Origin: Candidatus Pelagibacterales bacterium | GTDB lineage: Bacteria; Pseudomonadota; Alphaproteobacteria; Pelagibacterales; Pelagibacteraceae | Assembly (NCBI GenBank): GCA_016882225.1 | Contig: VHCA01000001.1 | Span: 1 to 53,202 of the forward strand | Reading direction: 5' to 3' | Length of the DNA stretch: 53,202 nucleotides | In this document: positions 1 to 53,202 of the stretch, piece after piece | Position numbering within the stretch: the first letter of the stretch is position 1 | Layout: every line of letters begins with the position of its first letter | The notes under the pieces: generated by a model | Seen by the model: only the letters and a program-made list of their open reading frames with translations | The model's database searches: none | What the model was told of the DNA's origin: nothing | Translations under genes and position numbers: made by a program

Positions 1-316
1 CTGAAATATTTGCTGTTTTCATTTCATAACCATAACCAAAGTCCCATACTAAGTGTCTGATACCATTTAATAAGTGGTAGCAAAAAGACCAGGTGAAACC
101 GATAAGTAAGAATTTTCCAATAAAACTAGATAGAAATTTTTGAAATATAATAAATAACTCAGGTCCAAGTGAAAGAAATACGACCCACAAAATTATCAAA
201 CAGAATGCAATAATATTTATAATTGCAGTCATTCTATGTGTGATGGATAAAAGGGAGGAAAGCTGCCACTTATAAATTTGAATATGCGGAGATAAAGGCG
301 CTGTTTCCTTATCCAT
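1..316 (-). CDS. sdhC: Succinate dehydrogenase cytochrome b556 subunit, 3' end cut by window edge
   Basis: This is the membrane anchor subunit of succinate dehydrogenase (complex II), which carries heme b and passes electrons to ubiquinone in the inner membrane. About 105 N-terminal residues are visible; the rest lies beyond the window start. The N-terminus contains the family motif LSPHIQIYKW, followed by SITHRM at the start of the first membrane helix. Further on, HLLNGIRHLVWD matches the conserved HxxxGxRHLxxD heme-ligand segment. The ATG overlaps the asd stop codon by one base (TAATG), so the gene is probably translationally coupled to asd. sdhD, sdhA and sdhB would be expected outside the window. 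Confidence 0.9.
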   Translation of the reverse strand, partial: MDKETAPLSPHIQIYKWQLSSLLSITHRMTAIINIIAFCLIILWVVFLSLGPELFIIFQKFLSSFIGKFLLIGFTWSFCYHLLNGIRHLVWDFGYGYEMKTANIS

Positions 317-1320
317 TAAATAAATTTTTTAATTAAAAGCTCTGCTATTTGTACAGCATTTAAGGCTGCACCTTTTAATAAATTATCAGATACTACCCAC
401 ATATTAATAGCATTTTTTGTTGGATCTTTTCTAATTCTCGAAATATAGGTCAAATAACTCCCTGTGCTTTCAACAGGAGTTGCATAACCGCCATTTTTTT
501 GTTCATCAATTACTTTACATCCTGGGGCTTTTTGTAAAATCCTTCTAACATCCCCTAGATTAAATTTTTTTCTAAACTCAACATTTACAGCTTCTGAATG
601 AGAAATAAATACAGGAACTCTTACACAAGTTGCTGTAAGTTTTATTCGTTTGTCTAGTATTTTCTTAGTTTCATTTTCCATCTTCCATTCTTCTTTTGTT
701 TGCCCATCTTTTAAGAAAATATCTATATGAGGAATAACGTTAAATGCTATTTGTTTGGTAAATTTTTTTGGAACAATTTTTTTTTTTTGAAACCATTTTT
801 TTGTCTGATCAACAAGTTCATCCATAGCGGCTTTTCCCGCTCCAGAAACAGATTGATAAGTCGACGTTACTACACGAGAAATATTATATCTCTCGTGCAA
901 CGGTTTCAAAGCCACAACAAGTTCAGCTGTAGAACAGTTTGGATTAGCTATAATATTTGTTTTTTTATAATCCTTTAAAGCTTCTGCATTAACTTCAGGA
1001 ACGATAAGTGGAATATTTTTGAATTGTCTAAAATAACTAGAGTAATCTATTACAATCGATTTTTTTGCAATTTTTGGAGCCCATATTTTTGCATTCTTTG
1101 CACCTGCACAAAAGAAAGTTATATCCGCCTTATTAAAATCAAAAGACTCAAGACTTTCTATTTTAATTTTTTTTTTTTTAAATATTAAAGTTTTTCCAGC
1201 GCTTTTTTTTGAAGCAATAATATAAAGCTTTTCAACTGGAAATTTTCTTTTCTCCAAAACATCGATGGTTGTTCTTCCTGCATTTCCTGTGCCACCAACA
1301 ATTGCAATACTATAATTCAT
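316..1320 (-). CDS. asd: Aspartate-semialdehyde dehydrogenase
   Basis: The enzyme reduces aspartyl phosphate to aspartate semialdehyde with NADPH, the branch point to lysine/diaminopimelate, threonine and methionine. The 334-aa length is normal. The N-terminus has the nucleotide-binding glycine motif GGTGNAGRT, and the active-site cysteine is in NPNCSTAE at Cys129. Its start codon overlaps the leuB stop by one base and its stop overlaps the sdhC start by one base, so it sits in the middle of a tightly packed minus-strand operon. The link leuB-asd is common in alphaproteobacteria. The product semialdehyde feeds the pathway containing DapF, which is encoded across the divergent spacer at 7516-7694. 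Confidence 0.96.
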   Translation of the reverse strand: MNYSIAIVGGTGNAGRTTIDVLEKRKFPVEKLYIIASKKSAGKTLIFKKKKIKIESLESFDFNKADITFFCAGAKNAKIWAPKIAKKSIVIDYSSYFRQFKNIPLIVPEVNAEALKDYKKTNIIANPNCSTAELVVALKPLHERYNISRVVTSTYQSVSGAGKAAMDELVDQTKKWFQKKKIVPKKFTKQIAFNVIPHIDIFLKDGQTKEEWKMENETKKILDKRIKLTATCVRVPVFISHSEAVNVEFRKKFNLGDVRRILQKAPGCKVIDEQKNGGYATPVESTGSYLTYISRIRKDPTKNAINMWVVSDNLLKGAALNAVQIAELLIKKFI

Positions 1321-2426
1321 TAGTGTAGTTTTTGTATTACAAGGTTACCCATTTCAGAAGTTGAAACTTTTTTTCTATCTTTTTCCATAATATCTTGAGT
1401 TCTATAACCATCTTTTAATACTTCTCGAACGGCATCATCAAGCATGGTTGCCTCTGAAGGCATATCAAAAGAATATCGAAGCGCCATTGAAAAACTTAAA
1501 ATGGATGCAAGAGGATTTGCTATATTCTTGCCCGCTATATCTGGAGCAGTTCCATGAATTGGTTCATACATAGCTTTAACTTTTCCATTTTTATCTCTCT
1601 CGCTTAAAGATGCTGAGGGCAACATACCAAGCGATCCGGTAAGCATACCAGCTTCATCAGAAAGCATATCACCAAATAAGTTGTCAGTTAAAATAACATC
1701 AAATTGTTTTGGATAGCGAACCAATTGCATTGCACAGTTGTCTGCAAGCATGTGGTTTAATTCAACATCCTTAAATTTAGTTTTATGCAACTCTTCAACC
1801 TCTTCTCTCCATAATAACCCTGCCTCCATAACATTTGATTTTTCACAAGATGTAACTTTATTTTTTCTTTTTCTTGCAAGTTCAAAAGCTGTGATTGCAA
1901 CCCTTCGTATTTCATCAGAAGTATATACATGAGTGTTCACTCCTTTTCTTGAGCCGTCAGGAAGTTTAGAAACTCCTCTTGGTTCTCCAAAATATATCCC
2001 TCCGGTAAGTTCTCTAATAATCATAATATCTAGATCTGATACTATTTCTGGCTTTAGAGTTGAGGCGCTAGAAAGTTCTTTAAAACAAATAGCAGGCCTT
2101 AAATTTGCAAAAAGTTTTAAATCTTTTCGAAGCCGCAGTAATGCCCGTTCAGGTTTTTTTGAAAATTCTAATTTATCCCATTTTGGACCACCAACAGCAC
2201 CTAATAAAACAGCATCACTTTGAAGTGCTAAATTTAAAACACTATCAGTTAAAGGTGTTCCGTGCTTATCATAAGATATACCGCCTGCTAATTCCTCAGT
2301 AATATCAAAGTCAGTTTTTTTGTTTTTATTAAACCAAAGAATAATTTTTTTCACTTCATTCATTACTTCTGGCCCAATTCCATCACCAGCAAGTATTAAA
2401 ATTTTTTTCTTCACGTATATAGCCAA
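1320..2426 (-). CDS. leuB: 3-isopropylmalate dehydrogenase
   Basis: This soluble enzyme oxidises and decarboxylates 3-isopropylmalate to 2-oxoisocaproate, the third step of leucine synthesis, using NAD and Mg2+. The 368-aa protein has the typical N-terminal GDGIGPEVM and the substrate-binding segment [14 protein letters not shown]. It also has the metal-site region [15 protein letters not shown] and the nucleotide-site motif [13 protein letters not shown]. It overlaps the end of leuD by 16 bp and the start of asd by 1 bp, so leuC, leuD, leuB and asd are almost certainly co-transcribed and translationally coupled. The start [16 protein letters not shown] fits the family N-terminus. Confidence 0.96.
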
Positions 2427-3016
2427 GGAGTTAAAGTTTTTTTCTTATCTTCAAAAGTTGATATTTTTTGATTTTTATTTAATGTAAGTGCAATGTCGTC
2501 ATATCCTTTCATCAAGCATTCCTTTTTGAAAGGATCTATATCAAAATCAATTGGCCGGTTATCTCCCTTATGTATTTTTTGATCTTCTAAATCTATTTCA
2601 ATTTCTTTCTTTTTATCTGCCAACTCACTAAGTTCCTTAACTAATTTTTCATCTAGCACAATTGGTAAGATTCCGTTTTTAAAACAATTATTATAAAATA
2701 TGTCAGCAAAACTTGGTGCGATTACGCATTTGATACCAAAATCTAAAAGTGCCCATGGTGCATGCTCTCTAGATGAACCACATCCGAAATTTTTTCCAGA
2801 TATTAAAATTTTTGCTTTATTAAAAGGAGCTTGATTTAGGATAAAATCCTTAATCTCATTTCCTTTTTCATCAAATCTTAACTCATAAAATAATCCAGCT
2901 CCAAGGCCTGTTCGTTTAATAGTTTTTAAAAATTGTTTTGGAATAATCATGTCTGTATCAACATTCATTATTGAAACATGTGCTGCCAAAGCTTTGAACC
3001 TTTCAAATTTTTTCAT
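2411..3016 (-). CDS. leuD: 3-isopropylmalate dehydratase small subunit
   Basis: The small subunit of isopropylmalate isomerase forms the swivel domain that, with LeuC, interconverts 2- and 3-isopropylmalate. The 201-aa length is standard. The family motif [17 protein letters not shown] is intact, and the N-terminal [14 protein letters not shown] is typical. The start codon shares its last base with the leuC stop, and the 3' end overlaps leuB by 16 bp. Such coupling fits equimolar production of the two subunits. Nothing suggests the homoaconitase or aconitase branch; the neighbouring leuB supports leucine synthesis. Confidence 0.96.
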
Positions 3017-4416
3017 TAAGAAAATTTCCTAATATCAACAAATTTACCCTCAATAGCAGCTGCTGCTGCCATCACTGGACTTACTAAATGAGTTCTTCCA
3101 CCTCGACCTTGGCGGCCTTCAAAGTTTCGGTTTGAAGTTGAAGCACATCTCTCCTTTGGCTTTAATTGATCTGGATTCATACCGAGACACATTGAGCAAC
3201 CTGGCTCTCTCCAATCAAATCCTGCTTCTTTCAATATTTTATCAATTCCCTCTTTTTCTGCCTGTATTTTTACAAGACCAGATCCTGGAACTACCATGGC
3301 AGAAACTTGTTTATTAACTTTCTTGCCTTTAACAACTTTTGCAACTGCTCTTAAATCTTCGATTCTTCCGTTGGTACATGAACCTATAAAAACTTTATCA
3401 ATTGATATTTCTTGGATCGGAGTATTTGGCTCAAGTCCCATATACTCTAAAGATCTTAGCATGGATTTTTTTCTATCTTCATTTTTTTCAGTTTTTGGAT
3501 CTGGAACTTTACCTGTTACTGGAGATATATCCTGAGGACTTGTCCCCCATGTTACTGTTGGTACAATATCATTCCCATTTAAATAAACTTCCCTATCAAA
3601 TTTAGCATTTTCCTCAGTAAATAGTGTTTTCCAGTAAGCTAAAGCTTTATCCCAATCTTTGTTTTGTGGGGCCATGGGTCTACCTTTAATATAGTCAAAA
3701 GTTTTTTGATCTGGAGCAACCAATCCAGCCCTCGCTCCACCTTCAATACTCATATTGCAAACAGTCATTCTCTCTTCCATAGAAAAATTTCTAAAAACCT
3801 CACCACAGTATTCAATTACATATCCTGTTCCACCTGCGGTGCCGATTTTTCCAATAATTGATAAAATTACATCTTTTGCAGTGACACCTTCTGGAAGCTT
3901 TCCATCAACACAAATTTTAAAATTTTTTGCTCTACTTTGTATTAATGTTTGAGTTGCAAGCACATGTTCAACCTCTGACGTTCCAATTCCAAAGGCGAGT
4001 GCACCAAAAGCTCCATGAGTAGAAGTGTGGCTATCTCCACAAACAATTGTCATCCCTGGCTGAGTAAAGCCTTGTTCTGGTCCTATGACATGAACAATTC
4101 CTTGTCTTTTGTCAGTTAACCCAAAAAATTCAATACCAAAATCTTTACAATTCTTTGAGAGTGCTTCGACCTGAATTGCAGACTCTTTATCTTTAATTCC
4201 CTTAGATCTGTCTGAAGTTGGGACGTTGTGGTCAACAACAGCTAGAGTAGATTTAGGAGCTCTAACTTTTCTTTTATTAATTCTAAGCCCCTCAAAAGCT
4301 TGAGGGCTTGTAACCTCGTGTACTAAATGTCGGTCAATATATAATAAAGATGTTCCATCTTTTTGTTCTTCAACTAAATGGCTTTCCCATATCTTATCGT
4401 AAAGAGTCTTTGGCAT
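3016..4416 (-). CDS. leuC: 3-isopropylmalate dehydratase large subunit
   Basis: The aconitase-family large subunit carries the [4Fe-4S] cluster for dehydration and rehydration of isopropylmalate. At 466 aa it has the expected bacterial LeuC length. Seen in the sequence are [17 protein letters not shown] in the N-terminal half, the first cluster cysteine in [13 protein letters not shown], and the remaining two in [29 protein letters not shown] near the C-terminus is the canonical substrate-binding loop. The gene begins 20 bp after rplS, with no terminator between them, so leucine genes may be read from the ribosomal-protein promoter upstream. Confidence 0.96.
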
Positions 4417-4436
4417 ATAAAAGCTAAAAGAAATTT

Positions 4437-4982
4437 TTATTTCTTTTTCTTTTCTTTATCAATCTTTGGCTCTAGAGGCTTTTCTTCTTTTTTTATAGGA
4501 TCTGCAACTTTTTTAGGGGCATCCGCCACAACTTGAGGATTAACTTGACCCTCTAGTTCCTGTACCACCTCTTTTGAAGGAAGAGGCTGCATAATATCAA
4601 CACCAATTTTTTTTCTAATTTTTTCTGCAATTCTTGCAGATTTTCCTTTTCTATCTCTCAAATAGTACAGTTTTGCTCTTCTAACTTTACCTGTTCTTAT
4701 AACTTCAACCGATTCAACGTTTGGACTATGTATTGGGAAAAGTCTTTCGACACCCTCACCAAAGGAAATTTTTCTAACAGTAAAAGTTGAATTAATTCCA
4801 CGGTTTTTTCTTGCAATACAAACTCCCTCGAAAGCCTGTATACGCTGTCTTTTTCCTTCAACTATTCGCACATTAACTTTAATAGTATCGCCCGGTGAAA
4901 ACTCAGGTATTTTTTTCTTTTCACCAATTTTTTTTATGTGCTCTCTATCTAAATCTTCAATTCTCATGGATAAATTTTGCAT
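4437..4982 (-). CDS. rplS: Ribosomal protein L19 with long charged C-terminal tail
   Basis: L19 sits at the interface of the 30S and 50S subunits. The core (about residues 10-125) shows the family pattern [29 protein letters not shown] and [18 protein letters not shown]19 is usually about 115-130 aa; this one has 181 aa, with a low-complexity tail rich in K, E, P and V ending in a lysine run. The neighbouring S16 is also extended. The gene starts 7 bp after trmD in the conserved order rpsP-trmD-rplS. The tail was not predicted from context, but it is in frame with no sign of a frameshift. Confidence 0.95.
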
Positions 4983-4989
4983 TAATAAA

Positions 4990-5679
4990 TTATTGTTTAT
5001 GATACTTTTCCCATAAATCTTTTCTCTGGCGTCGTGTTATATCCTCAGATTGTTTCAAGCGCCAGTCCTTAATTTTTGAATGATTCCCAGATAAAAGAAC
5101 TTCTGGAACTTTTTTTCCATTCCAAACTTGTGGCTTAGTATAATGAGGATACTCAAGTAAATTATTTTCGAAACTCTCCTCTAACAATGAAGTTTCATTA
5201 CCAACTACTCCTGGAAGTAATCTAATTGTTGCATCAAGAAGTGTGAATGCTGCTGTTTCTCCCCCCGACAATACATAGTCCCCAACACTAATCTCTCGCA
5301 TATTTCTGGACTCTATTATTCTTTGATCAATACCCTCGAAGTGACCACAAAATATATTTATCCATTTATTTTGGATAAGTTCGTGAGCTATTTTTTGATT
5401 AAATCTTTCTCCTTTTGCACTTAGATAAATAACTTGATCATTTTTTGATGCTAAATTTTTTTCTAAACAAGCATCAATAACATCAGCTCTCATAACCATG
5501 CCACTGCCTCCGCCAAAAGGTTTATCATCTACTGAACCATGTTTATCAAAAGCATAGTCTCTAATGTTTACAACATCTAAAGACCAAATTTTTTTTTCTC
5601 TAGCTTTTTTGTAAAGTCCTATATCTAAAATTCCGGGAAAGAATTCAGGATATAAAGTAAAGACTTTTACTGACCACAT
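4990..5679 (-). CDS. trmD: tRNA (guanine-N1-)-methyltransferase
   Basis: TrmD methylates G37 next to the anticodon, preventing +1 frameshifting; it is a trefoil-knot SPOUT enzyme acting as a dimer with S-adenosylmethionine. The 229-aa protein shows the family start [14 protein letters not shown], the catalytic-region motif [13 protein letters not shown], and the knot segments [12 protein letters not shown] and [13 protein letters not shown]. The position between rpsP (6 bp upstream) and rplS (7 bp downstream) is canonical. What is odd is that rimM, normally between rpsP and trmD, is not there. Confidence 0.96.
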
Positions 5680-5685
5680 ACAACC

Positions 5686-6144
5686 TTATGCTTTTTTTTC
5701 TTCTGCTGGTTTTGCTACCTCGGGTGCTTTAGCTGGTTGCTTCGGTTGCTCTTTTGGAGTCTCTGCAGCTGGAGCGGCTGGTGCTGCTTCTACTTTAGCT
5801 TCTGTTTTTTGCTCCGGAGCTTGTTGTGCTTTTAATCTTTCCTGAGTTTTTTTTCTTGGTAAAGCTTTCTGAGGATTATTTCTTTTTTCTGGTACAGGAG
5901 CTAATTTTGCTTCTCCTAAAAATCTTGCAACTCTAAAAGTTGGCTGAGCACCAATTTTCAACCAATGCTTAATTCTTTCAGAATCTAAACTTATTCTCTC
6001 AGGTTTTGATTTTGGAATAAGCGGATTAAAATAACCTACTTTTTCAATAAACTTACCATCTCTTGGGTATCTAGAGTCTGCAATAACAACTCTATATACC
6101 GGTCTTTTTTTTGTTCCTCCTCTTGCTAGTCGTATTCTAAGCAT
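5686..6144 (-). CDS. rpsP: Ribosomal protein S16 with Ala/Pro/Glu/Lys tail
   Basis: S16 is a 30S assembly protein. The first ~80 residues are the conserved core ([37 protein letters not shown]). Beyond it lies a ~70-residue tail dominated by A, P, K, E and Q, giving 152 aa against about 80-100 for short S16 proteins. Extended tails on S16 are known in alphaproteobacteria. The DNA under the tail is clearly richer in GC than its surroundings because of Ala and Pro codons, so this local shift need not mean transfer. The gene follows ffh by 9 bp and precedes trmD by 6 bp. Confidence 0.95.
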
Positions 6145-6153
6145 TTTTCCTTT

Positions 6154-7515
6154 CTATTTTAGATTGTTAAATAATTCTGGAGGAATACCATCTGGACCTC
6201 CAAAATTTCTTCCTCCACCTTGAGACATTTTTTTCATCATGTTCGTCATCATTTTATGTTGTTTCAGAAGCTTGTTTACCAAGGCGATTTCTGTTCCAGC
6301 TCCATGTGCAATCCTTTTTTTTCTAGAACCATCTATAATTTTAGGATTTTCTCTTTCTTTTGGAGTCATAGAGAGAATAACTGCCTCTTGTTGATTTAAA
6401 ATATTTTCATCGATATCAGCTTCATCAAGCTGTTTTTTAATTTTTGAAATACCAGGGATCATTCCAAGAACTTTTCCCATTCCACCAATTTTTTTCATTT
6501 GCCTAATCTGTTTTAAATAATCATTAAACGTAAATTGCCCTTTTTTGAGACTGTCTTCTAATTCCTCAATCTCTTCTTTCTTTAAATCTTCTGAAACCTT
6601 TTCAACTAAGGAAACAATGTCACCCATTCCAAGAATTCTATTTGCAATTCTTTCTGGATAAAAAACTTCTATATCTTCAACTTTTTCACCAACACCTAAA
6701 AATTTAATTGGGCAACCTGTCACTGATCGCATACTTAAAGCAGCTCCGCCTTTACCATCACCATCAACTCTTGTTAAAATAACCCCTGTTAAATCCACAG
6801 CTTTTTTAAATTCGGTAGCAATATTCACTGCATCCTGTCCTGTTAAAGAGTCTGCAACTAGTAGTATTTCTACAGGATTTATTATTTTTTTAAGCGATAC
6901 AAGTTCATTCATCATTACTGTATCAATCTGAGTTCTTCCTGCAGTGTCAAAAATAATTACATCAGATCCTGACAAGGATGCTGCTGATAGGGATCGTTGA
7001 GTAATATCTGTTGGAAGCTGTCCTTCTACAATCGGAAGTGAATATAAGCTATGTTGTTTTGATAAAATTTCTAATTGTTGTTGAGCTGCTGGACGATAGA
7101 CGTCTAGGCTAACTAACATGATTTTTTTTTTAAAATTTTTTTCTAAATACTTTGCAACCTTAGCAGAAGTGGTTGTTTTGCCCGATCCCTGTAATCCTAT
7201 CATCATAATTTTAACTGGGGGAACAACATTAAGGTTTATATCTGAGTTAGAACTACCAAGAACTCTTACTAGTTCATCAAAAACAATTTTAACTAAGAAC
7301 TGTCCTGGAGTTACAGATTTAAGAACCTCTTGACCAATCGCCTTAGGCCTAACTTGATTTACAAAGTCTTTTGCAACAGATAAAGCAACATCGGACTCGA
7401 GAAGGGCCTGTCGTATTTTTCGAAGACCTTCATCCACATGCTTTTCTTCAAGTCTAGTACTCTTGTTAAAAAAAGAGAAAACTGACTCAATTTTACTCGT
7501 TAAATTTTCAAACAT
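6154..7515 (-). CDS. ffh: Signal recognition particle GTPase Ffh (SRP54)
   Basis: Ffh binds signal sequences of nascent membrane proteins and, with SRP RNA, delivers ribosomes to FtsY. The 453-aa protein has the N domain, then the G domain with P-loop GLQGSGKTTTSAKVA, DVYRPAAQQQL, DTAGRTQID and TRVDGDGKGGAALS. The methionine-rich M domain follows (KMMTNMMKKM) and ends in a Gly/Asn-rich tail. The ATG is fixed because an in-frame TGA lies just upstream, and GGAG is about 10 bases before it. ffh heads the rpsP-trmD-rplS operon. Its leader is unusually structured (see 7516-7624), and its partner ftsY is encoded divergently 1 kb away. Confidence 0.97.
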   Translation of the reverse strand: MFENLTSKIESVFSFFNKSTRLEEKHVDEGLRKIRQALLESDVALSVAKDFVNQVRPKAIGQEVLKSVTPGQFLVKIVFDELVRVLGSSNSDINLNVVPPVKIMMIGLQGSGKTTTSAKVAKYLEKNFKKKIMLVSLDVYRPAAQQQLEILSKQHSLYSLPIVEGQLPTDITQRSLSAASLSGSDVIIFDTAGRTQIDTVMMNELVSLKKIINPVEILLVADSLTGQDAVNIATEFKKAVDLTGVILTRVDGDGKGGAALSMRSVTGCPIKFLGVGEKVEDIEVFYPERIANRILGMGDIVSLVEKVSEDLKKEEIEELEDSLKKGQFTFNDYLKQIRQMKKIGGMGKVLGMIPGISKIKKQLDEADIDENILNQQEAVILSMTPKERENPKIIDGSRKKRIAHGAGTEIALVNKLLKQHKMMTNMMKKMSQGGGRNFGGPDGIPPELFNNLK

Positions 7516-7624
7516 TTTTCATTTGCTCCAGCAGCAATTGCACTAGTGGGCGAATATCGCTGACTAGTGTTGATCTCCTTCTTGGAAGGACACCACAAAA
7601 CCTGCTAATTTTTGTGGAAAATTA
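7508..7624 (-). promoter_or_regulatory. Candidate structured RNA leader of ffh (three hairpins, possible pseudoknot)
   Basis: The spacer holds three perfect inverted repeats in a row. Read on the minus strand they are CCACAAAA/TTTTGTGG with a 9-nt loop (7593-7617), TCCTTC/GAAGGA with a 3-nt loop (7576-7590), and CACTAGT/ACTAGTG enclosing GCGA/TCGC with a 3-nt loop (7541-7569). The first loop contains AGCAG, which can pair with CTGCT (7530-7534) immediately before the GGAG ribosome-binding site of ffh. The RNA could therefore switch SD exposure. It is not 4.5S RNA: the GGAA tetraloop with flanking SRP54-binding bases is absent. The function, strand and fold are inferred from pairing only. Confidence 0.45.
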
Positions 7625-7631
7625 CGCTAAA

Positions 7632-7658
7632 GGTATAATTTACTATTTTAAAAGTCAA
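7632..7658 (-). promoter_or_regulatory. Possible ffh promoter
   Basis: On the minus strand TTGACT (7658-7653) is followed after 15 bases by TATACC (7637-7632). The spacing is shorter than the ideal 17, so support is moderate. Transcription would start near 7625 and give a leader of about 110 nt containing the three hairpins. Confidence 0.3.
7634..7639 (+). promoter_or_regulatory. Possible -10 element for dapF-ftsY
   Basis: A perfect TATAAT lies about 55 bases before the dapF start on the plus strand. No good -35 box is seen at the usual distance. It overlaps the candidate minus-strand -10 of ffh, so the two divergent transcripts might compete for polymerase. Confidence 0.3.
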
Positions 7659-7694
7659 TAATTGCTAATAATTTAGTTATCAATTTCTCTATCA

Positions 7695-8516
7695 ATGGAA
7701 CTTCAAGCTTACAGAATGGATGGTTTAGGTAATGACTTCATTATCATCGATAGACGTAAAAAAAAAATCGATCTCACTAAAGATACGATTTTAAAAATTG
7801 CAGATAGAAAAATAGGGATAGGTTGTGATCAGGTTATCATCATTGATAAGGATAAAGAAAAAAAAACAGATGCCAAAATTACTTTTTTTAATTCAGATGG
7901 TGGTCAAGTAGCGGCCTGTGGTAATGGAAGTAGATGTATTTCTTTTTTTCTAATGCAAGAAAAAAATAGAAAAAAATCATCTATTAACACTGAGAGCGGA
8001 ATCTTAACCGCGCAGCTTAAGCAAGCTAATGAAATCAGCATTGATATGGGTAAACCAAGTTTTTTATGGAATAAAATTCCATTAGTTAAAAAGATGAATC
8101 ACAAAAAAGTTTTAATAAAACTTAAAAATAACCAAAGTTTTATTGGCTATACCCTAAGTGTTGGAAACCCACATATTATTATTTTTAAAAATATAACAAT
8201 TGAAAAACTAAAAGAAATTGGACCGGTAATAGAACATCATAATTATTTTCCAGAACGATGTAATGTTACTTTCGCAAGAATCTTGGATAGAAAAAACATT
8301 GAAATCAAAGTCTGGGAAAGGGGAGCTGGTCTTACTCAGGCTTGTGGAACCGCTGCTTGTGCTACTGTTGTGGCATCATCAAAACAAAGACTTACGGGGA
8401 GACAGGCGAGCATCCATTTTAAAAATGGTACCTTACATATACATTGGCAACCCAATAATCGTATCATCATGACTGGATCGGTATCTCCAATCTACAAGGT
8501 CTCATTAAATATTTAA
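7695..8516 (+). CDS. dapF: Diaminopimelate epimerase
   Basis: DapF converts LL- to meso-diaminopimelate, the precursor of lysine and of the peptidoglycan cross-link. It is a cofactor-independent epimerase with two catalytic cysteines. Both are visible: Cys75 in ACGNGSRC and Cys217 in GLTQACGTAACA. The N-terminal MDGLGNDF is the family signature, and 273 aa is the normal length. The gene starts without an obvious Shine-Dalgarno sequence. It lies divergently from ffh and 5 bp before ftsY. In many alphaproteobacteria a methylthiotransferase gene lies between dapF and ftsY; here it is missing. Confidence 0.96.
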   Translation: MELQAYRMDGLGNDFIIIDRRKKKIDLTKDTILKIADRKIGIGCDQVIIIDKDKEKKTDAKITFFNSDGGQVAACGNGSRCISFFLMQEKNRKKSSINTESGILTAQLKQANEISIDMGKPSFLWNKIPLVKKMNHKKVLIKLKNNQSFIGYTLSVGNPHIIIFKNITIEKLKEIGPVIEHHNYFPERCNVTFARILDRKNIEIKVWERGAGLTQACGTAACATVVASSKQRLTGRQASIHFKNGTLHIHWQPNNRIIMTGSVSPIYKVSLNI

Positions 8517-8521
8517 CTAAG

Positions 8522-9436
8522 ATGGGTTTCTTTTCAAAACTTCAAGAAAGTTTAAAAAAAACTTCAGATTCGTTTTCCAAGGGATTTGATAATATTTTCA
8601 ACAAATCAAAACCAGATATTGAACTACTTGAAAGTATTGAAGATCTTCTACTTAAAACTGATGTTGGTATACATTTTGTTGAAGATTTTAAAAATAAATT
8701 AGCAAAACAAAAATACAGTCAAGAGTCTCTTACAAAAGAAAATTTTATAAAATCTATATCTGATGAAATAGAGGAAATACTTAAGCCACTTGAAAAAAAT
8801 TTTTTTCGCGAAGAAAGTAAAAAACCTACAATCACTTTAGTCTGTGGGGTGAATGGTGTTGGTAAAACTACAACCATTGGAAAAATTGCAAAAAAATTAA
8901 AGGATAATGGAAAGAAGGTCATTGTTGGAGCTGCAGACACATTTAGGGCAGCTGCAATCGATCAACTAGAAATGTGGTGTAAAAAAATTGATGTTCCAAT
9001 AATCAAATCTGATATTGGATCAGATCCTGCTTCAGTTGCGTATAAAGCATTAGATACAGCAAAAAATCAAAATCTAGATCATTGCATAATTGATACTGCT
9101 GGAAGACTTCAAAATAAAAAAAACCTTATGGAAGAATTTGCTAAAATTATAAGAGTGTTAAAAAAAATTGAAAATGAAGCTCCTCACGAGACTATTTTAA
9201 TCCTTGATGCAACAACTGGTCAAAATGCTTTAAACCAAGTTGAAGAATTTCAGAAAATTACTCCAATTACAGGAATTATAATGGCAAAACTTGATGGTAC
9301 AGCGAAGGGTGGAATTTTAATTGCAATAGCAAAGAAATTTAAGATTCCAATTTATGCGCTTGGTCTTGGTGAAAAAGAAAATGATATTACAAACTTTAAT
9401 GCAAAAGAATTTTCAGCTGCAATTTTTAAAAGTTAA
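8522..9436 (+). CDS. ftsY: Signal recognition particle receptor FtsY
   Basis: FtsY is the membrane-associated GTPase that receives SRP-ribosome complexes. The 304-aa protein contains only the N and G domains: a short N-terminal amphipathic start (MGFFSKLQESLKKTSDSF), P-loop GVNGVGKTTTIGKIA, DTFRAAAIDQLE, DTAGRLQNKKN and AKLDGTAKGG. The long acidic A domain of E. coli FtsY is absent, as in many alphaproteobacteria and Gram-positives. It follows dapF by 5 bp and its 3' end overlaps the convergent hydrolase gene by 4 bp. Confidence 0.96.
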   Translation: MGFFSKLQESLKKTSDSFSKGFDNIFNKSKPDIELLESIEDLLLKTDVGIHFVEDFKNKLAKQKYSQESLTKENFIKSISDEIEEILKPLEKNFFREESKKPTITLVCGVNGVGKTTTIGKIAKKLKDNGKKVIVGAADTFRAAAIDQLEMWCKKIDVPIIKSDIGSDPASVAYKALDTAKNQNLDHCIIDTAGRLQNKKNLMEEFAKIIRVLKKIENEAPHETILILDATTGQNALNQVEEFQKITPITGIIMAKLDGTAKGGILIAIAKKFKIPIYALGLGEKENDITNFNAKEFSAAIFKS

Positions 9437-10236
9437 TTAGTCTGTTTTAAAAAACTCCTAAGCTCAGCAACTAAAGTTTCATTAAATTGCATCATGTGTG
9501 TATCAAATTTTGAGAAGTAACTATATTTTTTTGATGGTATATTTTCATAAATTTTTTTTCCCATAGAAAAAGGAACTACATTATCAAGTTCACCATGCAT
9601 TACTAAAACCGGTGATATAAGATTTTTAATTTTTAGATTACTTTGATATTTATCTTTTAGAAGAAGTCGAACTGGTAAAAAGGGGTAATACTTTTTAGCA
9701 AGATCTTCGATGGAAGTATAAGGGGACTCTAAAATTATTCCTGCAAATTTTTCTCTTTGAGCAACTTCAATCGCAACTCCTGTTCCAAGGGACTCTCCAT
9801 AAAGCACTATTGAATTTTTTTTTATCCCTCTATTTTCTAACCATTGTATAGCAGCTCTTGCATCATCATACAGACCATGTTCCGTTGGTTTTCCTTTATT
9901 GCCACTATATCCTCTCCAGGAAATAATTAGATAGTTAACATTTAAATTCTTAAAAGCATTAAGTTTATAAATTCTATTATCTAGATCGCCTGCATTTCCA
10001 TGAAACAATAGTATCGTAGTTTTATTTTTATTATTTTCATAAAACCAAGAACGTAAAAGTATGTCATCGGTTGATTGAATAAATACTTCTTTGCTATCTC
10101 TTAAATCGTTCTGCGATGTACCATAACGATTTACCTTTGGGTAATACATAAAGTTTCTTTGAAACAAATACATGAGTAGACATATAAAAAGATAAAGTAC
10201 TAAAGTTATCGTAAGTCCGTATAGGACAAGCTTCAT
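9433..10236 (-). CDS. Membrane-anchored alpha/beta hydrolase (Bem46/ABHD13-like)
   Basis: This is a serine hydrolase of unknown substrate, anchored by one N-terminal membrane helix (LYGLTITLVLYLFICLLMYL). The fold features are in order: HGNAG (oxyanion loop), GESLGTG (nucleophile serine), HGELDNVVP (acid) and FDTHM (histidine). I place the start at the ATG of MKLVLYGLT (10236), which lies just after the stop of the upstream transporter gene. An upstream ATG at 10278 would add 14 residues and overlap that gene by 41 bp. Family members act as peptidases, esterases or thioesterases, so no finer call is justified. Confidence 0.8.
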   Translation of the reverse strand: MKLVLYGLTITLVLYLFICLLMYLFQRNFMYYPKVNRYGTSQNDLRDSKEVFIQSTDDILLRSWFYENNKNKTTILLFHGNAGDLDNRIYKLNAFKNLNVNYLIISWRGYSGNKGKPTEHGLYDDARAAIQWLENRGIKKNSIVLYGESLGTGVAIEVAQREKFAGIILESPYTSIEDLAKKYYPFLPVRLLLKDKYQSNLKIKNLISPVLVMHGELDNVVPFSMGKKIYENIPSKKYSYFSKFDTHMMQFNETLVAELRSFLKQTN

Positions 10237-10237
10237 A

Positions 10238-11140
10238 TTAAAATTTAAAAAGTTTTCTGTTTGCAAGAACGATTCCAAGTAACACTAAAAATCCTCCTAA
10301 CCAATGAAATCCCTTTAAACTTTCACTAAACAAAAAGTACCCATACAACGCACTATAAATAGGCATCATGTATACGGTAAGACCTGTTAAAGAAGCTCCT
10401 AAAAACTTTTGTAATTTAGCATACATTTGAAATGCAATAATTCCTGGAAAAACTGCTGCTGCAACTACCCAAATAAAAAAATCTTTATTAAATTGTGTTG
10501 TATAAAAATACTTTTCTTCCACATAATACATCGGTGCTAGACAAATAATACCTGCAAGAGCCATTAGAGTAAATTTTGTAAATAAATCAAACTTACTTTT
10601 CCAATGCATTAAATACACCGAATAAACAGCCCAGCTTATCATGGCACCCACAATCCAAAGGTCACCCTTTGTAAAAGAAAGATTAATCAAGTTTTTTATA
10701 TCACCTTTAACAACTACAGTTACAACCCCAAGCAAACAAAAGAGCGTTCCAACAAGCTGAAATTTAGAAATTTTTTCTTTAAAAAAAGACACAGATAATA
10801 AAATTATAAATATCGGTGAAGCAGAGTAAATAATTCCCATATTAGTTACTGTGGTTGTAAGACCACTTATATATGGAAAAGCTCCACAAAATGCGAAGCC
10901 TGTTAGACCTAAAACTAAAAGCTTAGGAGCTTCTTTTATTAGGTGTTTAAAATTTTTTCTAATGGATGGAAAAACAAATGGAAGAAAAATCAAAAAAGCA
11001 AGTAACCACCTCCAGAATGCAAGTGATACTGGGGGCACAAAACCTGATGCTCCCCTTGCAATTGCAAGATTGCTTGTCATAAAAATTGGTTGAGAAAATA
11101 ATAATAGAAAAGGGATAAAAGAAATATCTTTTGTTTTCAA
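10238..11140 (-). CDS. EamA/DMT-family transporter (RhaT/YdcZ-type exporter)
   Basis: This is a 300-aa inner-membrane protein with about ten hydrophobic helices arranged as two EamA repeats. Repeat one covers roughly residues 5-135, with RGASGFVPPVSLAFWRWLLAF typical of the first repeat followed by SASPIFIILLSVSFFKEKIS. Repeat two covers roughly 160-295, with MPIYSALYGYFLFSESL near its end. The family exports amino acids, nucleobases or other metabolites; the sequence does not reveal which. The neighbouring hydrolase and amidase do not settle it. The gene lies two bases before the preferred start of the hydrolase and 18 bp after the 63-aa membrane protein gene. Confidence 0.88.
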   Translation of the reverse strand: MKTKDISFIPFLLLFSQPIFMTSNLAIARGASGFVPPVSLAFWRWLLAFLIFLPFVFPSIRKNFKHLIKEAPKLLVLGLTGFAFCGAFPYISGLTTTVTNMGIIYSASPIFIILLSVSFFKEKISKFQLVGTLFCLLGVVTVVVKGDIKNLINLSFTKGDLWIVGAMISWAVYSVYLMHWKSKFDLFTKFTLMALAGIICLAPMYYVEEKYFYTTQFNKDFFIWVVAAAVFPGIIAFQMYAKLQKFLGASLTGLTVYMMPIYSALYGYFLFSESLKGFHWLGGFLVLLGIVLANRKLFKF

Positions 11141-11158
11141 AACTTAATTTATTGAAGA

Positions 11159-11350
11159 TTATTTTTTTGATTTTTTAATATGATCATAAGCATCATAGAA
11201 AAAAAATAAAATACTTACAACCATAACTAACCAAACAGGTAGTGATGCAGTAAAAGATACTATTGGAGATTTGGATATGCTAGTACCTAAATAATAAAAA
11301 AACCAAGCTAATGAAGCTATCCCAGCTATTATACCAAAAATTCTACTCAT
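11159..11350 (-). CDS. Small two-helix membrane protein, unknown function
   Basis: I do not recognise a family for this 63-aa protein. It has two hydrophobic stretches (about residues 5-24 and 34-53) separated by a short polar turn, and it ends in a basic tail KKSKK. Its ATG overlaps the amidase stop by 4 bp (ATGA-type), which supports it being a real, coupled gene and not a chance frame. It may simply be a lineage-specific membrane protein. Confidence 0.6.
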   Translation of the reverse strand: MSRIFGIIAGIASLAWFFYYLGTSISKSPIVSFTASLPVWLVMVVSILFFFYDAYDHIKKSKK

Positions 11351-12675
11351 AATTTTTTAAAATTTTTTGAAAGCCAATTAGCTGTTTGTAACAAACGAAC
11401 ATCGTCATACTTGTCCCCAACTAACTGAACTCCTAAAGGTAACTTACTTGATCCTTCAATTAATGGCAACGTTAATGCAGGCATACCGAGATAAGTCCAA
11501 ATCGTACAAAATTCTGGACTACCAGTATATGTTAATCCTTTTGGAGGATAACCGGTTGTTGCTGGAGTAATTATTGCATGGTAATGGTGAAATGCATCTT
11601 TAAATGTGTCATAAATAGTCTCTATGCTATTTACAGCCTCAGCATAATCTTTTGCCTTATAAGAAAGCCCTCGTTCTATAGCTTCAACCATTTTTTTTCC
11701 TATTTTTTTTTTATGCTTCTCATAAGTTGATAAAAAATTATAGGCCATATCAGTCTCATGAATTACTTTATGGTATTCATAAATTTGTTCAAAATAACTT
11801 GGATCCGAATACACGGTTACATATTTGTTTACTTTTTTTAAAAATTTATCAAAATCTTTACTTGCGGTTATCTCTAGATTTTTCCATTTTGAAGTTTTAA
11901 TAAAAATAAATCTTGGTTCAAAAAAAGGTTTACTTTCAACTCTTTCTAAAAAATTTTCTGTTGGGAAGACGACAGTAGATTTATCTTCTAAATCTTTTTG
12001 AATTATTACAGAGGAACATAAAGCAATATCTTCAACAGATCTTGCCATTACGCCAACTTGGTCTAACAAATAAGATTGTGTTAAAACACCAGTTCTCGAT
12101 ATTAATCCATACGATGGTTTATAACCAACAACACCACAATACGATGCTGGACGTATTGTAGATCCATTGGTTTGCGACCCTATTGCAAGTGGAGCCATAA
12201 ATGATGCAACTGCAGCGGCTGACCCACTTGAAGATCCTCCAGGTGTTCTTGAATAATCGTGGGGATTTGTTGTCTTTCCGGGATCAAAATAAGCAAGTTC
12301 AGTTGTTACAGTTTTTCCCATTATAATAGCGCCTGCTGATCTTAAAATACTTACAACTTTTGAGTCATCTCTCGATTGATAGTTTTCTCTTATGGAAGTT
12401 CCGTATTGAGTTGGCATGTCATCGGTTTTAAAAATATCTTTAATACCAATTGGAAGACCATGTAATGGTCCTAGAGGCTTACCTGATAGCCTCCATTTAT
12501 CTTTTTCTTCTGCTCTTTCTAAAAAAAGTTTTTTATCGAAAAAAGCCCAAGCCTTTACTTCTTTTTCAAAATTTTCAATACGCTCAATAAAACTTTTTGC
12601 AACGTCAACTGATGAGACTTCACCTTTTTTTGTTTTTTCAATAATTTCCTTTGCGGACAAAAAACATAAGGACAT
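11347..12675 (-). CDS. Amidase-signature family hydrolase
   Basis: The 442-aa enzyme hydrolyses an amide bond using the Ser-cisSer-Lys triad of the amidase signature family. Lys79 is in GLPIGIKDIF, the cis-serine region is TPGGSSSGSAAAVA (about 145-156), and the nucleophile is Ser172 in GSQTNGSTIRPAS. GatA is unlikely because no gatB or gatC is nearby and the C-terminal half is diverged. Possible substrates include aliphatic amides, ureido compounds or cyclic amides. Position directly downstream of a TRAP transporter (25 bp) suggests that the transported compound, or a product of it, may be an amide, but this is inference. Confidence 0.87.
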   Translation of the reverse strand: MSLCFLSAKEIIEKTKKGEVSSVDVAKSFIERIENFEKEVKAWAFFDKKLFLERAEEKDKWRLSGKPLGPLHGLPIGIKDIFKTDDMPTQYGTSIRENYQSRDDSKVVSILRSAGAIIMGKTVTTELAYFDPGKTTNPHDYSRTPGGSSSGSAAAVASFMAPLAIGSQTNGSTIRPASYCGVVGYKPSYGLISRTGVLTQSYLLDQVGVMARSVEDIALCSSVIIQKDLEDKSTVVFPTENFLERVESKPFFEPRFIFIKTSKWKNLEITASKDFDKFLKKVNKYVTVYSDPSYFEQIYEYHKVIHETDMAYNFLSTYEKHKKKIGKKMVEAIERGLSYKAKDYAEAVNSIETIYDTFKDAFHHYHAIITPATTGYPPKGLTYTGSPEFCTIWTYLGMPALTLPLIEGSSKLPLGVQLVGDKYDDVRLLQTANWLSKNFKKL

Positions 12676-12700
12676 ATAATCTAAAAAATTATTTCAGAAA

Positions 12701-14089
12701 TTATCTTTTGGTTTCTGCACCAAAAAGAACATCTGGTAGCCATGTTGCAAGACCTTGAAAATTATGAAGTATAATCATACTTAAAATAACAACAAATAAA
12801 AATGGAATCATTCCAATAAATATTTCAGACAGAAGCACATTTTTACTTTGAACACCTTTTAAATAATATGCAGCCATCGCCATGGGTGGAGTTAAGAAAG
12901 ATGTTTGTAAGTTTAATCCAATCAAAATCGCAAAAAAGTAAGGATCAATTCCATAAAATTTAACAAGAGGTAAAAATATTGGAACAAATATTATTAAAAT
13001 TTCTGTCCACTCAAGAGGAAACCCTAAAAGAAAAATTATAATTTGAGCAATTATCAAAAACTGCCAAGGTTTAAGATCCATAGCTTTAAACATCTCTTCA
13101 AAAACTATGTGTCCTCCAAGATAGGAAAATACAGAGGCAAATGTCCAAGATCCAACAAACAGCCACATTATCATCGCTGTAGATCGTGTTGTAAGATAAA
13201 CTGACTCTTTTAAATTTTTCCAATTCATATTTTTGTAATAAAAAGCCAGAAGAATTGCACCAAATGCACCTGCGGCGGCGGCTTCTGCTGGAGTTGCAAG
13301 TCCAAATAAGATTGCTCCAAGAACAAGAAGCACCAATATGAGTAAGGGAATAAAGTCTACAATTAAGTTTTTATAAATAACAGACTTTGGCGGAAGTTCA
13401 GATAGTTTTGGTTTTGGCGCAAGATGCGGGTATAAATAACCAACTATTATACAATATATGCAGTATAAACCTGCAAGCATCATTCCTGGTATAAATGCAG
13501 CTGCAAACAATCGTATTGGCGATAGTGAGGCCATAACGGCATAAACAATAAACATGATGCTTGGTGGTATTAAAATACCAAGGCAACCTCCTGCGCAAAT
13601 TACACCAGATGCAAATTTTTTATTATACCCAGCCTTAATCATCGCTGGCCAAGCAAGTAATCCCATTAAAGTCACAACTGCACCTACGATTCCTGTTGCG
13701 GTCGAAAATAGAGCGCATGTTATTAAGGCAGCAACAGCCATGGAAGCTGGAAGGTTTGCTGTGGCCATTCTGATGGAGTCAAACAACCGTGCTATTATTC
13801 CTGATCTTTCAACCACATAACCCATAAATAAAAACAGAGGAACTGCAATTAGAACGTGGTTTTCCATTACCGAATGAGTATTTTTAACTACTAAATCAAA
13901 AATCCTATTTGCAAAAATACCGCTATCAGCGATTTTTGTTGGATCGAGATACGCATAATATCCAAAAAAAATACCTAAAGCTAAAAGAGTAAAACCAATT
14001 GGAAAACCAAGTAAAACAACGCCTATGAAAATAAACATCATTAGTATTGCAACCTGAGGATTGGTTAAGCCAAAAAGTGTTTGTTCCAT
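12701..14089 (-). CDS. dctM: TRAP transporter large permease subunit
   Basis: This is the DctM-type subunit, a Na+-driven membrane protein with about 12 helices that forms the transport path of a tripartite ATP-independent periplasmic transporter. The 462-aa length is slightly above the usual ~430. Typical segments are GVVLLGFPIGFTLLALGIFFG at the N-terminus, GGCLGILIPPSIMFIVYAVM in the first half, and TPAEAAAAGAFGAILLA in the middle. FLTPPMAMAAYYLKG comes near the end. It follows dctQ by 8 bp and precedes the amidase by 25 bp. Confidence 0.93.
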   Translation of the reverse strand: MEQTLFGLTNPQVAILMMFIFIGVVLLGFPIGFTLLALGIFFGYYAYLDPTKIADSGIFANRIFDLVVKNTHSVMENHVLIAVPLFLFMGYVVERSGIIARLFDSIRMATANLPASMAVAALITCALFSTATGIVGAVVTLMGLLAWPAMIKAGYNKKFASGVICAGGCLGILIPPSIMFIVYAVMASLSPIRLFAAAFIPGMMLAGLYCIYCIIVGYLYPHLAPKPKLSELPPKSVIYKNLIVDFIPLLILVLLVLGAILFGLATPAEAAAAGAFGAILLAFYYKNMNWKNLKESVYLTTRSTAMIMWLFVGSWTFASVFSYLGGHIVFEEMFKAMDLKPWQFLIIAQIIIFLLGFPLEWTEILIIFVPIFLPLVKFYGIDPYFFAILIGLNLQTSFLTPPMAMAAYYLKGVQSKNVLLSEIFIGMIPFLFVVILSMIILHNFQGLATWLPDVLFGAETKR

Positions 14090-14097
14090 TTTTTAAA

Positions 14098-14655
14098 TTA
14101 CTTTTTTTTTATTAAAATTTTTTCTATCTCTTCTTCCTCTATAAACCTAACTGGCCATTCTCCTTCTTTAAGTGCTAAAACACATCGGAAAACTTCAGAA
14201 ATTCCTTGTAAAACTAAAAGAATACCAGCCATAGGTATTAAAGACTTAAATGCGTAGACCTGAATTTGCGCAGGACTATTCCAGCTCGTCTCTTTTAAAA
14301 GCCATGCTTTCGATGCGTAATTAAATCCAGTATAGGTAAATGCAATACAAGCGGGAAAGAAAAATAGAAAATACAATATTAAATCCGAGCTTGCTTGAAA
14401 ACGAATAGGAGCTTTTCTATAAAGCATATCTGCTCTCACATGCGACTGAGTTACTAATGCATAGGCTCCAGCCATCATAAACATAGCTCCATACATTTGA
14501 ATTGAAAAGTCAAAAACCCAAAGTGTTGGTTTATTTAGAAAGTATCTTGCGCCTATTTCAATTACTACGGAAAAAGTAAGTGCAAAAACACACCAACCAA
14601 ATGCCTTTCCAATCCAAGTATTCATTTCGTCAATGAAGGATATAAAACCGCGCAA
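14098..14655 (-). CDS. dctQ: TRAP transporter small permease subunit
   Basis: DctQ is the four-helix small membrane subunit that partners with DctM. The 185-aa protein begins with a soluble helix (FIDEMNTWIGKAFGWCVFALTF) and has conserved ARYFLNKPTLWVFDF and the QSHVRADMLYRKAP segment typical of the family. It ends in a charged tail. It is separated from dctP by 97 bp containing a strong hairpin, and is followed closely by dctM. With its neighbours it forms a complete transporter. Confidence 0.92.
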   Translation of the reverse strand: MRGFISFIDEMNTWIGKAFGWCVFALTFSVVIEIGARYFLNKPTLWVFDFSIQMYGAMFMMAGAYALVTQSHVRADMLYRKAPIRFQASSDLILYFLFFFPACIAFTYTGFNYASKAWLLKETSWNSPAQIQVYAFKSLIPMAGILLVLQGISEVFRCVLALKEGEWPVRFIEEEEIEKILIKKK

Positions 14656-14698
14656 ATTCTTTCCCTTAAATTTTACTAACTTAAATTAATATTACACT

Positions 14699-14727
14699 AA
14701 AGGACAGATGATTTACATCTGCCCTTT
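14699..14727 (-). terminator. Intercistronic hairpin between dctP and dctQ
   Basis: On the minus-strand RNA AAAGGGCAGATG pairs with CATCTGUCCUUU across a 5-nt loop, giving 12 pairs with one G-U wobble. In the plus orientation the same position would be an A-C mismatch, so the fold favours the dctP transcript. No clean U-run follows, so it is probably a partial terminator or 3' stabiliser that lets dctP be made in excess over the permeases. Confidence 0.6.
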
Positions 14728-14752
14728 AAATGTATTGAACTATAAATGTTAC

Positions 14753-15919
14753 TTATACTTTAACAGCTGCAGGATTACCAAAGTACTGTCTATAAGCAAT
14801 TTGATAGTCTGGCTGATTCAGGAATAGATACTTCATAACTGATCTTGCGTATCTCTTCTGAGACTCAACGATTTCTTTGAATAAAGGATCCTTAGCTGAG
14901 AAATCAGCAATAACCTTATCCCAAGATTTCATTTGCTCTGCTAAAATATCTTTTGGAGTAGCAAACACTTTAACTCCAGACTCATTTATAAGTTTAGCAA
15001 GGTCGTCTGAATATCTCTTTAATGCATACCAATAGTTATCAGTATTAGCTGCTTCAGATGCTATTCTTAGTATAGCTTTGTGCTGAGGAGATAGACTATC
15101 AAATCTTTTCTTATTGATAGTTATTTCAAACATTTCCTGTGATTGGTGGAAACTTCCCATACTATAAAATTTTGAAACGTCTTGCATTCCAAAATTTCTG
15201 TCAGATGATGGGTTGTTGAACTCTGCGGCATCAATCAAACCAGTTTTCATAGCAGGCTGAATTTCTCCACCTGGTAATTGAAGAACAGTTAGACCAATTC
15301 CTTGAAGAACGTTTGTTGCAAGACCAACGGTTCTATATTTAAGACCCGCTACATCTGCTTTACTCTTAAGTTCTTTTTTGAACCAACCAAATGGTTGAGC
15401 AGGCATTGGCATAGCAAAAAATCCTACGTAGTCTAACTTAGTAGCTGCTAGAACTTTTTCATATAATGCTCGTCCACCACCATATTCAATCCATCCCATT
15501 AACTCTTGAGATGAAAAACCATATGAAGGACCCGTTCCAAATAATGATGAAGCAGGGTTTTTTCCATACCAATATGCTGTAACAGTATGACCAGCATCTA
15601 CAACGCCTGTACTAACTCCATCAGCAATCTCTGCAGTTTTTAGGACAGCATTCACTGGAAGAACTTCAATTTTTAAAGATCCTCCTGACATAGCTTCAAC
15701 TTTTCTAGCATATTGTTTGTTCATTTCAAAAAATGGATCTGCATCAGAAGGACCCCAAGCAGATTGCATTTTAAGAGTAACTGAACTTTGCGCTACCGAA
15801 ATATTCGGCATCGCCAAAGCAGTTGCAGCGACAGCACCTGTTGCAGCAGCAGCTTTAAAGAATTTACGTCTAGATTGTTTTTTTTCTAGAATCGTAACTT
15901 CACTTTTCTCTTTTTTCAT
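14753..15919 (-). CDS. dctP: TRAP transporter substrate-binding protein, TakP-like, Tat-exported
   Basis: This periplasmic binding protein delivers substrate to the DctQM permease. The 388-aa precursor has a twin-arginine signal (SRRKFF, then a hydrophobic Ala-rich stretch and a likely cleavage after SVAQ, about residues 17-44). Segments resembling the 2-oxo acid-binding TakP group are YWYGKNPASSLFGTGP, MGWIEYGGG and PGGEIQPAMKTGLIDAAEF. GLKYR holds the arginine expected to bind the carboxylate. The likely ligand is a keto or hydroxy acid, consistent with the adjacent hydroxy-acid cluster, but the exact compound is not determined. Confidence 0.9.
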   Translation of the reverse strand: MKKEKSEVTILEKKQSRRKFFKAAAATGAVAATALAMPNISVAQSSVTLKMQSAWGPSDADPFFEMNKQYARKVEAMSGGSLKIEVLPVNAVLKTAEIADGVSTGVVDAGHTVTAYWYGKNPASSLFGTGPSYGFSSQELMGWIEYGGGRALYEKVLAATKLDYVGFFAMPMPAQPFGWFKKELKSKADVAGLKYRTVGLATNVLQGIGLTVLQLPGGEIQPAMKTGLIDAAEFNNPSSDRNFGMQDVSKFYSMGSFHQSQEMFEITINKKRFDSLSPQHKAILRIASEAANTDNYWYALKRYSDDLAKLINESGVKVFATPKDILAEQMKSWDKVIADFSAKDPLFKEIVESQKRYARSVMKYLFLNQPDYQIAYRQYFGNPAAVKV

Positions 15920-16043
15920 ATGTTACTTTCTTTAGTTTTAGTTAATTAACTGGCATGGATTAAAGCAAAAAAAAATTCCAGAGTCTCGACTAATATTTCA
16001 ATAAATGCTCAGAAAATAAGCTTAAATCTACTTATGGTTGTAA

Positions 16044-17000
16044 TTAGTTTAACAAGTCCTTAGGTTTTCCTTTTTCAAAAAAAACTTTTAAATTATCAAT
16101 TGCCCTATCACCCATTGCAACTCTAGTTTTCTCTGTTGCGCTACCTAGATGAGGTAAAATAAATACATTTTTTAACTTTAAATATTCTGGATAAATTTTT
16201 GGCTCTCCATTGTAAACGTCTAACCCTAGCGCAAAAATTTTTTTATTTTTAAGCGCCTCAATCATATCATCGTCTTTAATGATGTCTCCTCTTGCAGCAT
16301 TTGCAATTACTGCATGTTTTGGAAAATATTTTAACGTATCTTTATTTATCAAATGGACAGTATCTTTATTAGCTGGACAATTAATTGAGAGAAAATCAGA
16401 GATTGAAAATAAACTTTTTATATCCTTATGGTAAATAGAACCTAACTCTAGATCAGGTTTCAACCTACTTCTATTATAGTAATGGATCTCCATATTAAAA
16501 CCCCTTGCTCTTTTTGCAACTTCTCTACCAATTCTTCCCATTCCTAAAATTCCAAGCTTGCTTCCTGACATTTGTCTTCCTAAAAAAGCAGTTGCTTGCC
16601 ACTTCCAATCTTGTTGTTCAACCCAATTTCTTCCCTCGTATGCCCGTCTTGAGGCTCCTAATAGTAATAAAATAGATATATCTGCAGTAGCTTCAGATAA
16701 AACTTCTGGGGTATTAGTTACTGCGATATTTTTTTTTCTTGCTGCATCTAAATTAATATTTCCAAATCCAACAGCATAATTTGCAATAATCTTTATGGAT
16801 GAAGAAAGCTTATTGATTGTATCAACATCAAATTGATCAACAATAGTTGATAATATTCCGTCACACCCATCACTCAATTCTAACAACTCTTCTTTTGAAT
16901 AAATTTTATCTTCTTTATTGAATTTGACTTCAAACAATTGTTGAAGACGACTTTCATTTTGTTGAAGTAGTTTTCTAGTAACTAAAATTTTCTTTTTCAT
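16044..17000 (-). CDS. D-2-hydroxyacid dehydrogenase (glyoxylate/hydroxypyruvate reductase-like)
   Basis: The enzyme interconverts a 2-oxo acid and a D-2-hydroxy acid with NAD(P)H. The 318-aa protein has the Rossmann motif GMGRIGREVA at 153-162 and the full catalytic set Arg237 (NAARGDI), Glu266 (NGEPKIY) and His284 (LPHLGSA). Resemblance is closest to D-glycerate dehydrogenase/glyoxylate reductase types, but substrate cannot be read from sequence. Its ATG overlaps the glcF stop by one base, so it is coupled to glycolate oxidase. This supports a role in recycling or reducing glyoxylate or hydroxypyruvate. Confidence 0.87.
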   Translation of the reverse strand: MKKKILVTRKLLQQNESRLQQLFEVKFNKEDKIYSKEELLELSDGCDGILSTIVDQFDVDTINKLSSSIKIIANYAVGFGNINLDAARKKNIAVTNTPEVLSEATADISILLLLGASRRAYEGRNWVEQQDWKWQATAFLGRQMSGSKLGILGMGRIGREVAKRARGFNMEIHYYNRSRLKPDLELGSIYHKDIKSLFSISDFLSINCPANKDTVHLINKDTLKYFPKHAVIANAARGDIIKDDDMIEALKNKKIFALGLDVYNGEPKIYPEYLKLKNVFILPHLGSATEKTRVAMGDRAIDNLKVFFEKGKPKDLLN

Positions 17001-18286
17001 TATACGCTTGGTTTACTTCCTCCTGTAAACCAATTTAAAACCTCAATAGTATGAACTATTGGAATATTCGTTCCCTTTGATATTTGGGTAATACATCCGA
17101 TGTTACCTGTGGAAATAAAATCTGGTTTTACTTTATCAATATTATGAACTTTTCTTTGTAAAAGTTCTTGAGCCATTTCAGTATGAATTAAATTATAAGT
17201 TCCTGCAGAACCGCAGCACAAGTGACCATCTGGAATTTCTACAATTTCATTTCCAGTTTTTTTTAATAAATCAATTGGTTGTTGATGAACTTTTTGACCA
17301 TGCTGCATGGAACATGCTGAATGGTAAGCAATCTTATATTTTTTTGGAATTTCTTTAAAATTTAGTTTTATATTTTTTCCTAAATACTCAGTTACATCTT
17401 TTGTAAGATCTGAGATTACTTTTGCTTTTCGTCTTATGTCTTTATTTGGATGATCTCTTAATATGAAACCATAATCTTTAAGAGTTGTTCCGCAGCCCGA
17501 TGTATTAACTAATATCGCATCTAATTTTTTTTCCACATAAAGTTTATGCCAAATTTCAATATTTTTTATAAAATAGTGGTGTGCAGACTTTTCTTTTCCA
17601 AGGTGATGATTTAATGAACCGCAGCAATTAATAGTTTTTGGCACAAACACCTCAACGCCGTGTCTATTTAATATAGAAATTGAAGCATCATTAATATTTG
17701 GAGAAATTACTCTTTGAACACAGCCAGTTAAAAGAGCAACCCTTGCATAAATTTTTCCCTCAGGAGAATAGCATTCTTTATTTTTATACCTTGCAGTTGG
17801 AAAAGATGATGGCATAAACTGAATCATTTTTCTCATTTTTGGAGGAAGTAAGTACGTTACAGGGTAAAAGAAAAATATTAGGTACCCTATAAATTTAAAG
17901 AACCCTGGATTTGGTAAAGTTACAGATAAAACATACCGAATAAAACGATCGTATAATGGTCGCTTATAAGTTTTTTCTACATGATTTCTTCCATGGTCAA
18001 TAAGGTGCATGTAATTTACTCCTGATGGACAAGTCGTCATACAGGCATAACAGGAAAGACAACGGTCAATATGCTTTGCAATTTTTTCATTTGCAGGTTT
18101 ATTGTTCTCCAGCATGTCTTTAATAAGATAAATTCTGCCCCTTGGTCCATCTAATTCATCACCCGCAACCAAATATGTGGGACATGTCGAGTTACAAAAA
18201 CCACAGTGAACACACTTTCTTAAAATTTTCTCGCTCTCAACAATGTTACGATCTTGAAGTTGTTCATTATTAAATTTTGTTTGCAT
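17000..18286 (-). CDS. glcF: Glycolate oxidase iron-sulfur subunit
   Basis: GlcF passes electrons from the flavin subunits to the membrane quinone pool. The 428-aa protein has two [4Fe-4S] motifs near the N-terminus, CVHCGFCNSTCPT and CLSCYACMTTCPSG. Two cysteine-rich CCG-type domains follow (around NCCGSLNHH and HLCCGSAGTYN). It begins 2 bp after glcE and overlaps the following dehydrogenase by one base. The length is close to the usual ~405-430 aa. Together with GlcD and GlcE it oxidises glycolate, an abundant phytoplankton product, to glyoxylate. Confidence 0.95.
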   Translation of the reverse strand: MQTKFNNEQLQDRNIVESEKILRKCVHCGFCNSTCPTYLVAGDELDGPRGRIYLIKDMLENNKPANEKIAKHIDRCLSCYACMTTCPSGVNYMHLIDHGRNHVEKTYKRPLYDRFIRYVLSVTLPNPGFFKFIGYLIFFFYPVTYLLPPKMRKMIQFMPSSFPTARYKNKECYSPEGKIYARVALLTGCVQRVISPNINDASISILNRHGVEVFVPKTINCCGSLNHHLGKEKSAHHYFIKNIEIWHKLYVEKKLDAILVNTSGCGTTLKDYGFILRDHPNKDIRRKAKVISDLTKDVTEYLGKNIKLNFKEIPKKYKIAYHSACSMQHGQKVHQQPIDLLKKTGNEIVEIPDGHLCCGSAGTYNLIHTEMAQELLQRKVHNIDKVKPDFISTGNIGCITQISKGTNIPIVHTIEVLNWFTGGSKPSV

Positions 18287-18288
18287 AA

Positions 18289-19500
18289 TTATAACCCTGA
18301 ATACATCTTTCCTGGATTAAGAATACCCTTTGGATCAAAACTATCTTTAATACGCAAAGAAAGCTTTTTCATATTTTCATCTACAACTGTTAGAAAATCT
18401 TCTCGTATACGCACATGGGTTGGGGCCTTCATAATTGTTAAATGGCCATTAAAGTTTATAACTTTTTTTCTAAGTTGTCTTAACAGTACGCTATCTTCTT
18501 TTGCAATTTCAATCCAAATCAAATTTCCAGCCCAATCAACCACAAACTTTATATCCTCATTCGTAAACTGTTGTAAAAATTCCTCAGTAAAAACTGGAGG
18601 TAGTGAAATTTTAACAACTGTATTTTCTGAGTTATTAAAGAAACTAATGTCCGATGTACTTTTCCAAAAAATTCTTGATTGATAATTTTCAAGCACAAAA
18701 ATGTTTTGATGGTCTGAAAATAATTTTTTTAAACTTTTAATTCTTTCTGATACTGAAATTTTTGGTCCCTCTACACGAAGTGCAGTAATAGATGAGTTAG
18801 TGTCAATATCATTTAATGTAAAAAAGCTTGCCATACCTTCAGGATAATAGCAGGCTCCAGATATTTCGTAGGATGTTTGCATTGATTGAGAAAAAACGTT
18901 TAACGCTTTTTTAAGATTTAAATCGTATATTATAAGGGTTTGACTCTCATCATACCTGGGTTGAACTTTAAAAATGATTTCTGTGATTACTCCAAGCGTT
19001 CCGTAGGATCCCGAGATTAATTTACTAACATCATATCCAGTAACATTTTTAACTACGCTTCCTCCTGATTTTATTACTTCTCCTTTTCCATTAACCGCCC
19101 TAAAACCTAAGAGATGATCTCGAAGAGCGCCAGCTTTAAATCTTCTTGAACCAGAAAGGTTGCATGCAACTGCAGCACCGGCAGATCCCTTTAAGCTTTT
19201 ACCTTTATAGAGATATCCTAGATCTGACGGTTCAAAAGATAATTCTTGGTTTTTTTGTTCAAGCGTATTTTCTATTAACTCTAAAGAAGTTCCTGGTTTT
19301 ACTTTGATGTAAAGTTCATCTGGAAAATATTCAATAATTCCATCAAGCTTTTGAAGTTTTAATGTTTTTGAACATTGTATTTCCCTTCCAATTGCCTTAG
19401 ATCCAAAACCCATCACTTCAATTGGACTTCCTTCTAAAAAACAAGAATGTACAAATGTTTGTACATCCTGTTCGCTTGTGGGCGAGTAAACTTCTGACAT
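18289..19500 (-). CDS. glcE: Glycolate oxidase FAD-binding subunit
   Basis: This is the second flavin subunit of the glycolate oxidase complex. The 403-aa protein has the PCMH-type FAD-binding fold: KVKPGTSLELIENTLEQ, AVACNLSGSRRFKAGALRDHLLG, GGSVVKNVTGYDVSKLISGSYG. It ends in the typical FDPKGILNPGKMY. It overlaps the glcD stop by one base and precedes glcF by 2 bp. It is shorter and more diverged than GlcD, as usual for this subunit. Confidence 0.94.
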   Translation of the reverse strand: MSEVYSPTSEQDVQTFVHSCFLEGSPIEVMGFGSKAIGREIQCSKTLKLQKLDGIIEYFPDELYIKVKPGTSLELIENTLEQKNQELSFEPSDLGYLYKGKSLKGSAGAAVACNLSGSRRFKAGALRDHLLGFRAVNGKGEVIKSGGSVVKNVTGYDVSKLISGSYGTLGVITEIIFKVQPRYDESQTLIIYDLNLKKALNVFSQSMQTSYEISGACYYPEGMASFFTLNDIDTNSSITALRVEGPKISVSERIKSLKKLFSDHQNIFVLENYQSRIFWKSTSDISFFNNSENTVVKISLPPVFTEEFLQQFTNEDIKFVVDWAGNLIWIEIAKEDSVLLRQLRKKVINFNGHLTIMKAPTHVRIREDFLTVVDENMKKLSLRIKDSFDPKGILNPGKMYSGL

Positions 19501-20996
19501 TAAAATCTTGGAATATCTTTAAACTTTTCTTCTCCTGTCTTTACGTGCATTTTTCCTCCCTCTGCACACCTGTGAAGAATTGGATAAACTTTTCCTGGAT
19601 TTAAAAGTGATTTCTCATCAAACGCTTTTTTAATACTTAGTTGTTGTTGAATATCTTCATTGTTAAACATTTCACACATTAGTTCTCTTTTTTCTATTCC
19701 AATACCATGTTCTCCACTTAACACTCCGCCGGACTGAACACATAGTTTTAAAATATCAGCTCCAAAATCCTCAGCTTTTTTCAACTCTGCTGGTATGTTG
19801 GAGTCAAACATAATTAATGGATGTAAATTTCCATCACCTGCATGAAAACAGTTTGCAACACGAAGGTTATATTTCTTTGATAGTTTGTTAATTTCTTTTA
19901 AAACTTCTGGAAGTTTTTTTCTTGGAATTACCCCATCCATACACAGATAGTCTGGAGACATATCTCCAATTGCAGGAAAGGCAGCTTTTCTTCCAAGCCA
20001 AAACCTTAATCGTTCCTCATCATCTTTACTCGCTCTTAAATATTTAACTTTATTTTTTTGAGCAATTTGCTCAACTTTTGTTATTAAAACTCCAACCTCA
20101 CTCTCGGTACCGTCAAGTTCAACTATTAAAATTGCTTCAACATCTAGAGGGTATCCAGCTTTTGAATAATCGTTGGTTGCTTTGATTAGGGGTTTGTCCA
20201 TAATTTCCATAGCAGCAGGTATAACGCCGCCTGAAATAATATCTGAAACCGTTTTGCCAGCTTCTTCTATGCTGTCAAATCCTAACAACAAAGCTTTAAC
20301 ACTTTGAGGTTTTTTTAAAATTTTAACCGTAACTTCGGTAAGTACTCCAAGAAGTCCTTCAGATCCCGTAATCAAACCTAGCAAATCATAACCTTCGGAT
20401 TCAATTTTTTTTCCACCAAATCGCAAAATCGTTCCATCCATCAAAACGATTTCAACTCCAAGAACATTGTTTGTTGTCATTCCATATTTTAAACAATGAA
20501 CACCTCCAGAATTTTCTGCAATATTTCCGCCTATGGAACATGCAATCTGGCTCGAAGGATCTGGTGCGTAGTAAAAGCCTCGATCTTCTACTGCCTTAGT
20601 AATTGATAAATTTGTAACTCCAGGCTGCGTAACTACGCATCTGTTTTCATAATCAACCTCTAAAATTTTTTTAAATTTAGTGAGACTTAAAAGAACACAA
20701 TCCTTTAATGGCAGAGCTCCTCCGGATAATCCTGTACCAGCTCCTCGTGGAACAACTTTAATATTATTTTCGTTACAATACTTAAGAATATCGCTCACTT
20801 CTTCAGTATTTTCTGGCAAAACTACAATCATCGGCTTTTGCTTGTAAGCGCTTAGTGCATCAGTTTCGTAAGGTGTGACTCCCTCGGAGTCTGAAATAAT
20901 ATTATTAGAATTCGTAAATTTTTTTAGGTCAGAAACTATTTTTTCTTTATCAAAAAGAACCCTTTGATCGACCTCTGGCATTAGTAAAGTAGTCAT
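19500..20996 (-). CDS. glcD: Glycolate oxidase catalytic FAD subunit
   Basis: GlcD oxidises glycolate (and often D-lactate) to the 2-oxo acid. The 498-aa protein has the FAD-binding motif PRGAGTGLSGGALPL and PDPSSQIACSIGGNIAENSGG. The C-terminal FAD oxidase region includes FHAGDGNLHPLI and SGEHGIGIEKRE, ending in LNPGKVYP. The order glcD-glcE-glcF with 1-2 bp junctions identifies the glycolate oxidase rather than a stand-alone D-lactate dehydrogenase. Its start follows the aminotransferase gene by 59 bp, with no clear promoter seen there. Confidence 0.95.
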   Translation of the reverse strand: MTTLLMPEVDQRVLFDKEKIVSDLKKFTNSNNIISDSEGVTPYETDALSAYKQKPMIVVLPENTEEVSDILKYCNENNIKVVPRGAGTGLSGGALPLKDCVLLSLTKFKKILEVDYENRCVVTQPGVTNLSITKAVEDRGFYYAPDPSSQIACSIGGNIAENSGGVHCLKYGMTTNNVLGVEIVLMDGTILRFGGKKIESEGYDLLGLITGSEGLLGVLTEVTVKILKKPQSVKALLLGFDSIEEAGKTVSDIISGGVIPAAMEIMDKPLIKATNDYSKAGYPLDVEAILIVELDGTESEVGVLITKVEQIAQKNKVKYLRASKDDEERLRFWLGRKAAFPAIGDMSPDYLCMDGVIPRKKLPEVLKEINKLSKKYNLRVANCFHAGDGNLHPLIMFDSNIPAELKKAEDFGADILKLCVQSGGVLSGEHGIGIEKRELMCEMFNNEDIQQQLSIKKAFDEKSLLNPGKVYPILHRCAEGGKMHVKTGEEKFKDIPRF

Positions 20997-21055
20997 AAAT
21001 CTCTATTACAATATGAAATATATATAGGAAATGCGACTAGGATAACAAAGATATT

Positions 21056-22216
21056 TCAGACGATTTTTTTTATTTTTTCTAATGCTTTCTCAATGTTTTC
21101 ATAAGAATTTGCAAAACTAAACCTAACATAATTTTTTGCTGACTTTCCAAAGCTAGTACCAGGAATAATTGCAACCCCAGCTTCGTATAAACATTTATCC
21201 GAAAATGTTGCACCATCCATTCCTGTACCACTTATATTTGGAAAAACATAAAAAGCACCGCCAGGATTGTTGCACTTAATTCCTCTGATACTATTTAATC
21301 CACTTACAATGAGTTTCCTTCTTCTTGAAAACTCTTTCATCATTTCATCTAAAAAATCATGAGATCCGTCTAACGCAGCTAAAGCGGCTATCTGACTTGC
21401 AGCAGCAGGGCATGAATGATCATTGATGCAAAGTTTTATTACTTCATCTACAATTTTCTGAGGCCATATACTCCATCCCATTCTCCAGCCCGTCATTGCA
21501 TACGTTTTGCTCCAGCCATCAAGAATTATTAAACGATCAAATAATTCAGGATAATGTAAAAACGAAGGCATTTTTTTTCCATCATAAATTTGTCTACTAT
21601 AAATTTCGTCACTTAAAATCGTAACATCCGGAAATTTTTTTAATCCCTTAACGAGGGCATCAATTTGTTCTTTTTCTATTAAGCCTCCTGTCGGATTTTG
21701 AGGATTATTAACAATAAGTAATCGTGTACGTTCGTTGATTAACTTTAAAACCTCTTCAGCTTTAAAAGAATAATTATGTTCCTCTTTTAAACACATTGGA
21801 ACAGCTTTTGCGCCTGAATAATTAATCATAGACTCATAAATTGGAAAACCTGGTTCTGGATAAATAATTTCTGATCCCTTTTCTCCAAACATTAGTATAG
21901 AAAAAAACATAGTCGGCTTACCACCTGGCATAATGACAACCCTAGATGCATCAATATTTGCTCCATATAATCTTTTAACGTGACGAGATACTCCCTCTCT
22001 TAACTCTAATAGTCCATTTGCTGGAGTGTACCCGTGATGACCATCATCAAGAGCTTTTTTTGCAGCTTCAACAATATGTTTTGGAGTTTTAAAATCTGGC
22101 TGGCCTATCCCAAGATTAATTATTTCTTTTCCTTGAGATTCTAATGCTTTCGCTTTTGCAAGTACTACAAATGCATTTTCTATTCCAAGTTTTGAAATGC
22201 TATTTGCTAGTTTCAT
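21056..22216 (-). CDS. Class I/II PLP-dependent aminotransferase
   Basis: The 386-aa enzyme belongs to the aspartate/alanine aminotransferase fold family. The PLP lysine is in GWSKTYAMTGWRMGW, with upstream NNPQNPTGG and SDEIYSRQIYDG typical of subgroup I. The C-terminal arginine for the substrate carboxylate is in YVRFSFANS. Two bases separate it from the FMN dehydrogenase gene upstream and it is followed by glcD. In this setting it may aminate glyoxylate, pyruvate or another 2-oxo acid made by the neighbours, but the specificity is inferred only from context. Confidence 0.88.
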   Translation of the reverse strand: MKLANSISKLGIENAFVVLAKAKALESQGKEIINLGIGQPDFKTPKHIVEAAKKALDDGHHGYTPANGLLELREGVSRHVKRLYGANIDASRVVIMPGGKPTMFFSILMFGEKGSEIIYPEPGFPIYESMINYSGAKAVPMCLKEEHNYSFKAEEVLKLINERTRLLIVNNPQNPTGGLIEKEQIDALVKGLKKFPDVTILSDEIYSRQIYDGKKMPSFLHYPELFDRLIILDGWSKTYAMTGWRMGWSIWPQKIVDEVIKLCINDHSCPAAASQIAALAALDGSHDFLDEMMKEFSRRRKLIVSGLNSIRGIKCNNPGGAFYVFPNISGTGMDGATFSDKCLYEAGVAIIPGTSFGKSAKNYVRFSFANSYENIEKALEKIKKIV

Positions 22217-22218
22217 AA

Positions 22219-23367
22219 TTATCTAAACAGAACTTTGTCCTTGGTAATCTCTTTAATTGATCTGCAACCCATCAAAGTCATATTTCTATAAATCTCGTCA
22301 TACATAATTTTTAAAACGGCTTCTACGCCCTTTTGACCTGCTGCAGATAGAGCATAAAGATATCCTTTTCCAAATGAACAGGCTTTTGCACCTAAGGCTA
22401 ATGCTTTAAGAACATGAGTTCCACGTCTTATTCCGCCATCTAAAATAATTTCAATCTTATCTCCAACCGCATCAGCTATTCTTGGTAAAATATCAAATGG
22501 AGACAGTGATGCATCCAATTGTCTTCCGCCATGATTGGATATCATAATGGCAGTAGCTCCAATATCGATTGCTTTTTTTGCATCCTCAACTGAAACCACT
22601 CCTTTAATAGCGAAAGGTCCGTTCCATTTTTTAACTGCGTACTCCGCGTCTTTCCAATTCATTCTTGGGTCAAACTGAGAGTTAATATAATCAATAATAG
22701 ATGTCTCAATAGACTGACCATTTTTTTGAGTATGAGCAAGATTTGCTAGCTTAAATTTTTCATGCAAAAAATAATTTAAACTCCATGATGGATGTAACGC
22801 AAAACTTAAAAGACTAGAAAGAGTAAGTTTTGGCGGTGTTGTAAAACCAGTTCGCCTATCCCTTTCTCTGTTTCCTGCAACAATCGTGTCAACGGTAAGA
22901 CACATAGCTTTAAACCCTGCTCGCTTACACCTTTCAATTAAATCATCTGTTAAACTTTTATCTTTATGAATATACAGCTGGAACAATTTAGGCCCTCCTG
23001 TGTGATTTCCGATGGCCTCAATACTTGTCGTTGACATAGTTGACATACTGAAAAAAGTTCCAAATTTTTCTGCAGCTTTTGATGAACCCCTTTCTCCGTC
23101 ATGATGGTAAAGTCGATGCATCGCAGTTGGAGCAAGAAATAAGGGCATGTTAATTTTTTGCCCAAAAACTGTGGTTGAAGTATCAATGCTACTTACATCT
23201 CTTAAAACGTTTGGAATAAGATCACATTTATTAAATGAATCCGTATTTCTCTTAAGGGTTACTTCATCATCTGCTCCGCCGTCGATATAGTGAAAAATTG
23301 GGGAAGGTAATCTCTTTTTTGCAAATTTTCTAAAATCATCAACGTTATAGCATTTAGCTATGGACAT
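22219..23367 (-). CDS. lldD: FMN-dependent alpha-hydroxy-acid dehydrogenase (LldD-like)
   Basis: This TIM-barrel flavoenzyme oxidises an L-2-hydroxy acid, probably L-lactate, to the keto acid. The 382-aa protein has YIDGGADDE near the N-terminus, and FLAPTAMHRLYHHDGE and LFQLYIHKDK in the middle. The FMN/catalytic motif is MISNHGGRQLDAS, with DGGIRRGTHVLKALALGAKA after it. L-lactate dehydrogenase is the best fit, but (S)-2-hydroxy-acid oxidase or mandelate-type activity is possible. It is 2 bp before the aminotransferase in the same transcription unit as glcDEF, making a cluster for both D- and L-hydroxy acids. Confidence 0.88.
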   Translation of the reverse strand: MSIAKCYNVDDFRKFAKKRLPSPIFHYIDGGADDEVTLKRNTDSFNKCDLIPNVLRDVSSIDTSTTVFGQKINMPLFLAPTAMHRLYHHDGERGSSKAAEKFGTFFSMSTMSTTSIEAIGNHTGGPKLFQLYIHKDKSLTDDLIERCKRAGFKAMCLTVDTIVAGNRERDRRTGFTTPPKLTLSSLLSFALHPSWSLNYFLHEKFKLANLAHTQKNGQSIETSIIDYINSQFDPRMNWKDAEYAVKKWNGPFAIKGVVSVEDAKKAIDIGATAIMISNHGGRQLDASLSPFDILPRIADAVGDKIEIILDGGIRRGTHVLKALALGAKACSFGKGYLYALSAAGQKGVEAVLKIMYDEIYRNMTLMGCRSIKEITKDKVLFR

Positions 23368-23375
23368 TGAGGATA

Positions 23376-23879
23376 TTAGAATCTTGTTTGAAGATTTATC
23401 GTGTAGCTATTTGCTCCAGGATTTTTACTTCCTAGACTTGCATTAGATAAATGATTGTAAGCTGCTCCTATAAAACTATCTTTGCTAAAATTAAAGCCTG
23501 CTCGTACTTGGGACTTGAATTCAACAGTGTGTCCAAGATCTTTTCCATCACCTTTATGATAAAGCCCAGGAGTAAAGCTTGGAGTTATAGTTAATAAATT
23601 ATCAAAAAGTTGATAGTCAATTTTAAATCCAGTGAAACCATAGACTGCACTTTTTTCAGTTGCAAAAAAACCGGCTACTGGTTTTACATCTCCTATTGGA
23701 GAAGAAAAAAGTTTATCTTTAAAACCATAATCTACTTCAACTAAGGATGCGTTTTTTCCTTTATCGCTAAAGTCGAAATTTCCAAACGATAAAGTCCAAG
23801 GACCTGTTTCAGCAAATGAGATTTTGCTGAAAAAAGTTACACTTAAAATTACTAATATAAATTTTGTCTTTAAATTCAT
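23376..23879 (-). CDS. PagL-like acyloxyacyl hydrolase family outer-membrane protein
   Basis: The 167-aa protein has a signal peptide (cleavage after SFAE or near residue 23) and alternating beta strands ending in an aromatic residue (TRF), as in small outer-membrane barrels. NHLSNASLG fits the PagL His-x-Ser-Asn-Ala motif (His143, Ser145). PagL removes a 3-O-acyl chain from lipid A. The third catalytic residue, Glu 14 positions after the histidine in PagL, is Asn157 here, so activity is doubtful or differently arranged. It lies 8 bp before the lldD-like gene. A structural barrel role is an alternative. Confidence 0.62.
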   Translation of the reverse strand: MNLKTKFILVILSVTFFSKISFAETGPWTLSFGNFDFSDKGKNASLVEVDYGFKDKLFSSPIGDVKPVAGFFATEKSAVYGFTGFKIDYQLFDNLLTITPSFTPGLYHKGDGKDLGHTVEFKSQVRAGFNFSKDSFIGAAYNHLSNASLGSKNPGANSYTINLQTRF

Positions 23880-23937
23880 TAATAAGGCCTTTATTTATTA
23901 AAATTTAAGGAAATGCAACTACGAAAAAAAGTATTTT

Positions 23938-24306
23938 TTAAGAATTTATTTTACTTTTCCTAATAATTTTTGAAATGATTATTAAACCTATTAAAAAAAT
24001 ACCTACAGGAATTACCCAAAGCATAGCATTGGATGCGTTCAGTTTTGGTGTCATTACAATCCACTCACCATATCTAGAAGTTAAATAATCATAAATTTGT
24101 TGTTCAGTTTCGCCATTGCTTAGTTTTTTTTCAACAAGTTTTTTTAGGTCCACTGCAAAATCGGAATTAGATTCGTAAACATTTTGACCCTGACAAACAA
24201 TACAGCGCAAATTTTTATAAATCTTATTTTTTAATTCATCATTTCCAAAAGAAAATTTGGTAGCCAAAAGAGAAAAAAATAAAATAAATAAAACTTTTTT
24301 TATCAT
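23938..24306 (-). CDS. ccmH: Cytochrome c maturation protein CcmH (CycL)
   Basis: CcmH is a membrane-anchored thiol oxidoreductase that keeps the apocytochrome CXXCH cysteines reduced for heme attachment. The 122-aa protein has an N-terminal signal and the motif LRCIVCQGQNV with Cys35 and Cys38. It also has the conserved YDYLTSRYGEWIVMTP segment and one C-terminal membrane helix. It shares one base with ccmG. The long TPR part (CcmI) that some bacteria carry is not in this gene. Confidence 0.94.
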   Translation of the reverse strand: MIKKVLFILFFSLLATKFSFGNDELKNKIYKNLRCIVCQGQNVYESNSDFAVDLKKLVEKKLSNGETEQQIYDYLTSRYGEWIVMTPKLNASNAMLWVIPVGIFLIGLIIISKIIRKSKINS

Positions 24307-24821
24307 TACTTTAAGGCAACTATTGCTTTAACAACATCCTGATTTAACGGCCCAATATGTCTAAAAACTATTTTATTTTTTTTAATAACATATGTTTCTG
24401 GAATACCGTAAGCACCAAAATGAATAGCAACTTCTCCTTTAGAATCAGATCCAATAGCATCAAATGGATCTCCTAGTTCATTAAGAAATTTTTTAGCATT
24501 AGATGCATTATCCTTGTAGTTTATGCCAACTAAAAATAATTTATATTTTTTCTTTAACTCATTAAGCATGGGATGTTCAATTCTACAAGGCACACACCAA
24601 GAAGCCCAAAAATTTAAAACTACAATCTCTTTTGTGCTAAAATCTTGATTGGTAATCCTTCTGTTTATATCTTTAAAGTTTTCCATGGAAAATTCTGGAA
24701 CAGATTTTCCAATCATAGATCTTGGTTGATAGGTTTTTTCTGAGAGTAAAACTTTATAAAAAAATAAAAAAATTAAGATTAATAATATACTTAAAATTAT
24801 AATTCTTATTTTATGACTCAT
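24306..24821 (-). CDS. ccmG: Thiol:disulfide interchange protein CcmG/DsbE
   Basis: CcmG is a periplasmic membrane-anchored thioredoxin that supplies reductant to the cytochrome c maturation machinery. The 171-aa protein has one N-terminal helix and the active site FWASWCVPCR with Cys76 and Cys79. It also shows the family segment GIPETYVIKKNKI. It overlaps ccmF by 11 bp and ccmH by one base. Confidence 0.95.
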   Translation of the reverse strand: MSHKIRIIILSILLILIFLFFYKVLLSEKTYQPRSMIGKSVPEFSMENFKDINRRITNQDFSTKEIVVLNFWASWCVPCRIEHPMLNELKKKYKLFLVGINYKDNASNAKKFLNELGDPFDAIGSDSKGEVAIHFGAYGIPETYVIKKNKIVFRHIGPLNQDVVKAIVALK

Positions 24822-26688
24822 TCTGCTTCCTAAATATTCTAATCAAACCACCAAAAATAATTAATGAAATCGATATCCAGATCCATAGCATCAAAGGCTT
24901 ATGGTAAAATCTAATCATTATTTTATCACCTTCAAACTCTGATAAATTTATTGCAAGATAATAATCCCCAAACAAAGTACTTTTTATACTGGTCTCTGAT
25001 GTTACCTGGACTGGTTGAAGATACTTTCTAAGTGATGGGGAAAGCTCAAAAGCTCTTGTTCCATCTTTTATTAAAAAATTTCCAATTATTTCCTCAAAAT
25101 TTTTCCCTTGAGATTTTAGAATATTTTTAAATTGTATTTCAATTGCATTTTGCTTTATGGTTTGACCCACTTTGATTGGAACATTAATTTCTTTAGATAG
25201 ATAAGCATTTATAAAAATAGAAAAAACTAAGATACCAAAACCAAAATGAGAAATATTTCTTGCTAAGTTTTTAGAAATAATTTTCTGTTTAAACACATCG
25301 ATAATTACTGCAATAATTAAATAGATAGAGAAAAAAACTCCTAAAAATAAGAGTAAAGAAAAATCTTTTAAATAAAAAAAAATTATTATTGAGGATACTA
25401 ATGTTAAAAAAGAGATTTGTAGAATTGCTTTAATTAAAGATTGTTTATTAAATTTATACCACTCTAATAAGGGTCCATGTGCCATAAACCATAAAAGCAC
25501 AATCACAAATGGCGCAAGCAAAGCATTATAATAATTTGGACCTACGGAAATACTTTTTTCAAATAAAGCATCAAGAAAAATTGGATAAAGAGTTCCAACC
25601 ATAACAACGACTAAAAAGAAAATCATAAAACAATTGTTTATTAATATGAAGCTACCCCTTGACCAAAATATTAAAACGTTAGGCATTGGACTCTTTGGAA
25701 ATTTTAGAATGAAAATTAAAAAAGCAAAAAAACTAATAATCATAATGACGGCTAAAATATACAAACCTCTATCAGGATCGTTTGCAAAGGCATGAACTGA
25801 ATTTAAAATGCCTGAACGAACCAAAAAGGTTCCAAGCAAACTTGTTGTAAACGTTAATATTGCAAGCAATGCTGTCCAGGAGAAAAATTTTTCTGTTTTC
25901 ATAGATGTAATGTTTGAATGTAAAAGAGCAGTCGACGCCAACCAGGGTACTAAAGATGCGTTTTCAACTGGATCCCAAAACCAAAACCCACCCCAACCCA
26001 ACTCATAGTAAGCCCAAATAGATCCAAGTCCAATACCAACAGTTAAAAATGTCCATGCAATAACAATCCATAATGATGCCTGCTTACTCCATAACTTAGT
26101 AAATTCTTCAAGATACAAACCTGCTAAAGCAAAACTAAAAATAATCGAAAATCCAACGTAACCTACGTAAAGAAATGGAGGATGAATTGAAAGCAAAGGA
26201 TCTTGAAGTATTGGATTTAAACCCAATCCCTCAGCTGGTGTTGGTCGTATCACATCAAAAGGATTGGATGTAAAAATTAAAAAAATTAAAAAAAATAAAA
26301 TTAAAATGTTTTGAAAAAAAATGGTTAGATACTTCAAATTGTCTCTAACTCCTGAAAAAGAAAACAACGATGAAAATATAGCAAGGATTAAGATAAATAA
26401 GACCATACTTCCTTCATGATTTCCCCATGAACCCGAAATTTTATAAAATAATGGCTTTTGACTATGAGAGTTTTGATAAACTGCAGTATTTGAAAAATCA
26501 GATATTGCAAAAGACCACAGTAAAAGAATAAACGCTAAAAAAACAAATACAGTAACTAAAAAATTTAAATATCTAACTTTCTGAAAATTATTTTTTTTTT
26601 TAAAAAAATTTAACGAATAACTAAAAAGTAAATAAAAATTTAATAGTAAAGCAATTATTAAAGAGCTATTTCCAAAAGTTCCAATCAT
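24811..26688 (-). CDS. ccmF: Heme lyase CcmF
   Basis: CcmF is the large inner-membrane protein that joins heme from CcmE to apocytochrome c. The 625-aa protein has about 15 helices and the tryptophan-rich WWD domain (ELGWGGFWFWDPVENASLVP). Conserved surroundings include GSWGNHEGSM, NPILQDPLLSIHPPFLYVGY and GTFLVRSGILNSVHAFANDP. It is slightly shorter than the usual ~640-660 aa. It overlaps ccmE by 4 bp and ccmG by 11 bp. Confidence 0.96.
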   Translation of the reverse strand: MIGTFGNSSLIIALLLNFYLLFSYSLNFFKKKNNFQKVRYLNFLVTVFVFLAFILLLWSFAISDFSNTAVYQNSHSQKPLFYKISGSWGNHEGSMVLFILILAIFSSLFSFSGVRDNLKYLTIFFQNILILFFLIFLIFTSNPFDVIRPTPAEGLGLNPILQDPLLSIHPPFLYVGYVGFSIIFSFALAGLYLEEFTKLWSKQASLWIVIAWTFLTVGIGLGSIWAYYELGWGGFWFWDPVENASLVPWLASTALLHSNITSMKTEKFFSWTALLAILTFTTSLLGTFLVRSGILNSVHAFANDPDRGLYILAVIMIISFFAFLIFILKFPKSPMPNVLIFWSRGSFILINNCFMIFFLVVVMVGTLYPIFLDALFEKSISVGPNYYNALLAPFVIVLLWFMAHGPLLEWYKFNKQSLIKAILQISFLTLVSSIIIFFYLKDFSLLLFLGVFFSIYLIIAVIIDVFKQKIISKNLARNISHFGFGILVFSIFINAYLSKEINVPIKVGQTIKQNAIEIQFKNILKSQGKNFEEIIGNFLIKDGTRAFELSPSLRKYLQPVQVTSETSIKSTLFGDYYLAINLSEFEGDKIMIRFYHKPLMLWIWISISLIIFGGLIRIFRKQNES

Positions 26689-27110
26689 TTAGTATTTTTT
26701 TTTAAAGCATTTGCAACTTCTGGAGGCATATAATTCTCATCATGCTTTGCAAGAATAGTATCTGCTATAAAAAAATTTTTATCTTTTAATGAACCTTCAA
26801 TAACTGCACTTTTTCCCTCAACAAATAAACTTGGTAATATTCCTTTATAACTAACAGTAATATCATTAGATCTGTCGGTTAGTATAAAGCTATAATCGTT
26901 TTCAATTTTTTTTAGAGATCTTTCTTTAACAATACCTCCAAGTCTAATTTTATCCTTTGGGAGATTTTGAATTTGTTTTATGTCTTTTGGTGAATAAAAA
27001 TAGACAATATTTTTTGAAAGCTGAATTTGTATAAATAAAACTAAAATTAAAACTATAATTCCAACTACAGAGAATAATTTCAATCTGTTCTGTACTGATT
27101 TTGAAAACAT
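26685..27110 (-). CDS. ccmE: Heme chaperone CcmE
   Basis: CcmE binds heme covalently in the periplasm and hands it to CcmF. The 141-aa protein has one N-terminal membrane helix (about 12-31) followed by an OB-fold domain. The heme-binding His123 is in AKHDENYMPPEV, with the conserved tyrosine four residues on. It overlaps ccmF by 4 bp and follows ccmD by 69 bp, a spacer with only a weak bulged hairpin. Confidence 0.95.
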   Translation of the reverse strand: MFSKSVQNRLKLFSVVGIIVLILVLFIQIQLSKNIVYFYSPKDIKQIQNLPKDKIRLGGIVKERSLKKIENDYSFILTDRSNDITVSYKGILPSLFVEGKSAVIEGSLKDKNFFIADTILAKHDENYMPPEVANALKKNTK

Positions 27111-27179
27111 AGATGTAGTTAATCAAAATGAATGTAATTATTATATAGGACTTAATGAGCTAAAGAAGCTTAAGATTTA

Positions 27180-27365
27180 TTATATTTTTTGTATGCTAGT
27201 TTTAGAAAATCTTTTTATGTCTTCTTCTTTTGATACTTCTACATATGTAATTGCTGAAAGCTTTTTAACTGATCTAAAGTAAAGAAAAGCAAGTGAGGAA
27301 AATGTGATTAGATAAGATGCTATAACAAACAACCAAACTAAATTTATATTTAAAATTTCAATCAT
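27180..27365 (-). CDS. ccmD: Heme exporter protein CcmD
   Basis: CcmD is a small single-helix protein needed to release holo-CcmE from the CcmABCD complex. The 61-aa product has a helix at about residues 8-30 and a positively and negatively charged cytoplasmic tail. Sequence conservation in this family is low, so the call relies on size, topology and its place between ccmC (8-bp overlap) and ccmE. Confidence 0.8.
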   Translation of the reverse strand: MIEILNINLVWLFVIASYLITFSSLAFLYFRSVKKLSAITYVEVSKEEDIKRFSKTSIQKI

Positions 27366-28059
27366 TAAACTTATTTCTAAAACTTATAATTTCATATTTA
27401 TATCGCAGCAAGAAAATAAGTAGCGACAAAATGCAAAAACTAAAAAACATTAGAAGTAAAGGAAATAGCATAGATGCGTGAATGGTTGGGGCTGAACTTA
27501 TGGTAATGCTTGATGGTTGGTGAAGTGTATTCCACCAGTCTACAGAATACCTAATAATTGGTAGATTAATACAACCAAGGATTCCAATAATATTAGTAAT
27601 TTTTTCTGCTAGAAAGTAATCTTCAATCCACCTCCACAACACAACATAAAGCACATAAGTAAAAAAAAGTATCATCATAGAGGTTAGTCTAGCATCCCAT
27701 GTCCAGAACGTTCCCCACGTTGGATATCCCCACAACGAACCAGTTGAAAGAGAAATAAAAGCAAAAACCAACCCAATGGGCGCAAGGCTTTTTGCATACA
27801 CACTAAAAACTCTGATTTTAAAAATTAAACTTAAAAAACTTGAAAAACCGATAACTGCAAAAATAAAAAGAGAAATCCATGACGATGGAACGTGCACATA
27901 CATTATCCGAACAGCATCTTGCTGAAGATAATCTTTAGGAGAAATAATTAGGGCAAAAAACAGACCTACGATTGCGGTTAAAAGAAAGATAACTTTTAAC
28001 CAAAAAATATTTGATGATGAAAAGTTAAAAAAAGTTTTTGGATTTTGTAGACCAAACAT
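27358..28059 (-). CDS. ccmC: Heme exporter/ligase protein CcmC
   Basis: CcmC attaches heme to CcmE at the periplasmic face. The 233-aa membrane protein has six helices. MYVHVPSSWISLF holds the first heme-ligand histidine, the WWD motif is YPTWGTFWTWDARLTS, and DWWNTLHQPSS holds the second histidine. It opens the ccmC-D-E-F-G-H run. ccmA and ccmB are not adjacent: the upstream gene is hspQ, 164 bp away. Confidence 0.95.
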   Translation of the reverse strand: MFGLQNPKTFFNFSSSNIFWLKVIFLLTAIVGLFFALIISPKDYLQQDAVRIMYVHVPSSWISLFIFAVIGFSSFLSLIFKIRVFSVYAKSLAPIGLVFAFISLSTGSLWGYPTWGTFWTWDARLTSMMILFFTYVLYVVLWRWIEDYFLAEKITNIIGILGCINLPIIRYSVDWWNTLHQPSSITISSAPTIHASMLFPLLLMFFSFCILSLLIFLLRYKYEIISFRNKFND

Positions 28060-28096
28060 TAACCTTTTGTACTACAGAGATATAAAAATTTGAAGT

Positions 28097-28147
28097 TGCC
28101 TAACTGAGACTAAGGGAGATTAGGGATTAAGAATGCTCAGTTAGGCA
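28097..28147. repeat. 12-bp perfect inverted repeat in the hspQ-ccmC spacer
   Basis: TGCCTAACTGAG (28097-28108) is repeated as CTCAGTTAGGCA (28136-28147) around a 27-nt loop that itself holds a small inverted repeat CTAA/TTAG. The arms are richer in GC than the rest of the 164-bp spacer (28060-28223), in which I see no gene. It may be an RNA hairpin in the ccmC leader, an hspQ 3' element, a small RNA or a protein-binding site. No U-run follows on either strand, so a standard terminator is unlikely. Confidence 0.55.
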
Positions 28148-28223
28148 TCACACATAACGTAACAATTCAATCTGTCTAACTTTTGAAGTAAAATTGTTTT
28201 AATTAAGGCAGTAAAATTAAGGA

Positions 28224-28556
28224 CTAATTATACTGTTTAATATAAATATTTCCTTTTTTTCCCTTAAAAATTTGATTAACCAAAGGGTGTCTTAAAGGCT
28301 CAGCTGCATCATCTGGAAGTAAATTTTGCTCAGACACATATGCTTCGTACGTAATGTCATCGTTTTCGGCTAACAGATGATAAAATGGTTGATCTTTTCT
28401 TGGACGAATTGATTTTGGAATAGCCTGATACCATTCTTCAGAATTATTAAATTCAAAATCAACATCATAAATCACACCTCTAAAATCAAATAATCTGTGC
28501 TTTACTACTTCGCCTACAGCAAACTTGGCTTTGTTGATTTTTTTTTCAAACATCAA
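28224..28556 (-). CDS. hspQ: Heat shock protein HspQ (YccV-like hemimethylated-DNA-binding fold)
   Basis: HspQ is a small cytosolic stress protein; in E. coli it affects DnaA mutant stability and Lon activity. The 110-aa product shows the family features KFAVGEVVKHRLFDFRGVIYDVD, QPFYHLLAE, YEAYVSEQNLLPD and PLRHPLVNQIF. The start MMFEKKINKAKF is plausible; the second Met could also be used. It lies 36 bp downstream of the DUF3108 gene and upstream of the ccm genes on the same strand. Confidence 0.9.
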   Translation of the reverse strand: MMFEKKINKAKFAVGEVVKHRLFDFRGVIYDVDFEFNNSEEWYQAIPKSIRPRKDQPFYHLLAENDDITYEAYVSEQNLLPDDAAEPLRHPLVNQIFKGKKGNIYIKQYN

Positions 28557-28592
28557 TTTTTAGATATGTATTCTTTATTAAAGTTCAATGCC

Positions 28593-29387
28593 TCAATCAA
28601 TAGATGTTAAATACATCTTCAATCTCACATCTTTTTTGCCTTTTGTAGTTGCATATACCGGAAAAAAATGGTCACCAACATTTCCAAAATATACTTCAAC
28701 TCGAAATCTATCTGGGGAATCTTTATCCCCAGGAACGTGTCCAGAAATCGGTTGGTAAGTGATTGAACATTTATTTAGTTTTCCTTTAAACTTAGAAAAA
28801 GTTGTATCAAAATCTAATGTTTCTTTATCATCCTTCATCACTAGATTAAAAAAACGAATGCCATCAAAAGTTTTAATTGTATTATTGCAATTAAAATTCT
28901 GTTTTTCTAAATAAAAGAGTTTTTTAACTGCTGTAACAGGATCTACTACTCCTTCAAAGTCTGTTTTTTTATACGACACTATTCTAGTATCAGAAGTCAA
29001 TGAAGGAGTGGTGGATCGTTCAATTACTTTTTGATTTGAAAATTTTACATTTGTTGTTCTACTTTTTTTAGAGGATGGTTTTTCGTAAAAATAACTATAA
29101 TTCCAAATATTTTTATTAGATCCATATTCAACACTGGCTTTAGAAAAAACTTTAACAAAAAAACCAACAATACCTACGCTTTCCATATTAAAATAAATAT
29201 TATTGTTTTTTTTTTCATCTACATTGTATGTGATATCCATGACATTGAAGCCATAGGTACGGATGTCAAACTTAAATTCTTTTGCTAAAGATAAATTTAA
29301 GTAAAATAATTGAAGAATAAAAGTTATACATAAATAAATGAATAAAAATTTAACAAAGTTTTTTTTAGATTTAGGACCTTTGGTCAT
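28593..29387 (-). CDS. DUF3108 family exported protein
   Basis: This is a 264-aa protein of unknown function. A hydrophobic stretch (about residues 13-35, ending SLAKEF) serves as signal peptide or anchor. The body alternates beta-strand-like segments such as FDIRTYGFNVMDITYNVDE and GIVGFFVKVFSKASVEYG, as in DUF3108 proteins, which are predicted periplasmic beta-sheet proteins. Its 5' end overlaps the 5' end of yciB on the opposite strand by 50 bp. No internal ATG would keep the signal sequence, so the overlap looks real. Confidence 0.78.
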   Translation of the reverse strand: MTKGPKSKKNFVKFLFIYLCITFILQLFYLNLSLAKEFKFDIRTYGFNVMDITYNVDEKKNNNIYFNMESVGIVGFFVKVFSKASVEYGSNKNIWNYSYFYEKPSSKKSRTTNVKFSNQKVIERSTTPSLTSDTRIVSYKKTDFEGVVDPVTAVKKLFYLEKQNFNCNNTIKTFDGIRFFNLVMKDDKETLDFDTTFSKFKGKLNKCSITYQPISGHVPGDKDSPDRFRVEVYFGNVGDHFFPVYATTKGKKDVRLKMYLTSID

Positions 29388-29880
29388 TTTTTTCTATTTT
29401 TATAAACAATATGGAATGATGCAAGCAATTATCCCTTTGATCGTTGCAACTGTTGTATCGGTTGTTTTGATGTATTGGCTTGAAAAAAAAATCCCAATGA
29501 TACCAATTTTAGGTGCAATTCTTGTATCTGTATTTGGAGGACTAACGGTTATTTCTGACAATAAAATTTTTTTTTATATGAAACCAACTATCATTAATCT
29601 TCTGCTAGCTTCAATTCTAATTTTTGGAAAAATTATTTTAAAAAAAAATCTACTTAAAAACTTACTCCAAAGCTCTATTCAAATGACAGATAATGGATGG
29701 AAAGAACTTAATGATAGATGGATTTATTTTTTTGTATTTCTTGCAATTTTAAATGAACTTATTTGGAGAACCCAATCAGAAAATTTCTGGGTACAATTTA
29801 AAGTTTTTGGAATTATTCCAATAACACTGGTATTTGCTATTCTTCAGATATCCCTAATTAAAAAACATAGAAACCAATGA
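29338..29880 (+). CDS. yciB: YciB/IspZ-type inner-membrane septation protein
   Basis: YciB is a multi-helix inner-membrane protein linked to cell-envelope synthesis and septation. The 180-aa product begins with the family signature FFLDLGPLVIFFYFYKQYG, then has about five helices and NDRWIYFFVFLAILNELIWR, where WIYFFVFLAILNE is the most conserved part. The ATG lies 50 bp inside the divergent DUF3108 gene. The next gene overlaps by 4 bp, so both are coupled. Confidence 0.92.
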   Translation: MNKNLTKFFLDLGPLVIFFYFYKQYGMMQAIIPLIVATVVSVVLMYWLEKKIPMIPILGAILVSVFGGLTVISDNKIFFYMKPTIINLLLASILIFGKIILKKNLLKNLLQSSIQMTDNGWKELNDRWIYFFVFLAILNELIWRTQSENFWVQFKVFGIIPITLVFAILQISLIKKHRNQ

Positions 29881-30224
29881 TTAAACTAGAGCTAATTAAA
29901 AATGCTAATCTTTCCGTAGAAACTTTCTTTAACAAAAAAGAATTACAAGAAATTCTTAATTTATACGCAAGAATGGTCTCTATGGGAGAATGGAAAGATT
30001 ATGGAATTTACATGGGAAAAAATATTGTAAGTTTTGAAATTTATAGAAAAGCAACTGAACGACCACTTTTTCAAATTGTAAAAAAACTACAAAGCAAAGA
30101 TCAAAATAAGTATATGCTTCAAGACTCTTCTGGAATTATAATAAAATCATCAAATAATTTGTCCTTACTAATAAAAATTATTTCCTCTAAACAAAAAATT
30201 AAGCACTTAAAAGTTATTAAGTAA
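29877..30224 (+). CDS. DUF2794 family protein
   Basis: This is a 115-aa protein of a family mostly found in alphaproteobacteria; its function is unknown. Family features are FFNKKELQEILNLYARMVSMGEW, followed by WKDYGIYMGKNIVSFEIYRKA and PLFQIVKKL. No signal peptide or membrane helix is seen. It overlaps yciB by 4 bp and is followed 3 bp later by the small DUF2256 gene, so yciB, DUF2794 and DUF2256 form one unit. Confidence 0.82.
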   Translation: MIKLELIKNANLSVETFFNKKELQEILNLYARMVSMGEWKDYGIYMGKNIVSFEIYRKATERPLFQIVKKLQSKDQNKYMLQDSSGIIIKSSNNLSLLIKIISSKQKIKHLKVIK

Positions 30225-30227
30225 AAA

Positions 30228-30362
30228 TTGATAAAAAAATTTAATTTACCAATTAAAATTTGTCTAAAGTGTAATCGAGAATTTACGTGGCGAAAGAAAT
30301 GGAAGTTAAATTGGAATAACGTTAAATATTGTTCAAAAAGATGTTCAGGAAACTATAAATAA
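30228..30362 (+). CDS. DUF2256 zinc-ribbon-like microprotein (TTG start)
   Basis: A 44-aa gene fits exactly between the DUF2794 stop and the BASS transporter start. The product has four cysteines arranged as CLKC (12 and 15) and CSKRC (35 and 39), with the central block REFTWRKKW and VKYCSKRC typical of DUF2256. That pattern suggests a tiny zinc-binding protein. The only reasonable start is TTG at 30228, three bases after the previous stop; translational coupling is likely. It ends 3 bp before the next ATG. Its function is unknown. Confidence 0.82.
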   Translation: MIKKFNLPIKICLKCNREFTWRKKWKLNWNNVKYCSKRCSGNYK

Positions 30363-30365
30363 AAC

Positions 30366-31211
30366 ATGGAAATTGTAACCAAAATTGCACCAATAGCTTT
30401 GGCTTTAATTATGTTTGGGTTAGGTCTCGGGTTAACTAAAAATGATTTTTTAAGAGTCCTAAAAAATCCAAAGGATTTTATTTTAGGGAGTATTTGTCAG
30501 CTAATAATTCTTCCAGTTATAGCTTTTGTTTTAATAATACTTCTCAAAGTTCCTAAAGAAATAGCTTTAGGGGTAATGATAATTGCGGCTGCCCCTGGTG
30601 GAGTAACATCTAATATAATGACAAAATTTGCAAAAGGAGATGTTGCATTATCAATCTCGCTGACTGCGATAATTAGTTTAATAAGTATAATTTCGGTACC
30701 ACTTATTATTTTTCAATCTGCAGATTTTTTAGGCATCAAAAATATTTCTAAAGAAATTAATATGGCAAATATATCAGTTAAAATGGCACTAGTTGTTATT
30801 GTCCCAGTAATTTTAGGAATGATTGTAAGAACTTTTGCTTATAATTTTATAACTTCAAAAATTCCATTAGTAGATAAAATAACTGCAGGGTTATTTCTAA
30901 TAGTTTTTGCAGCAATCTGGGTTGAAGAGGGAAAAAATATTTTCTCCTACTTAGCACAGTCTGGCTTAATTGTTCTGTTATTAAATGTAATTATTATGAT
31001 TATAGCCTACTACATGGGAAAAATTTTTGCCTCTGGAATTGAACAGGCGAGATGCATTGCAATAGAGTGTGGATTACAAAATGGAACTCTTGCAGTTTTT
31101 GTTGCAACACAAATTTTCAACGAAATCGTATATATAATTCCCACAGCTACTTATGCTTTGGTAATGTATTTTACAGCGTTAATTTTTGTATTCTACGTTA
31201 GAAAAAATTAA
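30366..31211 (+). CDS. BASS-family (bile acid:Na+ symporter-like) transporter
   Basis: This is a 281-aa membrane protein with nine to ten helices. The family motif AAAPGGVTSNIMTKFAKGD is in the first half (about 79-97), and CGLQNGTLAVFVATQI is in the second. Bacterial BASS proteins transport organic acids such as pyruvate, pantoate or sulfonates with sodium, so the bile-acid name is historical. The gene ends before a strong hairpin at 31228-31253 that separates it from the convergent BI-1 gene. Confidence 0.88.
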   Translation: MEIVTKIAPIALALIMFGLGLGLTKNDFLRVLKNPKDFILGSICQLIILPVIAFVLIILLKVPKEIALGVMIIAAAPGGVTSNIMTKFAKGDVALSISLTAIISLISIISVPLIIFQSADFLGIKNISKEINMANISVKMALVVIVPVILGMIVRTFAYNFITSKIPLVDKITAGLFLIVFAAIWVEEGKNIFSYLAQSGLIVLLLNVIIMIIAYYMGKIFASGIEQARCIAIECGLQNGTLAVFVATQIFNEIVYIIPTATYALVMYFTALIFVFYVRKN

Positions 31212-31227
31212 AATTAGATTTTGTTTA

Positions 31228-31253
31228 GTGTAGCCCCAAGTAAGGGGCTACAC
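31228..31253. terminator. Bidirectional terminator hairpin
   Basis: GTGTAGCCCC pairs with GGGGCTACAC around a 6-nt loop, a perfect 10-bp stem. It sits between the convergent BASS and BI-1 genes. T-rich sequence lies on both sides (ATTTTGTTTA before; GAATTTTATTT after), so it can stop transcription from either side. Confidence 0.85.
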
Positions 31254-31263
31254 AGAATTTTAT

Positions 31264-32028
31264 TTAGTCTCTTCGTTGACCAAAGAGTTGAAGAAGCATT
31301 GTAAATAAATTTATAAAATCTAAGTACAATGTAAGAGCTGCCATTACTGAAAGCTTACCAATTGCTTCTGACCCTCTTCCGACCATGAAATACATATCTT
31401 TGATTTTTTGAGTATCGTATGCTGTTAATCCAATAAAAATTAACACTCCAAGTACTGATACAATAAAATCAAGCTGAGATGACTTTAAGAAAATATTTAC
31501 AAGCATCGCAATAATGATTCCAATTAAACCCATAATCAAAAACGATCCGAGCTTAGTTAAATCTCTTTTTGTTGTGTATCCGTATAAACTCATTGCAGCA
31601 AATGTACCCGCAGCAACAAAGAATACTCTTGCAATACTTAAGCCTGTAAATGCAATAAAAATTGAAGACAAAGATGCTCCCATCAATACTGCAAACACCC
31701 AGAATAAAGTTTGAGCTCTGGCTGTGCTCATTTTCTGAAATCCGAAACTCATGTAGAAAACGATTGCAAGTGGAGCAAGAGCTATAACCCACATCAAAGC
31801 AGAATTATAAATTGCCTTTCCAAGTGCAGTGTATCCAACGATGGACCCAGCATCATTAACTACGACTGAATATTTAAAAAGTAATAACGCAACAATACCT
31901 GTCACCAAAACACCTGATGCCATGTAGTTGTAAATATTGAGCATGTAGGATCGAAGGCCTTGATCTATGGCACTCGACTCTACACGTGTCGTAGATCTTA
32001 CTTGATCAAATTGATTTCTTATGCTCAT
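31264..32028 (-). CDS. Bax inhibitor-1/YccA family membrane protein
   Basis: This is a 254-aa integral membrane protein with seven hydrophobic helices, after an N-terminal polar part (about residues 1-25). Family segments are LRSYMLNIYNYMASGVLVTG, FWVFAVLMGASLSSIF and FIGLTAYDTQKIKDMY; the last is the conserved C-terminal part holding the acidic residues. Homologues (YbhL, YccA) affect FtsH or act as pH-dependent ion leak channels, but the role here is unknown. Its leader carries a 10-bp inverted repeat 19 bases before the ATG. Confidence 0.9.
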   Translation of the reverse strand: MSIRNQFDQVRSTTRVESSAIDQGLRSYMLNIYNYMASGVLVTGIVALLLFKYSVVVNDAGSIVGYTALGKAIYNSALMWVIALAPLAIVFYMSFGFQKMSTARAQTLFWVFAVLMGASLSSIFIAFTGLSIARVFFVAAGTFAAMSLYGYTTKRDLTKLGSFLIMGLIGIIIAMLVNIFLKSSQLDFIVSVLGVLIFIGLTAYDTQKIKDMYFMVGRGSEAIGKLSVMAALTLYLDFINLFTMLLQLFGQRRD

Positions 32029-32046
32029 TAATTTTTCCTATAAGTT

Positions 32047-32071
32047 GTTTGATATTAAAGTAATATCAAAC
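32047..32071. repeat. 10-bp inverted repeat in the BI-1 / aldo-keto reductase spacer
   Basis: GTTTGATATT (32047-32056) and AATATCAAAC (32062-32071) form a perfect stem with a 5-nt loop, in a 99-bp divergent spacer. On the minus strand it lies 19 bases before the BI-1 start, so it could be an operator or an RNA hairpin near the ribosome site. AT-rich arms make a terminator unlikely. Confidence 0.5.
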
Positions 32072-32127
32072 TTTGGTAATTTCAAGAAGAAGCAAAAATG
32101 TAACATTTAAGTCATATTTTTATCTAT

Positions 32128-33174
32128 ATGAAATTTAATAAAATTTTTGGAACAGATTTAAAGGTTAGTGAACTATGCCTTGGAACAATGACTTGGGGAG
32201 AGCAAAACACTGAATTAGAGGCTTTTGATCAGATGAATTATGCAATTGATCAAAATATCAATTTTTTTGATACCGCTGAACTTTATTCTATTCCTCCAAA
32301 AAAAGAGACATGTGGTTCAACCAATAGAATTATAGGAAATTGGTTTAAAAAAACTGGTCTTAGGAAAAAAATAATTCTAGCTGATAAGGTTGTTGGAAGA
32401 TCACCTATGAGTTGGTTTAGACTTAATGAAAAACAAACAAGACTTAGTAAAAAACAAATTAACTATGCAATTGATAATAGTCTTAAAAATCTTCAAACAG
32501 ATTACATTGATATTTATCAACTTCATTGGCCAGACAGGCCTTTCAATGTATTTAGTGGACTTGAGTATGAACATACTGAAACTAGTGATGTAATCCCAGT
32601 TCTTGAGACCATGGAAGCTATGAGTGATTTAATAAAATCTGGTAAAATTAGATACTATGGTCTTTCTAATGAAACCGCCTGGGGTGTAAGCGAATATATC
32701 AAACTTGCTGAAAAGCATAACCTTGCAAAACCCATAACCATTCAAAATCCTTACAATCTTTTAAATAGAAGTTATGAAGTTGGATTATCTGAAATCTCTA
32801 TTAGAGAAAAAATTGGTTTACTTGCCTACTCTCCACTTGGTGGGGGATCATTAACTGGAAAATATCTTGATGGGAAAAGACCTGCTGGAAGTAGAGATGT
32901 TTTATTTGGTGATAGATTTGACAGATATAGAACTTTAAATGCAGAGCCTGCTGTAAAAGCATATTTTAATCTTGCAAAAAAAAACAAGATTGAACCTGTG
33001 CATATGGCAATAAAATTTTGTACTATTCAAAAATTTGTAGTCTCAACAATTATTGGTGCCACTAGTATGGATCAACTCAAACTTGATATTGATGCTATTA
33101 ATTTAAATCTTACAGAAGAGCTCATAAAAGAAATAAATAAAATTCAGCTAATTTATTCTAATCCTTGTCCTTAA
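32128..33174 (+). CDS. Aldo/keto reductase (Tas-like)
   Basis: This is a 348-aa NADPH-dependent oxidoreductase of the aldo/keto reductase barrel. The catalytic tetrad is recognisable: Asp and Tyr in FFDTAELYS, Lys in LADKVVG and His in IYQLHWPDRP. LAYSPLGGGSLTGKYLDG and STIIGATSMDQLKLDI form the cofactor-binding end. It resembles the E. coli Tas group (about 346 aa). The natural substrate cannot be told. It is divergent from the BI-1 gene and its 3' end lies three bases from a convergent aminotransferase gene. Confidence 0.88.
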   Translation: MKFNKIFGTDLKVSELCLGTMTWGEQNTELEAFDQMNYAIDQNINFFDTAELYSIPPKKETCGSTNRIIGNWFKKTGLRKKIILADKVVGRSPMSWFRLNEKQTRLSKKQINYAIDNSLKNLQTDYIDIYQLHWPDRPFNVFSGLEYEHTETSDVIPVLETMEAMSDLIKSGKIRYYGLSNETAWGVSEYIKLAEKHNLAKPITIQNPYNLLNRSYEVGLSEISIREKIGLLAYSPLGGGSLTGKYLDGKRPAGSRDVLFGDRFDRYRTLNAEPAVKAYFNLAKKNKIEPVHMAIKFCTIQKFVVSTIIGATSMDQLKLDIDAINLNLTEELIKEINKIQLIYSNPCP

Positions 33175-33177
33175 AAC

Positions 33178-34518
33178 TTAGTTGTGCTTCGAGTAAGCCG
33201 TAATTCCCTTTCTCATTTTTTCAATAATTTCATCGATGTGTTTTTTCTCACATACAAACGGTGGGGCTACAATTAAACAATCTCCTGTAGCCTTAAAGTT
33301 AACACCAACATCATAACAAGCTTTGAAACATTGCAATCCAGCCTTACCTGGCCTATCTTTAGGTCTAATATCTATGCCGCCCATCATTCCATATCCTCTT
33401 ATATTATCTATTACCGAAATATCTTTAAGAGAAAAAAGACCATCTAGAAAATATGGTGAAAGTTTTTTTGCTCTGGCAAAAATATCTTCCTTCTCAAAAA
33501 TATCTTGCACTGCAAGAGCTGCGGCTACAGCAATCGGTATTCCAGAATAAGTGTAACCGTGAAAAAATTCTATTGCACCATCCGGTGAGGATTGAGTAAT
33601 GGTATCATAAATTTCCTCTTTGACGGCAACAACTCCCATTGGCACAATACCGTTCGTTGTTGCTTTTGCCATAGTCATTATGTCTGGAGTTACTCCATAT
33701 TCAACTGCTGCAAATGAAGAACCTGTTCTTCCCCATCCAGTAATTACTTCATCGAATATAAGTAGGATTCCATGTTTATCGCAAATTTGTCTTAACCTTT
33801 GTAAGTATCCTTTTGGTGGTACTAAAGTTCCAACTGAACCTGAGATAGGTTCAACAATACATGCTGCAATATTTTCAGCTCCAAAATTAATTGCAAAACG
33901 TTCAAGGTCATCTGCGAGTTCTGCGCCTGTTTCTGGCTGACCTTTAACAAACTTGTGTTCTGGCAACATAGTATGTCTCATGTGTAAAACACCCGGCATT
34001 AATACACTTGAAAATGTTTTTATATTGTTAATCATGCCTCCAAGTGTTGTGGCTCCTATGTTCATACCGTGATAAGCTTTTTCTCTTCCTACAAAACGGT
34101 AACGATGACCATGTCCTTTTGCTTTATGGTACGCAATTCCAATTTTGATTGCAGTCTCAACTGCAGTAGATCCACAAATGGTATAAAAAATTTTATTTAA
34201 ATTTCCTGGAGTGTGTCTTGAAATTTTTGTTGCAAGTTCAAATGATCCTCCAAAACCTTGTTGGAATGGTTGGCAAAAATCTAATTTTTCTAACTGATCA
34301 GTAATTGCTTTTATAATTTCTTTTCTTCCATGGCCCAAAGGGTTGCAAAATAGACCTGAACTAGCATCTATTTGGCTTCTTCCTAAATGATCCTTAAAGT
34401 ATACGCCTTTTGCCTCAGTGATTAATCTTGGATTTGATTTAAAATCTCGATTTGACGTAAACGGCATCCAATACTCATTTAACGAGTTTGGTATACTAAC
34501 CCTAATTTCAGAACTCAT
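33178..34518 (-). CDS. Class III aminotransferase (omega-amino acid:pyruvate type)
   Basis: The enzyme transfers an amino group from an omega-amino acid or amine to pyruvate. It has the class III pattern: NEYWMPFTSNRDF, GLFCNPLGHG and CGSTAVETAIKI. The PLP-aspartate segment is LLIFDEVITGWGRTG, and the PLP lysine is in TMAKATTNG. I use the ATG at 34518 (446 aa). A TTG ten codons upstream is possible but adds a non-conserved end. beta-alanine, GABA, putrescine or taurine-type substrates are all possible. No partner dehydrogenase lies nearby. Confidence 0.87.
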   Translation of the reverse strand: MSSEIRVSIPNSLNEYWMPFTSNRDFKSNPRLITEAKGVYFKDHLGRSQIDASSGLFCNPLGHGRKEIIKAITDQLEKLDFCQPFQQGFGGSFELATKISRHTPGNLNKIFYTICGSTAVETAIKIGIAYHKAKGHGHRYRFVGREKAYHGMNIGATTLGGMINNIKTFSSVLMPGVLHMRHTMLPEHKFVKGQPETGAELADDLERFAINFGAENIAACIVEPISGSVGTLVPPKGYLQRLRQICDKHGILLIFDEVITGWGRTGSSFAAVEYGVTPDIMTMAKATTNGIVPMGVVAVKEEIYDTITQSSPDGAIEFFHGYTYSGIPIAVAAALAVQDIFEKEDIFARAKKLSPYFLDGLFSLKDISVIDNIRGYGMMGGIDIRPKDRPGKAGLQCFKACYDVGVNFKATGDCLIVAPPFVCEKKHIDEIIEKMRKGITAYSKHN

Positions 34519-34651
34519 AAGATATTCTTTAAAAATTGCTCTAATCAAAGCTTTTGAACATAAAAACCATAATTTGTATAGAAGAATTAAAATGTAATTA
34601 AAATAAATAATTTAGTTTTAAACATCTAAGAATTATTATTAATTTAGATTC

Positions 34652-35164
34652 ATGGAATTTTTAAAAAAAATTTTTTTTATAATTATTTTACTTACATTTA
34701 CAAAAGTATCGTATGGTCAAGTAAAGACTGACGGGCAATATAAAAACTGGTCCGCTAGAAATTCTCTTATAGATAAACAGCTGGTTTGTTTTGCGGTATC
34801 AAGTCCTGTTGGACAAACTCCGAAAAATATAAATAGAGCTGAGGCTAGGCTATTTGTAAGTTTTAGATCAACGGACAAGGTCATGAATGAAGTAAGTGTT
34901 ACAAGTGGATACACCTACAAACCTAATTTTCCTGTGGTCGTTTCCATTAATAAAAAAGAATATGATCTTGAACCCGATGATAACTTTGCCTGGCTCTTAA
35001 GTAATGCTGAAGAAATTGAACTAGTAAATTCAATGAAAAAGGGATCAACTTTAAAAATTCAAGGAGTATCTAACAAGGGTACAAAAACTGAAGATACTTT
35101 TTCTCTTGCGGGTTTTTCTGATGCTTATGAAGCTGCAAAAAAAAGATGTAATTTTTCTAAATGA
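34652..35164 (+). CDS. Invasion-associated locus B (IalB) family exported protein
   Basis: This is a 170-aa exported protein with a signal peptide (hydrophobic [15 protein letters not shown], cleavage near Gln23). The mature part follows the IalB pattern: [21 protein letters not shown] (one cysteine), [19 protein letters not shown], and a C-terminal [13 protein letters not shown] with the second cysteine. Despite its name the family is common in free-living alphaproteobacteria and its role is unknown. The stop overlaps the argG start by 4 bp. Confidence 0.82.
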
Positions 35165-36348
35165 AAAAAATTAAAAAAATTGTTTTAGCATACTCTGGTG
35201 GACTAGACACATCAGTTATCTTACGGTGGCTTCAAGAAAATTATAAAGCCGAGGTCATTGCATATACAGCTGATCTTGGACAAGAAATTGATAGAAAAAA
35301 AATTCTTAAAAATGCAAAAAGATTAGGTGTTAAAAAAGTTATAATAGAAAATCTAAAAGATATTTTTGTAAAAGATTATATATTTCCAATGATAAGGGGT
35401 AATGCCCTTTATGAGGGTATTTATTTACTTGGAACTTCCATTGCAAGACCGCTCATTGCTAAAAGACAGATTCAAATTGCAAAACAATTTAGAGCTGATG
35501 CAGTATCTCATGGATCTACGGGAAAGGGAAATGATCAAGTTAGATTTGAACTTGCCTATTATTACTTTAACCCAAAAATTAAGATTATAGCTCCTTGGAG
35601 AGAATGGAAGTTTTCATCACGTTCGGATTTAATTCGTTATGCAAAAAAAAATAATATTCCTGTTCCAAAAGATAAAAAGGGAGCCCCTCCATTTTCAGTG
35701 GATGACAATCTATTTCACACGTCAACGGAGGGAAAGGTTCTTGAAGACCCTTCAAAGCCGGCACCTGAATTTATATTTCAGAGAACTATTTCTCCTGAAA
35801 AGGCTCCAAACACTTCATCATTTATAACTATCGGTTTTAAAAACGGAGACCCAGTATCAATTAATGGAAAAAAATATTCTCCAAGTCAGATTCTAACTAA
35901 ACTGAATTATGTAGGCGGAAAAAATGGAGTTGGAAGAGTTGACCTTGTGGAAAATAGATTTATTGGGATTAAATCTAGGGGTGTCTATGAAACACCAGGT
36001 GGAACTATCTTGCTTTTTGCACATAGAGCAATTGAGTCCTTAACCCTTGATAAAGCAACTGCTCACGCAAAAGATGCGGTAATGTCAAGATTTGCAGAAC
36101 TTATTTATAATGGGTTTTGGTATTCTAAGGAAAGGTATAAACTTCAAAAAATTATAGACACAAACAGAAGAAGCGTTGAAGGATCCGTTAAACTTAAAGT
36201 TTATAAAGGAAATATTACAATTATCTCAAGAACCTCTAAGAGAAGTATTTACTCTATGAAAAGAGTTTCCTTTGAAGAAAATAAAACTTTTAATAAAAAA
36301 AGAGTTGAAAATTTTATTAAGAAAAACGCTCGATTGTTAAGAAAATAA
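35161..36348 (+). CDS. argG: Argininosuccinate synthase
   Basis: ArgG joins citrulline and aspartate with ATP, the seventh step of arginine synthesis. The 395-aa protein has the PP-loop [11 protein letters not shown] at residues 10-20, [18 protein letters not shown] for citrulline/aspartate binding, and the C-terminal half with [21 protein letters not shown]. Length is normal. It is coupled by ATGA to the IalB-like gene and followed 7 bp later by the MetE-like gene. argH is not in the window. Confidence 0.96.
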
Positions 36349-36355
36349 ATTACAA

Positions 36356-37390
36356 ATGGCTGGTATTCAAACCTGCATTTCTGGAAGTTTACCAAAACCT
36401 GAATGGCTTGCAGAACCAGAGAAGCTTTGGTCTCCTTGGCTTCTTGATGGTGAGAAACTTATTGAAGGAAAAAAAAAAGCAATAAAGATTGCGGTTGAAG
36501 AGCAACTAAAAGCCGGAATTTCAATAATTGCAGATGGAGAACAAACTAGACAACATTTTGTAACAACATTTATTGAAAATTTATCAGGAGTTGATTTTAA
36601 AAATAAAAAAAAAGTTAGAATTAGAGATAGGTACGATGCAGATGTTCCTGTCGTATTTGAAGAAGTTAAAAGATTAAAACCTGTATATGTGCATGATGCT
36701 AGATATTTAAGAACTCAGACTAAGCTTCCAATAAAATATACCCTTCCTGGGCCAATGACGATGGTTGATACTTTATATGATGACTATTACAAAAGTAGAG
36801 AAAAACTTGCTTTACAATTTGCAGAAATTTTAAATTCAGAAGCAAAAGAACTTGAGGCAGCTGGTGTAAACTATATTCAGTTTGATGAACCTGCATTCAA
36901 TGTTTTTTTTGATGATGTAAAACATTGGGGAATTCGTTGTCTTGAAAAAGCAGCTCAGGGCCTAAAATGTAAAACAGTAGTTCATATTTGTTACGGATAT
37001 GGAATTGAAGCTAATATTAATTGGAAAAAAACTTTAGGTAATGAATGGAGACAATATGAAAATATCTTTCCTTTACTTGCAAAAAGCAAAATTAATCAAA
37101 TCAGTTTAGAGTGTCAAAACTCAAAAGTTCCAATCGATTTAATAAAATTACTGAAGGGAAAAGATGTTCTTGTAGGCTCGATTGATGTTGCTACAAAAGA
37201 AATAGAAACTCCTGAACAGGTTTATAAAACATTAAAGAAAGCTTTAGAATTTGTTGAAGCTAAAAACCTTTATGCCTGCACAAATTGTGGAATGGTAAAT
37301 TTGCCAAAACATGTTGCTTATGAAAAAATGAAATCTCTCGCAGGTGGTGCAAAACTTTTAAGTAAAGAACTTGGAATTATTCAAGAATGA
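36356..37390 (+). CDS. Short MetE-like (core) methionine synthase family protein
   Basis: This is the catalytic C-terminal barrel of cobalamin-independent methionine synthase without the duplicated N-terminal barrel: 344 aa against ~750 for MetE. Zinc ligands are visible as His210 and Cys212 (VVHICYGYG), Glu252 (ISLECQ) and Cys311 (CTNCGM). The substrate-region motif YIQFDEPAF is present. Full MetE uses a polyglutamylated methyl-folate; short forms are thought to use other methyl donors such as methylcobalamin-protein or alternative folates. The donor cannot be read here. It follows argG by 7 bp and overlaps folD tail-to-tail by 10 bp. Confidence 0.85.
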   Translation: MAGIQTCISGSLPKPEWLAEPEKLWSPWLLDGEKLIEGKKKAIKIAVEEQLKAGISIIADGEQTRQHFVTTFIENLSGVDFKNKKKVRIRDRYDADVPVVFEEVKRLKPVYVHDARYLRTQTKLPIKYTLPGPMTMVDTLYDDYYKSREKLALQFAEILNSEAKELEAAGVNYIQFDEPAFNVFFDDVKHWGIRCLEKAAQGLKCKTVVHICYGYGIEANINWKKTLGNEWRQYENIFPLLAKSKINQISLECQNSKVPIDLIKLLKGKDVLVGSIDVATKEIETPEQVYKTLKKALEFVEAKNLYACTNCGMVNLPKHVAYEKMKSLAGGAKLLSKELGIIQE

Positions 37391-38235
37391 ATATTTTTAT
37401 AGGCCTTTAATGTATTATTTAATAAGCATGCGATGGTCATAGGACCTACTCCGCCTGGAACCGGTGTAATGGCATAAGCTTTTTTTCTAACACTTTCAAA
37501 ATCAACATCTCCTACAATTTTAGAAGAACCTTTAAAATTTATTCGGTTTATTCCAACATCAATAACAATTGCTCCTCGTTTAACCCAATCACCTTTTACA
37601 AGTTTAGCTCTGCCAACAGCTGCAATTACAATAGCTGCTTGTCTGCAAAGGTGTTTAAGATTTTTAGTTTTAGAATGGGCAATCGTGACAGTGCAATCTT
37701 CTTTTAGAAGAAGTTGTGTCATAGGTTTTCCATTCAAATTAGATCTTCCAATAATTAAAGCATTTAAGCCTGAAAGATTTTTCTTAATGCTCTTTAATAA
37801 AATATAACAACCGAGCGGAGTACAAGGCACAAACGAGTCTTTTCCAATAGATAAATTTCCAACATTCGTTGCATGAAATCCATCTACATCTTTTAGGGGA
37901 TTTATAGTTTCAATTACGCTATTTGAATTAATGTGTTTTGGAAGGGGTAACTGGATTAAAATTCCATGAACCCTTGGGTTTTTGTTTAATTTTTTAACTA
38001 CAGTTATTAATTTTTGCTGAGATATTGAAGATTTAAACCGCAGTACACTTGAATTCATTCCAACCTCTTTTGCAGATAGCTGTTTGTTTTTAACATAAAT
38101 TGCACTTGCAGGATGATCTCCAACTAAAATTACAGTTAGGCCAGGAATAAGTTTTTTTCTTTTTTTAATTTTTAATATTTGAGATTTTATTTTAGCCCTT
38201 AACGCTTTAGCAAATTTTTTACCATCAATGATCAA
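37381..38235 (-). CDS. folD: Bifunctional methylenetetrahydrofolate dehydrogenase/cyclohydrolase
   Basis: FolD interconverts methylene-, methenyl- and formyl-tetrahydrofolate for purines, Met and glycine/serine metabolism. The 284-aa protein shows VGDHPASAIYVKNKQ (catalytic Lys in the YxxxK pattern), HGILIQLPLPKH, NPLKDVDGFH, GRSNLNGKPM and PGGVGPMTIACLL. Length is standard. It lies 12 bp after hemD and its end overlaps the convergent MetE-like gene by 10 bp, so there is no room for a terminator. Confidence 0.95.
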   Translation of the reverse strand: MIIDGKKFAKALRAKIKSQILKIKKRKKLIPGLTVILVGDHPASAIYVKNKQLSAKEVGMNSSVLRFKSSISQQKLITVVKKLNKNPRVHGILIQLPLPKHINSNSVIETINPLKDVDGFHATNVGNLSIGKDSFVPCTPLGCYILLKSIKKNLSGLNALIIGRSNLNGKPMTQLLLKEDCTVTIAHSKTKNLKHLCRQAAIVIAAVGRAKLVKGDWVKRGAIVIDVGINRINFKGSSKIVGDVDFESVRKKAYAITPVPGGVGPMTIACLLNNTLKAYKNIHS

Positions 38236-38247
38236 CGCAAACTCCTT

Positions 38248-38940
38248 TTAGTTGGATAATGATATTTCTTCATTTCCAAGATCAAAAACTTTTATATTTT
38301 TCCAAGGTAATCTTTTTAAAGTATTTGCAACTGGAATGCTAATACAATTCAGTACGCATTGTTTCAAACCGTCTGAAAGTTTAAAATTTAAAATAATTTT
38401 ATGCAATTGATCGGCTGCTCTTTTAGAATAGACAAAAATAGTATCAATCTCTTTATTTTGAATGCTGGATATTAATTTCGGATCGATATTTTTATTAACT
38501 TCGGTTGTATAATTTATCAAACTTTCAACATAAAAATTATTATGTTTAAAATCTTTTTCTAAATCATGTGAGACGAATTCTCCTCTTACATAAAGAAACT
38601 TTTCTTTATCCCTTTCGCAAAGATTAAATATTAACTCCTTGAGCTGATTATAGTTTCCTGAGGCCGAATAAATATTAATAAAACCTTTCTGTTTTGCAAC
38701 TTCTGCTGTGTGATCTCCAACACAAAAACATTTTAGATGACGAACATCCTCTATTGTTGGAAGATATAATACACCATTTGCGCTTGTAAAAATAATAGAG
38801 GTGTACTTTTTATAATTTACTATTGGTATATTTATTTTTTTTGAAATTAAAATTGGAAACAAACTTACTTTATGGCCTTTAATAGAGAGACGTTGGACTA
38901 AGGATGGCGCAACATCACTTTTTGTTAATAGTATGTGCAA
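38248..38940 (-). CDS. hemD: Uroporphyrinogen-III synthase
   Basis: HemD closes hydroxymethylbilane to uroporphyrinogen III, the precursor of heme and cobalamin. The family is poorly conserved. The 230-aa length, IIFTSANGVLYL, and TIFVYSKRAADQLHKI, plus the start overlapping hemC by 26 bp, support the call. The N-terminal MHILLTKSDVAPSLVQRL fits the usual reading of an R-containing first strand only in part. Confidence comes mainly from position. Confidence 0.82.
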   Translation of the reverse strand: MHILLTKSDVAPSLVQRLSIKGHKVSLFPILISKKINIPIVNYKKYTSIIFTSANGVLYLPTIEDVRHLKCFCVGDHTAEVAKQKGFINIYSASGNYNQLKELIFNLCERDKEKFLYVRGEFVSHDLEKDFKHNNFYVESLINYTTEVNKNIDPKLISSIQNKEIDTIFVYSKRAADQLHKIILNFKLSDGLKQCVLNCISIPVANTLKRLPWKNIKVFDLGNEEISLSN

Positions 38941-39880
38941 GTTTTGTCTCCGATACTATAAAGTTTTCTCCTGCTTGAGATAAAATTTCAGCTGCAACAT
39001 CAAATCCTATTTTATCTGCTTTCTCAACTGGACCAGTTTTATGAGCTTTAAAAGATTTTTTTCCATCAATAGATAAAAGTTCAGCTTGAAGAAAAATATC
39101 ACCATCATCATTAATAATAGCATTAGCACCAACTGCTGTATCGCACGCTCCTTTTAAAGCATCTAAAAACGACCGCTCTGTCTTTGCAAGAATTGCTGTC
39201 TCTTTATCATTAACAGATTTTAATATTTCTTTTATTTCTAAATCATCATCTCTACACTGAATAGTTACAATCCCTTGACCTGCGGATGGTAAAATTGTGT
39301 CTTTTGAAAAATATTCTTTTATATCGGAGTGAAATCCTAATCTCTTAAGGCCTGATGCTGAAAGAATTATAGAATCGATTAAACCATTTTTCATTTTATC
39401 AATTCGACTGTCGATGTTTCCCCTAAAAGAAACCATCTTAATATCTTCTCTTAATCGCTTAAGCTGTGCAAATCGCCTAACGGAAGACGTTCCAATAGTT
39501 GAACCTGGTTTAAGTTCTTTAAATGAATTTGCAATTGGAGATAAAAAAACATCGCGCTCATCAGTTCTTTTTAAAAAGCATGTAAGGGATAAGCCTTTCG
39601 TTAAAATAGTTGGAATGTCTTTTAAAGAATGAACAGCCACATCAATTTCTTTTCTAAGTAAACTCTCCTCTATTTCTTTAACAAACAAGCCTTTGCCACC
39701 CATCATGCCAAGATTTTGAGTCTTAAATTTATCGCCTGATGTTTTAATAACTTTGATAACTATTTGCTCTTTTTGAACATAGGGATATGCAAGCATTAAC
39801 TCATCTTTAAAATGTTCAGTTTGTGCTAAGGATAATCTACTACCTCTTGTGCCAATAATAATTTTTCTATTTCGTAACAT
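38915..39880 (-). CDS. hemC: Porphobilinogen deaminase (hydroxymethylbilane synthase)
   Basis: HemC builds the linear tetrapyrrole from four porphobilinogens on a dipyrromethane cofactor. The 321-aa protein has IGTRGSRLSLAQTEHFKD, HSLKDIPT and TIGTSSVRRFAQL. The substrate-loop region RGNIDSRIDKM follows, and the cofactor cysteine is Cys246 in ALKGACDTAVGANA. It is divergent from tsaD, an arrangement common in alphaproteobacteria. The 67-bp spacer (39881-39947) must hold both promoters. Confidence 0.95.
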   Translation of the reverse strand: MLRNRKIIIGTRGSRLSLAQTEHFKDELMLAYPYVQKEQIVIKVIKTSGDKFKTQNLGMMGGKGLFVKEIEESLLRKEIDVAVHSLKDIPTILTKGLSLTCFLKRTDERDVFLSPIANSFKELKPGSTIGTSSVRRFAQLKRLREDIKMVSFRGNIDSRIDKMKNGLIDSIILSASGLKRLGFHSDIKEYFSKDTILPSAGQGIVTIQCRDDDLEIKEILKSVNDKETAILAKTERSFLDALKGACDTAVGANAIINDDGDIFLQAELLSIDGKKSFKAHKTGPVEKADKIGFDVAAEILSQAGENFIVSETKLAHTINKK

Positions 39881-39947
39881 TCGTATTTCAAAAGTGTTCT
39901 ATGTATATTATTTCTTTTAGGGAAGTGACAGGAAATCACAGCCAATT

Positions 39948-41018
39948 ATGAAAGATAATCTTATTTTTTTAGGTATTGAAACAAGTTGTGATGAGACGGC
40001 AGCATCAGTTGTAAGTGTAAAAAATAATAAGGCAGTCATTCACTCTAACGTCATATCCTCACAGGTTGAAGAACATTTAAAGTTTGGAGGAGTTGTCCCT
40101 GAAAATGCTGCAAGGTCTCATGCAGAAAAAATTGATATTATTATTAAGAAGGCAATGACTGACTCAAGATGTAAATTTGAAGATCTGGATGGAATTGCAA
40201 CAACAGCAGGACCAGGCCTTCTTGTATGTTTAATGGTTGGACTAAGTGCTGGTAAAACTCTTGCTGGATTTTTAAAAAAACCGTTTCTTGCAATTAATCA
40301 TCTCGAAGGTCACGCACTAACTCCAAGAATGTTTGAACATATAGAGTTTCCATACCTGCTTCTTTTAATTTCTGGAGGGCATTCTCAGTTTCTTATCGCA
40401 GAAGGTGTTGGAAAATATAAAAGGATAGGAACAAGTATCGATGATGCCTTGGGTGAAGCTTTTGATAAAACTGCAAAAATGATTGGCCTCAGTTATCCTG
40501 GTGGACCAAAAATTGAAAAACTTGCAGAAAAGGGAGATCCAAATTTTTATAAATTACCAAAACCCATTTTTAATAATCCAGGATGCAATATGTCCTTTGC
40601 AGGATTAAAAACATCTATTTTGCAAATCTCAAAAAAAATAAAAAATAAAAAAGCTAAAGAAAATTTGGCGGCATCATTTCAAAAAACTATTAACGATATA
40701 CTTTATAAAAAATGCTCAAATGCCATGCATGAGTTTTTAAAATTATATAAACCAAAAAATAATCATTTTATTGTATCTGGAGGAGTTGCGGCAAATCAAA
40801 GTATTAGGAATAATCTAAGAGCATTAAGTGAAAAACTTAACTTTAGTATTTTCTTTCCTCCCTTTGAACTATGCACTGATAATGGTGCCATGATTGCATG
40901 GGCAGGAATTGAAAGATTTAGACTGGGCTTTAGAGATGAACTTAATTTTGAGGCAAGACCAAGGTGGCCTTTAGATATGAATGCTCCTTTCTTAAAAGGA
41001 GCTGGAGTTAAGCACTAA
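39948..41018 (+). CDS. tsaD: tRNA N6-threonylcarbamoyladenosine synthase subunit TsaD
   Basis: TsaD transfers threonylcarbamoyl onto A37 of ANN-decoding tRNAs, with TsaB and TsaE. The 356-aa protein has the ASKHA motif GIETSCDETAASVV, the metal-binding HLEGHALTPR, and the nucleotide-site segments LLLISGGHSQFLIAE and SGGVAANQSIR. It ends with CTDNGAMIAWAGIER, which contains the catalytic/ATPase segment. Divergent to hemC. The 75-bp spacer to the EVE gene contains a TTGACA box. Confidence 0.96.
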   Translation: MKDNLIFLGIETSCDETAASVVSVKNNKAVIHSNVISSQVEEHLKFGGVVPENAARSHAEKIDIIIKKAMTDSRCKFEDLDGIATTAGPGLLVCLMVGLSAGKTLAGFLKKPFLAINHLEGHALTPRMFEHIEFPYLLLLISGGHSQFLIAEGVGKYKRIGTSIDDALGEAFDKTAKMIGLSYPGGPKIEKLAEKGDPNFYKLPKPIFNNPGCNMSFAGLKTSILQISKKIKNKKAKENLAASFQKTINDILYKKCSNAMHEFLKLYKPKNNHFIVSGGVAANQSIRNNLRALSEKLNFSIFFPPFELCTDNGAMIAWAGIERFRLGFRDELNFEARPRWPLDMNAPFLKGAGVKH

Positions 41019-41061
41019 ATTTTTAAAAATGCTTATTTACCAATACTTTTTTGGCTTTGTT

Positions 41062-41091
41062 TTGACACGAGACGTACTGTTTTAATGTAAT
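41062..41091 (+). promoter_or_regulatory. Possible promoter for EVE-acs unit
   Basis: A perfect TTGACA (41062-41067) is followed after 18 bases by TGTAAT (41086-41091), just two bases before the ATG at 41094. Transcription would begin at or after the ATG, implying a leaderless message or a different -10. The box match is strong but its meaning is unsure. Confidence 0.35.
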
Positions 41092-41093
41092 TT

Positions 41094-41507
41094 ATGAATT
41101 ATTGGTTATTAAAATCAGAACCATCAACGTGGTCTTTCGAGGATCAAAAAAAAGCTGGAACAAAAGGAACTATCTGGGATGGGGTTAGAAATTTTCAAGC
41201 TGCAAAATACCTTAAGAGTATGAAGGTTGCTGATCTTTGTTTTTTTTATCATTCTGGTGAAGAAAGACAGATAGTTGGATTAGTTAAGGTCAAGAAAGCT
41301 GCATTTTTAGATCCAACAGATAAAGATAAGAGATTTGTTGCAGTTGAAGTGATGTTTGAAAAAGACCTAAAGTTACCAGTAACTCTGGAAAGCATTAAAA
41401 AAACAAAGGAAATTAGTCACTTACCATTAATTAAACAAAGCAGATTATCGGTAATGCCTATAGATTCAAAAAGCTGGAATATTATTTCTAAGATGGGTAG
41501 AATTTAA
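41094..41507 (+). CDS. EVE domain-containing protein
   Basis: EVE domains belong to the PUA-like superfamily and are thought to bind modified nucleic acid bases. The 137-aa protein starts exactly where the family does ([17 protein letters not shown]). It has [39 protein letters not shown] and a C-terminal [16 protein letters not shown], all typical. This supports the ATG chosen. It precedes acs by 19 bp. Confidence 0.92.
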
Positions 41508-41526
41508 AAAAAATAAGGGAGGCATA

Positions 41527-43566
41527 ATGCCTAAAAAAAAGAAAAAATCTAAACCTTTAAAAAAAAAAATTAAAGTTAAAGCTAAAGTTAAAAAAATTAA
41601 AAAAGTAAAGTCAGCAACTAAAAAGGGATCAAATAATTTATTATTTAAAGTTCCAGAAAGTTGGGCAAAAAATTCTTATGTAGATAAAAAAGCATATGAG
41701 GCAAAATACAAAGACTCTATAAAAAATAATGACTCTTTTTGGGAAAAAGAGGGAAAAAGAATTGATTGGATTAAACCTTATACAAAAATTAAGGATGTTA
41801 AATACAGTTCAAATGATGTGTCTATTAAGTGGTTTTACGATGGCACATTAAACGTATCTTATAACTGTATCGACAGACATCTTCCAAAAAAATCAAACCA
41901 CACTGCAATAATATTTGAAGGCGATGACCCAAGTGTTTCCAAAAATATCACGTATCAAGAATTAAGTGAGGAGGTTTGTAAACTTGCAAACGGACTTAAA
42001 GATATTGGTGTTAAAAAAGGAGACAGGGTTACCATTTATATGCCAATGGTACCTGAGGCTGTTTACTCTATGCTTGCCTGCGCAAGAATTGGTGCAGTAC
42101 ACTCAGTAGTATTTGGAGGTTTTTCTCCAGACTCTCTTGCAAACAGAATACTTGATTGTAAGTCAGAATATTTAATAACTGCAGATGAAGGTATTAGGGG
42201 TCAGAAGGTTATACCTCTAAAGAAAAACTGTGATGAAGCACTAAAATCATGTCCTGATATAAAAAAATGTGTTGTATTAAAAAGAACTGGCGGAGCAATT
42301 GGATGGTCTGAGGGAAGGGATGTTTGGTACCACGAGCTTATAAGGAACGCATCGACAACTTGTGAGCCTGAAGAAATGAATGCTGAAGATCCTTTATTTA
42401 TTCTTTACACATCAGGATCAACCGGAAAACCTAAAGGAGTTTTACATACAAGCGGTGGGTACATTGTCTACGCTTCAATGACTCATCAATTTATTTTTAA
42501 TTATAAAGATGATGACATCTATTGGTGTACAGCTGATGTTGGTTGGGTCACTGGTCATAGTTATATCGTCTACGGACCACTTGCTAATGGAGCAACAACC
42601 TTAGTATTTGAAGGAATACCAACTTACCCCGATGCAAGTAGATTTTGGAAAGTTTGCGACAAACACAAAGTAACTATTTTTTATACGGCACCAACCGCAC
42701 TTAGATCTTTAATGCGTGAAGGTGATGCGATGGTTAAAAAGGCATCTAGAAAGTCTTTAAGGCTTTTAGGCTCCGTTGGTGAACCTATCAATCCTGAGGC
42801 ATGGCTTTGGTATCATAGAGTTGTTGGTGAAAAACGTTGTCCAATTGTTGATACCTGGTGGCAAACGGAGACAGGTGGAATTTTAATTTCTCCTCAGCCT
42901 GGAGCAATCGATCTTAAGCCTGGATCTGCAACAAAACCTTTTTATGGAATTCTTCCAGCAATCTTAGATGAGAAAGGAAAAGAACTGAAGGGTGCGTGTG
43001 AGGGAAGACTTTGTATGAGTAAGTCATGGCCTGGTCAAATGAGAACTGTTTATGGAAATCATCAGCGCTTTATTGAAACATATTTTTCTCAGCATAATGG
43101 CTATTACTTCACAGGTGATGGATGCAGACGGGATAAAGATGGATACTACTGGATTACAGGAAGAGTTGATGATGTAATTATTGTATCAGGCCACAACCTT
43201 GGAACTGCTGAAATAGAAAGTGCTTTTGTTTCTCATCCAAAAGTTGCTGAGGCTGCGGTTGTTGGATACCCACATGATATAAAGGGACAAGGACTGTACT
43301 GTTATGTAACCTTAAAAGCTGGCGAAGAAGGGTCTGATGCTCTAACACAGGAACTAAAACAAACAGTTAGAAAAATCATCGGTCCACTTGCAACACCGGA
43401 TTTAATTCACTTTACTCCTGGACTTCCAAAGACAAGATCAGGAAAAATTATGCGAAGAATACTTAGAAAGGTTGCTGAAAACCAATTTGATAATCTTGGA
43501 GACACTTCAACGCTTGCAGATCCTTCGGTTGTTCAAAGTTTAATTGATAACAGACTTAATAAATAA
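41527..43566 (+). CDS. acs: Acetyl-CoA synthetase with polylysine N-terminal extension
   Basis: Acs activates acetate with ATP and CoA. The adenylation motifs are present: [13 protein letters not shown] (P-loop), WWQTETGG, and [29 protein letters not shown] holds the Lys640 regulated by acetylation in this family. The 679-aa length exceeds the usual ~650 because the first ~35 residues are basic (19 Lys in the first 33). AAGGGAGG at 41515-41522, four bases before the ATG, supports this start, so the extension is probably translated. A Na+ symporter of ActP-like type lies 3 kb downstream. Confidence 0.94.
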
Positions 43567-43617
43567 ACTTTTTAAGTTGTATATTAGAAGACCCTTAAGT
43601 ATCTATAACCGTATCAT

Positions 43618-44622
43618 ATGGATAAGGTTTTAATCACGGGTGCAGCAGGTTTTTTAGGATCACATCTTGCAGATCATTTAATTCAAAAAGGCTTCCATGT
43701 TGTTGGTGTTGATAGTCTGCTTGGAGGAGATCTTGAAAATGTAAATAAAAAAGTAGAGTTCTATAAGTACGACTGCCAAGATTTTGAAAAAATAAATAAA
43801 ATTACAAAAGGAGTTAAATATATTTATCACTGCGCAGCAACTGCACACGAAGGACTTTCAGTATTTTCCCCTGTTGAGATTGCAAAAAATAATTTAGTTG
43901 CATCCAATAGTGTAATTGCAGCGGGTGTTAACAATAAAGTAAAGCGTATTATCTATTGCTCTTCCATGGCTCGCTATGGTTCACAAAAACTTCCATTTAC
44001 AGAGGACATGAAGCCCATGCCAATTGATCCTTACGGAATTTGTAAAGTTGCAGGCGAAGAAACACTAAAAATTTTATGTAACTTAAACAAAATAGAATGG
44101 GTGATTGCAGTTCCTCATAATATTATAGGACCCAAACAAAAATACGATGACCCCTTTAGAAACGTTGTGTCAATTTTCTTAAATAGAATGCTTCTTGGAA
44201 AATCTCCAATAATTTACGGTGATGGAAATCAAAAAAGATGCTTCTCCTATGTGGATGATTGCATTTTTTGCCTTCTTAAAATGCTAGATAGTAAGGAAGT
44301 TGTTGGACAAGTTATCAATATTGGTCCTGATGAAGAATTTGTAACTATTAATAAAGTTGCCGAAATTTGTTCAAATGTAACAGGATCCAATCTTAAACCT
44401 GAATATTTCCCAGACAGACCCCAAGAAGTTAGGGAGGCAACGTGCTCTGCTGATAAAGCTAGAAAACTATTAGATTATAAAACGACCACATCCTTAGAAG
44501 ATGGAATTAAAAGCACATTTAATTACATTAAAAAAAGAGGGGCAAAAGAATTTAAATATCACATAAATATTGAAATAGATAACGAGCTAACACCTAAAAC
44601 TTGGAAAAATAAATTAATGTAA
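43618..44622 (+). CDS. NAD-dependent sugar epimerase/dehydratase
   Basis: This is a 334-aa extended short-chain dehydrogenase acting on a nucleotide sugar. The N-terminus has the NAD motif TGAAGFLGSHLADHL. The catalytic pair is in DPYGICKVAGE (YxxxK), with SSMARYG before it. GDGNQKRCFSYVDDC is typical of the sugar-binding half. GalE/WbpP-like or UDP-glucuronate-type substrates are possible. It is convergent with a glycosyltransferase gene 4 bp away, suggesting a small surface-polysaccharide locus. Confidence 0.88.
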   Translation: MDKVLITGAAGFLGSHLADHLIQKGFHVVGVDSLLGGDLENVNKKVEFYKYDCQDFEKINKITKGVKYIYHCAATAHEGLSVFSPVEIAKNNLVASNSVIAAGVNNKVKRIIYCSSMARYGSQKLPFTEDMKPMPIDPYGICKVAGEETLKILCNLNKIEWVIAVPHNIIGPKQKYDDPFRNVVSIFLNRMLLGKSPIIYGDGNQKRCFSYVDDCIFCLLKMLDSKEVVGQVINIGPDEEFVTINKVAEICSNVTGSNLKPEYFPDRPQEVREATCSADKARKLLDYKTTTSLEDGIKSTFNYIKKRGAKEFKYHINIEIDNELTPKTWKNKLM

Positions 44623-44626
44623 GCAA

Positions 44627-45496
44627 CTAAACCTTCGGTCTATAACTTGAGGGTTTACAAAGATAAGCATTAAGCAATCCTAAAAATCTTGCCTTATAAT
44701 AAGAAGCTTTTTTTTTATTTAATAAAAAAATAATTAAAAATTTTAATAGGGCTGATAGAAAAGTTTTAAACGTTTTTAGATAAGCAGCAACGATACCGTT
44801 ATGCTTCTTTTCAAAATAAAAACTTGACCACATCCAGTGCCAATTTCTTGATACTTCCATTTCATGGTTAACATCCTCATCATGGGATTTTCCTCCATAA
44901 TGAGTGATTGTTGCATTAGAAATTACATAAATATTTTTTTGATTTTCCTTTAATCTTTTGCATAGATCAATTTCCTCCAAATAAATAAAAATATTTTTAT
45001 CAAAAAAACCAATCGTCCTAAACTCTTCCATGTTAAAAAACATGGCAAAGCCTTTGATATAATCAACTTGTATGTACCTATTGTTTTCTAAACTTGTTTT
45101 TAAATTGTCAGCATTGTCTCCATCAAAAAAACCAAAATTAGGATTAGGTTCATTTTGAATAACGGGAGCAAGAAGAGCAAAATTTTTAATATCTGTAGCT
45201 GCAGAAAGTATTGATTGAACCGTATCTTTCTTCAAAATTGCATCAGGATTAAGTAAAAAAACATACTTTGTTTTTGCCTTTTCAAGTCCAATATTATTTG
45301 CTTTCGCATATCCAAGATTTTCATAATTCAATATACATTCTAAGTGTTCATACGAATTTTCTAATTCTTTTTTAAAATTCTCATCAGATGAATTTTCAAC
45401 AACTACGATTGGATATCCCTTTGGAATAGATTGTAAGCAGTTATGAATAACGCTGTAACTTTTAAATGTTACAATTAAAAAAGTTATATCAGCCAT
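44627..45496 (-). CDS. Family 2 glycosyltransferase
   Basis: This is a 289-aa GT-A fold enzyme, similar to rhamnosyltransferases that build O-antigen or lipooligosaccharide. It starts with TFLIVTFKSYSVIHNCLQSI, then NLGYAKANNIGLEKAKTKYVFLLNPD (the D-x-D-like NPD), and GFFDKNIFIYLEEIDLCKRLK toward the C-terminus. The C-terminal basic part is hydrophobic (FLSALLKFLIIFLLNK) and may touch the membrane. It starts right after the SDHAF4-like gene. Confidence 0.88.
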   Translation of the reverse strand: MADITFLIVTFKSYSVIHNCLQSIPKGYPIVVVENSSDENFKKELENSYEHLECILNYENLGYAKANNIGLEKAKTKYVFLLNPDAILKKDTVQSILSAATDIKNFALLAPVIQNEPNPNFGFFDGDNADNLKTSLENNRYIQVDYIKGFAMFFNMEEFRTIGFFDKNIFIYLEEIDLCKRLKENQKNIYVISNATITHYGGKSHDEDVNHEMEVSRNWHWMWSSFYFEKKHNGIVAAYLKTFKTFLSALLKFLIIFLLNKKKASYYKARFLGLLNAYLCKPSSYRPKV

Positions 45497-45664
45497 CTAA
45501 AAATCATAGGTTATTCCCTTTCTTTCCCAGTCACCGTAGCGTGTTGGCTCTAATCCTTTTGGACCATCGATTTCATTTTTTTTCTTATGTAATTTTTTTT
45601 TTCGTTTTGAAGCCTCTTCAAGTGCTTCTTTTGCATAATGTTTAAATTTATCTAATTTCGCCAT
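45497..45664 (-). CDS. DUF1674/SDHAF4-like succinate dehydrogenase assembly factor
   Basis: A 55-aa gene fits between the 210-aa gene (17-bp overlap) and the glycosyltransferase (adjacent). The C-terminal half EIDGPKGLEPTRYGDWERKG matches the conserved end of DUF1674 (SDHAF4), in which the flavoprotein SdhA assembly factor is found; ITYDF ends the chain. The N-terminal half is a lysine-rich helix. In eukaryotes and alphaproteobacteria the family binds the FAD subunit of complex II. The match is a clear signature, and the protein is far from sdhC at the window start. Confidence 0.87.
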   Translation of the reverse strand: MAKLDKFKHYAKEALEEASKRKKKLHKKKNEIDGPKGLEPTRYGDWERKGITYDF

Positions 45665-46280
45665 CTAGACTCTCAAATAACTTTGCAAAATCATTAATTA
45701 CATTCTTCCACTGATTGAGCATGGAGTTAAATACTATCTCTTTATCTAAATCCTTTAGATGTTCTGCAATAGGTGTCCAATAAAAAAGTGCCTGACAACT
45801 TTTCTTAAAAGGCTCTTGCTTAAAATAAGTTTGCCAATTGATAGTTTTAATTCTTTGATTGAACTCAGCAATGCTTTTATTTTTAATTTCATCCTGAAGA
45901 CCAGATTCTCTTTGCTCAATTAAAATATTTTCATACAATGAATGCAGTTTACTAGTCTCGTTCCTTCCATCCCTGCTGTAAATGAAAGAAAATGTGAATA
46001 GAAGTAAATCTTGAACGGCAACCACATAAATATTCCATTTTGCAATTTCAATAGAGTTTACAAACGACTGATCATCAAGAGTTTTAACAAACGTCACCCC
46101 AATTCTTGTTCTAAGATATCCATTGAGTGTTACTTGAGTAACGTAAGCAGATCTTTCCATGACAAAATTTCTTAAACCTTCAAAATTTTTAATTTTTTTT
46201 TCACCAAAAATTAATTTTTTAAGAGGATTTAGCGCAAAATCTGTGAATGCACCTTTGAGTTGTTTTAACGTCTTATCCAT
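45648..46280 (-). CDS. Conserved-looking 210-aa protein, unknown function
   Basis: I do not recognise a family. The 210-aa chain has no signal peptide. There is a hydrophobic helix-like stretch about residues 84-101 (IYVVAVQDLLLFTFSFIY). Charged residues dominate the rest, and two segments (WKNVINDFAKLF and NWQTYFKQEPFKKS) suggest amphipathic helices. It is divergent from the symporter genes and overlaps the SDHAF4-like gene by 17 bp, so it may be co-expressed with that gene. Confidence 0.7.
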   Translation of the reverse strand: MDKTLKQLKGAFTDFALNPLKKLIFGEKKIKNFEGLRNFVMERSAYVTQVTLNGYLRTRIGVTFVKTLDDQSFVNSIEIAKWNIYVVAVQDLLLFTFSFIYSRDGRNETSKLHSLYENILIEQRESGLQDEIKNKSIAEFNQRIKTINWQTYFKQEPFKKSCQALFYWTPIAEHLKDLDKEIVFNSMLNQWKNVINDFAKLFESLDGEIR

Positions 46281-46386
46281 CCCATATAAAACCTTTAAAA
46301 CCTAGCATTTTCAATAAAATTTAAATCTTTTCAACAAAGTATAACTCAATTACCCTCGGCTCAATTAAACAATAAGGGGGAAATTA

Positions 46387-46656
46387 ATGGCTACTCCAAA
46401 ACAGGAAGCCCATTGGCAGGCAACAAAGCGCCTGATGATCATAACAATGTCGTTATGGTTTTTCTTCTCTACAGTAGTCTTCATGTTTGCCGCTGATATT
46501 AACAGCGTCAAATTTCTCGGTTACCCATTAGGTTATTATATGACGGCACAGGGTTCGATGCTGGCCTTCATAGTCATGATCTTCTGGTCAAATAACCGAC
46601 AAGAGAAAATCGATAGAGAGTACGGTTTCTCTGACGAAGACAGGGAGGATGATTAA
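46387..46656 (+). CDS. Sodium:solute symporter small subunit (DUF4212)
   Basis: This is an 89-aa two-helix membrane protein that always accompanies a specific class of SSS symporter. HWQATKRLMIITMSLWFFFS starts the first helix; FLGYPLGYYMTAQGSMLAFI covers the second. It ends in NNRQEKIDREYGFSDED, the conserved tail. A strong AAGGGGG lies before the ATG. The large subunit starts 2 bp after its stop. The 106-bp upstream region (46281-46386) contains TATAAC but no confident -35 box. Confidence 0.9.
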   Translation: MATPKQEAHWQATKRLMIITMSLWFFFSTVVFMFAADINSVKFLGYPLGYYMTAQGSMLAFIVMIFWSNNRQEKIDREYGFSDEDREDD

Positions 46657-46658
46657 CA

Positions 46659-48509
46659 ATGGCAAAAAGTAAATTCGTTCAAGATTTACCAAAAATCTAC
46701 GGATGGTATACGGGAGGTTTCATTGCTTTCATGCTGCTGATGGCAGTATTTGAGAAAATGGGAATGAACGCTAAAACTATCGGAATTTTATTCGTTGGTT
46801 TTACAATCTTGATATACGCAATCATTGGTATCATATCACGAACTGTTGACGTTGATGCTTACTATTTAGCAGGTCGACAAGTTCCTACAGTTTTCAACGG
46901 AATGGCAACGGCAGCGGACTGGATGTCAGGTGCATCCTTTGTTGCAATGGCAGGAGGTATTTACTTCGGTGGATACACCTTCATGGCATTCTTAGTTGGT
47001 TGGACTGGAGGATACGTGCTAGTGTCAAGCTTACTTGCTCCATATCTTAGAAAATTTGGATGTTATACAGTTCCAGATTTCGTGGGAGCTAGATACGGTG
47101 GTAACTTTCCGCGTTTCTGTGCGGTGTTAGTGCTGGTGCTTGCATCATTCACGTATGTGACAGCACAAATTAACGCAACCGGAACAATTGCATCAAGAGC
47201 ACTCGCAGTTCCATTTGAAGTTGGAGTTTGGGTGGGCTTGGTTAGCATTCTACTTTGTTCAATGCTTGGTGGTATGAGAGCGGTTACCTGGACACAAGTT
47301 GCTCAGTATATCGTTTTGATTATAGCATACCTAATACCGGTCTTCTGGATGAGCTGGAAAGGTGGCTTTGGAATAATTCCACACTTCCAACTTGGAGAAG
47401 AGGTTGAAAAACTTGCTAAGCTTGAAGCTCAGTTAGGTCTAGTTGCAAACGCACCAGATGCAGTTAAAGCAGCGGGTGTTCCTGCTGGGTTGAGCTCTAT
47501 TGCTAGAGGTCACTCTGCGGTTCCTGCTGGTCATGTGGTTGCGTGGCAATATATATCGCTTGCGATTTGTATGATGGTTGGAACGGCGTCGCTGCCTCAT
47601 ATTTTAATGAGGTACTTTACAACTCCATCAGTTACTTCTGCTAGAAGATCTGTGGGTTGGTCGCTGTTCTTTATCGGCCTTCTATACTTATCAGCACCTA
47701 TGCTTGCAACATTATCTAAAATCCAGCTATTGGATCCAAGTTTACCAACTGCAATTATTGGAAAGAAAATTTCTGATGTAATGCAGATTGAGTGGGTCAA
47801 AAACTGGATGGCAGTTAAACAGGTTGCAATCGCTGACTTTAACAAGGATGGAATATTACAGTTGAACGAATGGTTCATGAGAGATGACGTGGTTGTTCTT
47901 GCAACTCCAGAAGTTGCCGGTCTTCCATATGTGATCTCTGGACTTGTTGCTGCTGGAGGAATGGCAGCTGCGATGTCAACTGCTGATGGTCTAATTCTTG
48001 CTATGGCAAACGCACTATCCCATGACGTCTATTACAAAATGATCGATTCAAAAGCATCAGTTGTAAAAAGACTAATGGTTGCACGTGTGCTTCTAGTTGT
48101 GATCGGAGTTGCTGCTGCATATATCTCAGCAATGCGATTAACAGGTATCTTAGGAGCCGTTGCTTGGGCGTTTGACTTTGCGATGTCTGGATTGTTCTTC
48201 CCACTTGTACTTGGTGTATGGTGGAAGAGAGCAACACGATCAGGTGCAATAGCTGGAATGCTTATTGGAACGATTGTTGGAACAGCTTATCTAATTTGGG
48301 TTGGACCAACGTTCAACGCGGCTACTCCGTGGAAGGACATTCACTGGATATTTGTTGACAACTTACGATTTGGAATACCTGGCGCTTTAGCTAGTTTGAT
48401 ATCCATGGTTGTTGTAAGTTTAGTTACAAAACCAGAGCCTAAATCGGTTCAAGATATGATTGATGAAGTTCGAATACCTTCGGGCAAAACAATCATACGA
48501 ACAGCTTAA
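46659..48509 (+). CDS. Sodium:solute symporter large subunit (VC_2705/ActP-like family)
   Basis: This is a 616-aa Na+-coupled carrier with about 13 helices, related to acetate permease ActP. Family segments are YYLAGRQVPTVFNGMATAADW, PDFVGARYG, MVGTASLPHILMRYFT and MAAAMSTADGLILAMANALSHD. Between helices it carries an inserted soluble segment with a canonical EF-hand loop DFNKDGILQLNE (residues 393-404). Known relatives move acetate or other short monocarboxylates; substrate here is inferred, supported by the acs gene 3 kb away. Its DNA is richer in GC than the neighbours. Confidence 0.93.
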   Translation: MAKSKFVQDLPKIYGWYTGGFIAFMLLMAVFEKMGMNAKTIGILFVGFTILIYAIIGIISRTVDVDAYYLAGRQVPTVFNGMATAADWMSGASFVAMAGGIYFGGYTFMAFLVGWTGGYVLVSSLLAPYLRKFGCYTVPDFVGARYGGNFPRFCAVLVLVLASFTYVTAQINATGTIASRALAVPFEVGVWVGLVSILLCSMLGGMRAVTWTQVAQYIVLIIAYLIPVFWMSWKGGFGIIPHFQLGEEVEKLAKLEAQLGLVANAPDAVKAAGVPAGLSSIARGHSAVPAGHVVAWQYISLAICMMVGTASLPHILMRYFTTPSVTSARRSVGWSLFFIGLLYLSAPMLATLSKIQLLDPSLPTAIIGKKISDVMQIEWVKNWMAVKQVAIADFNKDGILQLNEWFMRDDVVVLATPEVAGLPYVISGLVAAGGMAAAMSTADGLILAMANALSHDVYYKMIDSKASVVKRLMVARVLLVVIGVAAAYISAMRLTGILGAVAWAFDFAMSGLFFPLVLGVWWKRATRSGAIAGMLIGTIVGTAYLIWVGPTFNAATPWKDIHWIFVDNLRFGIPGALASLISMVVVSLVTKPEPKSVQDMIDEVRIPSGKTIIRTA

Positions 48510-48520
48510 ATCTTTTTATA

Positions 48521-48547
48521 TCAAGGGGCGATGTATTCGCCCCTTGA
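48521..48547 (+). terminator. Terminator hairpin after the symporter genes
   Basis: TCAAGGGGCGA pairs with TCGCCCCTTGA across a 5-nt loop, giving an 11-bp perfect stem twelve bases after the symporter stop. It is the strongest hairpin on the right side of the window and is followed by an A/T-rich stretch. It should end the symporter transcript before the YggT-like gene. Confidence 0.82.
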
Positions 48548-48578
48548 ACTTTCCCAAAATTTAATTTTAATTTTCTAG

Positions 48579-48920
48579 ATGCCTACTTGGGTTATTGTTC
48601 TCGATTACATTATGGGAACAATTATGTGGACGCTCATTGGAAGATCAGCGATGAATATTTTTCAAAGGGAAGACTCCAACTTTTTCTTTATGAAAGCATT
48701 CGTCATGCTAACAAATCCAATTATAAGACCCTTTAGATTTATAACTCCAAGCTTCATTATCCAACCCTTTGTTCCATTATATGTTGCTTGGTTTTTCTAT
48801 ATGTTCAGATTTTATCTTATGCCCTGGTTACTTGGATATTCAGTGATGGGAATGTTATCTTTTCCTTTAGAAAGCGAATTTACAGACTTCATTCTTCAGC
48901 TTTTTACAAAAAAATTCTAA
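48579..48920 (+). CDS. YggT-like membrane protein
   Basis: This is a 113-aa membrane protein with three to four hydrophobic helices. The middle segment TNPIIRPFRFITPSF resembles the YggT family signature (TEPxLRPIRRxxP). YggT proteins are linked to osmotic shock and septum formation but their role is not clear. The start and end differ from typical YggT (~100 aa), so a diverged member is likely. It is 69 bp after the symporter stop, beyond the hairpin, and 42 bp before rpe. Confidence 0.65.
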   Translation: MPTWVIVLDYIMGTIMWTLIGRSAMNIFQREDSNFFFMKAFVMLTNPIIRPFRFITPSFIIQPFVPLYVAWFFYMFRFYLMPWLLGYSVMGMLSFPLESEFTDFILQLFTKKF

Positions 48921-48962
48921 TAAAACATTTTAAATTTTTTCAAAAACATCTATTTTGACTCC

Positions 48963-49622
48963 GTGAGTCAAAAAATCAAAATTGCACCATCTATTTTATC
49001 TGCTGACTTTAGTATCCTAGGCGAAGAAGTTAAAAACCTTGATATGGCAGGTGCAGACTACATTCACGTTGATGTTATGGATGGCCACTTTGTTCCAAAC
49101 ATTACCTTTGGACCTGTGGTTATAAAAAAAATTAGAAAATATACAAAACTTCCATTTGACGTTCATTTAATGATATCGCCCGTTGAAAAATATATAAAAG
49201 ATTTTGCAGATGCGGGTGCAGACATTATTACCATTCACCCTGAAGCAACGGATAATATTGAACGATGTGTAAAGACTATAAAGTCTCTTGGAAAGAAAGC
49301 TGGGGTTTCCTTAAATCCAAAAACACCCATTTCATCCCTAGAAAAAGTTATCGATACACTAGATCTAATTCTTGTAATGAGTGTACATCCAGGATTTGCA
49401 GGTCAAAGTTTTATGCCAGAAGTTTTAAGTAAAGTTAAAGAACTTAGAAAAATAATTAATGCTAAGGGATTAAAAACTGATCTTGAAATTGATGGAGGAA
49501 TAAATTTTGAAACAGGCGCTCTTGCAATTAAAGCTGGGGCTGATGTTTTAGTTTCTGGCACAACCATATTTTCTGGAAAATCTTTAAAAGATAATATTCA
49601 AAAACTTAGAACTTGCGCTTAA
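48963..49622 (+). CDS. rpe: Ribulose-phosphate 3-epimerase
   Basis: Rpe interconverts ribulose-5-phosphate and xylulose-5-phosphate in the pentose phosphate pathway. The 219-aa barrel has PSILSADFSILGEEV, HVDVMDGHFVPN (metal/catalytic), DVHLMI, SVHPGFAGQSF and DGGINFETG with phosphate-binding VSGTTIF. Start is a GTG at 48963, consistent with the conserved N-terminus (SQKIKIAPSILSADF). It is immediately followed by the heparinase-like gene. Confidence 0.95.
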   Translation: MSQKIKIAPSILSADFSILGEEVKNLDMAGADYIHVDVMDGHFVPNITFGPVVIKKIRKYTKLPFDVHLMISPVEKYIKDFADAGADIITIHPEATDNIERCVKTIKSLGKKAGVSLNPKTPISSLEKVIDTLDLILVMSVHPGFAGQSFMPEVLSKVKELRKIINAKGLKTDLEIDGGINFETGALAIKAGADVLVSGTTIFSGKSLKDNIQKLRTCA

Positions 49623-51275
49623 GTGGCAAATTTTCAAACATTTCAACTATATTTAAGGGCATTACGTAAAAATTTCCAAGGCAAACTTAGAGACATTAAG
49701 TTTAACAGCAAGAACTATGACGTCTCTTTAAATATTATTCAGCCTTATAGAATTTATGAATATTCAAGCATTCATCTAGTTCAACCTATTACAAGTTTTG
49801 AAGAAGTTTTATTAAATACAATAAGAAAATATAAAACGAATGTTTGGAAAATATCGAATATTGAAGATTATAAATTATACAAACTTCATAACTTTTGTTT
49901 TCTTCCTGCATTAAATATTAAAACTGAAAAAGTTATTGGATGTCAGTTAGTCGATGAATGGATCAATCAATTTGAAAATTATCATTCAACATATTGGAGA
50001 CTTAAAACCTTAAGCTTTAGAATAATTAATTGGATTAGCTGTCATGATATTATTTTTAAAGAAACTGACCTCATCTACAAAAGCAAAGTCATCAACAGCA
50101 TCGTAAAACAGGCAAAGCATTTATTTAAAAATATTAATCTACTTGAGCAAGGATTTGAAAAAATTGTTGGCCTTTCAGCATTAATATTAGTTGGCATTTC
50201 TTTTACTGAATACGAGAAATATTTAGAGATTGGTCTTAAAGAAATTGAAAAAGAACTTAGCAATTTTATAAATAAAGATGGCTTTGTAAAAAGTAAAAAT
50301 CCTGAAGATCTTTATTATACCCTTTATTTTTTAGTTATAATTCATGAATGGCTGTTAAACTCAAGAAGGCAAACTCCAATACAAATTACATCCTATATCC
50401 ATTCGCTTGGAATATGTTTTAATTTTCTAAAATTAAATAATGATACCCTTCCCCTTTTTAATGGAGCAAATGAAATCAACATTCAAAAGCTTGATGAAAT
50501 TATAAGATCAAGAGGATACGCCTTTAATAAAGTTGAAAATATTTTTTGTGGATTTGGAAAGATTAAGTACAAAAAAATAGAAATATTGATAGATGGAAAT
50601 ACTCCTGCAAATACATCCTATGCAAAAAATTATCAGGCAGGCGCTTTATCGTTTGAACTATATTCCTCAGGTCAAAAATTTATAACCAATACTGGATCTG
50701 GAAAATATTTAGGAAGTAACTTAAGCTTTTTAAGTTCAACAACTGCTGCTCATTCGACACTGAATATTAATGATACTTCATCATGTATTTTTCAAAAAAA
50801 TAAACTTATCACTAAACACTTTGGAAATTCACTAATCAATGACTTAGATATTTATAAAAAAGAATTTAAATCTGACAAAGAAACCATACAGTGTATTTTT
50901 GCACACAACGGCTATGAGAAAAGATTTGGCATTAAATTTGAAAGACAATTAACCTTATTTAAAGACAAAAACACAATTGAAGGATTAGATACTTTAATTT
51001 TAAAAAATAAAAAAAAGAATTTTTTAAGTTACAGTATAAGGTTTCATGTTCATCCAGATATACGAATTACAAAAACTATGGGAAACGATATTTTACTAAG
51101 CTCTGATAGAGGTGATGGATGGATATTTAGATGTCCACAAGTTCCAACAAAACTTGAGAAGAATTTATATCTAGGAAACCCCGATAGCATTAAAGAAAAT
51201 TTTTTTATCTTACTTGAAGGACAAATAGAAAGTGAACTTACTAATATTATTTGGTATCTAGAAAAAGCCAAATAA
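49623..51275 (+). CDS. Heparinase II/III family protein
   Basis: This is a 550-aa protein with an alpha-helical N-terminal half (about 1-280) and a beta-sandwich C-terminal domain (about 300-545, with GTGKYLGS-like ITNTGSGKYLG and TTAAHSTLNINDTSS). The family cleaves uronic-acid polysaccharides, but members next to purH in alphaproteobacteria have no known substrate. No signal peptide is seen, which argues against secreted polysaccharide lyase action. Start is a GTG directly after the rpe stop. Its end lies 23 bp before purH. Confidence 0.85.
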   Translation: MANFQTFQLYLRALRKNFQGKLRDIKFNSKNYDVSLNIIQPYRIYEYSSIHLVQPITSFEEVLLNTIRKYKTNVWKISNIEDYKLYKLHNFCFLPALNIKTEKVIGCQLVDEWINQFENYHSTYWRLKTLSFRIINWISCHDIIFKETDLIYKSKVINSIVKQAKHLFKNINLLEQGFEKIVGLSALILVGISFTEYEKYLEIGLKEIEKELSNFINKDGFVKSKNPEDLYYTLYFLVIIHEWLLNSRRQTPIQITSYIHSLGICFNFLKLNNDTLPLFNGANEINIQKLDEIIRSRGYAFNKVENIFCGFGKIKYKKIEILIDGNTPANTSYAKNYQAGALSFELYSSGQKFITNTGSGKYLGSNLSFLSSTTAAHSTLNINDTSSCIFQKNKLITKHFGNSLINDLDIYKKEFKSDKETIQCIFAHNGYEKRFGIKFERQLTLFKDKNTIEGLDTLILKNKKKNFLSYSIRFHVHPDIRITKTMGNDILLSSDRGDGWIFRCPQVPTKLEKNLYLGNPDSIKENFFILLEGQIESELTNIIWYLEKAK

Positions 51276-51298
51276 ACATCGTATATGAAAAATCCTTA

Positions 51299-52852
51299 AT
51301 GGATCTTATAAAGATAAAAAAAGCCCTCATTTCTGTATCTGATAAAAAAAACTTAGATAAAATTCTTAAAACTCTGCAAGTATATAACGTTGAAATATTA
51401 AGCACAGGTGGAACTTTTAAATACATAAAAGACTTAGGTTATCAGTGTACTGAAGTTTCCGATTATACAAAATCGCAAGAAATACTAGATGGAAGAGTTA
51501 AAACCTTGCATCCTAAAATTCACGGAGGATTACTTGCAAAAGCAGATAACAAAGAACATATAAATCAAATCTCAAAAGAAAATATCGATCTCATAAATCT
51601 ACTCATTGTTAATCTTTATCCGTTCGAGAAAAAATTGCTTGAAAATGCAGATGAAGAAACCTTAGTTGAAAACATAGATATTGGCGGTCCATCTATGCTT
51701 AGATCTGCTGCAAAGAATTTTAAATTTACAACAGTTATCTCTGACCCTGAACAATATGATGAGTGCATAAATGAACTAACTAAAAATCAAGGATCAACTT
51801 CTCTAAATTTTAGAAAAAAAATGTCAACTAATGCATTCTTAGAAACTGCGTATTACGACTCTATAATCTCTAATTGGATGAACAAAGAACAAAATAAATT
51901 TCCAAAAAAAATTACAATCAGCGGATCAATTCAAAATGAGTTAAGATATGGTGAGAATCCTCATCAACAAGCAACCATTTACAACGTAAATTATAAGAAA
52001 GATCTTCTAAGTGGTATCGAGCAGCTTCAGGGTAAAGAGCTTAGCTATAATAATTATTTAGATATGTATGCAGCAATATCTATTTCAAAGTATTTAGATA
52101 ATGCAAAAAAAACCTGTGTGATTGTGAAACACAACAATCCTTGCGGATGCGCTGCAAGCAATAACTTATCTAATGCATACAAACTAGCCTTAAATGCAGA
52201 TCCTATAAGTGCATTTGGCGGAGTTGTTTGTTTTAATGATGAGATTGATAAAAAACTTGCTGAAAAGCTCTCGGATACTTTCTATGAAATTATAATCTCA
52301 AACAAGTTTACAAGCGATGCTCTGGATGTTTTTAGAAAGAAAAAAAATCTTAGATTAATTATAACTAAACATCATATGGGGGAAAAATTAACATACAATA
52401 TCATTGGTGAAAAAATTTTGATTCAAGACAAAGATATTAAAGAGTTAGAAAATAAAGACTTAAAAGTTGTAACAAAAATAAAACCAACAAAAAAACAAAT
52501 TAAAGATTTAAAGTTTGCATTTAATATTTGTAGATTCGTAAAATCTAATGCAATTGTTATAGTAAAAAATAACCAAAGCCTTGGAATAGGGGCCGGACAA
52601 ACAAATAGATTGGCCTCAAGTAAAATTGCTTGCCAAAATGCAAAACTATTCTTTAAAAATAATGTTAAAAACAGTGTAGCTGCATCTGATGCTTTTTTTC
52701 CATTTGCAGATGGACTTAAAGAATTAGTAAAACTTGGAGTTAAATCTATTATTCAACCAGGTGGCTCAATAAAAGATAATGAAGTAATTAAAGCTGCTGA
52801 TAAAGCAAAAATATCAATGATATTTACTGGTATTAGAAACTTTAAACACTAA
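51299..52852 (+). CDS. purH: Bifunctional AICAR transformylase/IMP cyclohydrolase
   Basis: PurH performs the last two steps of IMP synthesis, using formyl-folate that FolD helps supply. The 517-aa protein has the N-terminal MGS-like domain (KKALISVSDKKNLDKI, STGGTFKYI, VKTLHPKIHGGLLAK) and the C-terminal transformylase domain (ELRYGENPHQQA, VKHNNPCGCA, ADPISAFGGVV, ASDAFFPFADG). I use the ATG at 51299. A TTG 16 codons upstream lies inside the heparinase gene and adds a non-family end. Confidence 0.95.
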   Translation: MDLIKIKKALISVSDKKNLDKILKTLQVYNVEILSTGGTFKYIKDLGYQCTEVSDYTKSQEILDGRVKTLHPKIHGGLLAKADNKEHINQISKENIDLINLLIVNLYPFEKKLLENADEETLVENIDIGGPSMLRSAAKNFKFTTVISDPEQYDECINELTKNQGSTSLNFRKKMSTNAFLETAYYDSIISNWMNKEQNKFPKKITISGSIQNELRYGENPHQQATIYNVNYKKDLLSGIEQLQGKELSYNNYLDMYAAISISKYLDNAKKTCVIVKHNNPCGCAASNNLSNAYKLALNADPISAFGGVVCFNDEIDKKLAEKLSDTFYEIIISNKFTSDALDVFRKKKNLRLIITKHHMGEKLTYNIIGEKILIQDKDIKELENKDLKVVTKIKPTKKQIKDLKFAFNICRFVKSNAIVIVKNNQSLGIGAGQTNRLASSKIACQNAKLFFKNNVKNSVAASDAFFPFADGLKELVKLGVKSIIQPGGSIKDNEVIKAADKAKISMIFTGIRNFKH

Positions 52853-53180
52853 TTCTATCAATCTTTGATGCTAGTATAAAGTCGCTTTCTGAAAGACCGT
52901 TAATTGCATGGGTATAAATTAGTATCTTTGCATAACCCCAGCCAAAATTGATATCTGGATGATGACCCTCCCTTTCTGCAATAGCAGAAGTTTTTTTTAC
53001 AAATTCCAAACTTTGTAAAAAATTTTTAAATTTATAATTTTTAGATAAATAAAAAGCTTTTTTTTCATTCTTGTACACTTTCCAACTTCTTAATTTTTTT
53101 AAATAGCTATTAATCTGAGATTTAGAAAAGGGGGAAATATTTCCGCTACACGGAATACATTTTTTTGTATGAAGTATCAT
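52842..53180 (-). CDS. phhB: Pterin-4a-carbinolamine dehydratase
   Basis: This small dehydratase recycles the pterin cofactor after aromatic amino acid hydroxylation, and has unknown roles where no hydroxylase exists. The 112-aa protein has EREGHHPDINFGWGYAKI, which holds the catalytic histidines, and THAINGLSESDFILASKID at the end. The N-terminus is 10-15 residues longer than usual, with CIPCSG. It overlaps purH tail-to-tail by 11 bp. No phenylalanine hydroxylase is in the window. Confidence 0.87.
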   Translation of the reverse strand: MILHTKKCIPCSGNISPFSKSQINSYLKKLRSWKVYKNEKKAFYLSKNYKFKNFLQSLEFVKKTSAIAEREGHHPDINFGWGYAKILIYTHAINGLSESDFILASKIDRISV

Positions 53181-53202
53181 AAGAATCTATTTTACTTAGA
53201 TT

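Follow-up and report, generated by a model that had tools for sequence, protein, structure and literature searches.

A three-hairpin RNA element upstream of ffh in a SAR11-like genome is probably a cis-acting 5′ leader of the (ffh-)rpsP-trmD-rplS(-leuCDB-asd) operon, and feedback by ribosomal protein S16 or L19 is its most plausible role on comparative sequence grounds. The element belongs to a known RNA family, RF01793. What is new is its dissociation from SRP, its extended structure and a possible two-state design. The dissociation was seen in one alphaproteobacterial family, here called f51, in which the element is followed directly by rpsP and SRP components were not detected.

Leader and operon in the source genome

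The window analyzed is a stretch of 53,202 nucleotides from a genome assembled to 0.79 Mb in 98 contigs and 75% complete. Its minus strand carries, in this order, ffh, rpsP, trmD, rplS, leuC, leuD, leuB and asd, spaced no more than about 20 nt apart (Table 1). Two of these frames we take to be trmD and rplS. There is no rimM between rpsP and trmD (5679-5686), where at least one f51 genome (locus L309) has it. The divergent neighbor of the operon is dapF (7695-8516), and the hairpins occupy the spacer between dapF and ffh. A TTGAC box and an A/T-rich −10-like stretch are conserved at the position of the putative promoter in an alignment of SAR11 leaders.

Table 1. Positions of the operon genes and leader features in the window
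Feature	Position	Strand	Description
ffh	6154-7515	-	453-aa ORF, first gene of the operon; ATG at 7515
rpsP (ribosomal protein S16)	5686-6144	-	ORF; served as tblastn query
trmD (presumed)	4990-5679	-	ORF
rplS (ribosomal protein L19; presumed)	4437-4982	-	ORF
Putative promoter	7632-7658	-	TTGACT-15-TATACC; from sequence and SAR11 alignment
Hairpin 1 (P1), 8 bp	7593-7617	-	CCACAAAA 7617-7610 / TTTTGTGG 7600-7593
Shared strand UGGU	7592-7595	-	3′ end of the second arm of hairpin 1 and the next base; alternative partner AUCA
Hairpin 2 (inner P2), 6 bp	7576-7590	-	TCCTTC 7590-7585 / GAAGGA 7581-7576
Junction AUCA (outer P2 clamp)	7571-7574	-	Partner of shared strand UGGU
Hairpin 3 (P3), 7+4 bp	7541-7569	-	CACTAGT-CA-GCGA 7569-7557 / TCGC-CC-ACTAGTG 7553-7541
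Conserved tail	7526-7540	-	CAATTGCTGCTGGAG; class-wide column conservation

The initial annotation described perfect inverted repeats of 8, 6 and 7+4 bp before ffh and considered them unlikely by chance. The repeats are present at 7617-7541 on the minus strand. Folding of a 141-nt stretch gave an energy of −38.4 kcal/mol (z = −3.7), with 1 of 200 shuffles equally good, and the RF01793 motif recurs across most of the order (103 of 117 genomes), so the hairpins do exceed chance. Hairpin 3 consists of 7 bp, a C.C mismatch plus an A.C, 4 bp and a short loop; its internal loop CA/CC lies at 7562-7561 and 7549-7548. In SAR11 the conserved tail reaches into the ribosome-binding region of ffh, where GGAG (7529-7526) forms the Shine-Dalgarno region.

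Two longer-range pairings near the start of ffh were rejected. AGCAG (7606-7602) is complementary to CTGCT (7534-7530), which adjoins GGAG, and these had been proposed to form a possible pseudoknot that could hide or expose the ffh start. This pairing was not maintained in 84 SAR11 leaders (permutation p = 0.048; 0.32 in 30 diverse leaders). The minimum-energy fold has an outer stem that closes the three hairpins and hides the Shine-Dalgarno sequence; it was not maintained either (p = 0.23 in the 84 SAR11 leaders and 0.58 in the diverse set). Its 5′ strand adjoins the probable promoter, and since the stem begins near 7632, where that promoter ends, it may be partly untranscribed.

Relation to the known ffh motif

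A search of the whole window against Rfam with cmscan gave RF01793 (“ffh”) as its sole match, at 7533-7584 on the minus strand with 53.2 bits (gathering score 35), covering only hairpin 3 and a few flanking bases. A hit to RF04216 (mir-509) at 15.9 bits was far below gathering and was dismissed as chance. The score above gathering, the bulged hairpin with two near-invariant cytosines and the position upstream of ffh make membership in RF01793 clear. The element is therefore already known, which answers the question of whether it matches a described family.

Meyer et al. (2009; PMC2704228) reported the ffh motif as a single bulged hairpin before ffh, of unknown function, in Pelagibacter and other alphaproteobacteria. 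Our element shares with it hairpin 3 with the two conserved cytosines, the site before ffh and the lineage, since the motif was first found in Pelagibacter. The published model stops at one bulged hairpin, whereas the structure found here also takes in the first two hairpins, the clamp UGGU/AUCA and the tail. A descriptor of hairpin 3 matched before ffh at five further loci (L238, L264, L267, L272 and L273), in records titled Robiginitomaculum, Rhodospirillales, Kiloniella and Elioraea; these are at or near groups that were listed as lacking the motif (PMC2704228).

The element is distinct from the bacterial small SRP RNA (4.5S, RF00169), with which it has in common only the pathway of the neighboring gene. 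It lacks the 4.5S tetraloop, as had been stated before, and RF00169 gave no match at 7450-7720 up to E = 10. The 4.5S RNA of the source genome lies away from the element (G000:C5:26605-26702, 53.5 bits).

RF01793 has the Rfam type “Gene; sRNA”, and the element might be a separate trans-acting small RNA that lies before ffh by coincidence. An RNA of about 120 nt, sm5, was predicted in the dapF-ffh interval of Sinorhizobium meliloti (PMC2573895), and the element was detected in small RNA surveys, including one in PMC7717549. We nevertheless regard this explanation as improbable because the operon that the element heads is the same throughout the class, f51 included. In the source genome, moreover, only about 10 nt separate the end of the tail from the start of ffh, and no intrinsic terminator was found at the element.

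Conservation and covariation of the hairpins

In wider samples, the motif was found in 75 of 289 genomes of a class sample and in 55 of 299 genomes of a phylum sample; among the matches listed for the latter, all fall in the same class. For SAR11, 84 distinct leaders were aligned without the use of structure, and all column pairs were compared with a null model in which the substitutions seen are reassigned among the branches of the tree. This test is R-scape-like and not R-scape itself. The three best column pairs fall in hairpins 3 and 2 (E = 0), and two pairs of hairpin 2 covary at E = 0.

A set of 46 diverse SAR11 leaders was used to examine individual pairs. Hairpin 2 had double changes at 5 of 5 tested pairs, with 97.6% of cells paired. 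The four basal pairs of hairpin 1 were kept in 98.9% of cells, with double changes at two of the four, and hairpin 3 had double changes at two pairs. Overall, 98.4% of cells were paired, compared to 92.0% in shuffles. On these alignments, hairpins 1 and 2, which lie beyond the Rfam model, are also conserved and covarying in SAR11 relatives. Covariation in relatives was thus found for all three hairpins, and the leader reading of the initial annotation is upheld: the ffh-rpsP-trmD-rplS operon has a leader that is both conserved and structured.

The class-wide set contains 165 distinct sequences (62 from SAR11, 92 from other alphaproteobacteria and 11 from f51). The pairing percentage of its non-SAR11 members is biased because they were picked by a descriptor that demands pairing; variety of pair types was not demanded. 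Five pairs of hairpin 3 covary in this set (E ≤ 0.01), and the C.C mismatch is nearly universal (163 of the 165 sequences). The position beside it is A.C in 125 sequences, C-G in 10, G-U in 6, G-C in 4 and U-A in 3 (E = 0.4), which hints that it may be a real pair but is suggestive only. Column conservation in the tail reaches 0.87 at T4, 0.89 at T11 and 0.73 at G13.

Outside SAR11, the distance from the element to the start codon ranges from 17 to about 300 nt. At five loci (L041, L081, L188, L192 and L201), the motif lies about 290-360 nt upstream of ffh and an ORF ends just before ffh; the motif may therefore head a longer operon at these loci.

A shared strand with two partners

Three columns of the SAR11 alignment change together: G/A in the 5′ arm of hairpin 1, C/U in its 3′ arm and G/A in the junction before hairpin 3. 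The RNAalifold consensus paired the 3′ arm (CGGU/UGGU) with the junction (AUCG/AUCA), so that hairpin 2 is clamped, and chose this pairing over hairpin 1. At the first pair of the clamp, 35 sequences have C-G and 10 have U-A. On a tree of Ffh proteins, columns 58 (3′ arm) and 83 (junction) change on the same 4 branches, and all three columns change on 3. The triple 40/58/83 ranks first among 18,424 triples of comparable columns, no other of which reaches its value. By hand inspection, the clamp varies in f51 yet stays paired, as CGGUC/GAUCG, CAGUCC/GGAUUG, CAAUCC/GGAUUG and CGGUUC/GAAUCG. In two SAR11 loci (L107 and L108), a base pair of hairpin 1 has changed together with the base in the junction and the loop of hairpin 3, with the rest of the leader like that of the nearest relatives.

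A UGGU strand with two covarying partners is compatible with two mutually exclusive states. A base triple is an alternative that would explain the co-change equally well. The alternation between clamp and hairpin 1 involves few evolutionary events (four branches), with pairwise E-values of only 0.25-1.4. From the presumed transcript start, the source genome leader has a computed energy of −34.0 kcal/mol with the clamp and −32.8 kcal/mol with hairpin 1; over 65 SAR11 leaders, the two states differ by a mean of 0.3 with a standard deviation of 3.5. Computed energies that are nearly equal are no proof of switching. In the clamped fold of the source genome, AGCAG and CUGCU form an ordinary helix.

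These features bear on two explanations that do without a protein ligand. One is a stable 5′ element that sets only mRNA stability, processing or basal translation and has no dedicated ligand. It would fit the short leader RNA that accumulates in Bartonella bacilliformis (PMC7717549) and the variable distance to the start codon, from 17 to about 300 nt, but the conserved unpaired positions (the C.C in 163 of 165 sequences and the tail) and the joint change of the three columns suggest that the RNA is specifically recognized. We consider this explanation unlikely. The other is a metabolite-binding riboswitch, in keeping with two exclusive pairings and conserved unpaired bases. With a conserved core that is small and an operon whose core is ribosomal and tRNA-modifying, we consider a riboswitch very unlikely.

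A family with the motif and apparently without SRP

The class survey exposed f51 as a family in which a gene other than ffh follows the motif. We examined 18 genomes of this family (G408, G189, G313 and G701-G715; loci L063, L214-L226 and L309-L312), with assemblies of 0.9-1.4 Mb, 6 of them at least 90% complete. RF01793 matched in 14 of the 18 and not in the other 4. The next gene was rpsP in 14 of 14 loci, with the end of the hairpin about 40 nt before its start. The operon reads rpsP-(rimM)-trmD-rplS-leuCDB-asd, with rimM in at least one genome. Where ffh would stand, the dapF-rpsP interval of the assembled loci holds only the leader.

Searches for SRP components in f51 were negative. PF00448, the SRP54 GTPase domain carried by Ffh and FtsY, exceeded the cut-off in 0 of 18 genomes, with matches in 14 of 14 controls, and 4.5S RNA (RF00169) was found in 0 of 18. 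TIGR00959 had no match in the 3 f51 genomes tested but matched in each of the remaining 69 genomes of that search. The single PF00448 match in f51, weak and below the cut-off (G703, 20.5 bits), falls in a frame of 310 aa that we read as a P-loop protein like adenylylsulfate kinase, not as SRP. Judged by its genomes, f51 is apparently a bacterial family without SRP. A literature search for SRP loss in this family found nothing.

The f51 leaders retain the marks of the element. The inner stem of hairpin 3 has a compensated change, from GCGA/UCGC to ACGA/UCGU, which suggests that the element is under selection after SRP loss. The conserved tail is kept, well upstream of the rpsP Shine-Dalgarno sequence. 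Upstream of hairpin 3, these leaders are less structured (mean z = −0.74). It may also be that the leader simply remained with the operon promoter when ffh was lost.

In motif-positive genomes of the class sample that have ffh and the S16 gene on the motif contig, the S16 gene follows ffh in the same orientation, either immediately or at a distance of up to about 4 kb. In two genomes (G147 and G311), the motif match is below the gathering score and on a different contig, and in a few genomes one of the genes was not found. In Rickettsiales, rpsP without an adjacent ffh has no recognizable motif.

This distribution bears on SRP autoregulation, in which Ffh or the ratio of Ffh to 4.5S RNA would act on the leader to control ffh. 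Regulation of ffh was the role suggested in PMC2704228, and the element does stand before ffh in SAR11 and in most alphaproteobacteria that have it. An SRP leader would be expected to be absent where SRP is absent, but the element is present before rpsP in f51, where Ffh, FtsY and 4.5S RNA were not detected. It is also unlike the part of 4.5S RNA that is bound by Ffh (PMC2704228). We therefore hold SRP autoregulation to be quite unlikely. Of the ligands proposed in the initial annotation, SRP level is contradicted by f51, and a ribosomal protein is now the best supported.

A probable ribosomal-protein leader

Since f51 keeps the RNA before rpsP apparently without SRP, its role most likely lies with the ribosomal-protein operon rather than with protein targeting. 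What a ribosomal leader would lead one to expect was found: rpsP and rplS lie downstream both here and in f51, and the structure is conserved and covarying. Resemblance to the rRNA site of the ligand is frequent, but not required, in such leaders. Local alignments of the element to the 16S and 23S rRNA of three rRNA operons stayed at the level of shuffled queries, so no rRNA mimicry was found.

We propose that free S16, or as a second choice L19, both encoded in the operon, would bind the core of hairpins 2 and 3. The bound protein would favor UGGU-AUCA pairing, and hairpin 1 would be opened. In the source genome, the CUGCU beside the ffh Shine-Dalgarno sequence would then be paired and operon expression would go down. 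S16 is our first choice because in f51 the element has rpsP as its neighbor. Eckert and Weinberg (2020; PMC7247131) caution, though, that the ligand is poorly predicted by the next gene, and L19 therefore stays a candidate. RimM is unlikely since rimM is missing from the operon in the window.

A translational output is possible in SAR11 because the tail extends into the ribosome-binding region (GGAG, 7529-7526). With the element 17 to about 300 nt upstream elsewhere, the output there must be a different step or work in a different way, and termination, stability and translation are all candidates. Attenuation or processing is also possible given the short leader RNA in Bartonella (PMC7717549) and sm5 predicted in Sinorhizobium (PMC2573895).

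An S16 ribosomal leader candidate of Flavobacteria (PMC7247131) is similar by its description, as it stands before rpsP (usually with rimM) and S16 is its suspected ligand; it differs in belonging to another phylum and was described independently. A 2024 review (PMC10931766) notes that nothing is on record about how the rpsP-trmD operon is regulated.

More tentatively, the ffh motif could be a widespread alphaproteobacterial feedback leader for S16 (or L19), a two-state RNA in which a strand is exchanged between hairpin 1 and the hairpin 2 clamp. In most lineages such a leader might link the production of SRP to the supply of ribosomal proteins, and it might have been kept for the ribosomal genes alone in the family that lost SRP. 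The tie of RF01793 to ffh is in any case not obligatory, as rpsP is the next gene in f51. Natural loss of SRP in this family, if true, would be remarkable. Since its description in 2009, RF01793 has had regulation of ffh as its only suggested role; the extended structure supplies concrete positions to mutate, and the f51 case makes the choice between S16 or L19 and Ffh as the ligand directly testable.
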